Assembly (NCBI GenBank): GCA_009469675.1
Contig: SSSZ01000111.1
Location: 1 to 47,982, forward strand
DNA from: Azonexaceae bacterium
GTDB taxonomy: Bacteria > Pseudomonadota > Gammaproteobacteria > Burkholderiales > Rhodocyclaceae
Direction: 5' to 3'
DNA: 47,982 bases
The position numbers and the translations under genes were made by a program. The stretch's first letter is position 1. Every line of letters begins with the position of its first letter. The notes under the pieces are model-generated. The model made no database searches and was not told where the DNA came from. It saw only the letters and a list, made by a program, of their open reading frames with translations. Shown here one piece after another: positions 1-47,982 of the stretch.

Positions 1-2
1 TG

Positions 3-105
3 ATACCCATTCGCTGGCAATCCGATCCCTTGTGGACTTCGCCTTGCCGTGCTGCAGCCCGGTCTTCGGTTCGGCTTCGCGCCTCGATTCGAACGCGAAT
101 TGGCA
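3..105. repeat. Dispersed ~95-bp palindromic element, copy 1
   Basis: This stretch aligns by eye to a second copy at 20564-20656. Both begin ATAC..(C/A)TTCGCT, share the core ACTTCGCCT.GCCGTGCT.CAGC..GTCTTCG, and end in a sequence that is roughly the reverse complement of the start (here CGATTCGAACGCGAATTGG). No coding frame is recognisable. The shape, a short non-coding unit with imperfect terminal inverted repeats in intergenic DNA, fits a REP/MITE-like dispersed element. The family is not one I can name. Confidence 0.6.
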
Positions 106-113
106 CGACGCGG

Positions 114-190
114 ATTTTCCGAAATCCGGAAAATTTCCAGCCCGATTCCCGCGAACGGGAATCGGGCCGCGGCAATTTGCCCTGGGCCGG
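114..190. repeat. Hairpin-rich intergenic repeat, copy A
   Basis: Two hairpins lie side by side. One is ATTTTCCG (114-121) with CGGAAAAT (127-134). The other is a perfect 11-bp stem, CCCGATTCCCG (141-151) and CGGGAATCGGG (156-166), closing a CGAA loop. From GGAAAATTTC through the CCCG-hairpin to CAATTT the unit resembles 9143-9190. It could be a bidirectional terminator or a second REP-like family. Nothing else is recognisable in 191-323 except the start-site region of the next gene. Confidence 0.45.
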
Positions 191-323
191 CGCCGAACGG
201 CTCCCGGCCGTTCCGGCACAGGTCTTGCGTTGACCCGCCACCAGTGAGGCCGTGGTCCGTCGGGGCTGGTACTGCCAGCGCCGACGCCCGGTCCGTCGTG
301 TGATTTCTTGAAAGGCCGGAACT

Positions 324-1658
324 ATGGTGGCGACTGTACAGCGCAGCGACGACCGGGCGGCGGTCGAAGGGCTGCCCCATCTTGCGGAAAAGCTCTGTTC
401 CCTCTGGAACTCCCGCGATCTCGACAGCTTCGTCGACGCCCTGCTGCTCGACAGCCGCGAAGGTCAGCGCCAGGGCCTGCCGCCGGAGGTTGCCCAGGAA
501 ATGGTCTTCATCGCCCAGATCAACGCCCGGGTGCGGGCCATGGACAGCGCCGCCCGCCTACAATTGAGCGAGGCGGAGGCGGCCGCCATCATGGCCGGCG
601 AGGGCGGCCGGCCCGGCCGTCCGGCCGACCCCTGGAGCGACCGCGAATGGACCGGCGAGGCCGGGCGCCCCCGCCGATCGCCGGCGCCACTCCAAAGCCA
701 CGGCCGGCCGGCCCCGCGGTCCGCCGCCCCGCTGCGGCGGCCGGCGGCGGCCGCCGTTCCCTCCCGGGAGCCGGCCAAACCGGCGAGCACCGCACGTTAC
801 CTGTCGCTCTTTCTCAACGAGGCGCCGCCCCTGCCGGCCACCGTGCGGGTCGATCTCACCACCCAGGAAACCGCCCGCAGCCTGCGTTTTCCCGACGCGG
901 CGGAGGAGGCCATGAGCTGGGAATTCTTCCGTTGCATCGCCGCCGAGATCGGCAAGCTGGGGGCGGAGGAACTGGTGCTTTCCCACCTTGGCGCCCCCGG
1001 GCGCTGCCCCTGGGTCGGCGAGGCCGTCCGTTTCGCCCGGCAGCAGGCCCGCCTGCCCCAGGTCAGCCTGCGGGTCGATCCCCTGACCGCCTGCAGCGAC
1101 CAGGTGGTCGACGCCCTGGCGGGGGGCCTAGATTGCCTGGTGGTGGATCTCAACCTGGCGTGCAAACACTGGCGCTGCCAGGCCGAAACCAAAAACGCCG
1201 TGAACCCCGGGCATTTCGCCGCCTGGCTCGGCCACCTCGTCCAGAAGCGCGACGAAGCCCACGGCCGCAGCCAGCGGCGCTGCGTCATCAAGCTCGTCCA
1301 GACCGGCAAGACCCTGCCCCACCACGCGCTCACCCCGGAAATCGCCAAGCTTGCCGAAATGGCCGACAACTTCAGCGTCGAATGGCTGCCCGACGCCCAC
1401 GACCTCCAGGCCGCCGGCTCCTGCGACGGCGGCGGCTGCCTGTGCTGGGGGCCGTTCGTCGAGGCCAACGTGCGGGCCAACGGCCATCTCGTGGTGTGCA
1501 GCCACGACACCGTCGGTTCGTCCTTCGTCGCCGATCTCAAGGAAACCGAATTCGTCGAAGCCTGGAACAGCCAGCCGTTTCGCCATACCCGGCGGGAACT
1601 CCTGGCCGGCGCCCGGCAAGGCGGCCTGTGCCGGGCCTGTCCCCGGGCGCTTGCCTAG
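324..1658 (+). CDS. Radical-SAM/SPASM-like protein lacking the CxxxCxxC motif
   Basis: The 444-residue product has three parts. A helical N-terminus (about 15-90) is followed by a low-complexity Ala/Pro/Arg linker (about 92-158) and then a fold that reads like a radical SAM enzyme. Residues 174-178 (VRVDL) look like the first strand, and 198-230 (MSWEFFR, then [10 protein letters not shown]) look like the usual helix and the GE/GAP loop. Where CxxxCxxC should be, residues 181-189 read QETARSLRF, with no cysteine. The C-terminus keeps a SPASM-like set: C372-x-C374-W, C392-SHD, C436-x2-C439. The ATG at 324 follows a GAAAGG site. The gene stands alone ahead of a hairpin with a T-tract. No catalytic [4Fe-4S]-SAM site can be seen, so the enzyme is probably inactive as a radical SAM protein, or binds substrate or peptide only. 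Function unknown. Confidence 0.8.
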
Positions 1659-1698
1659 CGGAATCGGGGCGGGCGGCCGGCGAAGCGCTGCCGGAATC

Positions 1699-1707
1699 TG
1701 GTAAAAT
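1699..1707 (+). promoter_or_regulatory. Candidate extended -10 promoter for folD
   Basis: TG-G-TAAAAT matches an extended -10 element. No convincing -35 lies 17 bases upstream. The predicted start near 1714 puts the hairpin at 1719-1756 inside the transcript leader, ahead of the folD start codon at 1769. Confidence 0.4.
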
Positions 1708-1718
1708 CCTGCAAGTTC

Positions 1719-1756
1719 AAAGGGAAAGGCCGTCGCCTTTCCCCTTTTATTTTTTG
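1719..1756 (+). terminator. Intrinsic terminator or folD leader attenuator
   Basis: GGGAAAGGC (1722-1730) pairs with GCCTTTCCC (1735-1743) around a CGTC loop and is followed by CTTTTATTTTTT. It would end transcription of the radical-SAM-like gene. If the promoter at 1699-1707 is real, it lies in the folD leader and would act as an attenuator. Confidence 0.75.
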
Positions 1757-1768
1757 TTGGATGCGACG

Positions 1769-2620
1769 ATGACGGCTCAAACAATCGACGGCAACGCCCT
1801 GGCCCAGGAATTGCGCCAGAGCTTCAAGGCTCGGGTCGAGGCCCTGGCGGCCCGGGGGCAGCGCCCCGGTCTGGCGGTGATCCTGGTCGGGGAAGACCCG
1901 GCTTCCCAGGTTTACGTGCGCAACAAGGTCAATGCCTGCCTCAATGTCGGCATGCATTCGGAAAAGATCACCTACGAACCGACCGTGGATCAGGCCACGG
2001 TGCTCGCCAAGATCGCCGAATTGAACGCCGATCCCGCCATCCACGGCATTCTGGTGCAGTTGCCGCTGCCCCGGCATTTCGACGAGGCTGCCGTACTTGA
2101 AGCCATCGCCAGCGCAAAGGACGTGGACGGCTTTCACGCCGAGAACGTCGGCGCTCTGGCCCAGGGCAATCCCCGCTTCATCCCCTGCACGCCCTACGGC
2201 GTCATGAAGATGTTCGAAAAGGGTGGCGTCGATCCGGCCGGCAAGGAAGCCGTGGTCATCGGCCGCTCCAACATCGTCGGCAAGCCCATGGCGCTGCTCC
2301 TCATCAACGCCGGCGCCACGGTCACCGTCTGCAATTCCCGCACCCGGGATCTGGCGGCCCACACCCGCCGGGCCGACATTCTGGTGGCGGCGGTGGGCAA
2401 GCCCCGTTTCGTCACCGCCGACATGGTCAAACCCGGGGCGGTGGTCATCGACGTCGGGATCAACCGCCTCCCCGACGGCAAACTCTGCGGCGACGTCGAT
2501 TTTGCCCGCTGCGCCGAAGTCGCCGGCCAGATCACCCCGGTTCCCGGCGGCGTCGGCCCGATGACCATCACCATGCTGCTCGCCAACACCATCGAAGCGG
2601 CCGAAAGGAAAGCGCCATGA
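1769..2620 (+). CDS. folD: Bifunctional methylenetetrahydrofolate dehydrogenase / cyclohydrolase
   Basis: FolD interconverts 5,10-methylene-THF and 10-formyl-THF in the cytosol, giving one-carbon units for purine synthesis. The 283-residue length is normal for the family. Visible hallmarks are the catalytic YVRNK (Y49, K53), the DVDGFH loop, PCTPYGV, the NADP-binding [11 protein letters not shown], the cyclohydrolase-side DVGINR and the C-terminal [11 protein letters not shown] signature. The reading frame is open far upstream, but homology starts at MTAQTIDG, so the ATG at 1769 was chosen. The stop overlaps the purE start by four bases (ATGA), so the two are co-transcribed and translationally coupled, which fits a shared role in purine synthesis. 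Confidence 0.95.
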
Positions 2621-3117
2621 GCCTCGCCAAGCACCCCCTGGTCGGCGTCGTCATGGGGTCCGACTCCGACTGGCCGACCATGCAGGCCGCCGCCGTCATC
2701 CTCAAGGAGTTCGGCGTCCCCTTCGAGTCGCGGGTGGTTTCCGCCCACCGCACCCCCGACCTCCTCTTCGACTACGCCGCCATGGCCGGCGAACGGGGTT
2801 TGCGGGCGATCATCGCGGGCGCCGGCGGCGCCGCCCACCTGCCGGGCATGCTCGCCGCCAAGACGACGGTGCCGGTGCTCGGCGTACCGGTCCAGTCCAA
2901 GGCGCTGTCGGGCCAGGATTCGCTCCTTTCCATCGTGCAGATGCCCAAGGGCATTCCGGTGGCCACCTTCGCCATCGGCGAGGCCGGGGCAGCCAACGCT
3001 GCGCTCTTCGCCGTCGCCATGCTGGCCCTCGACGACGCCGAACTGGCCGCCCGCCTGCAGAAATTCCGCCAGAACCAGAGCGACAAGGTGCTGGCCATGA
3101 AACTGCCCGAGGTATGA
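2617..3117 (+). CDS. purE: N5-carboxyaminoimidazole ribonucleotide mutase, class I
   Basis: PurE moves the carboxylate of N5-CAIR to C4, producing CAIR in de novo purine synthesis. The protein has 166 residues, typical of class I. The GSDSDWPTM phosphate/ribose-binding motif (14-22), SAHRTP with the catalytic histidine at 44, and [11 protein letters not shown] are intact. It overlaps folD by four bases and is followed 82 bases later by purK, whose product makes its substrate. The folD-purE-purK order therefore forms a one-carbon/purine unit. Confidence 0.96.
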
Positions 3118-3199
3118 TGCCGCGCCGCCGGGCCGCCCCGGCGCCGGCCGCTTCTTCCGCTTTCCCGCTTCTTTCCTGCCGTTTCGCCATCCACCGTCC

Positions 3200-4354
3200 A
3201 TGCGCCCCGGAACCATCCTCCCGCCCGCCACGCTAGGCATGCTCGGCGGCGGCCAGCTCGGCCGCTTCTTCGTTGCCGCCGCCCACGAGATGGGCTACCA
3301 GGTCTGGGTGCTCGACCCGGACGCCCACAGCCCTGCCGGCCAGATCGCCGACCGCCACCTGCAGGCCGCCTACGGCGATTTTGCCGCCCTCGACACCCTG
3401 GCCGAGGGCTGTGCCGCAATCACCACCGAATTCGAGAACGTTCCCGCCGACACCCTCGACTACCTCGCCAAGTTCGTTCCCGTACGGCCCTCGGCCGCGG
3501 CCGTGGCGGTGTGCCAGAACCGCATCCACGAGAAGACCTTTCTCCAGGTCAACGGACTGCCCCACGGCCCCTTCGCCGCCATCGGCAGCGAGGATGACCT
3601 GCGGGAGGTCGATGCCGGCCTTTTCCCCGCCATCCTCAAGGTCGCCCGCTTCGGCTACGACGGCAAGGGCCAGGCCGTGGTCGGCGACCGGGACGAGGCC
3701 CTGGCCGCCTTTGCCCATTTCAAGGGCGAACCCTGCGTCCTGGAAAAGAAGCTGGCCCTCGACTACGAGGTCTCGGTCGTTCTGGCCCGCGACGAAGGCG
3801 GCACCGTGTGCTGCTTCCCCACCGGCGAGAACAGCCACACCCGGGGCATCCTCGACGTCTCCTGCGTTCCCGCCCGGGCGCCCGAAGCGATCCGCCGCGA
3901 CGCCGAAGCCATCGCCGCCCGCATTGCCGAAAAACTCGACTACGTCGGCACCATGGGCGTTGAATTCTTTGTCAGCGACGGCCGGCTGGTGGTCAACGAA
4001 ATGGCGCCGCGGCCCCACAACAGCGGCCATTACACCCTGGATGCCTGCGTCACCAACCAGTTCGAGCAGCAGGTCCGCGCTCTCTGCGGCCTGCCCCTGG
4101 GCGAGGCCCGTGCCCATTCGGCGGCGGCCATGGTCAATCTGCTGGGCGACCTCTGGTACGCCGGCAGCCACTACCGCGAACCCGACTGGTCGGTTCTCTA
4201 CGCCGTGCCCAACCTCAAACTCCACCTCTACGGCAAGCACCACGCCCGCCACGGCCGCAAGATGGGCCATTTCACCGTGATCGGCGACGATCCGGCGGCG
4301 GTGCGCGCCAGCGCCCTGGCGGCCCGGGCGGCGATCGGCATCAGGGACGAATGA
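3200..4354 (+). CDS. purK: N5-carboxyaminoimidazole ribonucleotide synthetase
   Basis: PurK is an ATP-grasp enzyme that makes N5-CAIR from AIR, ATP and bicarbonate and hands it to PurE. The 384-residue protein begins with the nucleotide-fold signature LGMLGGGQLGR and contains the TTEFENVP motif, the ATP-grasp core (KVARFGYDGKGQ, then VLEKKLALDYEVSV) and the metal/substrate loop NEMAPRPHNSGHYT. The start at 3200 places the GGGQLG motif at the usual distance from the N-terminus. The stop overlaps the next gene's ATG by four bases. Confidence 0.95.
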   Translation: MRPGTILPPATLGMLGGGQLGRFFVAAAHEMGYQVWVLDPDAHSPAGQIADRHLQAAYGDFAALDTLAEGCAAITTEFENVPADTLDYLAKFVPVRPSAAAVAVCQNRIHEKTFLQVNGLPHGPFAAIGSEDDLREVDAGLFPAILKVARFGYDGKGQAVVGDRDEALAAFAHFKGEPCVLEKKLALDYEVSVVLARDEGGTVCCFPTGENSHTRGILDVSCVPARAPEAIRRDAEAIAARIAEKLDYVGTMGVEFFVSDGRLVVNEMAPRPHNSGHYTLDACVTNQFEQQVRALCGLPLGEARAHSAAAMVNLLGDLWYAGSHYREPDWSVLYAVPNLKLHLYGKHHARHGRKMGHFTVIGDDPAAVRASALAARAAIGIRDE

Positions 4355-5343
4355 CGCCCCGGGACGCCGATTACGACCGCGCCGTCGACCTGCTCAAAGG
4401 CGGCGAACTGGTGGCCTTTCCCACCGAAACCGTCTACGGCCTGGGCGCCGACGCGGCCAACCCCGCCGCCGTGGTCCGCATCTTTGCCGCCAAGGGGCGC
4501 CCCGCCGACCACCCGCTCATCGTCCACGTCGCCGGCCACGACTGGGTCGAACGCTGGGCCGAAAAGGTTCCCGCCGCCGCCTGGGAACTGATGGAAGCCT
4601 TCTGGCCCGGGCCGCTCACCCTCATCCTCAAAAAGCAGGCCTGGGTGCCCGCCGCCGTGACCGGCGGCCAGGACACCGTCGGCCTGCGCGTCCCCGGCCA
4701 TCCGGTGGCTCTCGAACTGCTGCGCCGCTTTGCCGCCGCCGGTGGGTCCGGCGGCATCGCCGCCCCCTCGGCCAACCGTTTCGGCCGCATCAGCCCGACC
4801 ACCGCCGACCACGTTCGGGAGGAACTCGGCGGGCGCGTTCCGCTGGTCCTCGACGGCGGACCCTGCAAAGTCGGCGTCGAATCGACTATCATCGACTGCT
4901 CCCGGGGTGAACCGGCCATCCTGCGTCCCGGCCACATCCTGCCGGCCCACATCGAAGCCGTCCTCGGCGAGCGCCCGCCCGTCGCCGACGCCGTCGGCGC
5001 CCCCCGCGTCTCGGGTTCCCTCGAAGCCCACTACGCGCCGCTGACGCCCATGCGCCTGGTGGCCTCCGGGCGCCTCCTCGATTTTCTCAACGCCCACCGC
5101 CATCGCGGCGGCCGCTGCGCCGCCCTTTGCCACAGCCAGCCGCCCCAGGCGGGAATGCCCCACGCCTGGCGCATGCTCCCCGCCGACCCCGTGGGCTACG
5201 CCCACGACCTCTACGCCGCCCTGCGCGACATGGACCACGCCGGCGTCGACATGATCGCCGTCGAAGCCATCCCCGACGACCCCGCCTGGGCCGCCGTCGC
5301 CGACCGCCTGCGCCGCGCCGCCGCAGGCGCCGGCAAGGCCTGA
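4351..5343 (+). CDS. L-threonylcarbamoyladenylate synthase, Sua5 type
   Basis: Sua5/TsaC proteins make threonylcarbamoyl-AMP from threonine, bicarbonate and ATP, the first step of t6A37 modification in ANN-decoding tRNAs. The 330-residue length and the C-terminal extension after about residue 205 (SGSLEAHYAPLTPM onward) mark it as the two-domain Sua5 form rather than short TsaC. Family motifs include PTETVYGLG (24-32), KGRP (48-51), the SAN loop in APSANRFG, and VESTIIDC. It overlaps purK by ATGA, so it is probably read from the same transcript. A tRNA gene follows directly. Confidence 0.93.
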   Translation: MTPRDADYDRAVDLLKGGELVAFPTETVYGLGADAANPAAVVRIFAAKGRPADHPLIVHVAGHDWVERWAEKVPAAAWELMEAFWPGPLTLILKKQAWVPAAVTGGQDTVGLRVPGHPVALELLRRFAAAGGSGGIAAPSANRFGRISPTTADHVREELGGRVPLVLDGGPCKVGVESTIIDCSRGEPAILRPGHILPAHIEAVLGERPPVADAVGAPRVSGSLEAHYAPLTPMRLVASGRLLDFLNAHRHRGGRCAALCHSQPPQAGMPHAWRMLPADPVGYAHDLYAALRDMDHAGVDMIAVEAIPDDPAWAAVADRLRRAAAGAGKA

Positions 5344-5372
5344 TTGCCATCGGCCGGGGAGTGCACTAGAAT
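5344..5372 (+). promoter_or_regulatory. Promoter for tRNA-Ala
   Basis: TTGCCA (5344-5349) and TAGAAT (5367-5372) are separated by exactly 17 bases. The predicted start is a few bases ahead of the mature tRNA 5' end at 5384. Confidence 0.7.
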
Positions 5373-5383
5373 CCGCAGCCTAC

Positions 5384-5459
5384 GGGCCGATAGCTCAGCT
5401 GGGAGAGCGCTGCGTTCGCAATGCAGAGGTCGGGAGTTCGATCCTCCTTCGGTCCACCA
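5384..5459 (+). tRNA. tRNA-Ala (anticodon CGC)
   Basis: The 76-nt cloverleaf has acceptor GGGCCGA pairing with TCGGTCC (one G-T wobble), D-loop GCTCAGCTGGGAGAGC, an anticodon stem CTGCG/TGCAG closing TTCGCAA, T-loop GTTCGATCC, and an encoded 3' CCA. The CGC anticodon reads GCG alanine codons, common in this GC-rich genome. A good promoter lies upstream and an intrinsic terminator downstream, so it is a single-gene unit. Confidence 0.95.
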
Positions 5460-5493
5460 AATACCCATCCCAAGATATCTTGGGGCGTTTTAG

Positions 5494-5519
5494 AAAACCC
5501 GCCAAGTGCGGGTTTTTTG
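5494..5519 (+). terminator. Intrinsic terminator after tRNA-Ala
   Basis: AAAACCCGC (5494-5502) and GCGGGTTTT (5508-5516) form a stem over a CAAGT loop and run into a T-tract. A perfect 16-bp palindrome, CCCAAGATATCTTGGG, sits just upstream at 5469-5484. Confidence 0.85.
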
Positions 5520-5532
5520 TCTTTATCAATTG

Positions 5533-5561
5533 TTGCGGCAGGACTGAATAAAGACTATATT
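5533..5561 (+). promoter_or_regulatory. Promoter of the Phd/ParE toxin-antitoxin pair
   Basis: TTGCGG (5533-5538) and TATATT (5556-5561) have a 17-base spacer and lie 30 bases ahead of the antitoxin ATG. Confidence 0.6.
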
Positions 5562-5585
5562 GAGTCCTTGCCGGATCAAGGAGTC
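5562..5585 (+). promoter_or_regulatory. Inverted repeat covering the antitoxin ribosome binding site
   Basis: GAGTCCTTG (5562-5570) faces CAAGGAGTC (5577-5585) with one mismatch in nine, around CCGGAT. The right arm contains the AAGGAG Shine-Dalgarno site of the antitoxin. It could serve as the operator for autorepression, common in this class, or as an RNA hairpin hiding the site. Confidence 0.45.
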
Positions 5586-5590
5586 AGGTC

Positions 5591-5866
5591 ATGCGCTACT
5601 CATCGCAAGTCAAACCCATCAGTTACCTCAAGGCTAACGCCGCCGAAGTCCTGACCCAATTGACCGAGGGGCGGGAGCCGCTGGTCATCACCCAGAACGG
5701 GGAGGCCAAGGCGGTCATTCAGGACGTCGCCTCCTACGAAGAAACGCAGGAAACGCTGGCGCTGCTGAAAATTCTTGCGCTGGGCAATGCGGAGATCGAA
5801 GCGGGCAAGGTCAAGCCCGTGACTGGCGTTGTCGCAAGATTGCGGGCCAAACAGGCAGCCAAGTAA
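5591..5866 (+). CDS. Phd/YefM-family antitoxin
   Basis: This 91-residue protein opens with the Phd/YefM fold: KPISYLKANAAEVL, then EPLVITQNGEAKAVIQD, the DNA-binding and dimer part of these antitoxins. The acidic C-terminal half (ETQETLALLKILAL onward) is the expected toxin-wrapping helix. Antitoxins of this family neutralise the cognate toxin and repress their own promoter with it. The ATG at 5591 has AAGGAG seven bases upstream. Its TAA overlaps the toxin ATG (TAATG), the normal antitoxin-first coupled order. Confidence 0.92.
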   Translation: MRYSSQVKPISYLKANAAEVLTQLTEGREPLVITQNGEAKAVIQDVASYEETQETLALLKILALGNAEIEAGKVKPVTGVVARLRAKQAAK

Positions 5867-6201
5867 TGGCAGGGCGAAAATACGAGGTCTTGCTGACCGC
5901 GGGGGCCGAGCAGGATCTGGAGTCGATCTACGACTACATCGCGGAATTCGATTGCAAGGCCAATGCCGACCACGTGCTCGATCGGCTATTGGAAGTCGTC
6001 GAGAGCCTGTCAGCTTTTCCTGAACGCGGTTCTTATCCGAAAGAATTGGTGGCCCTTGGAATCCGGGATTATCGGCAGACCGCTTTCAAGCCCTATCGAG
6101 CGATCTACCGTGTCATGGCGCACAAGGTTTACATCTATGTGATCGCCGATAGCCGGCGGGATATGCAGTCGCTCTTGGCGCGTCGCCTGCTTGGGGCTTG
6201 A
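5866..6201 (+). CDS. RelE/ParE-family toxin
   Basis: The 111-residue protein has the ParE-like pattern: LTAGAEQDLESIYDYIAEFD, a central LSAFPERGSYPKEL, then the strands YRQTAFKPYRAIYRV and VYIYVIADSRRDMQSLLARRLL. ParE toxins poison gyrase, while RelE relatives cut mRNA on the ribosome; the sequence alone does not settle which. The ending RRDMQSLLARR is typical of ParE-type members paired with Phd antitoxins. It is full length, intact and coupled to the preceding antitoxin, unlike the two damaged modules further along the window. Confidence 0.9.
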   Translation: MAGRKYEVLLTAGAEQDLESIYDYIAEFDCKANADHVLDRLLEVVESLSAFPERGSYPKELVALGIRDYRQTAFKPYRAIYRVMAHKVYIYVIADSRRDMQSLLARRLLGA

Positions 6202-6291
6202 CGGCCGAAGGGGCGCAGATGACCGCAGCAGTGCTCATTAACCCCAATAGCGCATAGTTCGGTAGTAAACCAAGCACCACCATATCTTCGG

Positions 6292-6317
6292 AAAGCCAGC
6301 CTCGCGCTGGCTTTTTA
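6292..6317 (+). terminator. Intrinsic terminator after the toxin gene
   Basis: AAAGCCAGC (6292-6300) pairs with GCTGGCTTT (6306-6314) across a CTCGC loop, followed by T residues. It sits between the toxin gene and the convergent LysR gene and can probably stop traffic from both sides. Confidence 0.85.
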
Positions 6318-6338
6318 CATGGTGCTGCGGTGGTCGTC

Positions 6339-7253
6339 TCAGGCCGCTGGGGCCAGTGCTTCGGCGCCGTGGCCGGGCCGGTTGGTGCCGAGCTTCGGCA
6401 GCAGCGCCCGCAGGCCTTGCAGGGCGAGGGATTCCTGTTGCGGGTGCCAGACCAGGTGGGTGCGGTTGCAGCGCAGGTGGGGCGGCAGTTCGTTGGCCTG
6501 GACGGCGGCGGCGGAGTGCAGTTCGGCCAGCATCGAGCGGGGAACGACGGCGACGCCGGTGCCGGCGGCGACGCAGGCGACGATGGCGGGGTAAGAGGCG
6601 AATTCGAGCACCCGCTCGGGCAGCACGTTGGCGGCGCCAAGCCAGTCTTCCAGGCGTTTGCGGTAGGAACAGCCGTTGGCGAAGGCGATCAGGGTGGTGC
6701 GGCCGAGGTCGCCGGCGGCGGCGATGGGGGGCAGACCGCGGCGGTTGATGAGGACGAGTTCCTCCTCGAACACGGCCTGGCTGGCGAGGCCCGGCGCGGT
6801 GAAGGGTTCCGAGACGAAGGCCGCTTCGATGTCGTGGGTGAGCAGGCGGGCGATGAGCGCCCCCGTGGTGCCGGTGACCAGTTCGAGCCGGACCGCCGGA
6901 TGGGCTTGGTTATAGCCCGAAAGAATCGGCGGCAGGCGGGCGCCGGCGGTGCTTTCCAGGGAGCCGAGGCGAAAGGTGCCGAGCGGGCGGCCGGACCGGA
7001 CCGCCGATTCCGCCTCGTCGGCCAGACGCAGAAGGCGCTCGGCGTAGCTCAGCAGTACCCGGCCTTCGGCCGTGAGGGCAAGGCCGCGGCCGCGGCGGAC
7101 GAAGAGGGCCACCCCGAGGCGCTCTTCCAACTGCTTGATGCGCGTCGTCAGGTTGGAGGGGACGCGGTGCAGGGCCTGGGCGGCCCGGGCGACGCCGCCA
7201 TGGCTGACCACGGCCTGGAACATGCGGAGCACGTCGAGTTCAATGTTTCCCAT
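6339..7253 (-). CDS. LysR-family transcriptional regulator
   Basis: The 304-residue protein has the LysR winged helix at the N-terminus (LDVLRMFQAVVSHGGVARAA, then VPSNLTTRIKQLEERLG) and the two-lobed effector domain from about residue 90 (TFRLGSLESTAGARLPPIL onward). It is divergent from the MFS gene at 7317 with only 63 bases between the two start codons. This is the classical arrangement in which a LysR protein controls its neighbour and itself. An inverted repeat, GAATAA-N10-TTATTC, lies in that gap. YbfB/YjiJ-type transporters often have such a neighbour. The inducer is unknown. Confidence 0.93.
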   Translation of the reverse strand: MGNIELDVLRMFQAVVSHGGVARAAQALHRVPSNLTTRIKQLEERLGVALFVRRGRGLALTAEGRVLLSYAERLLRLADEAESAVRSGRPLGTFRLGSLESTAGARLPPILSGYNQAHPAVRLELVTGTTGALIARLLTHDIEAAFVSEPFTAPGLASQAVFEEELVLINRRGLPPIAAAGDLGRTTLIAFANGCSYRKRLEDWLGAANVLPERVLEFASYPAIVACVAAGTGVAVVPRSMLAELHSAAAVQANELPPHLRCNRTHLVWHPQQESLALQGLRALLPKLGTNRPGHGAEALAPAA

Positions 7254-7258
7254 TTGGA

Positions 7259-7280
7259 GAATAATCGTTCATGGTTATTC
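7259..7280. promoter_or_regulatory. Likely LysR operator
   Basis: GAATAA (7259-7264) and TTATTC (7275-7280) form a perfect dyad with a 10-base centre, and ATAA...TTAT fits the T-N11-A rule for LysR sites. It lies six bases from the LysR start codon, in an AT-rich island within GC-rich DNA. Confidence 0.6.
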
Positions 7281-7316
7281 AATGGATAAAAACATTCTAG
7301 GGCATTACAGTGGGGC

Positions 7317-8495
7317 ATGCCTAGCCCTCCACCCACCCCCGCCTTGCCCCTCGCCCTCGCCGGCCTGGTCGCCCTGGCCGTCGCCATGGGCATCGGGCGC
7401 TTCGCCTTTACGCCGCTCCTGCCGCTGATGCAGGTCGATTCCGGCCTGTCCCTGGCCCAGGGCGGCTGGCTGGCCAGCGCCAATTATCTCGGTTATCTGA
7501 TGGGCGCCCTGGCGGCCGGGCGGGTCGCCGCCGGCCCTCAGTTCCTGCTGCGTTCCGGCCTCGCGGTGGTGGTGGCGACCACCGCCCTGATGGCCCTGCC
7601 CGCCGCCTTCGGGTTCTGGCTGGCAGTGCGTTTCGCGGCCGGCGTGGCCAGCGCCTTTACCCTGGTTGGCACCGCCGCCCTTTGCCTTGCCCGCCTGGGG
7701 GAACTCGGCCACCCCGGACTTTCCGGTGTGGTTTTTTCCGGCGTCGGGATGGGAATCGGCGGCGCCGGTCTGATCTGCCTGCTCATCGCCGGCGCCGGCG
7801 GCGGCGCGGCGACGGGCTGGGCGGCCCTGGCCGGCCTCGGCCTGGCCGGCACGGTGGCGATCTGGGGGCGCCTGGTGGCGGTGGGGCAGGGCGCCGCGGC
7901 CGGCGGCGGAGCGGGGCCTACGTCCGCCGCCGCCGGTTTGTCCCCCGGCCAGCGGCGCCTGGTTTTGTGCTACGGCCTGCTCGGCTTCGGCTACATTCTG
8001 CCCGCCACCTTCCTGCCCGCCCAGGCCCGGCTGATGATCCCCGACCCGGCGGTGTTCGGCTGGGTGTGGCCGGTCTTTGGGCTGGCGGCGATGATATCCA
8101 CCCTCGCCGTCGGCCGCCTGGCCGCCACCCGGCCACGCCGTCGCCTGTGGGCCCAGGCCCAATGGGTGATGGCGGCGGGGGTGCTGCTGCCGGCGCTGTG
8201 GGGGCATCTCGCCGCCCTCGTCGTGGCGGCGGTCTGCGTCGGCGGAACCTTCCTGGTGGCCACCCTGCTCGGCTTGCAGGAGGCCCGGGCCGTGGCGGGC
8301 CACGCCGTGCAGCGGCTGATCGCCGCCATGACCGCCGCCTTCGCTTTCGGCCAGCTGGCCGGGCCGCTGCTCACCACCGTCGGCGGCGGCAGTACCTGGC
8401 CCCTGGCCGCGGCAGCGGCCGGGCTGGCCCTCAGCAGTATCCTTCTGCAGGCCCCCTGGCCGCATCCCCAACCGCTTCCGGAGAACACGCCATGA
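7317..8495 (+). CDS. YbfB/YjiJ-family MFS transporter
   Basis: This is an inner-membrane protein of 392 residues with about twelve hydrophobic segments. The first helix and following loop, MGIGRFAFTPLLPLM, then LAQGGWLASANYLGYLMGAL, are the hallmark of the YbfB/YjiJ branch of the major facilitator superfamily. The substrate of this branch is generally unassigned. The ATG at 7317 follows a weak GGGG site. The stop overlaps the next start by four bases, so the downstream CMD-like protein is translated with it. The divergent LysR gene probably controls both. Confidence 0.88.
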   Translation: MPSPPPTPALPLALAGLVALAVAMGIGRFAFTPLLPLMQVDSGLSLAQGGWLASANYLGYLMGALAAGRVAAGPQFLLRSGLAVVVATTALMALPAAFGFWLAVRFAAGVASAFTLVGTAALCLARLGELGHPGLSGVVFSGVGMGIGGAGLICLLIAGAGGGAATGWAALAGLGLAGTVAIWGRLVAVGQGAAAGGGAGPTSAAAGLSPGQRRLVLCYGLLGFGYILPATFLPAQARLMIPDPAVFGWVWPVFGLAAMISTLAVGRLAATRPRRRLWAQAQWVMAAGVLLPALWGHLAALVVAAVCVGGTFLVATLLGLQEARAVAGHAVQRLIAAMTAAFAFGQLAGPLLTTVGGGSTWPLAAAAAGLALSSILLQAPWPHPQPLPENTP

Positions 8496-9103
8496 ATTCG
8501 CCGACCGCCCCCGTTTCCCAGGGTTTTTCCGCCGACGCGGCAGAACGCCTGCCGCTACCCTCCGGTGACCGTCTCGACGCGGCCCAGCGGGCCGCCGCCG
8601 ACGCCCTGATCGCCGGGCCGCGCCGAGGCGTGAAGGGGCCTTTCGTGCCCCTGCTGCGCAGTCCCGTCCTCCTCGACCGCATGGCCAAGGTGGGGGAATA
8701 CCTGCGCTTCGAATCGATCCTGCCGACCCGGATCAACGAATTCGTCACCCTTGTCGTGGCCCGCCACGTCTCCAATCAATTCGAATGGGCGATCCACCAT
8801 CCCCTCGCCGAAGCCGCCGGAACGGCGCCGGAAACCCTTGCCCAGCTGGCCGCCGGGCGGCGCCCCCGGGGCATGGCTGAGGAGGAGGCGACGGCCTACG
8901 ACTTCGCCAGCGAGTTGCTGCACCGCCACGGCGTCGGCGATGCCACCTACGGCGAGGCGGTGGCCCGGTGGGGAGAGCAGGGAGTGGTCGAACTCACCGC
9001 CCTGATCGGCTATTTCGCCGCCGTCTCATGGCTCATGAACGTGGCCCGCACACCGGCGCCGGCAGTGCCGCCGGGCGGCCCGCTGCAGGCGTTTCCCAGC
9101 TGA
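8492..9103 (+). CDS. Carboxymuconolactone decarboxylase-like protein
   Basis: The 203-residue protein matches the all-helical CMD/AhpD fold: GPFVPLLRSPVLLDRMAKVGEYLRF is the typical first helical hairpin, followed by RINEFVTLVVARHVSNQFEWAIHHPLAEAAG and VVELTALIGYFAAVSWLMNV. The active helix reads NQFEWAIHH and lacks the CxxC pair of AhpD peroxidases, so a 4-carboxymuconolactone decarboxylase-type or non-redox role is more likely. It is coupled to the MFS gene by an ATGA overlap. Its substrate may be linked to the transported compound, but that is inference. Confidence 0.85.
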   Translation: MNSPTAPVSQGFSADAAERLPLPSGDRLDAAQRAAADALIAGPRRGVKGPFVPLLRSPVLLDRMAKVGEYLRFESILPTRINEFVTLVVARHVSNQFEWAIHHPLAEAAGTAPETLAQLAAGRRPRGMAEEEATAYDFASELLHRHGVGDATYGEAVARWGEQGVVELTALIGYFAAVSWLMNVARTPAPAVPPGGPLQAFPS

Positions 9104-9142
9104 ATCGGGCCGGCCGGGTGACACCCCGCCGTTCCCAAAGCT

Positions 9143-9190
9143 GGAAAAATTTCTCCCGCAAACGGGAGCGGCCGGACCGGCCGCAATTTA
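9143..9190. repeat. Hairpin-rich intergenic repeat, copy B (also terminator-like)
   Basis: GGAAAAATTTC is followed by a CTCCCG/CGGGAG hairpin (9153-9168, loop CAAA), a nearly perfect GCGGCCGG-A-CCGGCCGC palindrome (9168-9184) and CAATTTA. The order of parts matches 128-180. On the minus strand the stem-loops end in AAATTTTT just past the stop codon of the small gene at 9188, so they would also serve as its terminator. Confidence 0.5.
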
Positions 9191-9358
9191 GGCCGGAGTG
9201 CGGCCCTGGCCGATGGAACGGAGCGCGGCTGCGGCCCGCGCCAGGTTTTCCGCCAGCGCCTGCTGCCCGGCCGTGACCCGGAGCAGCTTTTCCTTGAGCT
9301 GGCCGACGTTGGCGACGTATTCTTCGAGGGCATCGGGGGATTCGGTCGTGGGGTTCAT
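9188..9358 (-). CDS. Small hypothetical protein, 56 residues
   Basis: An ATG at 9358 with AAGGA eight bases upstream opens a 57-codon frame ending in TAA. The product starts MNPTTESPDALEEYVANVGQ and continues as one long, Ala-rich amphipathic helix with a heptad-like pattern (LKEKLLRV, then QQALAENLARAAAALRSI). It has no signal peptide, membrane segment or cysteine. It lies alone on the minus strand between two plus-strand units and is followed by hairpins. I do not recognise the family. The good ribosome site and helix periodicity support a real gene. Confidence 0.55.
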   Translation of the reverse strand: MNPTTESPDALEEYVANVGQLKEKLLRVTAGQQALAENLARAAAALRSIGQGRTPA

Positions 9359-9486
9359 GATCTGTCCTTGAAAGGGTCACGAGGGCTACCGCAAGAAGCG
9401 TTCCTGCCCGCGGCTGTTCCGCATGTCATGGCTGCGCCGCCCAAAACGAGCTATCATGGGCACGCTGCGCGGAACAAGGGGGGATC

Positions 9487-10548
9487 ATGCTGCGCCTGCT
9501 GGGTTTTCTGCTGATCGGGCTGGCCGCATCGCCGGCGGCGGCGGAAGAGTATTTCGAACGCTACGACCTGACGCCCCGGGCCGGCGTCGTCCATATCGGC
9601 CTGCAGCCCCTGGGCTACCCCACCGGCGTGGTCGGCGCGGTCATGCGGCGCGACCGGGTGCTGCGCGAGGAACTCGCCAAGCAGGGGCAGACCCTCAACA
9701 CCTTCGCCTTCCGCCGCGGCCCCGACATGGTCGCCCTGGTCGGCGGCGGCCGCCTCGCAGGCGCCCTGATGGGCGACATGCCGACCATCGCCACCGCCAT
9801 CCGCGAACCGATCTGGATCGTCGGCCTCGTCAAGCTCACCTTTTCTTCCGTGGTTTCCCGCGAAGAAGGCGTTTTCGAGCGCCTCAAGGGCAAACGCATC
9901 GGCTACGTCGAGGGGTCGAGCGCCCATCACGCCCTGCTCCAGGGCCTCGCTTCGGCCGGTCTGGGCGAACGGGACGTCGAGCTGATCCCCATGGGGGTCG
10001 ACGAAATGCCCGAAGCCCTCGAACAAAAGCGCATCGAGGCCTTTTCCGCCTGGGAACCGGCGCCCTCGGTGGCGCTGGCCAAGTCGATGAGCCATCGGGT
10101 GGTGTTTCGCGGCCAGAGCACCGATTTCTTCATTCTTTCCCGCAGCTTCGAAGAGCAACACCCTGAAGTGGCAAGGCAGATCGTCGCCGGCTTCGTGCGT
10201 GCCGTCGAATGGCTGCGCCGCAGCCGGCGCAACCAGGAGCAGGCCGTGCGGTGGGCCATGACCGACGGCGAAGCCCTGAGCGGCCGGCCGGCCCAGGTGA
10301 CGGTGCCGCAGGGGGTGGACATCGTGCGCCGCGAAATCCTCGACATCCCGTCGGCCCCGGCGGTGCCGGCGGCCAGCGGCCCCAACCCGCTCCTGGCGAG
10401 CGAATTCCGCTTCCTCCAGCGGCTCGGCAAGATCGCCAAGGACAGCCCCTGGGAACGGGTCGAATCGGCCTTCGGCTACAAGGGCCTGCGGCAGGTTACG
10501 GCGGAACCGCTCCGCTACCGCCTGTCCACCTTCGACTACGACCAATAG
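9487..10548 (+). CDS. Periplasmic ABC-type substrate-binding protein (SsuA/THI5-like)
   Basis: The 353-residue protein starts with a signal peptide ([18 protein letters not shown], cleavage near residue 20) and then resembles periplasmic NMT1/THI5/SsuA-type solute receptors: [16 protein letters not shown], the [19 protein letters not shown] motif and [18 protein letters not shown]. Such proteins bind nitrate, sulfonates, pyrimidines or similar small molecules. No permease or ATPase gene is nearby. Instead it lies 16 bases ahead of a hybrid sensor kinase, so it probably feeds ligand information to that kinase rather than to a transporter. A strong AAGGGGGG site precedes the ATG, and a TATCAT box lies at 9452-9457. 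Confidence 0.85.
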
Positions 10549-10564
10549 GCGGAGCGCCGGGACC

Positions 10565-14416
<3,852 letters not shown>

Positions 14417-14498
14417 CGGTGCGGCCGGACCGGGCGCCGCTCCGGTTCCCGGCTTCCGGCACCGGACTAGGGGTTTTCCCTGCCGGTTCGCAAACTCC

Positions 14499-14527
14499 AT
14501 GACGCAACGGCGATGTTTAAGCATAAT
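14499..14527 (+). promoter_or_regulatory. Candidate promoter of the CoA-transferase gene
   Basis: ATGACG (14499-14504) and CATAAT (14522-14527) have a 17-base spacer. The implied start near 14534 lies downstream of an earlier in-frame ATG at 14513, which supports the ATG at 14552 as the true start. Confidence 0.45.
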
Positions 14528-14551
14528 TCCGGCAAACCGGAGGTTCCCGTC

Positions 14552-16540
14552 ATGCCCCTTGCAAGCCATCCCATCGCCGCCGACACCGGCAAGGTCGTCT
14601 CGGCCCGCCAGGCCGTGGCCCTCATCCGCAGCGGCGACACTGTCGCCACCGGCGGCTTCGTCGGCATCGGCTTCGCCGAAAATATCGCCGTCGCCATCGA
14701 AGAACTCTTTCTCGAAACCCGACAGGCCGATCCCCAGGGCCTCGGCAGCCCGCGCAACCTGACCCTGGTCTACGCCGCCGGCCAGGGCGACGGCAAGGAA
14801 CGGGGCCTCAACCATCTGGGCCACGACGGCCTAGTGGGGCGGGTTATCGGCGGCCACTGGGGCCTGGTGCCCAAGTTGCAGGAATTGGCCGTGTCGAACC
14901 GCATCGAAGCCTACAACCTGCCCCAGGGGGTGATCGCCCACCTGTTCCGCGACATCGCCGCCGCCAAGCCCGGTACCCTGACCCGGGTCGGCCTGGGCAC
15001 CTTCGTCGATCCCCGCTTCGGCGGCGGCAAGCTCAACGCCCGCACGACCGCCGACATCGTCCGCCTGCTGCCGGTCGATGGCGAGGAATACCTCTTCTAC
15101 AAGGCCTTTCCCATCCACGTCGGGATCATCCGCGGCACCACCGCCGACCCCGACGGCAACATCACCATGGAAAAGGAAGCCCTCACCCTGGAGGCCCAGG
15201 CCATCGCCATGGCGGCCAAGAACTCCGGCGGCATCGTCATCGCCCAGGTTGAGCGCATCGCCGAGCGCGGCACCTTGAACGCCCGCCAGGTGAAGATTCC
15301 CGGCATCCTGGTCGATTGCGTGGTGGTGGCGGAAAAACCCGAATACCACATGCAGACCTTCATCGAGCAGTACAACCCGGCCTTTTCCGGAGAAATCCGG
15401 GTGCCCCTGTCGGCTCTCCGCCCCATGGCCATGAGCGAACGCAAGATCATCGCCCGCCGGGCAGCCATGGAGTTGAAGGCCAATGCCGTGGTCAACCTGG
15501 GCATCGGCATGCCCGAGGGGGTCGCCAACGTCGCCGCCGAGGAGCGCATCATCGACCTCCTCACCCTCACCGCCGAACCCGGCGTGATCGGCGGCATCCC
15601 GGCCGGCGGCCTCAATTTCGGCGCCGCCATCAACACCCAGGCGATCATCGATCAGCCCAGCCAGTTCGACTTCTACGACGGCGGCGGCCTTGACCTCGCC
15701 TTTCTCGGCCTGGCCCAGGCCGACCGCCAGGGCAACCTCAACGTCTCCAAATTTGGGCCGCGGCTGGCCGGGGCCGGGGGCTTCATCAACATTTCCCAGA
15801 ATGCCAAAAAGGTCGTCTTCGTGGGCACCTTCACCGCCGGTGACGGGGAAATCGCCGTCGAGGGCGGAGAACTCAGGATTCTCCAGGACGGCAAGGCAAA
15901 AAAATTCGTCCAGGAAGTCGAACACCGCACCTTCAGCGGTTCCCAGGCGGCCAAGCGGGGCAAGGAGGTGATCTACGTCACCGAGCGCTGCGTCTTCCGG
16001 CTCTGTGCCGAGGGCCTGGAACTCGTCGAGATCGCCCCGGGCATCGACCTCCAGCGGGATATTCTCGACAAGATGGACTTCGCGCCGGTCATCAAGCGCC
16101 CGCCGGCGCTCATGGATGCCCGCATTTTCGTCGACCAACCCATGGGCATCCGCAGCCAATTGCTGGAAATCCCCCTGGCCGAACGTCTGTCCTACGATCC
16201 CGGGCAGAACCTCTTTTTCGTCAATTTCGAAGGGCTGGCGGTGGACAGCGCGGACGACATCGCCCGCATCCGGCAGGCCGTCGAAGCCAAGCTGGCGCCG
16301 GTCGGCCACAAGGTCAAGGCCATCGTCAATTACGACCGCTTCACCATCCTCCCCCGCTTGGTCGACGACTACATCGCCATGGTCAAGGGCTTGATGGACC
16401 GCCACTACCACGACGTCACCCGCTATACCAACAGCACGTTTTTGCGCCTGAAACTGGGCGAGGCCTTGACGCGGCAGGCGGTCGTGCCCCATCTTTATGA
16501 AACCAGGGACGAGGCGCGCACCCATCTTGCGGGAACCTAG
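14552..16540 (+). CDS. Acyl-CoA:acetate / 3-ketoacid CoA-transferase (propionate CoA-transferase type)
   Basis: The enzyme moves CoA between acyl-CoA and short-chain acids through a glutamyl-CoA intermediate. The ATG at 14552 has CCGGAGG upstream; an earlier ATG (14513) has none. Of 662 residues, about 1-270 form the alpha-like half ([19 protein letters not shown]) and about 295-525 the beta-like half ([16 protein letters not shown]). [16 protein letters not shown] puts the catalytic glutamate near residue 342. After the usual end near 530, about 130 further residues continue ([20 protein letters not shown], then KAIVNYDRF), which read as a mixed alpha/beta add-on. Members of this type with such tails exist; the tail's role is not known to me. 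It is a single-gene unit. Confidence 0.88.
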
Positions 16541-16599
16541 CAGCTAAGAATTGTTCTCATCCTGAAGCCTGGCCGATCGGTCGGGTTTTCCGGGGCATC

Positions 16600-16637
16600 T
16601 TGGCGCAACTCCGGCGAATCCGCCGGGTTTGCGCCAA
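16600..16637. other. Large two-part hairpin between transcription units
   Basis: TTGGCGCAA (16600-16608) pairs with TTGCGCCAA (16629-16637), and inside it CCGGCG (16611-16616) pairs with CGCCGG (16621-16626) around an AATC loop. No T-tract follows, so it is either a weak terminator of the CoA-transferase gene or a structured leader of the PAS-GGDEF-EAL gene. Confidence 0.5.
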
Positions 16638-16716
16638 ACTGCTTTGGGAGCGGCCCCAGGGCCGGGTGGACCGTCGGGGGGCGGTTGTTGATTGGTGCAG
16701 GCAGGATGGAGAATTG

Positions 16717-19700
16717 ATGGGATCGGCGGCGAGGATAAGAAGAACATCGATCGGTGCCGCCGCCGGGGCCGCCTTTGCCCTTGGTTTTGCGTCCCTGGCC
16801 TGGGGCGCGGCCCTGCCGCTGGCCGACGCCGGGCTCGACCTGGAAACCGTCCGCCGCAGTCTCAGTTGGGCGCTGGCCGTCGCCGTCCTGATCGGCGTCC
16901 TGATGACCGTCCTCGTCGTTTTTTCCCGGCGCGAGGTGCGCCGCCGCACGGCGGAACTGGAAAAAGAGCGGCGCATGCTGCGCACCCTGGTCAATACCCT
17001 GCCCGACCTCGTCTGGCTGAAGGACGGCAACGGCGTCTACCTGGCCTGCAACCGTGAATTCGAACGCTATTTCGGGGCCGACGAAGCCCACATCGTCGGC
17101 CGCACCGACTACGACCTGGTTTCCCGGGAACAGGCCGATTTCTACCGCGGCAAGGATTTCGAGGCGGCGACCCAGGGGACGACGAGCGCCTACGAAGAAG
17201 AGGGTAGCTACGCCGGCGACGGCCGCACCGTCCTGCTCGAAACCATCAAGTCGCCGATGTTCGACGGCGCCGGCAATCTCATCGGCGTCCTCGGCATCAG
17301 CCGCGACATCACCGAGCGCCGGCGCTCGGCCAGCGCCCTGGCGGCCTCCAAGGCGCGGCTCCTGGCCACGCTGGAGCAGGTGCCCAACGTCGCCGTCCAG
17401 TGGTTCGATGCCGCCGGCCGGGTGTTCTACTGGAACCCGGCCTCCCAGCGCCTCTTCGGCTGGAGCGAGACGGAAGCCCAGGGCCGGCCGATCGGCGAAC
17501 TGATTCCCGCCGCCGACGGCGAAGGCGGCTTTGCCGCGGCGGTGCAAGAACTCGCCGAACACGGGCGGCCGCGGGGGCCGCTCGAACATCGCACCCGCCA
17601 CCGGGCTGGCGCCGAACGCTACCTGATGAGTTCGCTTTTTTCCATCCCCGGGGACAACGGCTCCCCGGTGCTGGTCGGCATGGAGGTCGACATCACCGAC
17701 CGCAAGCTCGCCGAAAAGGCGGCCCGGGACACCGAGGAGCGCTTCCACATCGCCCTCCATGCCAGTCCCGTGGCGGCTTCGGTGGCGCGGGTGGCGGACG
17801 GGCGCTTCGCCGACGTCAACGAGCGCTACCTCACCGACTTCGGCTGGGCCCGGGACGAGATCGTCGGCCGCACCTCGGCCGAGATCGGCCTGTGGCCCGA
17901 CCGGGCGATCCGCGACGCCTGGGTCTCCCGGCTCCTCGCCGCCGGCACCCTGATCGACTACGAGACGCGCTGGAACGACCGCCACGGCGGCTCGCGTTGG
18001 GTACGCATCTCGGCCAAGGTGATCGACCTCGACGACGAGCCCCATATCCTCGGCTTCACCGTCGACGTCACCGAGCGCAAGGCGGCGGAAGAGGCGCTGC
18101 GGCGCAACGAGTCGCGTTATCGCAGCCTCTACGACAGCATGCTCGACGGTTACGCCCGGGTGGACCTGGCAGGCTGCATCGTCGAGAGCAACGCCGCCTT
18201 CCGCAAGATGCTGGGTTATTCCACGGAGGAACTGGCGCAGCTGACCTATCGTGACATCACTCCGGACGAATGGATCGAGGCCGAGGCCGAAATTCTCGGC
18301 GACGAGGTCATGGTCCAGGGCCATTCCCGACTCTACGAGAAGGCCTACCGGCGTCGCGACGGCTCGGTCTTTCCCGTCGAGCTGCAGACCTATCTCATCC
18401 GCGACGACGAAGGCGGGCCGCAGGGCATGTGGGCCATCGTTCGCGACATCACCGAACGGCACCAGAACGAGGAGATGCTGCGGCTCTCGGCCCGGGTTTT
18501 CGCCTCCGCCGGCGAGGGCATCGTCATCACCAACCCGGCGGGCGACATCGTCGCCGTCAACCCGGCCTTCACCGCCATCACCGGCTACGGCGAAGCCGAG
18601 GTGCTGGGGCGCAATCCCCGCTTCCTGCGTTCGGGTCGCCACGAACCGGAGTTCTACCAGGCCCTGTGGGACGGCATGGGGCGCCACGGCCAGTGGCAGG
18701 GCGAACTGTGGAACCGGCGCAAGAATGGCGAAATCTACCCCGAATGGCTGACCATCAGTTCGGTGCGCGACAGCCGCGGCGTCGCCACCCATTACGTCGC
18801 CGTCTTCAGCGACATCACGGTGGTCAAGGAATCCCAGGAGGCCCTGCGCTTCCTCGCCCACCACGACCCCCTCACCGGCCTGCCCAACCGCATTCTCCTG
18901 CGCGACCGGCTCGAACACGCCGTGCAGCGCGCCCAGCGGGAAGACCTGGGGGTGGCGGTGCTCTTCGTGGACCTCGACCGCTTCAAGCAGATCAACGATT
19001 CACTTGGCCACCCGGTGGGCGACGAAATCCTCAAGCTCGCCGCCAACGCCATGGCCGCCCAGCTGCGCGGCAGCGACACCATCGCCCGGGTCGGCGGCGA
19101 CGAATTCATCATCGTCCTCGAACGGGACGTATCGTCCCGCAGCGTCGGCACCGTGGCGCGCAAGCTGGTGGAAATCTTCGCCCACCCCTTCACCGTGGCC
19201 GGGCATGAGCTTTTTCTCACCGCCAGCATCGGCATCAGCACCTTCCCGGGCGACGGGACCGACCCCGACACCCTGCTCAAACACGCCGACCTCGCCATGT
19301 ACCGGGCCAAGGAGCAGGGGCGCAACAACTTCCAGTACTACGAGCCGGCCCTGGGGGCCGGCGCCCTGGCCCGCATGCGGCTGGAGAACGCCCTGCGCGG
19401 CGCCGTCCAGCGGGGCGAGCTGTCCCTTGTCTACCAGCCCCAGTTCCGCATCGCCAGCGGCGACCTCGTCGGCATGGAGGCGCTGGTCCGCTGGGAACAC
19501 CCCGAACTGGGCGAAGTCTCGCCCGGGCGCTTCATCCCGGTGGCCGAGGAAATCGGCCTGATCGGCGAGATCGGGGGCTGGGTGCTGCGCCAGGTCTGCC
19601 GCCAGATCGCCCAGTGGCGGCAGGACGGCTTTGCCGTGCCGCGCATGTCGGTGAACCTGTCGATGCGCCAGATCGAGCGGGAAGGGCTGGTCGCCGAAGT

Positions 19701-20130
19701 GGCCAGCCTCCTCGCCGAGTGGGCCATCGCACCCGCCCAGCTTGAACTGGAAGTCACCGAATCGGTTCTCATGCGCCAGACCGACACCGCCATCGGCGTC
19801 CTCGAGGGCCTGCGCCAGCTCGGCGTCTTTCTGGCGGTGGACGACTTCGGCACGGGCTATTCGTCCCTCGCCTACCTGCGGCAATTGCCCGTGCACCGGC
19901 TCAAGATCGACAGCTCCTTCGTCCGCGACATCGGCCGCGACCCCAACGACGAAGCCATCGCCCGGGCCATCATCGCGCTCGCCCACAGCCTTGCCCTCGA
20001 TGTGGTTGCCGAAGGCGTCGAGCGCCAGGACCAGGCCGATTTCCTGCGGCAGGCGGGCTGCGACGTTCTCCAGGGGCGTCTCCACGCCCGCCCCCTCGCG
20101 GCGGCGGAAATCCTGGCCCAGTGGGGTTGA
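16717..20130 (+). CDS. Membrane PAS-GGDEF-EAL cyclic-di-GMP protein
   Basis: The 1137-residue protein has two N-terminal hydrophobic segments (about 13-35 and 49-70) and then about five PAS domains, each ending in a DITERR/DVTERK-type linker (about 85-700). A diguanylate cyclase domain follows with intact GGDEF (793-797) and an RxxD inhibitory site five residues upstream. The phosphodiesterase domain has EAL at 921-923, DDFGTGYSSL and AEGVE. Both catalytic motifs look complete, so it could make or break c-di-GMP depending on the PAS input. The ATG at 16717 with TGGAG upstream was chosen because the membrane segments begin just after it; an open frame extends 39 codons further. Confidence 0.92.
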   Translation: MGSAARIRRTSIGAAAGAAFALGFASLAWGAALPLADAGLDLETVRRSLSWALAVAVLIGVLMTVLVVFSRREVRRRTAELEKERRMLRTLVNTLPDLVWLKDGNGVYLACNREFERYFGADEAHIVGRTDYDLVSREQADFYRGKDFEAATQGTTSAYEEEGSYAGDGRTVLLETIKSPMFDGAGNLIGVLGISRDITERRRSASALAASKARLLATLEQVPNVAVQWFDAAGRVFYWNPASQRLFGWSETEAQGRPIGELIPAADGEGGFAAAVQELAEHGRPRGPLEHRTRHRAGAERYLMSSLFSIPGDNGSPVLVGMEVDITDRKLAEKAARDTEERFHIALHASPVAASVARVADGRFADVNERYLTDFGWARDEIVGRTSAEIGLWPDRAIRDAWVSRLLAAGTLIDYETRWNDRHGGSRWVRISAKVIDLDDEPHILGFTVDVTERKAAEEALRRNESRYRSLYDSMLDGYARVDLAGCIVESNAAFRKMLGYSTEELAQLTYRDITPDEWIEAEAEILGDEVMVQGHSRLYEKAYRRRDGSVFPVELQTYLIRDDEGGPQGMWAIVRDITERHQNEEMLRLSARVFASAGEGIVITNPAGDIVAVNPAFTAITGYGEAEVLGRNPRFLRSGRHEPEFYQALWDGMGRHGQWQGELWNRRKNGEIYPEWLTISSVRDSRGVATHYVAVFSDITVVKESQEALRFLAHHDPLTGLPNRILLRDRLEHAVQRAQREDLGVAVLFVDLDRFKQINDSLGHPVGDEILKLAANAMAAQLRGSDTIARVGGDEFIIVLERDVSSRSVGTVARKLVEIFAHPFTVAGHELFLTASIGISTFPGDGTDPDTLLKHADLAMYRAKEQGRNNFQYYEPALGAGALARMRLENALRGAVQRGELSLVYQPQFRIASGDLVGMEALVRWEHPELGEVSPGRFIPVAEEIGLIGEIGGWVLRQVCRQIAQWRQDGFAVPRMSVNLSMRQIEREGLVAEVASLLAEWAIAPAQLELEVTESVLMRQTDTAIGVLEGLRQLGVFLAVDDFGTGYSSLAYLRQLPVHRLKIDSSFVRDIGRDPNDEAIARAIIALAHSLALDVVAEGVERQDQADFLRQAGCDVLQGRLHARPLAAAEILAQWG

Positions 20131-20210
20131 ACCGCCCGCCCCCGGAAGTCGCACCCGCCCCCCGCGCCGCCGGGGTAGACTGAGCCTCTTTTGCCACCCC
20201 GGAGCATTTC

Positions 20211-20564
20211 ATGGCAGACATCCTGCGTACCGGCACCACCCGCCGCTGGTCCGATACCGTGGCCTACGGCGGCCTGCTCTTTCTTTGCGAAGTCCCCGCC
20301 GACACGGCCGGCGACATCGTGGCCCAGGCCCGCCAGGTGCTGGCCCAGCTCGATGCTCAGCTGACGGCGGCGGGGAGCGGTCGCGGCCGCATCCTCAACG
20401 CCACCATCTATCTCCCCGACCCGGCCGACCTGGCCGCCTTCAACGCCCTCTGGGACGAGTGGATTCCCTCCGGGACGGCGCCGGTGCGGGCCTGCCTCCA
20501 CGCCCCCCTGACCGATCCGGCCATGCGCATCGAAATCCAGATGGTTGCCGCGGCGGGCGGTTAA
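20211..20564 (+). CDS. RidA/YjgF/UK114-family protein
   Basis: The 117-residue protein belongs to the trimeric Rid family. The first half gives the RidA strands (RTGTTRRWSDTVAYGGLLFL), and the end carries VRACLHAPLTDPAMRIEIQM, which aligns to the usual substrate-site arginine and final strand (RxxV....VEI). RidA proper hydrolyses reactive enamine/imine intermediates from pyridoxal-phosphate enzymes. This sequence resembles the divergent Rid subgroup with a WSD segment, so deaminase activity is not assured. It lies alone; the stop codon abuts the dispersed repeat. Confidence 0.85.
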   Translation: MADILRTGTTRRWSDTVAYGGLLFLCEVPADTAGDIVAQARQVLAQLDAQLTAAGSGRGRILNATIYLPDPADLAAFNALWDEWIPSGTAPVRACLHAPLTDPAMRIEIQMVAAAGG

Positions 20565-20656
20565 TACTCCTTCGCTTCCAAACCGATCCTTGGTCGACTT
20601 CGCCTGGCCGTGCTCCAGCACCGTCTTCGCGTCTCGATTTGAAAACGAATCGGTAT
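20564..20656. repeat. Dispersed ~95-bp palindromic element, copy 2
   Basis: It starts at the last base of the ridA stop codon. The left end ATACTCCTTCGCTTCCAAA and the reverse complement of the right end, ATACCGATTCGTTTTCAAA, agree at 17 of 23 positions over the full arm, so it has terminal inverted repeats. The core GACTTCGCCTGGCCGTGCTC matches copy 1 at 3-105 with few changes. Confidence 0.6.
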
Positions 20657-20867
20657 AAGGGGCGCCGGACTCTTTCTTTTTCATCGATGCGGAAATCCTT
20701 CACGAATCCGTAATCGTCGCCCTGGAAAATACCCGGGTCTGCGCTAAACAGAGTACTGGGGAAGATTTCCCAGCGTGGCAGCCCGGGTGCGGTGAGCAGT
20801 CCCCCGACGAGGCCCAGCAGACAGAAAAGATCCCGATCCGGGTCGGAGACAACCGAAGGCAGCGAAC
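20657..20867 (+). other. Leader region ahead of the small gene, no gene seen
   Basis: No convincing reading frame lies here. A small hairpin, CTGGGGA/TTCCCAG with one G-T pair, sits at 20756-20773. The stretch probably holds the promoter and leader of the 69-residue gene, but no clear -35/-10 pair can be named. Confidence 0.3.
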
Positions 20868-21077
20868 ATGAAGAAGAAGCTACAGCATTACGTGGGGCGT
20901 ATCGTCCGCCTCAAGAAGACCACCTTTCAGAAGATCGCCCAGCGGGCCGCCCGCTCCGGCGAGGCCATCGAGAACTGTTTCGTCGTCGGGGCGGTGAACC
21001 GGCCGATGCGCGAACTCATCTGCTACGGCGGCAACATGCGGGTGGCGGTGTCGCTCACCGAAATCGTCCTCGTCTGA
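20868..21077 (+). CDS. Small basic protein, 69 residues, family not recognised
   Basis: The ATG at 20868 follows GAAGG by nine bases. The product is strongly basic at the start (MKKKLQHYVGRIVRLKK), has a helix-like middle (TFQKIAQRAARSGEAIENCF), then alternating short hydrophobic runs (FVVGAVN, ELICYGG, RVAVSLTEIVLV) that suggest beta strands. One reading is a small beta-barrel of Sm or PilZ size that binds nucleic acid, but no signature proves this. It has no signal peptide. It converges on the AddA-like gene 15 bases away. Codon use matches the neighbours, supporting a resident gene. Confidence 0.65.
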   Translation: MKKKLQHYVGRIVRLKKTTFQKIAQRAARSGEAIENCFVVGAVNRPMRELICYGGNMRVAVSLTEIVLV

Positions 21078-21092
21078 AGGGCCGGGCGGCCC

Positions 21093-24000
21093 TCAGCCGG
21101 CGCCGAGTTCGATCAGGCGGTCGGGTTCGATGAAATAGAGGGCGAGGCGAAGGGGCCGGCCCTCGTCGGCAAAGAGGCCGGCGTAACGTTCCAGTTGCGG
21201 GCGGTAGGCGGCGACCCGCTCGGCCAGCCAGGCTTCACGGTCGGGGACGGCGCCTCCCCCCATCTTGTAGTCGATGATCCAGCGGCAATCGCCCTCGATA
21301 AAGCTGCGATCCACCACATGCTGGGTGGTTTCCCCGTCGGCGCAGCGGCTCAAGGCGAGTTCGGCCGCGGCCCCGGGGCGGTCGGCCAGCACCCAGCGGC
21401 CGTGGGGGCTGGCCAGGACGCCCTGCACCGCCCGCACCACCCGGCGGGCGCCGGTGGCGGCACCGGCGGCATCCAGACCTTGGTTGGCCAGCCAGGCGGC
21501 AAAGGCATTTTCCCGCCCGGCGACGCGTTCCGCCGGCCAACGGGCGAGGCCGTCCCGGGCGATGATCTCGAGGCAGCGGTGGGCGAGGCTGCCGATGGCG
21601 GCGTCGGCGGCCGCCGGTTCGCCTGGGTCCGCCTTCTCCCCGTGGGGCGGGGCGGGGCGCTCGGCGGCGGGCGGAGAGGCCGGCGGCTGGGGCAGGGCGG
21701 CGGCCGGCAGGCGGACCACGGCCGGGACGAAGCTTGCCGCATCGACGCCTGGGGGGGCCGCCGGGGCGGGGGGGGCGGCGCCGGCGGCGGCAAAACGCTC
21801 GCCGACGCCGGCTTCCCAGAGCAGGGCCAGGAGACTGCCGGCGGCCGGCGCCTTGGGCTGGCCGTCGGCGACGGTGGCGACGCCCACGAGATGCAGCGAT
21901 TCCTTGGCGCGGGTGACGGCAACGTAGAGCAGGCGCTGGGTTTCATGCATGGCCCGCTGTTGTTCCAGGCGGCGCAAGGCATCGTAGGCCGTGGGCTGCG
22001 CCCTGACCGCGCCACGGGCGCGCAGCGGGGCGGCCACCAGGCGCTCGCCCGCCGCCTCGTCGGGGATTTCGTCCCACAGGAGGAGGGCCGGGTCGTCGCC
22101 GCGGCCGCGTTTGTGCAGGCCAGGCAGGATGACCGTGGCGAATTCCAGGCCCTTCGATTTGTGGATGGTCATCAACTGCAGCCCGAGGGCGGCAGGGCTG
22201 GGGTCGGGCGGGGCGTAGAGGCGCTCCGCCTCGTCCTGCAGGATGTCGGCGGTCAGGCGGCGCTGGGCGGCGAGTTTGTCCATGAGGGCGAACAAGGCAG
22301 CGACGTCCTGGTGGTCGGTGGCCGCCGTCAGGCAGGCCGGTCCGCCCAGGGCGCGCCAGGTGCCTTCGATCCAGCGCCGGGGGTGGGAGCGGCCGCGGTG
22401 GGCGATGGCTTCGCCCAGAGCGGCGGCGACATGGGCCAGCCGGGCCTGCCCGTCGGCAGAGAGGCGGCCCCGGCGCTCCGGGTCGGCGAGTAGCTGCCAG
22501 ATCGTGCTGGCGTGGTCGTCGCCCGCCAGGGCGTGCAGATCGGCCAGGCTGAGGCCGCACCAGGGGGCGCGCAGGACGGCGAGCCAATGGACGCGGTCGC
22601 CGCGATGAAAGAGGGCATGGGCGAGGGAAAGGAGATCCTGCACCGGCTGGCGCCCGGACAGGGACTCCGTCTCGACGGCCTGGAAGGCCAGGTCCGGCGT
22701 GCTGCGGCGGATTTCGGCGACGAGGGCGTCAAGATGGTGGCGGGCCCGGACGAGGACGGCGATGCTGCCCTCCGGCCGGGCTTCCCGGGCAGCGGCGACC
22801 AGGGCGAGGACGGTGCGGGCCTCGGCCCGTTCGCCGTCGTCGCCCTCGCCGGCCAGCACCGGGTGGATGCCGACCCCGGCGACCGGGTGGGCCTCCCGGG
22901 TGGCGCTCGATGGGCTGTAGCGCACGGCGCCGTGGAGCGGCTCGTCGGCGCCGGGGAAAATGCCGGGGAAGCTCCCATTGACCCACTCCACCAGGGCCGG
23001 GCGGGAGCGGTTGTTGCGGGTGAGCCGCAGGCGCTCGGGGCGGACCGGCCCGATGCCGGCGTCGCGCACCTTGAGGAAAAGCCCGACGTCGGCCTTGCGA
23101 AAGCGGTAGATCGACTGCATCGGGTCGCCCACCAGGAAGAGGCTGCGGCCGTCGCCTTCCTGCCAGCCGCGGACGAGGCCGGCGATGAGGCGAACCTGGG
23201 TCGGGCTGGTGTCCTGGAATTCGTCCACCAGCAGATGGCGGATGCGGTAGTCGAGGGCCAGCGCCAGGTCGGTCGGAGCTTCGTCGCTGCCCAGGGCGGC
23301 TTCGGCGCGCAGGGCGATTTCGCTGAAATCGACTTCGCCGCCTTCCTGGAAGGCCAGCCAGAGATGGCCGGCGGCCAGGGTGAGCAGGCGGGCGAAGATT
23401 TCCACCGTGGCCCATTCGGCGTCGGTGTAGGTTGGCGGCGGCAGGTCGCGCAGGGGTGCGAGGGCGGCTTCGACCGCGGGGCCGAGGCCGTCGATGATGG
23501 CCTGGAGGGCGATCTTTTCTTCTTTGGCAGAGGGCGGTACGCCGCAGTTCTTGTCGAGGCGCTTGCGCAGCGTGCCGGCGGCGGTCAGGAGCAGGTCGGC
23601 CAGGGCCTGCCAGATGGGGAGGTCGGCGGGGGCGTCGGTGAGGGGGCGTTCCCAGGTTTCCAGGCGGGCGATGGCGGCGTCCGGCCGCTCGGTCGCCAGG
23701 GTGGCGCCGGCAAAGCGGGCGAGCGGCAAGAGGCGGTGCTGGGCGAAGTCGTCGAGGCCCGCCCGGGCCGCCGCCAGGTCGCGGCGGATCAGGGCCTGCA
23801 GGCCGGCTTCGGCGGCGGCGCGGGAAACACCGCCGGCGTGGTGCAGCCATTGGTCGCGGCGGGCCAGCATGGCGGCGAGGAGCGCTTCCAGCCGGCCGGC
23901 GTCGTTGTCCATGAAAGCCAGTGCGGCAGCCACGGTTTCGCCGTCGGCATCGCCTGCCTCGACCAGGGCCAGGGTCTTCTTGGCGGCCTGGCGATAGTAG

Positions 24001-24455
24001 GGCGCGGCATCCTCGGCTACCCCGGGCTGGGCGCCGAAGCGGGACAGGTAGGGCATCTGGCGGGCCAGGCTGCCGCACAGCGCATCCAGCGTCGTCACGG
24101 CGAGGCGCCCGGGATGCTGCAGCAACTGCCAGCCCCGCTCGCCGTCGCGGGCCAGCGCCGCCTGTCCCAGATCGTAGGTGATCTGCCGATGGGGCGCCTC
24201 GTCCCCCGGCCGCTCGCCCCGGGCGGCGAGTTCCAGGCTGCCGAGGATGCGGTCGCGCATTTCGGCGGCGGCCTTGTTGGTGAAGGTGAGCGCCACCACT
24301 TCTTCCGGATGGTCCACCAGGGCGAGCAGGCGCAGGGTCCGCTGGGTCAGCAGTTCGGTCTTGCCCGCCCCGGCCGGCGCCTCGACGATGAAGGAGGCCG
24401 GTTCGAGGGCGCGGCGGCGGGCGGCGGCGTCGGCGAGGAGAAGTTCGTCGCTCAT
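21093..24455 (-). CDS. AddA-like UvrD-family helicase with C-terminal nuclease
   Basis: The 1120-residue protein carries the superfamily-1 helicase set: Walker A APAGAGKTELL (Lys 32), LTFTNKAAAEMRDR, the LLVDEFQDTSPTQ Walker B, VGDPMQSIYRFRKAD, MTIHKSKGLEFATVILP and LLYVAVTRAKE. At the C-terminus DYK (1062-1064) within CRWIIDYKMGG is the PD-(D/E)XK nuclease core. Together with the nuclease encoded upstream it resembles the AddAB pair that resects double-strand breaks for RecA. The ATG at 24455 was chosen because the helicase fold begins there; an open frame with a non-homologous N-terminus extends upstream. It is the last gene of a three-gene minus-strand operon. Confidence 0.9.
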   Translation of the reverse strand: MSDELLLADAAARRRALEPASFIVEAPAGAGKTELLTQRTLRLLALVDHPEEVVALTFTNKAAAEMRDRILGSLELAARGERPGDEAPHRQITYDLGQAALARDGERGWQLLQHPGRLAVTTLDALCGSLARQMPYLSRFGAQPGVAEDAAPYYRQAAKKTLALVEAGDADGETVAAALAFMDNDAGRLEALLAAMLARRDQWLHHAGGVSRAAAEAGLQALIRRDLAAARAGLDDFAQHRLLPLARFAGATLATERPDAAIARLETWERPLTDAPADLPIWQALADLLLTAAGTLRKRLDKNCGVPPSAKEEKIALQAIIDGLGPAVEAALAPLRDLPPPTYTDAEWATVEIFARLLTLAAGHLWLAFQEGGEVDFSEIALRAEAALGSDEAPTDLALALDYRIRHLLVDEFQDTSPTQVRLIAGLVRGWQEGDGRSLFLVGDPMQSIYRFRKADVGLFLKVRDAGIGPVRPERLRLTRNNRSRPALVEWVNGSFPGIFPGADEPLHGAVRYSPSSATREAHPVAGVGIHPVLAGEGDDGERAEARTVLALVAAAREARPEGSIAVLVRARHHLDALVAEIRRSTPDLAFQAVETESLSGRQPVQDLLSLAHALFHRGDRVHWLAVLRAPWCGLSLADLHALAGDDHASTIWQLLADPERRGRLSADGQARLAHVAAALGEAIAHRGRSHPRRWIEGTWRALGGPACLTAATDHQDVAALFALMDKLAAQRRLTADILQDEAERLYAPPDPSPAALGLQLMTIHKSKGLEFATVILPGLHKRGRGDDPALLLWDEIPDEAAGERLVAAPLRARGAVRAQPTAYDALRRLEQQRAMHETQRLLYVAVTRAKESLHLVGVATVADGQPKAPAAGSLLALLWEAGVGERFAAAGAAPPAPAAPPGVDAASFVPAVVRLPAAALPQPPASPPAAERPAPPHGEKADPGEPAAADAAIGSLAHRCLEIIARDGLARWPAERVAGRENAFAAWLANQGLDAAGAATGARRVVRAVQGVLASPHGRWVLADRPGAAAELALSRCADGETTQHVVDRSFIEGDCRWIIDYKMGGGAVPDREAWLAERVAAYRPQLERYAGLFADEGRPLRLALYFIEPDRLIELGAG

Positions 24456-24615
24456 TGGGGGAACCTTGAGGCGGGGGGGTTGGCACCGCGCTCGAGGAGT
24501 GCCCGGAAATCCCTGTCGTGCGGCGCCGGCCGAGGCGGGCGGATTGCCGAAAGGCCCACCGACCTGACGTTTTCTAAGCCCCGGCGCCCCGGCCGCGCCC
24601 ACTCTTCCCCTCTTC

Positions 24616-27273
24616 TCATGACTGCGCCTCCAGTTGTTGCCGCCGCTCCGGCAGGCGCAGCAGGGGCAGCACGTCGCAGTAGCGCAGCGCGCTTTCGTCG
24701 GCGAAGCGCACGCCGGCGTCGCCGGCGCGAATTTCTTCGGCGATGGCGTGGAGCCTGGCGTGCCAGTGGGCGAGGACGGCGTTCCAGTCGGGGAAGGCGG
24801 CGGCCGGGAAGAGCTTGCGTTTGTCGTCGTCGAGGCCAGCGACCCCGGGCAGGAGGCCCTTGCTGTCGGCGATGCCGGCAAAGGCCGGGGCGTCCGCCAC
24901 GACCTTGGCGAAAGCGACCCCCGCCACTGGCCCGTCGCCCTCCTGGGGCACGGCAATGGCGGCGTAGATGGGGAGCTGCGGTTCGGTGATGCGGGCCTCG
25001 GCCCAGTTGCGGGTGTCGATGTTCTGGCCGGTCTTGTAGTCGAGAATGAGATAGCGGCCGTCGTCGAGGCGGTCGATGCGGTCGATGACGGTGCGCACCC
25101 GGATGCCGGCCAGGTCGAGAATGGCTTCCCGCTCGCAGGCCGCCACGGTGAAGCCGGGAAAGCGTGTCATCTCGAAATCGAGCCACACCGCGAGAAGCCG
25201 CTTGAGCCGTTCGGCTTCCAACCGGCGGAAGCGGGGCGGCAACTGGCGGTGGCTCGTCGCCTCGAAGGCATCGAGGGCGGCGGCGACGGCGCCGGCGATG
25301 GCTGCGTTGAGGGCCGACTGGTCGAGGGCGAGCAGGCCCTCGAGGCTGCCGGCGGCGCCCCAGAAGTGTTCCAGGGCGCCGTGCACCAGGGTGCCCCGGG
25401 CCGTGGCGTCGAGGCCCTCGACCGCTTCCCCCAGGGCTTCGGCGCCCAGGCGGTAGCGGAAGTAACCCCAGGCCGGGCAGATGGCCTGGGCCTTCAACAG
25501 GCCGGTGCCGCCGGAAACCTTTTCCCCCGGGGCGACGGCCGGGGCGACGGCGTCAGCCACCCGTTCCAGCCGGGCGGGGGCGGCCCCAGGGGGCGGCACC
25601 GCCCCGCCGGGAGCGGCGGCGATGCCGGCCAGGAGCGGGCTGGGCCGGAGCATACGGTTGCCGTCGGCCTGGCTGTAGGAAAAGGTGATGTCCGGTGCGG
25701 CCTGCAGCAGGCGACGGTGCACGGCGGTGGCGAAGGCCAGTTCGACCTCGGCGCTGGCGTGGGGGCTGCCCGCCCGGCGCTGCAGGTCCGCCGGCAGCAG
25801 CGGGTTGGGCCGGGGCGGGGGCGGCCAGGCGTGGTCGTTCATGCCCATCACCCAGAGGGCGTCGAATTCGAGGCCGGTGCTTTCTAGGACGCCGACAATT
25901 TCGATGGCCGGCCGGCCCCGGGTCTCGGGCTGGAAAATGCGTTCGCCGCAGAGCCGGGCGAGGCGGCGGCAGGCCTCGTCGACCCGGATGCCGCCCAGCA
26001 GGTCGTCGAAGCGGGCGAGGCTGGCCAGGGTCTCAAGAAACGCCTGACGGGCCTGGTACTCGCGGCTGGAAAGGGGGCGGTCGCCGGGCCAGCCCAGGCT
26101 CTCCAGCCATTCCCGAAAGAGGCCGGCCCAGGCCGAAGGCGGCCGCCGGCGGGAACCGGCGGCCGCCTGGGCGGCCCCGTAGGCTTCGAGGTGGCGCACC
26201 AGTTGCGGGCAGGGCAGCTGGTCGCGGGCGAAAAGGCGCTTGGCGAGGCGGACGAGGGCCGGCAGGTCGGTGAAATATTCCAGTTCCCGGCGCATCGCCG
26301 CATCGATGCGGGCCCGGCTGTCGGCTTCGGCCTGCCCGGCCGACCAGCCGGGGTCGAGAAGCAGGGCGGAAATGGCGCTTTGCTCGTGCTGCCGGGTGGC
26401 GGCCAGGGCGAGGAGGGCGAGGGCGGTGCGCACCGGGGATTCTCCGGCCAGGGGCGTTCCCAGGGATAAGTTGTAGCAGCGCGGGGCCTCGGCGCCGGCC
26501 GGGCGGCAGGCTTCGGGGTGGAAGGCGTCGTCGAGGACGAAGGCCAGGGCGTCCCGAACCGCCGCCAAGTCGGGAACCACGACGCCGAGGCGGGCCGCCG
26601 GGTCGGCCGCCCGAAGGCGGCTCGCCCAGGCCGCCACGGCCCGACATTCGGCGGCCAGGTCGGGGCAGGCCCGGGTGCGGGCCTCCCCCTCCCGCCCGCG
26701 CCCGGCCGGCAGCGGGGAAACCTCGACGCCGCGGGCTTGAAGGGCGGCGTAGAGGCGCTTTTCCAGAGGCGTGTAGCGGTCGAAGCCGGCAAATCGCACG
26801 GCGGCGGGGAGCGGGACGTCGCCCTTTTCGATCAGATCGACCGCCACCGCGGGCAGCCGGGCCGCTTCCCGCCAGCCCCGGGGGGCGGCGCGGCGGCGGA
26901 ATTCGCGTCGCCAGGCGAGAAACAGCCGGGTCTCGTCGGCCAGGGGGCCGTCGCCCGGCAGGATCTGCCACAGTTCGCACAGAGCGTTGGCTTCCGCGGC
27001 GGCCGCCGCCAGCCCGGTAAGGTCGAAGAGGGGTGCGGCGGCACCGTCGAGGGAATCGGCGATGACCTGTTCCCAGAGAAGGCGCTCGGCCTGGGAGTCG
27101 AGGGCCGCCAGCGGCGCCGCCGTGCCGGACAGCACCGCCTCCTCGACCACCTGCTCCAGCCAGGCGTTGACCGTCAAGGCCCGGCAGGTCGGCCAGACCG
27201 CCGCCCCCGGGGCGGGGGGCCGGGCGCGCAGGAACTGGGTAAGACGGGAGGTGGCGCAGAGGTGGAGGGTCAA
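24616..27273 (-). CDS. AddB-like PD-(D/E)XK nuclease DNA repair protein
   Basis: This 885-residue protein matches the betaproteobacterial repair nucleases that travel with the UvrD-type gene (the group annotated as probable DNA repair protein). The N-terminal two-thirds is a degenerate helicase-like region (RLGVVVPDL, LESTGLEFDALWVMGMND). The C-terminal nuclease has ARGTLVHGALEHFW, DRIDRLDDGRYLILDYKTGQ (D745-Y746-K747) and QLPIYA. Only scattered cysteines are seen, so the full iron-sulfur staple of classical AddB is not evident. The start is TTG, overlapping the preceding stop as TTGA; no nearby ATG fits. A 160-base gap separates it from the AddA-like gene. The pair should act together at DNA ends. 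Confidence 0.87.
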   Translation of the reverse strand: MTLHLCATSRLTQFLRARPPAPGAAVWPTCRALTVNAWLEQVVEEAVLSGTAAPLAALDSQAERLLWEQVIADSLDGAAAPLFDLTGLAAAAAEANALCELWQILPGDGPLADETRLFLAWRREFRRRAAPRGWREAARLPAVAVDLIEKGDVPLPAAVRFAGFDRYTPLEKRLYAALQARGVEVSPLPAGRGREGEARTRACPDLAAECRAVAAWASRLRAADPAARLGVVVPDLAAVRDALAFVLDDAFHPEACRPAGAEAPRCYNLSLGTPLAGESPVRTALALLALAATRQHEQSAISALLLDPGWSAGQAEADSRARIDAAMRRELEYFTDLPALVRLAKRLFARDQLPCPQLVRHLEAYGAAQAAAGSRRRPPSAWAGLFREWLESLGWPGDRPLSSREYQARQAFLETLASLARFDDLLGGIRVDEACRRLARLCGERIFQPETRGRPAIEIVGVLESTGLEFDALWVMGMNDHAWPPPPRPNPLLPADLQRRAGSPHASAEVELAFATAVHRRLLQAAPDITFSYSQADGNRMLRPSPLLAGIAAAPGGAVPPPGAAPARLERVADAVAPAVAPGEKVSGGTGLLKAQAICPAWGYFRYRLGAEALGEAVEGLDATARGTLVHGALEHFWGAAGSLEGLLALDQSALNAAIAGAVAAALDAFEATSHRQLPPRFRRLEAERLKRLLAVWLDFEMTRFPGFTVAACEREAILDLAGIRVRTVIDRIDRLDDGRYLILDYKTGQNIDTRNWAEARITEPQLPIYAAIAVPQEGDGPVAGVAFAKVVADAPAFAGIADSKGLLPGVAGLDDDKRKLFPAAAFPDWNAVLAHWHARLHAIAEEIRAGDAGVRFADESALRYCDVLPLLRLPERRQQLEAQS

Positions 27274-28022
27274 GGGCGGCCGGCTCCGGTCTTCGGCGTC
27301 GCGGCCTTGGCGCGCAGGTAGTAGTGGGTGTTGTCCTGGCGGAATTCGAACAAGCCGGTCGCCGCCAACAGGGCAGAGAGCTTGGTATAACCATAGTTGC
27401 GGGAATCGAAGGCCGACGAGCTGCGCGACAGATGGGCGCCGACCGTCGCCAGCGCCGCCCAGCCGGTTTCGTCCGAAGCGGCCGTTACGGCATTGCGAAG
27501 CAGCCTGACCAGGCTGGTGTCGCCTTTGAGTTCGCTCGAGGTTTTGCGCGGCGGGGCGGCCCCCAGGGCCGTATCGGCACAGGGCGCCTCACCCGCCAGG
27601 CTTTCAAGAAAGAGAAACTTACTACAGGCGTTTACAAAGGCTTCTGGCGTTTTTTTCTCACCAAAACCAAAGACCTTGAGGCCGTTGGTGCGGATGCGCA
27701 TGGCCAGAGGCGTGAAGTCGGAATCGCTGGAGGCGATGCAAAAGGCGCCGAGTTTCTGCGTATAGAGCAAATCCATGGCGTCGATAATCATGGCGCTGTC
27801 AGTGGCGTTCTTGCCCTTGGTGTAGGCAAACTGCTGCACCGGCTGGATGGCGTGGTCGTGCAGGATGCCGGCCCAGCCGGAAAGGCTCTGGCTCTTCCAG
27901 TCGCCGTAGGCGCGGCGGATATTGATACTGCCGTGTTTGGCCAGTTCGTCGAGGATGACACCGATCTTGCCGGCAGGGCAGTTGTCGGCGTCGATGAGAA
28001 GGGCGATGGCGTGGGGTTCCAT
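27270..28022 (-). CDS. NYN-domain protein with C-terminal OST-HTH/LOTUS domain
   Basis: The 250-residue protein is a PIN-like NYN nuclease: ALLIDADN (D11, D13), KNATDSAMIIDAMDLL (D75) and ASSDSDF (D100, D102) supply the acidic metal site. After a linker (about 145-165), residues 168-240 read as an OST-HTH/LOTUS domain (SLVRLLRNAVTAA, GWAALATVGAHLSR, SRNYGYTKLSALLAATGLFE), a module that binds RNA or G-rich nucleic acid. Such proteins are putative RNases. The gene overlaps the AddB-like gene (TTGA), so an apparent RNA-acting enzyme is coupled to a DNA-end repair pair. The ATG at 28022 lacks a strong ribosome site. Confidence 0.88.
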   Translation of the reverse strand: MEPHAIALLIDADNCPAGKIGVILDELAKHGSINIRRAYGDWKSQSLSGWAGILHDHAIQPVQQFAYTKGKNATDSAMIIDAMDLLYTQKLGAFCIASSDSDFTPLAMRIRTNGLKVFGFGEKKTPEAFVNACSKFLFLESLAGEAPCADTALGAAPPRKTSSELKGDTSLVRLLRNAVTAASDETGWAALATVGAHLSRSSSAFDSRNYGYTKLSALLAATGLFEFRQDNTHYYLRAKAATPKTGAGRP

Positions 28023-28592
28023 GGAAGCTTTGTGGCGGAAGAAACGCCATTCTACGACAGAGGCATCGATCTCGAATCGTTGATACGGACCTCTTGGCCA
28101 CAAGGGCGACACCAAGGCTGCCGGGTGGGCAGAGGAGGGACCGAAAGCCGGCTGCTGCCGTAAGCGGCGGCCGGGCATTTTTTCCGGGATCTCGCCCTGG
28201 AAGACGCTGTGGCCCTGGGCCGGTTCCGGCTATTTTCCTGTCTCGGCCCGGGAGTGAGGCCGGCGGCGGCTGGCGGCGCCGTGCTGCACGCGGCTACGCC
28301 CCCGGCTGGTCGCGATGGCTGCGGACCACCGTCGGGGGCTGCGGCCCGGGGCACCGGCCATTTTGGCCGCGCGATCCGGGCTGGCGGAAATCCGCCCGGG
28401 ACGGACGCGGCGCGGCAGTTACGCGGCATGGTTGTGCCGGCTTGACCGCTTGCTTTGGCCCCCCGGCGCCCGGTCAGAAAATCTGCAGAAGCCCGGAACG
28501 CAACCCGGCGGTTTCCGGTCCACGCAAGATGAGCGCGGGATGGTAGGCGGCGCCCGGATGAAGGAAAAAACAACGAGCCGACGGAGGGAATC
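28023..28592. other. 570-base intergenic region, no gene supported
   Basis: Frames are open here only because the DNA is very GC-rich, and none gives a recognisable product. The divergent promoters of the NYN operon and of the 941-codon gene should lie here, but no clear -35/-10 pair is visible. A strong GGAGGG site ends the region, serving the ATG at 28593. Confidence 0.5.
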
Positions 28593-31418
28593 ATGCGCAA
28601 GCTTTTGCCCTGGTGCCGCACCCTGGTTGTTACCGCGATTTTTCTGTTCCTGCCGGCGGTGGCGCAGGCCGGCGGTCTCTCCGACAAATTCAGCGGCGAC
28701 CCGCAAATCCAGAACGCCATCGACACCGTCGAAAGCGAACTCGAGAGTTTCGCCACCCGGGGCGAGGCCACCCGCGGCGCCAGCGGGCCGATGATCCAGT
28801 TACTGCAAAGCAGCGACACCTTGATCTGTAGCGCCTGGATCATTTCCTTTCGCCAGGAACTGCAGCGCCTGGTGGTGCAGGATTTTCTCGATCCGCCCGT
28901 CCAGCTCATCGCTGCTGCCCAGGATCTCCTGAGCCGGGTCGAGCGGGCCTGTCAGGGCGTCCTCCAACCGGGGACGGCCGTCGCTGCGGCGCCGCCGGCA
29001 GGTACCCCGCCGGCCCGGGATGAACCGGCCGGCGGCCAATCCTTTACGCCCCGGCCCGGCTGGACCATCGACGACGAAATCTGCGCCCGCCGATGCGCCC
29101 GCGAAAGTGCAGCCGTGCAACGGGCCGACTGGGCCAAGTACGACGCCGAGAGCGACGAAAGAAAAAGTCGTGCCCAGCTCGAAAAAGACGAACGTGAACT
29201 GGCCAGCGAACGGGAAAACCTCGCCCGGGCCGAGGCCCGCCTGGAAAGCGCCCGCGCCGATCTCAACCGGCGGGAGGAGTTCTCGCGGCGGATCGGGCCG
29301 AGCGCCGATGGCAAGAGCAACGCCGACCTCGATCTGCACGAAGCCCGGACCCGGCTGGCCGATGCCACCCGCGACCTGCCCGTGGTGCGTAACCGCGCCG
29401 CCCTGCGAGAGCAAGCCGCTGCGGCCTCCCGCGCCGCCCTCGACCGGGCGGTGGCCGCCCGCCAACGGGCCGAACGCGAAGCCGCCGAGGCCCGGGCCGC
29501 CCTGGAGCGTTGTCTGCGGGACTGCCGCCGGCAGTCCGAGAAGGGTGGCGACAAGTCGTCACGGCTTGACGACAAGCGGGCCGATTCGGCCAAACACGCG
29601 GCAGAAAAAGAGCGCCGCGTCGTCAACAAGGACGGCGAGCCGCCGGCCAAGGGCGGGCCGGGGGGCAAGGTCATTCCCGACAAGCGCCCCGATGCCGGCC
29701 CTGATCTGCGCCTCGAACTGCCCCGGGACAAGATGGGGGGAGGCATGCAGCAGATCGACCCGGCACCGCCCCGGGAAAGCATCCTCGATTCCCTGGACGA
29801 AACTCCGGCCCACCGCGGTCCGGCGGCCGGGGCGGCCTGCCCCGACTGCAGCGCCCTGGCGGCCAGTCTGGCAAGCCAGCAGGCCGATCTGCAGAAGGAA
29901 AGCGAAGAACTCGCCCGGCAGCGCGAGAATTACACCGACGCCACGGCGGGGCGGGGCCTCGATCGCCGCACGCCGGAAGGCGCCGACGCTTCCCGCCTGG
30001 CGGCGAACCTCGTTGCCGAGGTGGAGGCGGCCATTCGCCGGCAGGCCAAAAAAGTTGCCGACCTTGAACAGCAAGTGGACGACACCAAACGTCAGTTGGA
30101 AAGCTGCAACCGGCGTTGCGGTCCGCCCCCCGGCGGTCCGGGGACTGCCCTGCCTGCTGCCGGCGGGGCGCCAGCTGCCCGCTGCCCGGCTTGCAACGAC
30201 ATGGCCCGGCAGCAGAGGGAGGTGACCCGCCAGCGGCAGGCCAAGGAGGGTGAGGTCGAACGGCTCTCCCGGGAAGCCCAGGAAATCAGCGGCCGCGCCC
30301 TGGATGGCAAGGCCCGTCCGGGTGACGCCGGGCAATTGCAGGAGAGGCGGCGTCAGATCGGGCGGCTGGTGGATGAAATCGCCGACCTCGACCGCGAGGC
30401 AGAGCGCCTGGGCAAGGCCCGGCAGGACTGTGAAAAGACGTCGTGCCCCCCGCCCGCTGATGGACGCAAGGCGGCGGTCATCGACAAAGGCGCCGGCGGT
30501 GCCTGTGCCTTCCCGGCAGCGCAGCCGGTCATCATCGGTTCGCGGGAGAAGTTCGGCTACGGCGGCGAGCAGAAGGCGGCGGAAATCGGCAAGGCGGCGT
30601 TCGGGCTGCTCGGGGGTCTCCTCGGCGGCCGGGGCGGCGGCGGGGGCGGTGGCTCGCCCTTTGGCGGTGCCGGGGGCGACAAACCCAGCCTGGCCGACGA
30701 TCCGATCCGCGCCAAGCAGACCTTCGCCGACCCGGGGGGCGCGGCCGCCATCAAGGTCGGCGCCCAATACCGGCCGGACGGCAAGTTACTGGTCAGCATC
30801 GATGTCGACAAGGCCGAAGACAAGGGCGTCGTCCACCAGGCCAGCCTGGAACGGCTGAAGCCCCGGGCCGACGGCGGCTGCGACCTGCAGGTGGCCGAAC
30901 CCGTCGAGTGGCTGCACTACGAAATCTGGGAGGACTGGTGGGCCAAGATTCGCATTCAGCGCTACGAAAGCGTCGATGGCGGCCCGTGGCGCAAGACCCA
31001 CGATACCGGCTGGCGCGATTGGGGCAGCGGCTCCCGGCTGCTGGAGAGCGGCACGCTTCCCGCCGACCAGATCCCCCGTACCGCCTGGGGTTCCATGGGC
31101 GCCGACCGGGCTTTCGGCGGCCCCCGCTCGGCCGGTGCCCTGTTCGATCCCGGTAAGCCCGTGGTGGTCGGCCAGCCGGCGCCCGAGCGCCTGGTGGTGC
31201 ACGTCACCCAGCCGGGCAAGGATCCGGTGACGACCCTACCCTTTACGCTTTACCCCACCTACGGTCTCGACGGCAAGATCAATTACAGCGACACGATGCC
31301 CGATATCTCCGCCCTGCTGAAGGATGCCAAGCTGCCCCTGGGCGGCGGCATGACCCAGATCGATCCGCCGGCCACCGGGCCGGCCCCGCGGGAGAGCATT
31401 CTCGACTCCCTGGACTGA
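28593..31418 (+). CDS. Exported 941-residue coiled-coil protein with cysteine-stapled modules
   Basis: I do not recognise the family. A Sec signal peptide (LVVTAIFLFLPAVAQA, cleavage near residue 26) is followed by a helical N-domain. Three charged coiled-coil segments follow, each opened and closed by a cysteine pair: C164/C168 to C307/C311, C416/C419 to C505/C509 and C531/C534 to C613/C618. A glycine-rich stretch with a poly-Gly run lies near 670-690. The last 250 residues form a beta-rich domain with many tryptophans (WLHYEIWEDWWAKIRIQRYE). The peptide M-x-QIDP...PRESILDSLD occurs twice, at 385-402 and at the very C-terminus (920-941). The ATG has GGAGGG upstream. It is a single-gene unit facing uvrA. 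A periplasmic or cell-surface structural role is likely but unproven. Confidence 0.8.
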   Translation: MRKLLPWCRTLVVTAIFLFLPAVAQAGGLSDKFSGDPQIQNAIDTVESELESFATRGEATRGASGPMIQLLQSSDTLICSAWIISFRQELQRLVVQDFLDPPVQLIAAAQDLLSRVERACQGVLQPGTAVAAAPPAGTPPARDEPAGGQSFTPRPGWTIDDEICARRCARESAAVQRADWAKYDAESDERKSRAQLEKDERELASERENLARAEARLESARADLNRREEFSRRIGPSADGKSNADLDLHEARTRLADATRDLPVVRNRAALREQAAAASRAALDRAVAARQRAEREAAEARAALERCLRDCRRQSEKGGDKSSRLDDKRADSAKHAAEKERRVVNKDGEPPAKGGPGGKVIPDKRPDAGPDLRLELPRDKMGGGMQQIDPAPPRESILDSLDETPAHRGPAAGAACPDCSALAASLASQQADLQKESEELARQRENYTDATAGRGLDRRTPEGADASRLAANLVAEVEAAIRRQAKKVADLEQQVDDTKRQLESCNRRCGPPPGGPGTALPAAGGAPAARCPACNDMARQQREVTRQRQAKEGEVERLSREAQEISGRALDGKARPGDAGQLQERRRQIGRLVDEIADLDREAERLGKARQDCEKTSCPPPADGRKAAVIDKGAGGACAFPAAQPVIIGSREKFGYGGEQKAAEIGKAAFGLLGGLLGGRGGGGGGGSPFGGAGGDKPSLADDPIRAKQTFADPGGAAAIKVGAQYRPDGKLLVSIDVDKAEDKGVVHQASLERLKPRADGGCDLQVAEPVEWLHYEIWEDWWAKIRIQRYESVDGGPWRKTHDTGWRDWGSGSRLLESGTLPADQIPRTAWGSMGADRAFGGPRSAGALFDPGKPVVVGQPAPERLVVHVTQPGKDPVTTLPFTLYPTYGLDGKINYSDTMPDISALLKDAKLPLGGGMTQIDPPATGPAPRESILDSLD

Positions 31419-31579
31419 TCCGGGCGAGGTGCGCCGGCGCTTCAGGACGGGCACCAGAGCCGTCTCCTGGCGGAAGGCGGCTGGGCAACGCCCGGCGCTG
31501 GCCGGGCCGCCAGCGGACTAATCGAAGGCCAGCCGGCGCCGGCCCGGAGCGGCACTGCCGGGGGGCGCCATGGCCGGCC

Positions 31580-34399
<2,820 letters not shown>

Positions 34400-34459
34400 G
34401 GGGGTTCGGCAGAGTGGGGCAAACCAGTAACTATACGCGGTGTCGCGGGCAAAAAACTG

Positions 34460-34960
34460 GCCGCCGTCGTGGCGAGCGCTTTTCTCAATTCGGCACCCAC
34501 CGTCGCGAGGCGCAAGCCCTCCCGCCGGGCCGGCTCCAGCCAGGCGGCATGAAAGGGGAAGAGGCCGAATCGGCGGGCCTTGGGCAGGGGGGCGTCGAGG
34601 GCGGGGCGTTGCCGATGGCAGTGGTCATTTCCCACAACTGCTTGAGGAATGCCGCGTTGGGGGCTACCGTCAGCAGCCCCCGGGCCTCGGCATGGGCCAT
34701 GACGTTCGCCGCCTCCAGCTCCCACAACGACGGAACGACTGCCTCGGCGCCGTGCGCTTCCATCGCGGCAAGAACCTGCACGCCGTAACCGCGGTCTTCC
34801 GGCCCGTGGCCGAGGTATCGCGTCTGGCTGCGGCGTGAGTTGGCGACAGGTCGGCAATCGGTTTGCCCCGCAGGGCAATGATGAAGCTGCTGCCCGCCTG
34901 AACCTTGCGCGGCACCTCCGGGAAGTGAGCTTTCGCTTTGCAACCACCAATTTCAGTAGG
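34460..34960 (-). pseudogene. Decayed antitoxin plus PIN-domain toxin
   Basis: Pieces of a VapBC-like module can be read in three different frames. An antitoxin segment at about 34835-34957 reads EIGGCKAKAHFPEVPRKVQA then SSFIIALRGKPIADL, the Phd-type N-terminal pattern. The PIN middle at about 34608-34796 reads VLAAMEAHGAEAVVPSLWEL then EAANVMAHAEARGLL. The PIN C-terminus at about 34467-34593 reads [20 protein letters not shown] then [11 protein letters not shown]. The frame changes between these blocks, and the expected N-terminal PIN aspartate strand is missing, so no active toxin can be made. It sits between uvrA and the CRISPR locus. Confidence 0.75.
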
Positions 34961-35152
34961 GGTTGTCGCGGCATTCTCCAGGCTGGCCCGCAATAGACCA
35001 GTGCATAGACCGGTCTCAAAGACAACAATCCCCGTCAAGGCGGTAGTTTGACCCAGGCAGCGTGGAAAACGCCTACGAAGGTTGTCGATCCAGTCTCACG
35101 CCCTGGGACTGCGGTCTGGCAAAGTGTTCCCGACAAACTTCAGGAGACTGCC

Positions 35153-35233
35153 ATGCCCGATGCCGACAGCTTGGACAAACTGGTTTTGCAAACCGCGGCG
35201 CTTGCCTTTCTGGTGAGTTGCTATCCCTGGTGA
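35153..35233 (+). CDS. Possible 26-codon ORF ahead of the WYL regulator
   Basis: An ATG with CAGGAG eight bases upstream opens MPDADSLDKLVLQTAALAFL and ends soon after at TGA. The ribosome site is good, but the peptide matches nothing I know. It may be a leader peptide, or the surviving start of a gene removed when the defence island was assembled. Confidence 0.2.
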   Translation: MPDADSLDKLVLQTAALAFLVSCYPW

Positions 35234-35248
35234 TATGCCTTTCGTCAG

Positions 35249-35278
35249 ATAGCCGGCAGAATTCCATCTGGCTATGAT
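35249..35278 (+). promoter_or_regulatory. Candidate promoter and operator of the WYL-cas3 unit
   Basis: An inverted repeat, ATAGCC (35249-35254) and GGCTAT (35270-35275), has a 15-base centre and overlaps a TATGAT -10 box (35273-35278). No good -35 is present, as expected of a regulated promoter. The arm spacing suits a dimeric regulator, most simply the WYL protein it precedes. Confidence 0.4.
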
Positions 35279-35317
35279 GACGGAAAGCAAGAAGCCAACA
35301 AAAATGCGGAGAAGAAC

Positions 35318-36289
35318 ATGGCGCAAAACGAGCGCTTGGTCAAAATGCAGCGCCTGCTGCGCCAACGGGGGGGTGTCGCTTTCGGCGAAATGCTGCAGGC
35401 GTTGGAGGTATCCCGTTCTACCGTGTTCCGGGATTTGACCTACCTCAGCGACCGCATCGGGGTGCCCTGGCTGCGCGACGCCGAAACGGGCCGTTATCGC
35501 CTCGATGAGTGCTCCGACCGGGCAGAACTGCCAGGGCTGTGGTTTTCGGCGCAAGAGATCCATGCGCTCCTGACCATGCAACGCTTGCTCGCCAGTCTCG
35601 ATCCCGGGGGGCTGCTCGGCCCCCACCTCGACCCTCTGAAGGATCGTCTCGCCGGGCTGCTTGAAAGCGGTCCCCACCCGGCGGCCGACGTCGCCCGGCG
35701 CATCCATATCCTGACCGCCGCCGCCCGCCGCTACGCCCCGGAACATTTTCAGGTTGTGGCCGCCGCCTTGCTCGAGCGTCGGCGGTTGTGCATCGAATAC
35801 GCCGCCCGCAGCCGCCAAGGCGTTACACGTCGAGAGGTGTCGCCTCTGCGGCTGACCCATTACCGCGACAACTGGTATCTCGATGCCTGGTGCCACCTTC
35901 GGCACGAACTGCGGAGCTTTTCCGTCGACGCGATGCAGACCGCCAAGGCCTTGCCGGAGCCGGCCCACGACGTCGCCGAGCCTGAACTCGCGGCAGCGCT
36001 CGATTCGGGCTACGGCATCTTCTCCGGCCCGGCCAATCGGCGGGCCACCCTGCGCTTTACCCCGGCCCGTGCCCGCTGGGTCGCAGTCGAATGCTGGCAT
36101 ACCGACCAGCACGGAAGCTTTCTGGAGGATGGGAGCTATCAACTGAGCGTTCCCTATAGCGATGACCCGGAATTGGTCATGGATATCCTCAAATACGGTC
36201 CCGACTGCGAGGTCGAGGCGCCGGCGGCGTTGCGCCGAAAGGTCCGGGAACTCCTGCGGGCTGCAGCCGCGAGGTACGACCATGAGTGA
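35318..36289 (+). CDS. WYL-domain transcriptional regulator of the CRISPR locus
   Basis: This 323-residue protein has an N-terminal DeoR-type winged helix (LVKMQRLLRQRGGVAFGEML, then EVSRSTVFRDLTYLS) and a WYL ligand-binding domain (ERRRLCIEYAAR through REVSPLRLTHYRDNWYLDAW), followed by the WCX tail to the C-terminus. WYL regulators beside CRISPR and other defence systems usually sense nucleic acid or nucleotide ligands and repress the locus. The gene ends eight bases inside cas3, so the two are translated together. No RNA ligand can be deduced from sequence. Confidence 0.9.
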   Translation: MAQNERLVKMQRLLRQRGGVAFGEMLQALEVSRSTVFRDLTYLSDRIGVPWLRDAETGRYRLDECSDRAELPGLWFSAQEIHALLTMQRLLASLDPGGLLGPHLDPLKDRLAGLLESGPHPAADVARRIHILTAAARRYAPEHFQVVAAALLERRRLCIEYAARSRQGVTRREVSPLRLTHYRDNWYLDAWCHLRHELRSFSVDAMQTAKALPEPAHDVAEPELAAALDSGYGIFSGPANRRATLRFTPARARWVAVECWHTDQHGSFLEDGSYQLSVPYSDDPELVMDILKYGPDCEVEAPAALRRKVRELLRAAAARYDHE

Positions 36290-38684
36290 AAGCCCGGACT
36301 CGCGGGACGGGCGATATCTTGCCCACATTCGCCGTGACGGCAAGGAAGCTCTTCCACACCGACTGGAAGAGCACCTGGAGGAGGTTTCGGCACTTGCAGC
36401 CGCCTTTGCCATTACCTTCGGCGCCGCCCCCTGGGCCGCCCTGGCCGGACTGTGGCACGATCTCGGCAAGTATCGGCATGGGTTTCAGCGTTACATCCGC
36501 CAATGCAACGACCTCGATGCCCATATCGAAGGGCGTATTGCCGGTCCGGCAAAAAGCCACTCCGCGGCCGGCGCCCTGTGGGCGATGGAGCATCTGGCGC
36601 AGCGCGACCGGCAGGGCGGCAAAGCGATGGCCCGAGTGCTGGCCTATCTGATCGCCGGGCATCATGCCGGGCTGGGGGACTGGCAGGACGATCTGGCGGT
36701 TCGTTTCGCCAAAGAGGACAGTCAACGCGAATTGGCCGAAGCCAAGGCCGCCGACATTCCGCAACACATTCTCGAACCCCGCGGGGAGTTGCCGGATCTG
36801 GCTACCCTCAAAGCCCACGTGGAAAATCCCAAGGCACTTGAAACCTACATCCCCGGACGTTTCGCCCTCTGGGTGCGCATGCTGTTCTCCTGCCTGGTGG
36901 ATGCGGATTTTCTCGACACCGAGCGTTTCATGGCGCTGGACAAGGCCGAAGGACGCGGCGGCTTTCTAAGTCTGGCCGAGATGGACATACGGCTGGCCGA
37001 TCATCAGGAGAAGATGGCCGGCGAGGTTGCCCGGCGGGGCGAAGCCGATTCGGCGGTGAACCGCCAAAGAAGACATGTTTTGCACTGCTGCCTGGCCAAG
37101 GCCGCCGAAGTGCCGGGCTTCTTCAGCCTCACCGTGCCGACCGGCGGCGGCAAGACCTTGTCCGGCCTCGCCTTCGCGCTGCGCCATGCGGTGCTCCACC
37201 AGCGACGGCGGGTCATCTACGCCATCCCCTACACCAGCATCATCGACCAAACCGCTGCCATCTTTCGCGCTATCTTCGGCGACGAGAACGTCGTCGAGCA
37301 CCACAGCAGCGTCGAGGTTGATCCCAAAGAGGAAACCCATCGCTCGCGGCTCGCCTGTGAAAACTGGGACGCGCCGCTCATCGTGACGACCAATGTGCAA
37401 CTGCTGGAGAGCCTCTTCGCCCGCCGCACGTCGCGCTGCCGCAAGCTGCACAACCTGGTGGGGAGCGTCATTGTGCTCGACGAGGCACAGCTATTGCCGG
37501 TGGACTTCCTGCAACCCGTCGTCGACGTGCTTCGCCTGCTGGTCCAGGACTACGGCGTCAGTATCGTGCTTTGCACCGCCACCCAGCCAACGCTGGAAAG
37601 CCGCATCGGCTTCGATCAGGCACGGGGCCTACGCAGCTTTGCCGCCAACGAAGTCCGCGAAATCATCGACGACGTGCCGGCGCTATACCAGGCGCTGCGC
37701 CGCGTGCGCGTCCAGCGCCCGGCAGACCTGACGCCCTTGCCCGACTGGCCGGCGCTTGCCCCGCAGCTTGCCGCCCATGAAGCCGTGCTCGCCATAGTCA
37801 GCCGCCGCGCCGATGCCCGGGATCTCTATCGCGCCTTGGGGCGGCACGGTTCCGGCGAGGGTGGGTTTTGGCACCTTTCCGGCCTGATGTGCGCCCGCCA
37901 TCGCAGCCACGTCATCAGCCAGATCAAGGCGGCGCTGACCGATCGCCGGCTGGCGCTCGCCCGCGGCGAAGCCGCAAGGCCGGTTCGCGTCGTTTCCACG
38001 CAACTCGTCGAAGCTGGGGTCGATATCGACTTTCCCGTGGTCTACCGGGCCCTCGCCGGACTCGACTCCATCGCCCAGGCCGCCGGGCGGTGCAACCGCG
38101 AGGGGCGGCTGGAAGAAGGGCAGGTTTACGTCTTTGTTCCCCCCAAACCAGCCCCGGCGGGCTTGCTGCGCCAAGCGGAAGGCGCGACCCGCGTGCAGTG
38201 GAGCATGCTGCCGCCGGATGCCGACCCGCTGGCCGTCGCGCATTTCGCCAGCTACTTCCAGCGCCTCTACGGCGATGCCCAACTCGACAGGCATGGCATC
38301 GTCGATCTGCTGCGGGTTGCCGGGCAAGGTGAGGTCAATTTCAGGACGGCTGCCGAAAAATTCCGCCTCATTGATGAAAAGGATGGCGCCACCGTCTTCG
38401 TCCGCTATCGCCGCACCAAGGACGACGACGAAATCGACATCCTTCTCGCCAAGTTGCAGACGGAAGGCCTGCAGCGCTGGTTGCTGCGCAAGCTGCAAGG
38501 CTATGGGGTCAGCGTCTACGCCAACGATTTGCGGCGCCTGCTCGACAGCCGCGACGTCGTGCCGCTGGGGGACGACTTCCCCGGTATCTACATCCAGTCG
38601 CCGGAGAACGACGTGCTCTACGACCCGGTCCTTGGCCTGAATGTGGATGGTGCGCCGGGTGATCCGGGAAGTTTCGTACAGTGA
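36282..38684 (+). CDS. cas3: Type I-C Cas3 helicase-nuclease
   Basis: Cas3 is recruited by target-bound Cascade and unwinds and degrades DNA. The 800-residue protein has an HD nuclease domain first: H31 in EEHLEEV, H59-D60 in LWHDLGKYRHGF, H93 in KSHSAAGALW, H127-H128 in IAGHHAG. The superfamily-2 helicase follows: TVPTGGGKTLSG (Lys about 291), VLDEAQLLP (D400-Q403), CTATQPTLE and the arginine-finger motif QAAGRCNREGR. The ATG at 36282 has GAGG upstream and overlaps the WYL gene. About 390 bases separate it from cas5c, a wide gap for a type I-C operon; that gap holds the crRNA-like gene and a small ORF. Confidence 0.95.
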   Translation: MSESPDSRDGRYLAHIRRDGKEALPHRLEEHLEEVSALAAAFAITFGAAPWAALAGLWHDLGKYRHGFQRYIRQCNDLDAHIEGRIAGPAKSHSAAGALWAMEHLAQRDRQGGKAMARVLAYLIAGHHAGLGDWQDDLAVRFAKEDSQRELAEAKAADIPQHILEPRGELPDLATLKAHVENPKALETYIPGRFALWVRMLFSCLVDADFLDTERFMALDKAEGRGGFLSLAEMDIRLADHQEKMAGEVARRGEADSAVNRQRRHVLHCCLAKAAEVPGFFSLTVPTGGGKTLSGLAFALRHAVLHQRRRVIYAIPYTSIIDQTAAIFRAIFGDENVVEHHSSVEVDPKEETHRSRLACENWDAPLIVTTNVQLLESLFARRTSRCRKLHNLVGSVIVLDEAQLLPVDFLQPVVDVLRLLVQDYGVSIVLCTATQPTLESRIGFDQARGLRSFAANEVREIIDDVPALYQALRRVRVQRPADLTPLPDWPALAPQLAAHEAVLAIVSRRADARDLYRALGRHGSGEGGFWHLSGLMCARHRSHVISQIKAALTDRRLALARGEAARPVRVVSTQLVEAGVDIDFPVVYRALAGLDSIAQAAGRCNREGRLEEGQVYVFVPPKPAPAGLLRQAEGATRVQWSMLPPDADPLAVAHFASYFQRLYGDAQLDRHGIVDLLRVAGQGEVNFRTAAEKFRLIDEKDGATVFVRYRRTKDDDEIDILLAKLQTEGLQRWLLRKLQGYGVSVYANDLRRLLDSRDVVPLGDDFPGIYIQSPENDVLYDPVLGLNVDGAPGDPGSFVQ

Positions 38685-38707
38685 CAGGGCCGATGAATAC
38701 ATTGGAA

Positions 38708-38795
38708 AGGGCCGGGACAAGCCCGGCCCTCTGATGCAGTGATTCAACGGACAACGTTGACCATTAAGTTTCAATCCGCGCTGGTATTCAGCGAC
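38708..38795 (-). ncRNA. Predicted single-repeat crRNA-like regulator (CreR/CreA type)
   Basis: On the minus strand, 38795-38768 reads GTCGCTG-AATAC-CAGCG then CGGATTGAAAC. This is a 28-nt degenerate type I-C repeat: canonical GTCGC start, a hairpin (CGCTG/CAGCG) and an 11-nt tail like the type I-C 5' handle. The next 37 nt (38767-38731) form a pseudo-spacer beginning TTAATGGT, ended by a strong hairpin, AGGGCCGGG/CCCGGCCCT (38708-38730), and TTTCC. An extended -10 box lies directly upstream. Pseudo-spacer bases 1-5 and 7-8 match a site with a TTC PAM over the cas5c-side -10 box; base 6, which is flipped out in type I complexes, does not. Partial pairing should allow Cascade binding without destruction. 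CreR and CreA RNAs of this kind are known from other systems; this instance is a prediction. Confidence 0.72.
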
Positions 38796-38801
38796 GATCG
38801 A

Positions 38802-38810
38802 ATGATAACA
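38802..38810 (-). promoter_or_regulatory. Extended -10 promoter of the crRNA-like gene
   Basis: The minus strand reads TG-T-TATCAT, an extended -10 element. Seven bases after it transcription would begin at about 38795, exactly the first base of the degenerate repeat. There is no good -35, which extended -10 promoters do not need. Confidence 0.55.
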
Positions 38811-38820
38811 TGCGAACCAA

Positions 38821-38858
38821 TGCCGATTTATATGCAACGACAACTATACTATTAAGAA
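38821..38858 (+). promoter_or_regulatory. cas5c-side promoter overlapped by the pseudo-spacer target
   Basis: TATACT at 38845-38850 is a near-consensus -10 box reading toward the small ORF and cas5c. On the minus strand GAA at 38856-38858 gives a TTC PAM, and bases 38855 downward read TTAATAGT, then GTTGTC and GTTG. The pseudo-spacer reads TTAATGGT, then GTTGTC and GTTG with single-base offsets. The target therefore covers the -10 box, where Cascade binding would block polymerase. Confidence 0.65.
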
Positions 38859-38901
38859 GTTGATTTTAGTTGGCAGAACTTCCTGGCCAGGAGCTTTGCT
38901 A

Positions 38902-39054
38902 ATGAACAATCTGATTGGATTGCTGCGCGAGTTGCGCTTGATGAAAGATCAGCCAACCCATCGTTTTTTTGCGGTGTGGCTGTTGGTTTTGTTGCCTCGT
39001 GGAGTTGGTTGGGGTGTTCTGCTTTATCTGCTGCACGGTTGGTTTCCCAGATAG
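38902..39054 (+). CDS. Predicted 50-residue small membrane protein between cas3 and cas5c
   Basis: An ATG at 38902 with AGGAG nine bases upstream opens a 51-codon frame. The product starts MNNLIGLLRELRLMKDQPTH, then has a hydrophobic segment FFAVWLLVLLPRGVGWGVLL and ends YLLHGWFPR. This is a basic amphipathic start plus one membrane span, the shape of many small toxins and also of harmless small proteins. Codons are AT-richer than in the neighbours (TTG, GTT, ATT, final AGA), suggesting foreign origin. It is the first ORF after the TATACT promoter and ends 20 bases before cas5c. I know no type I-C cas gene like it. Under a CreTA-like reading it would be the repressed toxin. Confidence 0.5.
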   Translation: MNNLIGLLRELRLMKDQPTHRFFAVWLLVLLPRGVGWGVLLYLLHGWFPR

Positions 39055-39074
39055 GCATTATCGAAGAGGGGTTA

Positions 39075-39728
39075 ATGAACAATTTCTGTCTTGAAGTCTC
39101 AGGCGACTTCGCCTGTTTTACGCGTCCGGAGATGAAGGTCGAGCGCGTGTCTTACGACGTGATGACGCCCTCGGCGGCGCGGGCCGTGTTCGAGGCGATC
39201 CTTTGGAAGCCGGCAATTCGCTGGGAGGTGCGCAAGATCGAGGTCTTAAACCCGATCCGCTGGATCAGTGTGCGGCGTAACGAGGTGGCTTCCAAGGCCT
39301 CGGTGCGGAACGCCCAGGCGGCGATGGGGGCGGGCCGCGGCAATCTGGCGCTGTACGTCGAGGAGGACCGCCAGCAGCGGGCCGGGCTGTTTTTGCGCGA
39401 CGTGGCCTACCGCATCCATGCCGATCTCGTGCCGGTGGACGAGGATGCGCTCAAGAACCCGGCCAAGTATCGGGAAATGTTCCAGCGCCGGGCGGAAAAA
39501 GGGCAGTGCGTCAATCAGCCCTACCTCGGCTGCCGCGAGTTCGCCGCCCGGTTCCAACTGGCGGCAGCCGTGGCAAACGCCAAAGCGCCCATCGCCGAAA
39601 CCCGCGATCTCGGCTGGATGCTCTACGACATGGATTTTTCTGCCGCGGAAGACCCCAAACCGAAATTTTTCCGTGCCCAGATGCAATCCGGGGTCGTTGA
39701 TCTTTCTGCTGCGCAGGTGATGGGATGA
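39075..39728 (+). CDS. cas5c: Cas5c (Cas5d), crRNA-processing Cascade subunit
   Basis: In type I-C systems Cas5c replaces Cas6: it cuts the repeat at the base of the hairpin, leaving an 11-nt 5' handle that it then holds in Cascade. The 217-residue protein opens with FCLEVSGDFACFTRPEMKVE, continues with SYDVMTPSAARAVFEAILW and carries NPIRWISVRRNEVASKA, the Cas5d pattern. The ATG at 39075 with GAGGGG upstream was chosen over a longer open frame from 38976 because conservation begins there. The stop overlaps cas8c by four bases. Confidence 0.94.
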   Translation: MNNFCLEVSGDFACFTRPEMKVERVSYDVMTPSAARAVFEAILWKPAIRWEVRKIEVLNPIRWISVRRNEVASKASVRNAQAAMGAGRGNLALYVEEDRQQRAGLFLRDVAYRIHADLVPVDEDALKNPAKYREMFQRRAEKGQCVNQPYLGCREFAARFQLAAAVANAKAPIAETRDLGWMLYDMDFSAAEDPKPKFFRAQMQSGVVDLSAAQVMG

Positions 39729-41485
39729 TTCTGCAAGCCCTGTACGACTACTACCAGCGCAAGGCCGACGATCCCGATCCGGCCCGCCGCCTGCCGCGGT
39801 TCGGCTTCGAGGACAAGGAAATTCCCTTCGTCGTCGAGTTGACGGCGGAAGGCAAGCCCTTGGGTATTGCCGATACCCGCCAGCCCGACGGCAAGAAGAA
39901 GGTGGCGCGGCGCTATCTCGTGCCCAAGGGCGTCAAGCGTTCTTCCGGCGTGGCGGCCAATCTGCTGTGGGATACCGCCGAGTATGTCTTGGGCGTAGAC
40001 ACACGGGGCAAGCCGGAGCGCGTGGCCGAGCAGCACGCGGCTTTTCGTCAGCGCCTGCAGGATTTGCCGGAAGCAGCGCGGGCCGATGCGGGGTTGCGGG
40101 CCATCGAGGCGTTCTACGCTGCCGGGGGAAGCGCCTTGCTGGTCGATGACCCGAGCTGGCCGGAAATTCTCGAAACCAACCCCAATCTGACGTTCCGGCT
40201 TTACCCCGAGAGTGATTTGATCTGCCAGCGGCCCGCGGTGGCCGGTGGCTTCGGAATAGGGGATGAGGAGGGCGGTCGGGCCGCCGGTGGTATTTGTCTC
40301 GTCACCGGTGAGGCGGGCGAAATCGAGCGATTACACACCGCCGTCAAAGGCGTTTGGGGGGCGCAAAGCTCTGGTGCTTCGCTAGTATCGTTCAACCTGG
40401 ATGCCTTTACGTCTTTCAACAAGGCCCAGGGTGACAATGCGCCGGTGAGTTCAGCCGCTGCCTTTGCCTACACCACGGCGCTCAATCATCTGCTCGACCG
40501 CAATTCACGCCAGCGGTTGCAGGTGGGCGACGCCTCCACGGTTTTTTGGGCGCAAAAGGGCGGCGCGACGATCGAAGAGGGGTTCGGCGATGTCTTTGGC
40601 GAACCCGCCCATGACGATCCGGACGCCCGCACCGATCGTATCCGCAGCCTCCTGGGCGCCGTGCAAAGCGGCCAGTTCGACGGTGGGGAAGGGCAGGACA
40701 GGTTCTTCGTTCTCGGCCTGGCCCCCAATGCCGCCCGCCTCGCCGTGCGTTTCTGGCATGCCGGTACGGTTGGAGAAGTCGGCCGAAGGATCGGCGACTG
40801 GTTCGAGGATTTGCGCTTGGTTCGCGGGCCAAACGATGCGGAATTTCCCAGCCTGTTCCGGCTGCTGACGGCGTGCGCGGCGCAGCGCAAGGCCGATAAC
40901 GTGCCGCCCAACCTCGGTGGCGACATCATGCGCGCCGTGCTCTCCGGTGGCGTTTTCCCCATGAGTTGGTTCAACGCGGCGGTGCAGCGCTGCCGGGCCG
41001 AACAGAACGTCAATTACCTGCGCGCCGCCGCCATCAAGGCCTGCCTTAACCGGCTGGCGCGCCAATCCGATGCTTCCATCGCCATAAAGGAGTTCAGTTC
41101 CATGCTTGACCTTAACGATGTCCGCCCGGCCTATCGTCTGGGCCGCCTGTTCGCCGCCCTGGAAAAAATCCAGGAAGAAGCCAGCCCCAGCCTCAATGCT
41201 ACCATCCGCGAACGCTATTACGGCGCGGCTTCCAGTACCCCGGTCAGCGTGTTCACGACACTCCTGCGTCTCAAGCAGCACCACCTCGCCAAACTGAGCA
41301 ACCGTGGGCGGGCAGTCAATTTCGAGCGCTTGATCGGCGAAATCATGGGCGGGTTGAGCGATTTTCCCAAACATCTCAGCCTGCCGGAGCAGGGGCATTT
41401 CGCGTTGGGCTACTACCACCAGCGCCAGGACTTTTTCAGCAAATCCAGCCAATCCGACGAATCCACCCAGGGAGAATCCAAATGA
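39725..41485 (+). CDS. cas8c: Cas8c (Csd1), Cascade large subunit
   Basis: Cas8c reads the PAM and helps open the target DNA in type I-C Cascade. The 586-residue protein begins [18 protein letters not shown] and has the Csd1 features [17 protein letters not shown], then [20 protein letters not shown] in the centre and VFWAQKG. It overlaps cas5c and cas7c by ATGA, so the three effector genes form one coupled unit. The last 127 codons can be translated separately as Cas11c (see 41102). Confidence 0.95.
41102..41485 (+). CDS. cas11c: Cas11c small subunit from an internal start within cas8c
   Basis: Inside cas8c, AAAGGAG lies nine bases ahead of an in-frame ATG at codon 460 ([20 protein letters not shown]). 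Translation from it yields a 127-residue, mostly helical protein ending at the cas8c stop. Type I-C systems are known to make Cas11c in this way, and the small subunit lines the Cascade belly and stabilises the R-loop. The spacing and strength of the internal ribosome site strongly suggest the same here. Confidence 0.8.
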
Positions 41486-42363
41486 GCCTTTCCAACCGCT
41501 ACGATTTTGTTCTCGTTTTCGATGTCCGTGACGGCAACCCCAATGGCGACCCCGACGCCGGCAATCTGCCGCGCCTGGACGCCGAATCCGGCCACGGACT
41601 GGTAACCGATGTGTCGCTCAAGCGTAAGGTGCGCAATTTCGTCGGTCTCATCAAAGGTCAAACCCCCCCTTTCGACATTTATGTGAAGGAAAAGGCCATC
41701 CTCAACCAGACCCATGAGAAGGCTTACGTTGCTGTGGGGGCCGAGGAAGAATTGAAGGGCGACAAGAAGCGCAAGGGTAGCGGCGATACCGTGGACAAGG
41801 CGCGGCAATGGATGTGCGCCAATTTCTTCGATGTGCGGACCTTTGGCGCGGTGATGTCCACCGGGGTGAACTGCGGCCAAGTACGCGGCCCGGTGCAACT
41901 GACCTTCGCCCGCTCAGTCAATCCCATCGTCGCCCAGGAACATTCCATCACCCGCATGGCGGTGGCGACGGAAGCCGAGGCCGAGAAGCAGCAGGGGGAC
42001 AACCGAACCATGGGTCGCAAGCACACCGTGCCTTACGGCGTCTATGTCGCCCATGGGTTCGTTTCGTCCTTCCTTGCCAAACAGACCGGTTTTGGCGAGG
42101 CAGACCTGGAACTGCTCTGGCAGGCTCTGGAACACATGTTCGAGCATGACCGTTCGGCGGCGCGGGGCGAAATGGCGACTCGCGGTCTCTATATCTTCAA
42201 GCACGATTCCGAACTCGGCAACGCCCATGCCCATGCCCTGTTCGAGCGCATCAAGGTCGAGCGTAGGGCCGGTGTCGAGGTGGCGCGCAGCTTTGCCGAC
42301 TACGCCGTATCGGTAAATAAGGCCGGCTTGCCCGGCGGCGTCAGCTTGATCGAGCGTATCTGA
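41482..42363 (+). CDS. cas7c: Cas7c (Csd2), Cascade backbone subunit
   Basis: Cas7c forms the helical filament along the crRNA spacer. The 293-residue protein has the Csd2 start [20 protein letters not shown], then the [12 protein letters not shown] segment, [20 protein letters not shown], and [26 protein letters not shown] precedes the ATG, which overlaps the cas8c stop. In compact type I-C operons cas4 follows closely, but here 621 bases intervene, occupied by an antisense toxin-antitoxin module. Confidence 0.95.
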
Positions 42364-42374
42364 TCGGCTCAATC

Positions 42375-42672
42375 CTATCGCCGCCCCGCCCAATAGCCGG
42401 GGTGGCGGCGCTGGTGGGCTACGGCATGGATTGCGATGGTGTTGGCGGAAATGCGATAGATCAGGACGTAAGGAAAATGTTTGAACGAGAAGGTGCGCAG
42501 TCGTTTCGAGATGGCTTTCCCGATTTCGGGGTTATCGCTCGCTCAAGCGCTGGCGCGTATGGATTGCGTCCTGCAGGAATGCCTCGGCAACCCGGTCGCT
42601 GGCGTGTTCAGCGTAGTAGTCGACGGCGGCATTCAATTCTACCTGCGCCGACGCGAGAAATACGACCTTCAG
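42375..42672 (-). pseudogene. Frameshifted RelE/ParE-type toxin
   Basis: The first part, from a CTG at 42672 overlapping the antitoxin stop as CTGA, reads KVVFLASAQVELNAAVDYYA, then AEAFLQDAIHTRQRLSER, and stops at 42532-42534. The following frame continues as NPEIGKAISKRLRTFSFKHF, then PYVLIYRISANTIAIHAVAH and ends at 42375 with QRRHPGYWAGRR. Joined, these give one ordinary ParE-family toxin of about 97 residues, so a shift between about 42532 and 42550 broke the gene. The start codon is CTG, where coupled toxins usually have ATG, possibly a second lesion. Confidence 0.8.
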
Positions 42673-42911
42673 GCCACCGGGCGATTAACGATTCTGGCGC
42701 GTGCCAAGGTAATGGCTTCGTCGAAATCGATGGCCGCGGCCTTTTCCCGCTCGTACGCGTCGGCCCGGCGCTCGGCTTCTTCCACCCAGGCGGCGAGGAT
42801 CTCGTCGTCTTCCTCCAGGCTGAGCAGCAGACGCTCGGCCAGTTTGGTCCGTTCGCTCAAAGAAAATTGCAACGCGGCGGCTTCGATGTCTTCGAGAGGT
42901 GAATTGGTCAT
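42669..42911 (-). CDS. Addiction-module antitoxin (short, acidic) within the cas operon
   Basis: The 80-residue protein matches the short antitoxins paired with ParE-type toxins: QFSLSERTKLAERLLLSLEE then WVEEAERRADAYEREKAAAI. GGAGG sits seven bases ahead of the ATG at 42911. It appears intact while its toxin partner is frameshifted, as expected if the toxin was lost first. It is antisense to the cas genes, between cas7c and cas4, so the module could have split the operon into an effector half and an adaptation half. Confidence 0.85.
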   Translation of the reverse strand: MTNSPLEDIEAAALQFSLSERTKLAERLLLSLEEDDEILAAWVEEAERRADAYEREKAAAIDFDEAITLARARIVNRPVA

Positions 42912-42984
42912 GATGGAAACCTCCAGTAATGCTTGGGCAATGCTAAACGAAGCAAGTTGCCAAGGCTATCGGCAGAGCTGAATC

Positions 42985-43617
42985 ATGGCCGAAGAAGCGC
43001 CCGATCCTATTCCGCTATCAGCGCTTCAGCACTGGGCTTATTGTCCCCGTCAATGCGCCCTGATCCATGTCGAGCAGGTATTCGCCGAAAACATCTTCAC
43101 TCAACGGGGGCAGGCCTTGCACAAGCGGGTAGACGATCCGGGCTTCGAAATTCGGGGCGGCTTGCGGGTTGAGCGGGCGCTGCCGTTGTTCAGCGACCGC
43201 CTGGGCCTCGTCGGCAAAGCCGACGTGGTGGAATTTTTGCCCGACGGAACCCCCTATCCCGTCGAATACAAACATGGGTCGCGCCACAAGCGGCCGGATA
43301 TCGCGGCCTGCGACGACATCCAGCTTGCCGCCCAGGCCATTTGCCTGGAAGAAATGTTCCACCGCCCGGTCCCGGAGGGCGCCCTCTACTACGCCACCTC
43401 CCGCCGTCGGCGAATCGTCACCATTGACCTCGTCCTTCGCGAGAAGCTGGCGCTGGCCGTTGCGGCGGTGAAGGCCTTGCTCATCGGCGGCAACATGCCG
43501 CGACCCTTGAATGACGAGCGCTGCCAGGCCTGCTCCCTGGTCGATCTTTGCCAACCCCGAGCGCTCACCGCGGCCAAAGGACGGGAAACCGCACTGGCGG
43601 GCCTCTTCGATCCCTAA
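42985..43617 (+). CDS. cas4: Cas4 exonuclease
   Basis: Cas4 joins Cas1-Cas2 to choose PAM-flanked prespacers and trim their 3' ends. The 210-residue protein has the iron-sulfur cysteines C20 (AYCPRQCAL), C180, C183 and C189 (DERCQACSLVDLC) and the RecB-like nuclease residues H46, D80 (GKADVVEF), E94 and K96 (VEYKHG). It lies 621 bases after cas7c because of the antisense module and just upstream of cas1, separated by seven bases. Its ribosome site is weak, and a promoter between 42912 and 42984 may be needed for cas4-cas1-cas2. Confidence 0.95.
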   Translation: MAEEAPDPIPLSALQHWAYCPRQCALIHVEQVFAENIFTQRGQALHKRVDDPGFEIRGGLRVERALPLFSDRLGLVGKADVVEFLPDGTPYPVEYKHGSRHKRPDIAACDDIQLAAQAICLEEMFHRPVPEGALYYATSRRRRIVTIDLVLREKLALAVAAVKALLIGGNMPRPLNDERCQACSLVDLCQPRALTAAKGRETALAGLFDP

Positions 43618-43624
43618 TCCTGAT

Positions 43625-44653
43625 ATGCAAATCCTCAATACCCTCTACCTCACCACGCCGGAAAGCTACGTCCACCTGGACAACGATACCCTGCGGCTAG
43701 ATATCGAGCGCGAAACCCGCTTGCGGGTACCCCTCCACCACCTGGGGGCAGTCGTCTGCTTCGGGCACATTGCGGTCTCGCTGCCGCTCATGCATCGACT
43801 GGCGGACGAGGGCATTGCCCTTGTTCTCCTCGATGCCAACGGCCGCTTCAAGGCGAGGCTGGAAGGCGCCGTATCAGGCAACGTGTTGTTGCGCCAGGCG
43901 CAGCACCGGCTGGCTGGCGACCCGGCGTTTGCCTTGAACCTTGCCCGCAACTGCGTGGCCGGCAAAGTGCGCAACTGCCGCCACGTCTTGCAAAGAGGCG
44001 CCCGGGAGGCCAAAGGTGCCGACGACGAGGCCGTTCTTTCCCGTGGGGCTGACGATCTTGCCGCCACCTTGCGCGCCCTGCCCGGGGCCGGCGATCTCGA
44101 CACGCTGCGAGGTCTGGAGGGCGAGGCGGCACGGCAGTATTTCGGGGCCATCAATCGCCTGATCCGGCCCCCGGCCCGCCAAGGCTTTTATATGGACGGA
44201 CGTAGCCGGCGCCCGCCCCGGGATCGGGTCAATGCGCTGCTTTCGTTTTTGTACTCGCTGCTCATGACCGATTGCCGTTCGGCACTTGAAGCCGCCGGAC
44301 TCGATCCCCAGGTCGGTTTCCTGCATGCGGTGCGACCGGGGCGGCCCGCACTGGCCTTGGATCTCATGGAGGAGTTTCGCTTCTTTGCCGATCGCCTGGC
44401 ACTTTCGCTCATCAATCGCGGCCAGGTCGGCCCCGCTGACTTTGTCGAACGGGAAGGCGGCGCCGTCCTGCTCGAAGGCGATGCACGCAAGGCCGTACTG
44501 GTCGCCTACCAGGAACGCAAGCAGGAAAACCTCTCCCACCCGCTGCTTGCCGAGGCTGTTCCTTTCGGCCTCCTGCCCCATATCCAGGCACGGCTGATGG
44601 GGCGCGCTCTGCGAGGCGATACTGCGGAATATCTCCCTTTTTTGGTGCGCTGA
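43625..44653 (+). CDS. cas1: Cas1 integrase, type I-C
   Basis: Cas1 catalyses spacer integration at the leader-repeat junction. The 342-residue protein has the metal residues E165 ([11 protein letters not shown]), H234 (FLHAVRPGR) and D246 ([12 protein letters not shown]). The ATG at 43625, [19 protein letters not shown], is the family's usual start, though the frame is open upstream. It overlaps cas2 by one base (TGATG). The array shows a copying error that this enzyme would have made (spacer 10). Confidence 0.96.
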
Positions 44654-44943
44654 TGCTGGTCATCGTGTGCTACGACGTCAATACCGAAACCCGCGAAGGG
44701 CGCCGCCGCTTGCGTCGCGTTGCCAGGCTCTGCGAAGGAATAGGCCAACGGGTACAGAAATCCGTTTTCGAATGCCAGATCGACCGCGCCCGCTTCGAGG
44801 CACTGGAGCGCGACCTGGTCGCAGAAATCAAGGCGGAAGAAGACAACCTGCGCTTTTATCGCATTGCCGAACTACGGGGCTACGAAGTGCGCGAACATGG
44901 CCGGTTCCGTGCCACCGATTTTGATGGGCCGCTGGTCCTCTGA
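44653..44943 (+). CDS. cas2: Cas2, type I-C
   Basis: Cas2 dimers bridge two Cas1 dimers in the integrase and set spacer length. The 96-residue protein has the ferredoxin-like pattern [20 protein letters not shown], then [20 protein letters not shown] and [16 protein letters not shown]. The ATG overlaps the cas1 stop. It is the last cas gene before the leader, so the array's young end should be the cas2 side. Confidence 0.95.
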
Positions 44944-45124
44944 TTCGGCGCGAACCCCAAGCATCGGCGAAAACCCGTCAGGTTCGCGTTTGGCAAAAGC
45001 CACTGAAATAATTGATATTTATTGCGAGGCCTTTGCAGCAGTAAGATATCAACCGCCAACGGCAAGAGAGGTTCGCGCAACGCGACGATTTTGTGCCGTT
45101 ACTTCCGGTAGTTACGGAAGATGA
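44944..45124 (+). promoter_or_regulatory. CRISPR leader
   Basis: This 181-base, AT-richer stretch links cas2 to the first repeat and has no gene. An inverted pair, CGCGAACC (44949-44956) and GGTTCGCG (44981-44988), recurs as a third copy, GGTTCGCG, at 45070-45077. A hairpin CTTCCG/CGGAAG (45102-45120) ends five bases before repeat 1 and may mark the integration anchor. Transcription of the array should start here and run on the plus strand, but no single promoter is clear. Confidence 0.8.
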
Positions 45125-47982
45125 GCATCGCCCCCCGGAAACGGGGGGCGTGGGTTGAAACCTGATGTCGTACGTTCGATGGTTGCAGCGGAGCGGGCAG
45201 CGCCCCCCGGAAACGGGGGGCGTGGGTTGAAACTCGGCGTGATGACGCGCGGCGAAATGCTGGCGATGTAGCATCGCCCCCCGGAAACGGGGGGCGTGGG
45301 TTGAAACGGAATTGAAGCAGTCCTACTTCGCGCAGGCGTGCGCATCGCCCCCCGGAAACGGGGGGCGTGGGTTGAAACACCTTCACCGGCGCCCCGGACG
45401 GCACCTACACCGCGCATCGCCCCCCGGAAACGGGGGGCGTGGGTTGAAACTGCAGCTGATAGACGCCGGTCGAGACCAGTGCCATGCATCGCCCCCCGGA
45501 AACGGGGGGCGTGGGTTGAAACTCATGAGGTCGGCGGCGACGGCGTCGGCGATCATGGCATCGCCCCCCGGAAACGGGGGGCGTGGGTTGAAACGGCGAC
45601 TTCGTAGGGCGATGGGCGCCGGAAGACGAGCATCGCCCCCCGGAAACGGGGGGCGTGGGTTGAAACTCCCCGGCCAGCCAGGATAAAGCCGCCGTAGCCC
45701 TCGCATCGCCCCCCGGAAACGGGGGGCGTGGGTTGAAACCTGGCGGTTCGCAGGCTAATGCCGTTTCGCCAGAGCATCGCCCCCCGGAAACGGGGGGCGT
45801 GGGTTGAAACGAGATGCTCGTGTTGTCGGTAGTTTCTTCGGTCCGGTCGGCACGCGCATCGCCCCCCGGAAACGGGGGGCGTGGGTTGAAACGAGATGCT
45901 CGTCCTCGACGACGAGCAGATCGAAGGCATCGCCCCCCGGAAACGGGGGGCGTGGGTTGAAACTCGACGTACTTGATTGTCATGGCGTCACCTTGAGGCG
46001 CATCGCCCCCCGGAAACGGGGGGCGTGGGTTGAAACGACCACTTGCCCGACGAGGTGCCGTTTACCGCATCGCATCGCCCCCCGGAAACGGGGGGCGTGG
46101 GTTGAAACGAGCAGGGCATGGGGTCGGTATCCGGCAACGTCCTGCATCGCCCCCCGGAAACGGGGGGCGTGGGTTGAAACACCCACCCAGTAGGTGCCGG
46201 TCTGGCTGATCTGGCGGGCATCGCCCCCCGGAAACGGGGGGCGTGGGTTGAAACAGCTATATCATATAGGTACATTCGATGATGAAACCGGCATCGCCCC
46301 CCGGAAACGGGGGGCGTGGGTTGAAACGCCTGCTGCGTCCGCTCATCGGCCGCATCCTGAGGCATCGCCCCCCGGAAACGGGGGGCGTGGGTTGAAACCT
46401 AAGGATTCCATTCGTTTTTTCGCGTGTGGAGAAGCATCGCCCCCCGGAAACGGGGGGCGTGGGTTGAAACTAACTCCGCCTTACCTAACATCCGACAAGG
46501 AACAGCATCGCCCCCCGGAAACGGGGGGCGTGGGTTGAAACTTTATGCGGCAATCTTTTTCTTCGCCGGCGTGGGGCATCGCCCCCCGGAAACGGGGGGC
46601 GTGGGTTGAAACGGCGACTTTTCGGGGGGGGATACAACGTTGTCCATTGGCATCGCCCCCCGGAAACGGGGGGCGGGGGTTGAAACGAGATGTCCCAGTT
46701 CGCCACAGATTGCAGGATTCCGCATCGCCCCCCGGAAACGGGGGGCGTGGGTTGAAACATCGATATTCGCGGGATCCGAGACAAAATCAACGAGCATCGC
46801 CCCCCGGAAACGGGGGGCGTGGGTTGAAACTAAATCCGCCTTACCTAACATCCGACAAGGAACACGGCATCGCCCCCCGGAAACGGGGGGCGTGGGTTGA
46901 AACCACCCGTAAGCCCCGCCGCCGACGTCTGGGCAACCGCGCATCGCCCCCCGGAAACGGGGGGCGTGGGTTGAAACCGGTGGGAATGCACGACCGGCCC
47001 GGCTGGTTGTCGGCATCGCCCCCCGGAAACGGGGGGCGTGGGTTGAAACCTCATGGGCGGCGACGTTCTTGGGGTTGATACGGGCATCGCCCCCCGGAAA
47101 CGGGGGGCGTGGGTTGAAACTGGTCGGCGGCGCGGACGGCGGCGATCACCTCCGGCATCGCCCCCCGGAAACGGGGGGCGTGGGTTGAAACCTCATGGTG
47201 ACGCCCTTCCAGGTCACATCCTGGGGCATCGCCCCCCGGAAACGGGGGGCGTGGGTTGAAACGGCCTGGGTTACGGCTGGCATGGTTTTTCCTTCTGCAT
47301 CGCCCCCCGGAAACGGGGGGCGTGGGTTGAAACAAATAGAACTTGATGGTGTCTTCGCCTGATTGCATGGCATCGCCCCCCGGAAACGGGGGGCGTGGGT
47401 TGAAACTCGCGGGCGTAGAAGGTGCCCGCGCCATCGATGGCATCGCCCCCCGGAAACGGGGGGCGTGGGTTGAAACATGAAGGCGACGATGCGGGCCGGC
47501 GAGTCTTCCGACGCATCGCCCCCCGGAAACGGGGGGCGTGGGTTGAAACTGCCCCCCTTCCAGGACTTGACGCCTTCCGCGAAGGCATCGCCCCCCGGAA
47601 ACGGGGGGCGTGGGTTGAAACAAATATGAAGAGGATCTCGAAGAAGAGAGCTACACCGCATCGCCCCCCGGAAACGGGGGGCGTGGGTTGAAACTTGGTG
47701 GCTGGATCCCCATAGATCACCTGTAGTCGCATCGCCCCCCGGAAACGGGGGGCGTGGGTTGAAACCGGCGCAGCGGCGGTGGCGCGCAGGAATTCATAGC
47801 ATCGCCCCCCGGAAACGGGGGGCGTGGGTTGAAACACCACCGACGTGCTGGTCAACAACACCGGCACCGGCATCGCCCCCCGGAAACGGGGGGCGTGGGT
47901 TGAAACATCGCGCTGATGTTGAGGAATGCGCTGGTGCTCCAGGTGCATCGCCCCCCGGAAACGGGGGGCGTGGGTTGAAACA
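45125..47982 (+). CRISPR. Type I-C CRISPR array, 40 repeats in view, continues past the window
   Basis: The 37-nt repeat begins GCATCGCCCCCCGG and ends GCGTGGGTTGAAAC. CGCCCCCCG pairs with CGGGGGGCG over a GAAA tetraloop, leaving an 11-nt 3' tail that becomes the crRNA handle after Cas5c cutting. I count 40 repeats (first 45125-45161, last 47945-47981) and 39 complete spacers of 33-38 nt, except spacer 10 (45811-45855), which is 45 nt. Repeat 2 has G for T at position 4, and repeat 22 (46650) has G for T at position 27, the first handle base. Spacers 19 and 24 are near-identical. The GAAAC ends and adjacent cas2 place the leader on the left, so low-numbered spacers are youngest. Apparent ORFs in the array are repeat translations. 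Confidence 0.98.

What the first reader, a model, noticed from the sequence alone, without database searches (positions are those of the whole stretch)
38708..38858. A one-repeat crRNA gene in the cas3-cas5c gap appears aimed at the cas operon's own promoter
Seen directly: on the minus strand, an extended -10 box (38810-38802) puts transcription start at the first base of a degenerate type I-C repeat (38795-38768). A 37-nt pseudo-spacer and a strong hairpin follow. The pseudo-spacer starts TTAATGGT. On the same strand at 38858 a TTC PAM is followed by TTAATAGT, with the single mismatch at position 6. Farther on both share GTTGTC and GTTG with one-base offsets. The matched site covers the TATACT -10 box that reads into cas5c. 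Known: type I-C uses a TTC PAM, type I guides do not pair every sixth base, and CreR/CreA RNAs elsewhere use seed-only matches to repress without cleavage. Inference: Cascade loaded with this RNA represses its own operon. I have not seen such a gene described inside a type I-C operon between cas3 and cas5c, but could not search.
Basis: partly seen in the sequence, partly recalled or inferred. Interest (0 to 1): 0.95.

Follow-up and report, generated by a model that had tools for sequence, protein, structure and literature searches.

The report
CRISPR-guarded small membrane toxin, type I-C
Between two CRISPR genes of an environmental bacterium lies a tiny gene that would make a guide RNA, whose seed matches the promoter region of an overlooked 50-residue, likely membrane-bound protein and of the CRISPR genes behind it, and the same guide-target match recurs with different letters in related bacteria; the CRISPR complex is therefore predicted to switch off this likely toxin and its own genes, so that losing or blocking CRISPR would release the toxin.

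Summary
Confirmed. A minus-strand one-repeat guide gene (38709-38810) lies in the cas3-cas5c gap; its seed matches a TTC-flanked site (38858-38819) over the promoter region reading into the cas operon. PAM plus seed occurs once in the 3.39-Mb genome. Of 128 distinct cas5c loci, 20 carry a minus-strand repeat tail whose own guide finds a TTC site matching at positions 1-5, 7 and 8 in the same gap (18 different seeds; swapped guides 4 of 506); five more have a plus-strand version. Positions 6, 12 and 18 match no more than chance, as type I pairing predicts. Its family (135 database proteins, own included) is present in 17 of 25 loci with the minus-strand repeat and in 1 of 103 without. Four plus-strand loci have two other small hydrophobic protein families there. 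Best reading: a type I-C CreTA-like module whose guide likely represses a small membrane toxin and the cas operon together. Guide and target are strongly supported by sequence; RNA, repression and toxicity are untested. Nearest published case: the type I-E CreTA of Citrobacter rodentium.

The parts
36282..38684 (+). cas3 (Cas3c); ends where the gap begins
   Evidence: PADLOC Cas3c 1e-207
38709..38729 (-). G+C-rich hairpin GGGCCGGG-loop-CCCGGCCC followed by TTT: likely 3' end of the guide RNA
   Evidence: read directly; fold z -4.35 for the whole RNA. The strict terminator scan does not list it
38730..38767 (-). guide (pseudo-spacer), starts TTAATGGT
38768..38795 (-). standalone type I-C-like repeat: hairpin 38793-38779 and 11-nt tail CGGATTGAAAC 38778-38768; its stem letters differ from the array repeat
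38802..38810 (-). extended -10-like box TGTTATCAT of the guide gene (candidate)
   Evidence: sequence only; not reported by the strict promoter scan
38856..38858 (-). TTC PAM
   Evidence: the only PAM+seed site in the genome held
38819..38855 (-). target (protospacer); positions 1-5, 7, 8 and 11 pair with the guide
38845..38870 (+). promoter region of the small-ORF/cas5c transcript: -10 candidates TATACT 38845-38850 and, by comparison with relatives, TTTAGT 38865-38870
   Evidence: no strict match
38902..39054 (+). 50-aa small hydrophobic protein gene, likely membrane toxin (MNNLIGLLRELRLMKDQPTHRFFAVWLLVLLPRGVGWGVLLYLLHGWFPR); stop 20 nt before cas5c ATG, no terminator found between
39075..39728 (+). 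cas5c
   Evidence: PADLOC Cas5c 3.9e-71
39725..41485 (+). cas8c
   Evidence: PADLOC 6e-176
41482..42363 (+). cas7c
   Evidence: PADLOC 9.7e-128
42985..44943 (+). cas4, cas1, cas2
   Evidence: PADLOC Cas4c 3.5e-76, Cas1c 5.7e-149, Cas2c 2e-35
45124..47948 (+). CRISPR array, repeat GCATCGCCCCCCGGAAACGGGGGGCGTGGGTTGAAAC (end approximate)
   Evidence: 40 copies in the widest family listed

Best explanation
The gap holds what is likely a CreTA-like module of a type I-C system: a one-repeat guide RNA is predicted to load Cascade (Cas5c-Cas8c-Cas7c) and steer it by seed pairing to the promoter of a conserved 50-aa, likely membrane-bound protein, a likely toxin, and of the cas5c operon behind it, and would keep both low. 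Shown by sequence: repeat tail, hairpin, guide, TTC PAM, seed match, joint change of seed and target across loci, a coding and conserved small hydrophobic protein as first gene behind the target, and cas5c 20 nt behind it. Inferred: that the RNA is made and trimmed by Cas5c; that the short match lets Cascade block RNA polymerase without calling Cas3; that the protein sits in the membrane and harms the cell when released. Predicted result: if Cascade is lost, blocked by an anti-CRISPR or drawn away by crRNAs, the promoter opens, Cascade is topped up, and if that fails the small protein accumulates and stops the cell. The same guide would thus act as a Cas-level regulator (CreR-like) and as an antitoxin (CreA-like).
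For: Guide and target: 20 of 128 distinct cas5c loci have TTC plus a full match at positions 1-5, 7 and 8 to their own guide, 18 different seeds. Own 19 of 23, swapped 4 of 506 (all between loci with the same seed), shuffled 14 of 46,000. Positions not used for selection also pair (10: 16/19, 11: 15/19, 14: 16/19; 9, 13 and 15 less so, 10-12/19), while 6, 12 and 18 do not (4, 3, 5 of 19). A scan that ignores the repeat finds 18 same-strand pairs in 128 loci, 10 of them directly behind a repeat tail, and 18 opposite-strand pairs, 3 behind a tail. The repeat hairpin is kept with different stem letters (mean 4.4 against 2.2 pairs at random places; 17 of 25 have four or more). PAM+seed is unique in the own genome. 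Small protein: 135 database proteins at E <= 0.01, own included; in 27 codons around its motif synonymous differences far exceed non-synonymous in all 8 pairs tested (window vs L013 0.68 vs 0.10 per site); a hydrophobic segment in each of 22 proteins tested (mean hydropathy 1.5-3.4); with the minus-strand repeat in 17 of 25 loci, without it in 1 of 103 (Fisher 3e-14, relatedness not corrected). Four plus-strand loci (L099, L105, L141, L142) have small hydrophobic ORFs under the same kind of targeted promoter, forming two other families (57% and 50% identity within pairs) that the first family's profile does not recognise. Precedents: C. rodentium I-E, 96-bp toxin ORF between cas3 and casA with a divergent CreA (PMC12055562, section 13 read); seed 1-5 and 7-11 with TTC, and a one-repeat-plus-terminator CreA (PMC8501985, passages); type I-C Cascade at a TTC site over a -10 box represses transcription (PMC10865793, passages).
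Against: Toxicity and membrane insertion are untested, and nothing in Pfam, PADLOC, NCBIfam or PDB identifies the protein. A family member stands alone outside any CRISPR locus (L122), and L044 keeps the ORF with no repeat tail on either strand, which a strongly toxic gene should not tolerate unless its promoter is gone. Three loci keep guide and target without the ORF (L014, L016, L064). The profile behind the 17-of-25 count was grown from ORFs first seen mostly in repeat-bearing loci, so it leans that way. The window's own match is among the shorter ones: 8 of 10 seed positions, as in L004, L006 and L013, against 9-10 elsewhere. L017 and L018 have a repeat tail but no target; L148 matches 10 of 10 but behind GTT; L021 and L095 match 9 of 10. 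Strict promoter scan empty.
Confidence: 0.62

Rival explanations
1. CreR only: the guide with Cascade represses the cas operon to hold Cascade at a set level, and the small protein is a harmless accessory (for example a membrane anchor or partner of Cascade or Cas3) that happens to be first in the operon.
For: In L014, L016 and L064 the target lies 27-56 nt before cas5c with no small ORF of the family; in the window 20 nt and no terminator separate the ORF from cas5c; the N-terminal motif LRELRLM..Q....RFYA is more conserved than a generic membrane peptide would seem to need (inference); L044 keeps the ORF without the guide and L122 is solitary.
Against: Small hydrophobic ORFs of two other families sit under the targeted promoter in the plus-strand loci, where the guide gene and a hairpin (seen by eye) lie between them and cas5c (L099, L105, L141, L142), which fits a repressed toxin better than an accessory. 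110 of 128 I-C loci lack a protein of this family by profile. The I-E precedent with the same layout is a translated toxin (PMC12055562).
Confidence: 0.27
2. RNA toxin: as in haloarchaeal and Acinetobacter CreTA, the toxic part is the leader RNA or its hairpin, and the ORF is incidental.
For: CreT toxins described there are RNAs (PMC8501985, passages; PMC10097628, abstract start in a listing only). Some leaders carry strong hairpins before the ORF (L004 z -4.6, L049 -2.2, L086 -2.4).
Against: The ORF is under strong purifying selection at the protein level (8 pairs) and is shared across many genera; leader hairpins reach z below -2 in only 3 of 18 loci, window z -0.9.
Confidence: 0.06
3. A decayed CRISPR repeat or a Racr-like decoy with no target, the match being chance.
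For: The window's seed match is short and promoter scores are weak.
Against: Joint change of guide and target in 20 of 128 loci and the controls; unique PAM+seed in the genome; kept hairpins. Racrs are solitary repeat units of phages and plasmids (PMC10651486, passages), not cas-locus genes with a promoter target.
Confidence: 0.03

Closest known systems
Citrobacter rodentium CreTA, type I-E (PMC12055562; section 13 read)
   Same: Gap between cas3 and the first Cascade gene; divergent one-repeat guide; PAM-flanked target over the promoter; small ORF.
   Different: Type I-E, 96-bp ORF for which the authors found no annotated relative; here type I-C, a family of 135 database proteins, ORF 20 nt before cas5c, many loci with joint change of guide and target. 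Toxicity was shown there, not here.
Haloarchaeal CreTA, type I-B (PMC8501985; passages and section 14)
   Same: TTC PAM, seed 1-5 and 7-11, one repeat plus terminator in H. hispanica, promoter target.
   Different: The toxin there is an RNA that ties up a rare tRNA.
CreR, cas-regulating RNA (passages of PMC12737573, and PMC13131331, which names types I-B, I-E and V-A; the original paper was not held or not found)
   Same: Guide represses the cas operon promoter; L014, L016 and L064 look like this.
   Different: No coupled toxin in CreR; not named for type I-C in the passages seen.
CrePA (PMC12737573 section 10)
   Same: Protein toxin under a guide-repressed promoter.
   Different: CreP typically has a KilA-N domain; the 50-aa window protein has no Pfam match.
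Standalone crRNA-like elements catalogued by Shmakov et al. 2023 (not held; title seen in a reference list; content recalled)
   Same: Standalone repeats with partial matches to cas promoters, mostly in type I (recalled).
   Different: I could not check whether type I-C cases or this small protein are in it.
Type I-C CRISPRi from Neisseria lactamica (PMC10865793, passages)
   Same: Type I-C Cascade at a TTC site over a -10 element represses transcription.
   Different: Engineered, designed 35-nt spacer, no cas3.

Membership tests
CreTA | repeat-like plus spacer-like guide gene near cas genes | tested here: met
CreTA | PAM-flanked seed match (1-5, 7-11) at the toxin promoter | tested here: met
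   TTC; window 8 of 10, the other 19 minus-strand loci 8-10 of 10; joint change of seed and target
CreTA | the repressed gene is a toxin | not testable with these tools
   only indirect: small hydrophobic protein family under the targeted promoter, other such families in L099, L105, L141, L142
CreTA | repression needs Cascade | not testable with these tools
   no expression data
CreR | guide targets the cas operon promoter | tested here: met
   cas5c 20 nt behind the small ORF, no terminator found; direct in L014, L016, L064
CreR | no toxin coupled to the guide | tested here: inconclusive
   a small ORF lies between target and cas5c in the window; toxicity unknown
CrePA | KilA-N-type protein toxin | tested here: not met
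   no Pfam match for the window protein
Racr (RNA anti-CRISPR) | solitary repeat on a phage or plasmid, no target needed | tested here: not met
   lies in the cas locus and has a target that changes with the guide
Ordinary CRISPR mini-array | a second repeat after the spacer | tested here: not met
   a hairpin follows the guide instead
Type I-C CRISPR-Cas | cas3, cas5c, cas8c, cas7c, cas4, cas1, cas2 in order | tested here: met

The most novel reading that the evidence does not exclude
Type I-C Cascade uses one guide to hold down, on one transcript, both a membrane-acting peptide toxin and its own effector genes: a self-topping-up circuit with a built-in dead-man's switch. At least three unrelated small membrane proteins have been recruited to guide-held promoters in different lineages, which would make cas-linked membrane toxins a widespread and largely unseen layer of type I-C immunity.
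Probability: 0.5. Interest if true: 0.82.

Novelty: new variant of a known kind. Interest (0 to 1): 0.76.

Why it matters
Guide-repressed toxins and cas regulators are described for types I-B, I-E, I-F and V-A in the passages and listings I saw; none of those was for type I-C, although a catalogue that I could not open may hold some. Here a set of naturally co-varying guide-target pairs gives a ready test of how little pairing Cascade needs to repress without cleaving, and a conserved small protein family gives a concrete toxin candidate. It would also explain why some type I-C cas3-cas5c gaps are 156-480 nt long while most are under 65 nt, and it warns that deleting a single Cascade gene in such strains may look harmful for reasons unrelated to immunity.

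Tried and rejected
Phage or plasmid origin of the small protein: tblastn of P0106 and P0036 in phages and of P0106 in plasmids gave nothing (the low-complexity filter makes this weak); viral contigs with A3 gave 17 pattern hits, none confirmed. PHROG 6632, a phage family of unknown function, matches six of the eight proteins tested weakly (E 9.5e-6 to 0.06): a hint of phage relatives that I did not resolve. Its two marginal hits in 41 relatives (G020 inside a 591-aa frame, G015 a 42-residue stretch that does not resemble the family by eye) add nothing.

Conserved 5'-leader hairpin as a translation switch: present by eye in several loci, but only L004, L049 and L086 reach z below -2 of 18 folded; not claimed.

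Rfam has no match up to E 1 in 38500-39300. The small-protein profile in 398 phylum-wide genomes gave the window as the only clear hit, with five marginal ones at 0.003-0.01; in 399 genomes of the order it gave six clear hits (window plus five, one of them outside CRISPR) and three marginal ones, and it missed the member in G077 (L096) that one search found, so its sensitivity is limited. AlphaFold2 gives helices 2-14, 21-33 and 37-46 at mean pLDDT 68, too weak for a fold search, which I did not run.

Rows dropped before counts: of 139 cas5c entries, 6 duplicates, 3 distant Cas5 hits (L152-L154), L022 (58 nt upstream) and, after the call, L085 (copy of L071), leaving 128. One search kept the best 80 of 327 relatives, so counts are for relatives of this Cas5c and not for all type I-C. 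Slips of mine: loci on the minus strand had to be turned, and one search was run before I noticed, so its negatives for those are void (redone); L138 was read from a wrong start; one search repeats the counts with L138 mended and they are unchanged (gaps measured 100 instead of 99). L033's gap of 9 is a misreading of an overlapping frame.

Full report
What is in the window. The locus is a complete type I-C system: cas3 36282-38684, cas5c 39075-39728, cas8c 39725-41485, cas7c 41482-42363, cas4, cas1, cas2 to 44943 (PADLOC) and an array of about 40 repeats from 45124. A WYL-domain regulator precedes cas3 (35318-36289). The 390-nt gap between cas3 and cas5c holds, on the minus strand, an extended -10-like box, a standalone repeat-like hairpin with the tail CGGATTGAAAC, a 38-nt guide and a strong G+C hairpin. 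The RNA folds at -38.9 kcal/mol, better than all 200 shuffles (z -4.35). Upstream on the same strand, TTC at 38858 is followed by TTAATAGT against the guide's TTAATGGT. That PAM plus seed (TTCTTAATNGT) occurs once in the 3.39 Mb held of the genome, here.

Is the match real? One match of seven bases would prove little, so I compared loci. One search gave 80 named cas5c loci (best 80 of 327); two searches gave cas5c hits in 46 of 399 genomes of the order and 37 of 369 of the class, 30 loci kept each time. After removing copies, three distant Cas5 hits and one locus cut short, 128 distinct loci remain (minus L085; recounted with one mis-set start mended). Twenty-five have the exact repeat tail on the minus strand within 600 nt of cas5c. 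In 20 of these the locus's own guide finds a TTC site matching at positions 1-5, 7 and 8 in the same gap, on the same strand, with 18 different seeds. L021 and L095 match 9 of the 10 positions 1-5 and 7-11; L148 matches 10 of 10 but behind GTT; L017 and L018 have none. In the control, on 23 loci chosen for the tail, own guides hit in 19, guides swapped between loci in 4 of 506 pairs (all four between loci sharing a seed), and base-shuffled gaps in 14 of 46,000.

The pairing has the type I signature. Over 19 pairs, positions that I had not required still match (9: 12, 10: 16, 11: 15, 13: 11, 14: 16, 15: 10), while positions 6, 12 and 18 match in 4, 3 and 5, about what chance gives. The published CreA seed is 1-5 and 7-11 with positions 6 and 12 free (PMC8501985, passages). 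A scan that knows nothing of repeats, asking only for TTC plus 10 seed positions repeated within 500 nt, gave 18 same-strand pairs in 128 loci, 10 of them directly behind a repeat tail and 8 not, and 18 opposite-strand pairs, 3 behind a tail and 15 not. The repeat hairpin is kept with different stem letters: mean 4.4 pairs against 2.2 at random positions; 17 of 25 have four or more against 18% of random positions, and L017 has none.

A second layout. The blind scan and one search revealed guides on the plus strand between a small ORF and cas5c, with the target at the promoter region of that ORF (L099, L105, L141, L142), and one on the plus strand without a small ORF (L133; L136 is similar with a 9-of-10 match). 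L041 and L107 have a plus-strand tail without a target. Of the 102 loci without a minus-strand tail or family ORF, 100 had a measurable cas3-cas5c gap: 78 are 64 nt or shorter. Of the nine over 250 nt, seven (286-440 nt) proved to carry a plus-strand or slightly altered element (L099, L105, L133, L136, L141, L142; L098 with a 9-of-10 match), and two (L019, L130) are probably misread cas3 ends.

The promoter region under the target does not open directly on cas5c. At 38902-39054 lies a 50-aa ORF whose stop is 20 nt before the cas5c start, with no terminator found between. Relatives have a similar ORF in the same place. The family has 135 database proteins at E <= 0.01, the window's own among them (7,991 candidates scored); in 81 aligned members E10 is invariant and L11, R12, R21 and F22 nearly so. 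Each of 22 proteins tested, the two plus-strand families among them, has a hydrophobic segment (17-residue mean hydropathy 1.5-3.4; L141 is lowest), and in 27 codons around the motif synonymous differences far exceed non-synonymous in all 8 pairs tested (window vs L013 0.68 vs 0.10 per site; L006 vs L013 0.78 vs 0.06). It has no Pfam or NCBIfam assignment. By profile it is present in 17 of 25 loci with the minus-strand repeat and in 1 of 103 without (Fisher 3e-14, not corrected for relatedness; the profile was grown from ORFs mostly first seen beside repeats, but a gap under 65 nt cannot hold the ORF in any case). L049 and L069 have shorter, divergent ORFs that the profile does not recognise. 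L061's frame is interrupted and L069's is cut short. The plus-strand loci carry small hydrophobic ORFs of two other families: L099 and L105 are 57% identical, L141 and L142 50% over 34 residues, and neither is recognised by the first family's profile.

Reading. A target over the promoter region, a small hydrophobic protein as the first gene, different proteins in the same role and a patchy distribution (31 of 127 rows, 24 changes on the Cas5c tree, 19 forced by well-supported branches; shuffled labels need 28 on average and 12 of 500 are as low, so the element is only weakly clustered; clean presence or absence between close relatives such as L013 and L012) are what a guarded toxin would look like. 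The closest published case has the same anatomy in type I-E: in Citrobacter rodentium a 96-bp ORF between cas3 and casA, with a divergent CreA aimed at its promoter, is a toxin that must be translated (PMC12055562, section 13 read). Because cas5c follows without a terminator, the same guide should also set the level of Cascade, as CreR does (PMC12737573, PMC13131331, passages). That type I-C Cascade can repress from a TTC site over a -10 box is shown with an engineered system (PMC10865793, passages). Loci without a family ORF (L014, L016, L064; target 27-56 nt from cas5c) look like pure self-repression, so the two functions can be separated.

What speaks against it. No expression, binding or toxicity data exist here. 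L044 keeps the ORF without guide or target, and L122 has a relative outside any CRISPR locus. The window's own pairing is one of the shortest (8 of 10, shared with L004, L006 and L013); in this clade the guide and target share further words such as GTTGTC out of register by one or two bases, as if the guide had started as a copy of the target and slipped (inference).

Novelty. Nine searches of the open-paper library brought up no type I-C CreTA or CreR in the listings or in the passages that I opened. The most relevant catalogue (Shmakov et al. 2023) and the original CreR, first CreTA and CrePA papers were not held or not found, so I claim only that I did not find it. I file it as a new variant of a known kind: CreTA/CreR logic in type I-C, with a small hydrophobic protein family ahead of the effector genes.

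Noticed in passing
window 42669-42911 (-), between cas7c and cas4: An 80-aa Unstab_antitox (PF09720) addiction-module gene on the minus strand inside the cas operon, E 4.3e-12; no partner toxin was looked for beyond listing ORFs.
   Followed up: partly
L122 about 1483-1617 (G167 contig 8): A member of the small protein family outside any CRISPR locus, beside a 233-aa gene with no Pfam match and, by eye, peroxiredoxin-like and Smr-like genes.
   Followed up: partly
L099, L105, L141, L142, upstream of cas5: Plus-strand guide genes behind two other families of small hydrophobic proteins, target at the ORF promoter region.
   Followed up: partly
L098, 40-470 nt upstream of cas5: A repeat-like tail GTGAATTGAAAC with a 9-of-10 TTC target and a small ORF that reads by eye like a lipoprotein signal; possibly yet another guarded gene.
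   Followed up: no
L004, L049, L086 leaders of the small ORF: Stable hairpins just before the start codon (z -4.6, -2.2, -2.4 of 18 folded); not general.
   Followed up: partly
window 35318-36289 (+): WYL/WCX-domain transcription factor directly upstream of cas3, a possible second regulator of the locus.
   Followed up: no
PHROG 6632 against P0001, P0003, P0016, P0036, P0063, P0106: Weak matches (E 9.5e-6 to 0.06) to a phage protein family of unknown function, a hint of phage relatives of the small protein.
   Followed up: partly
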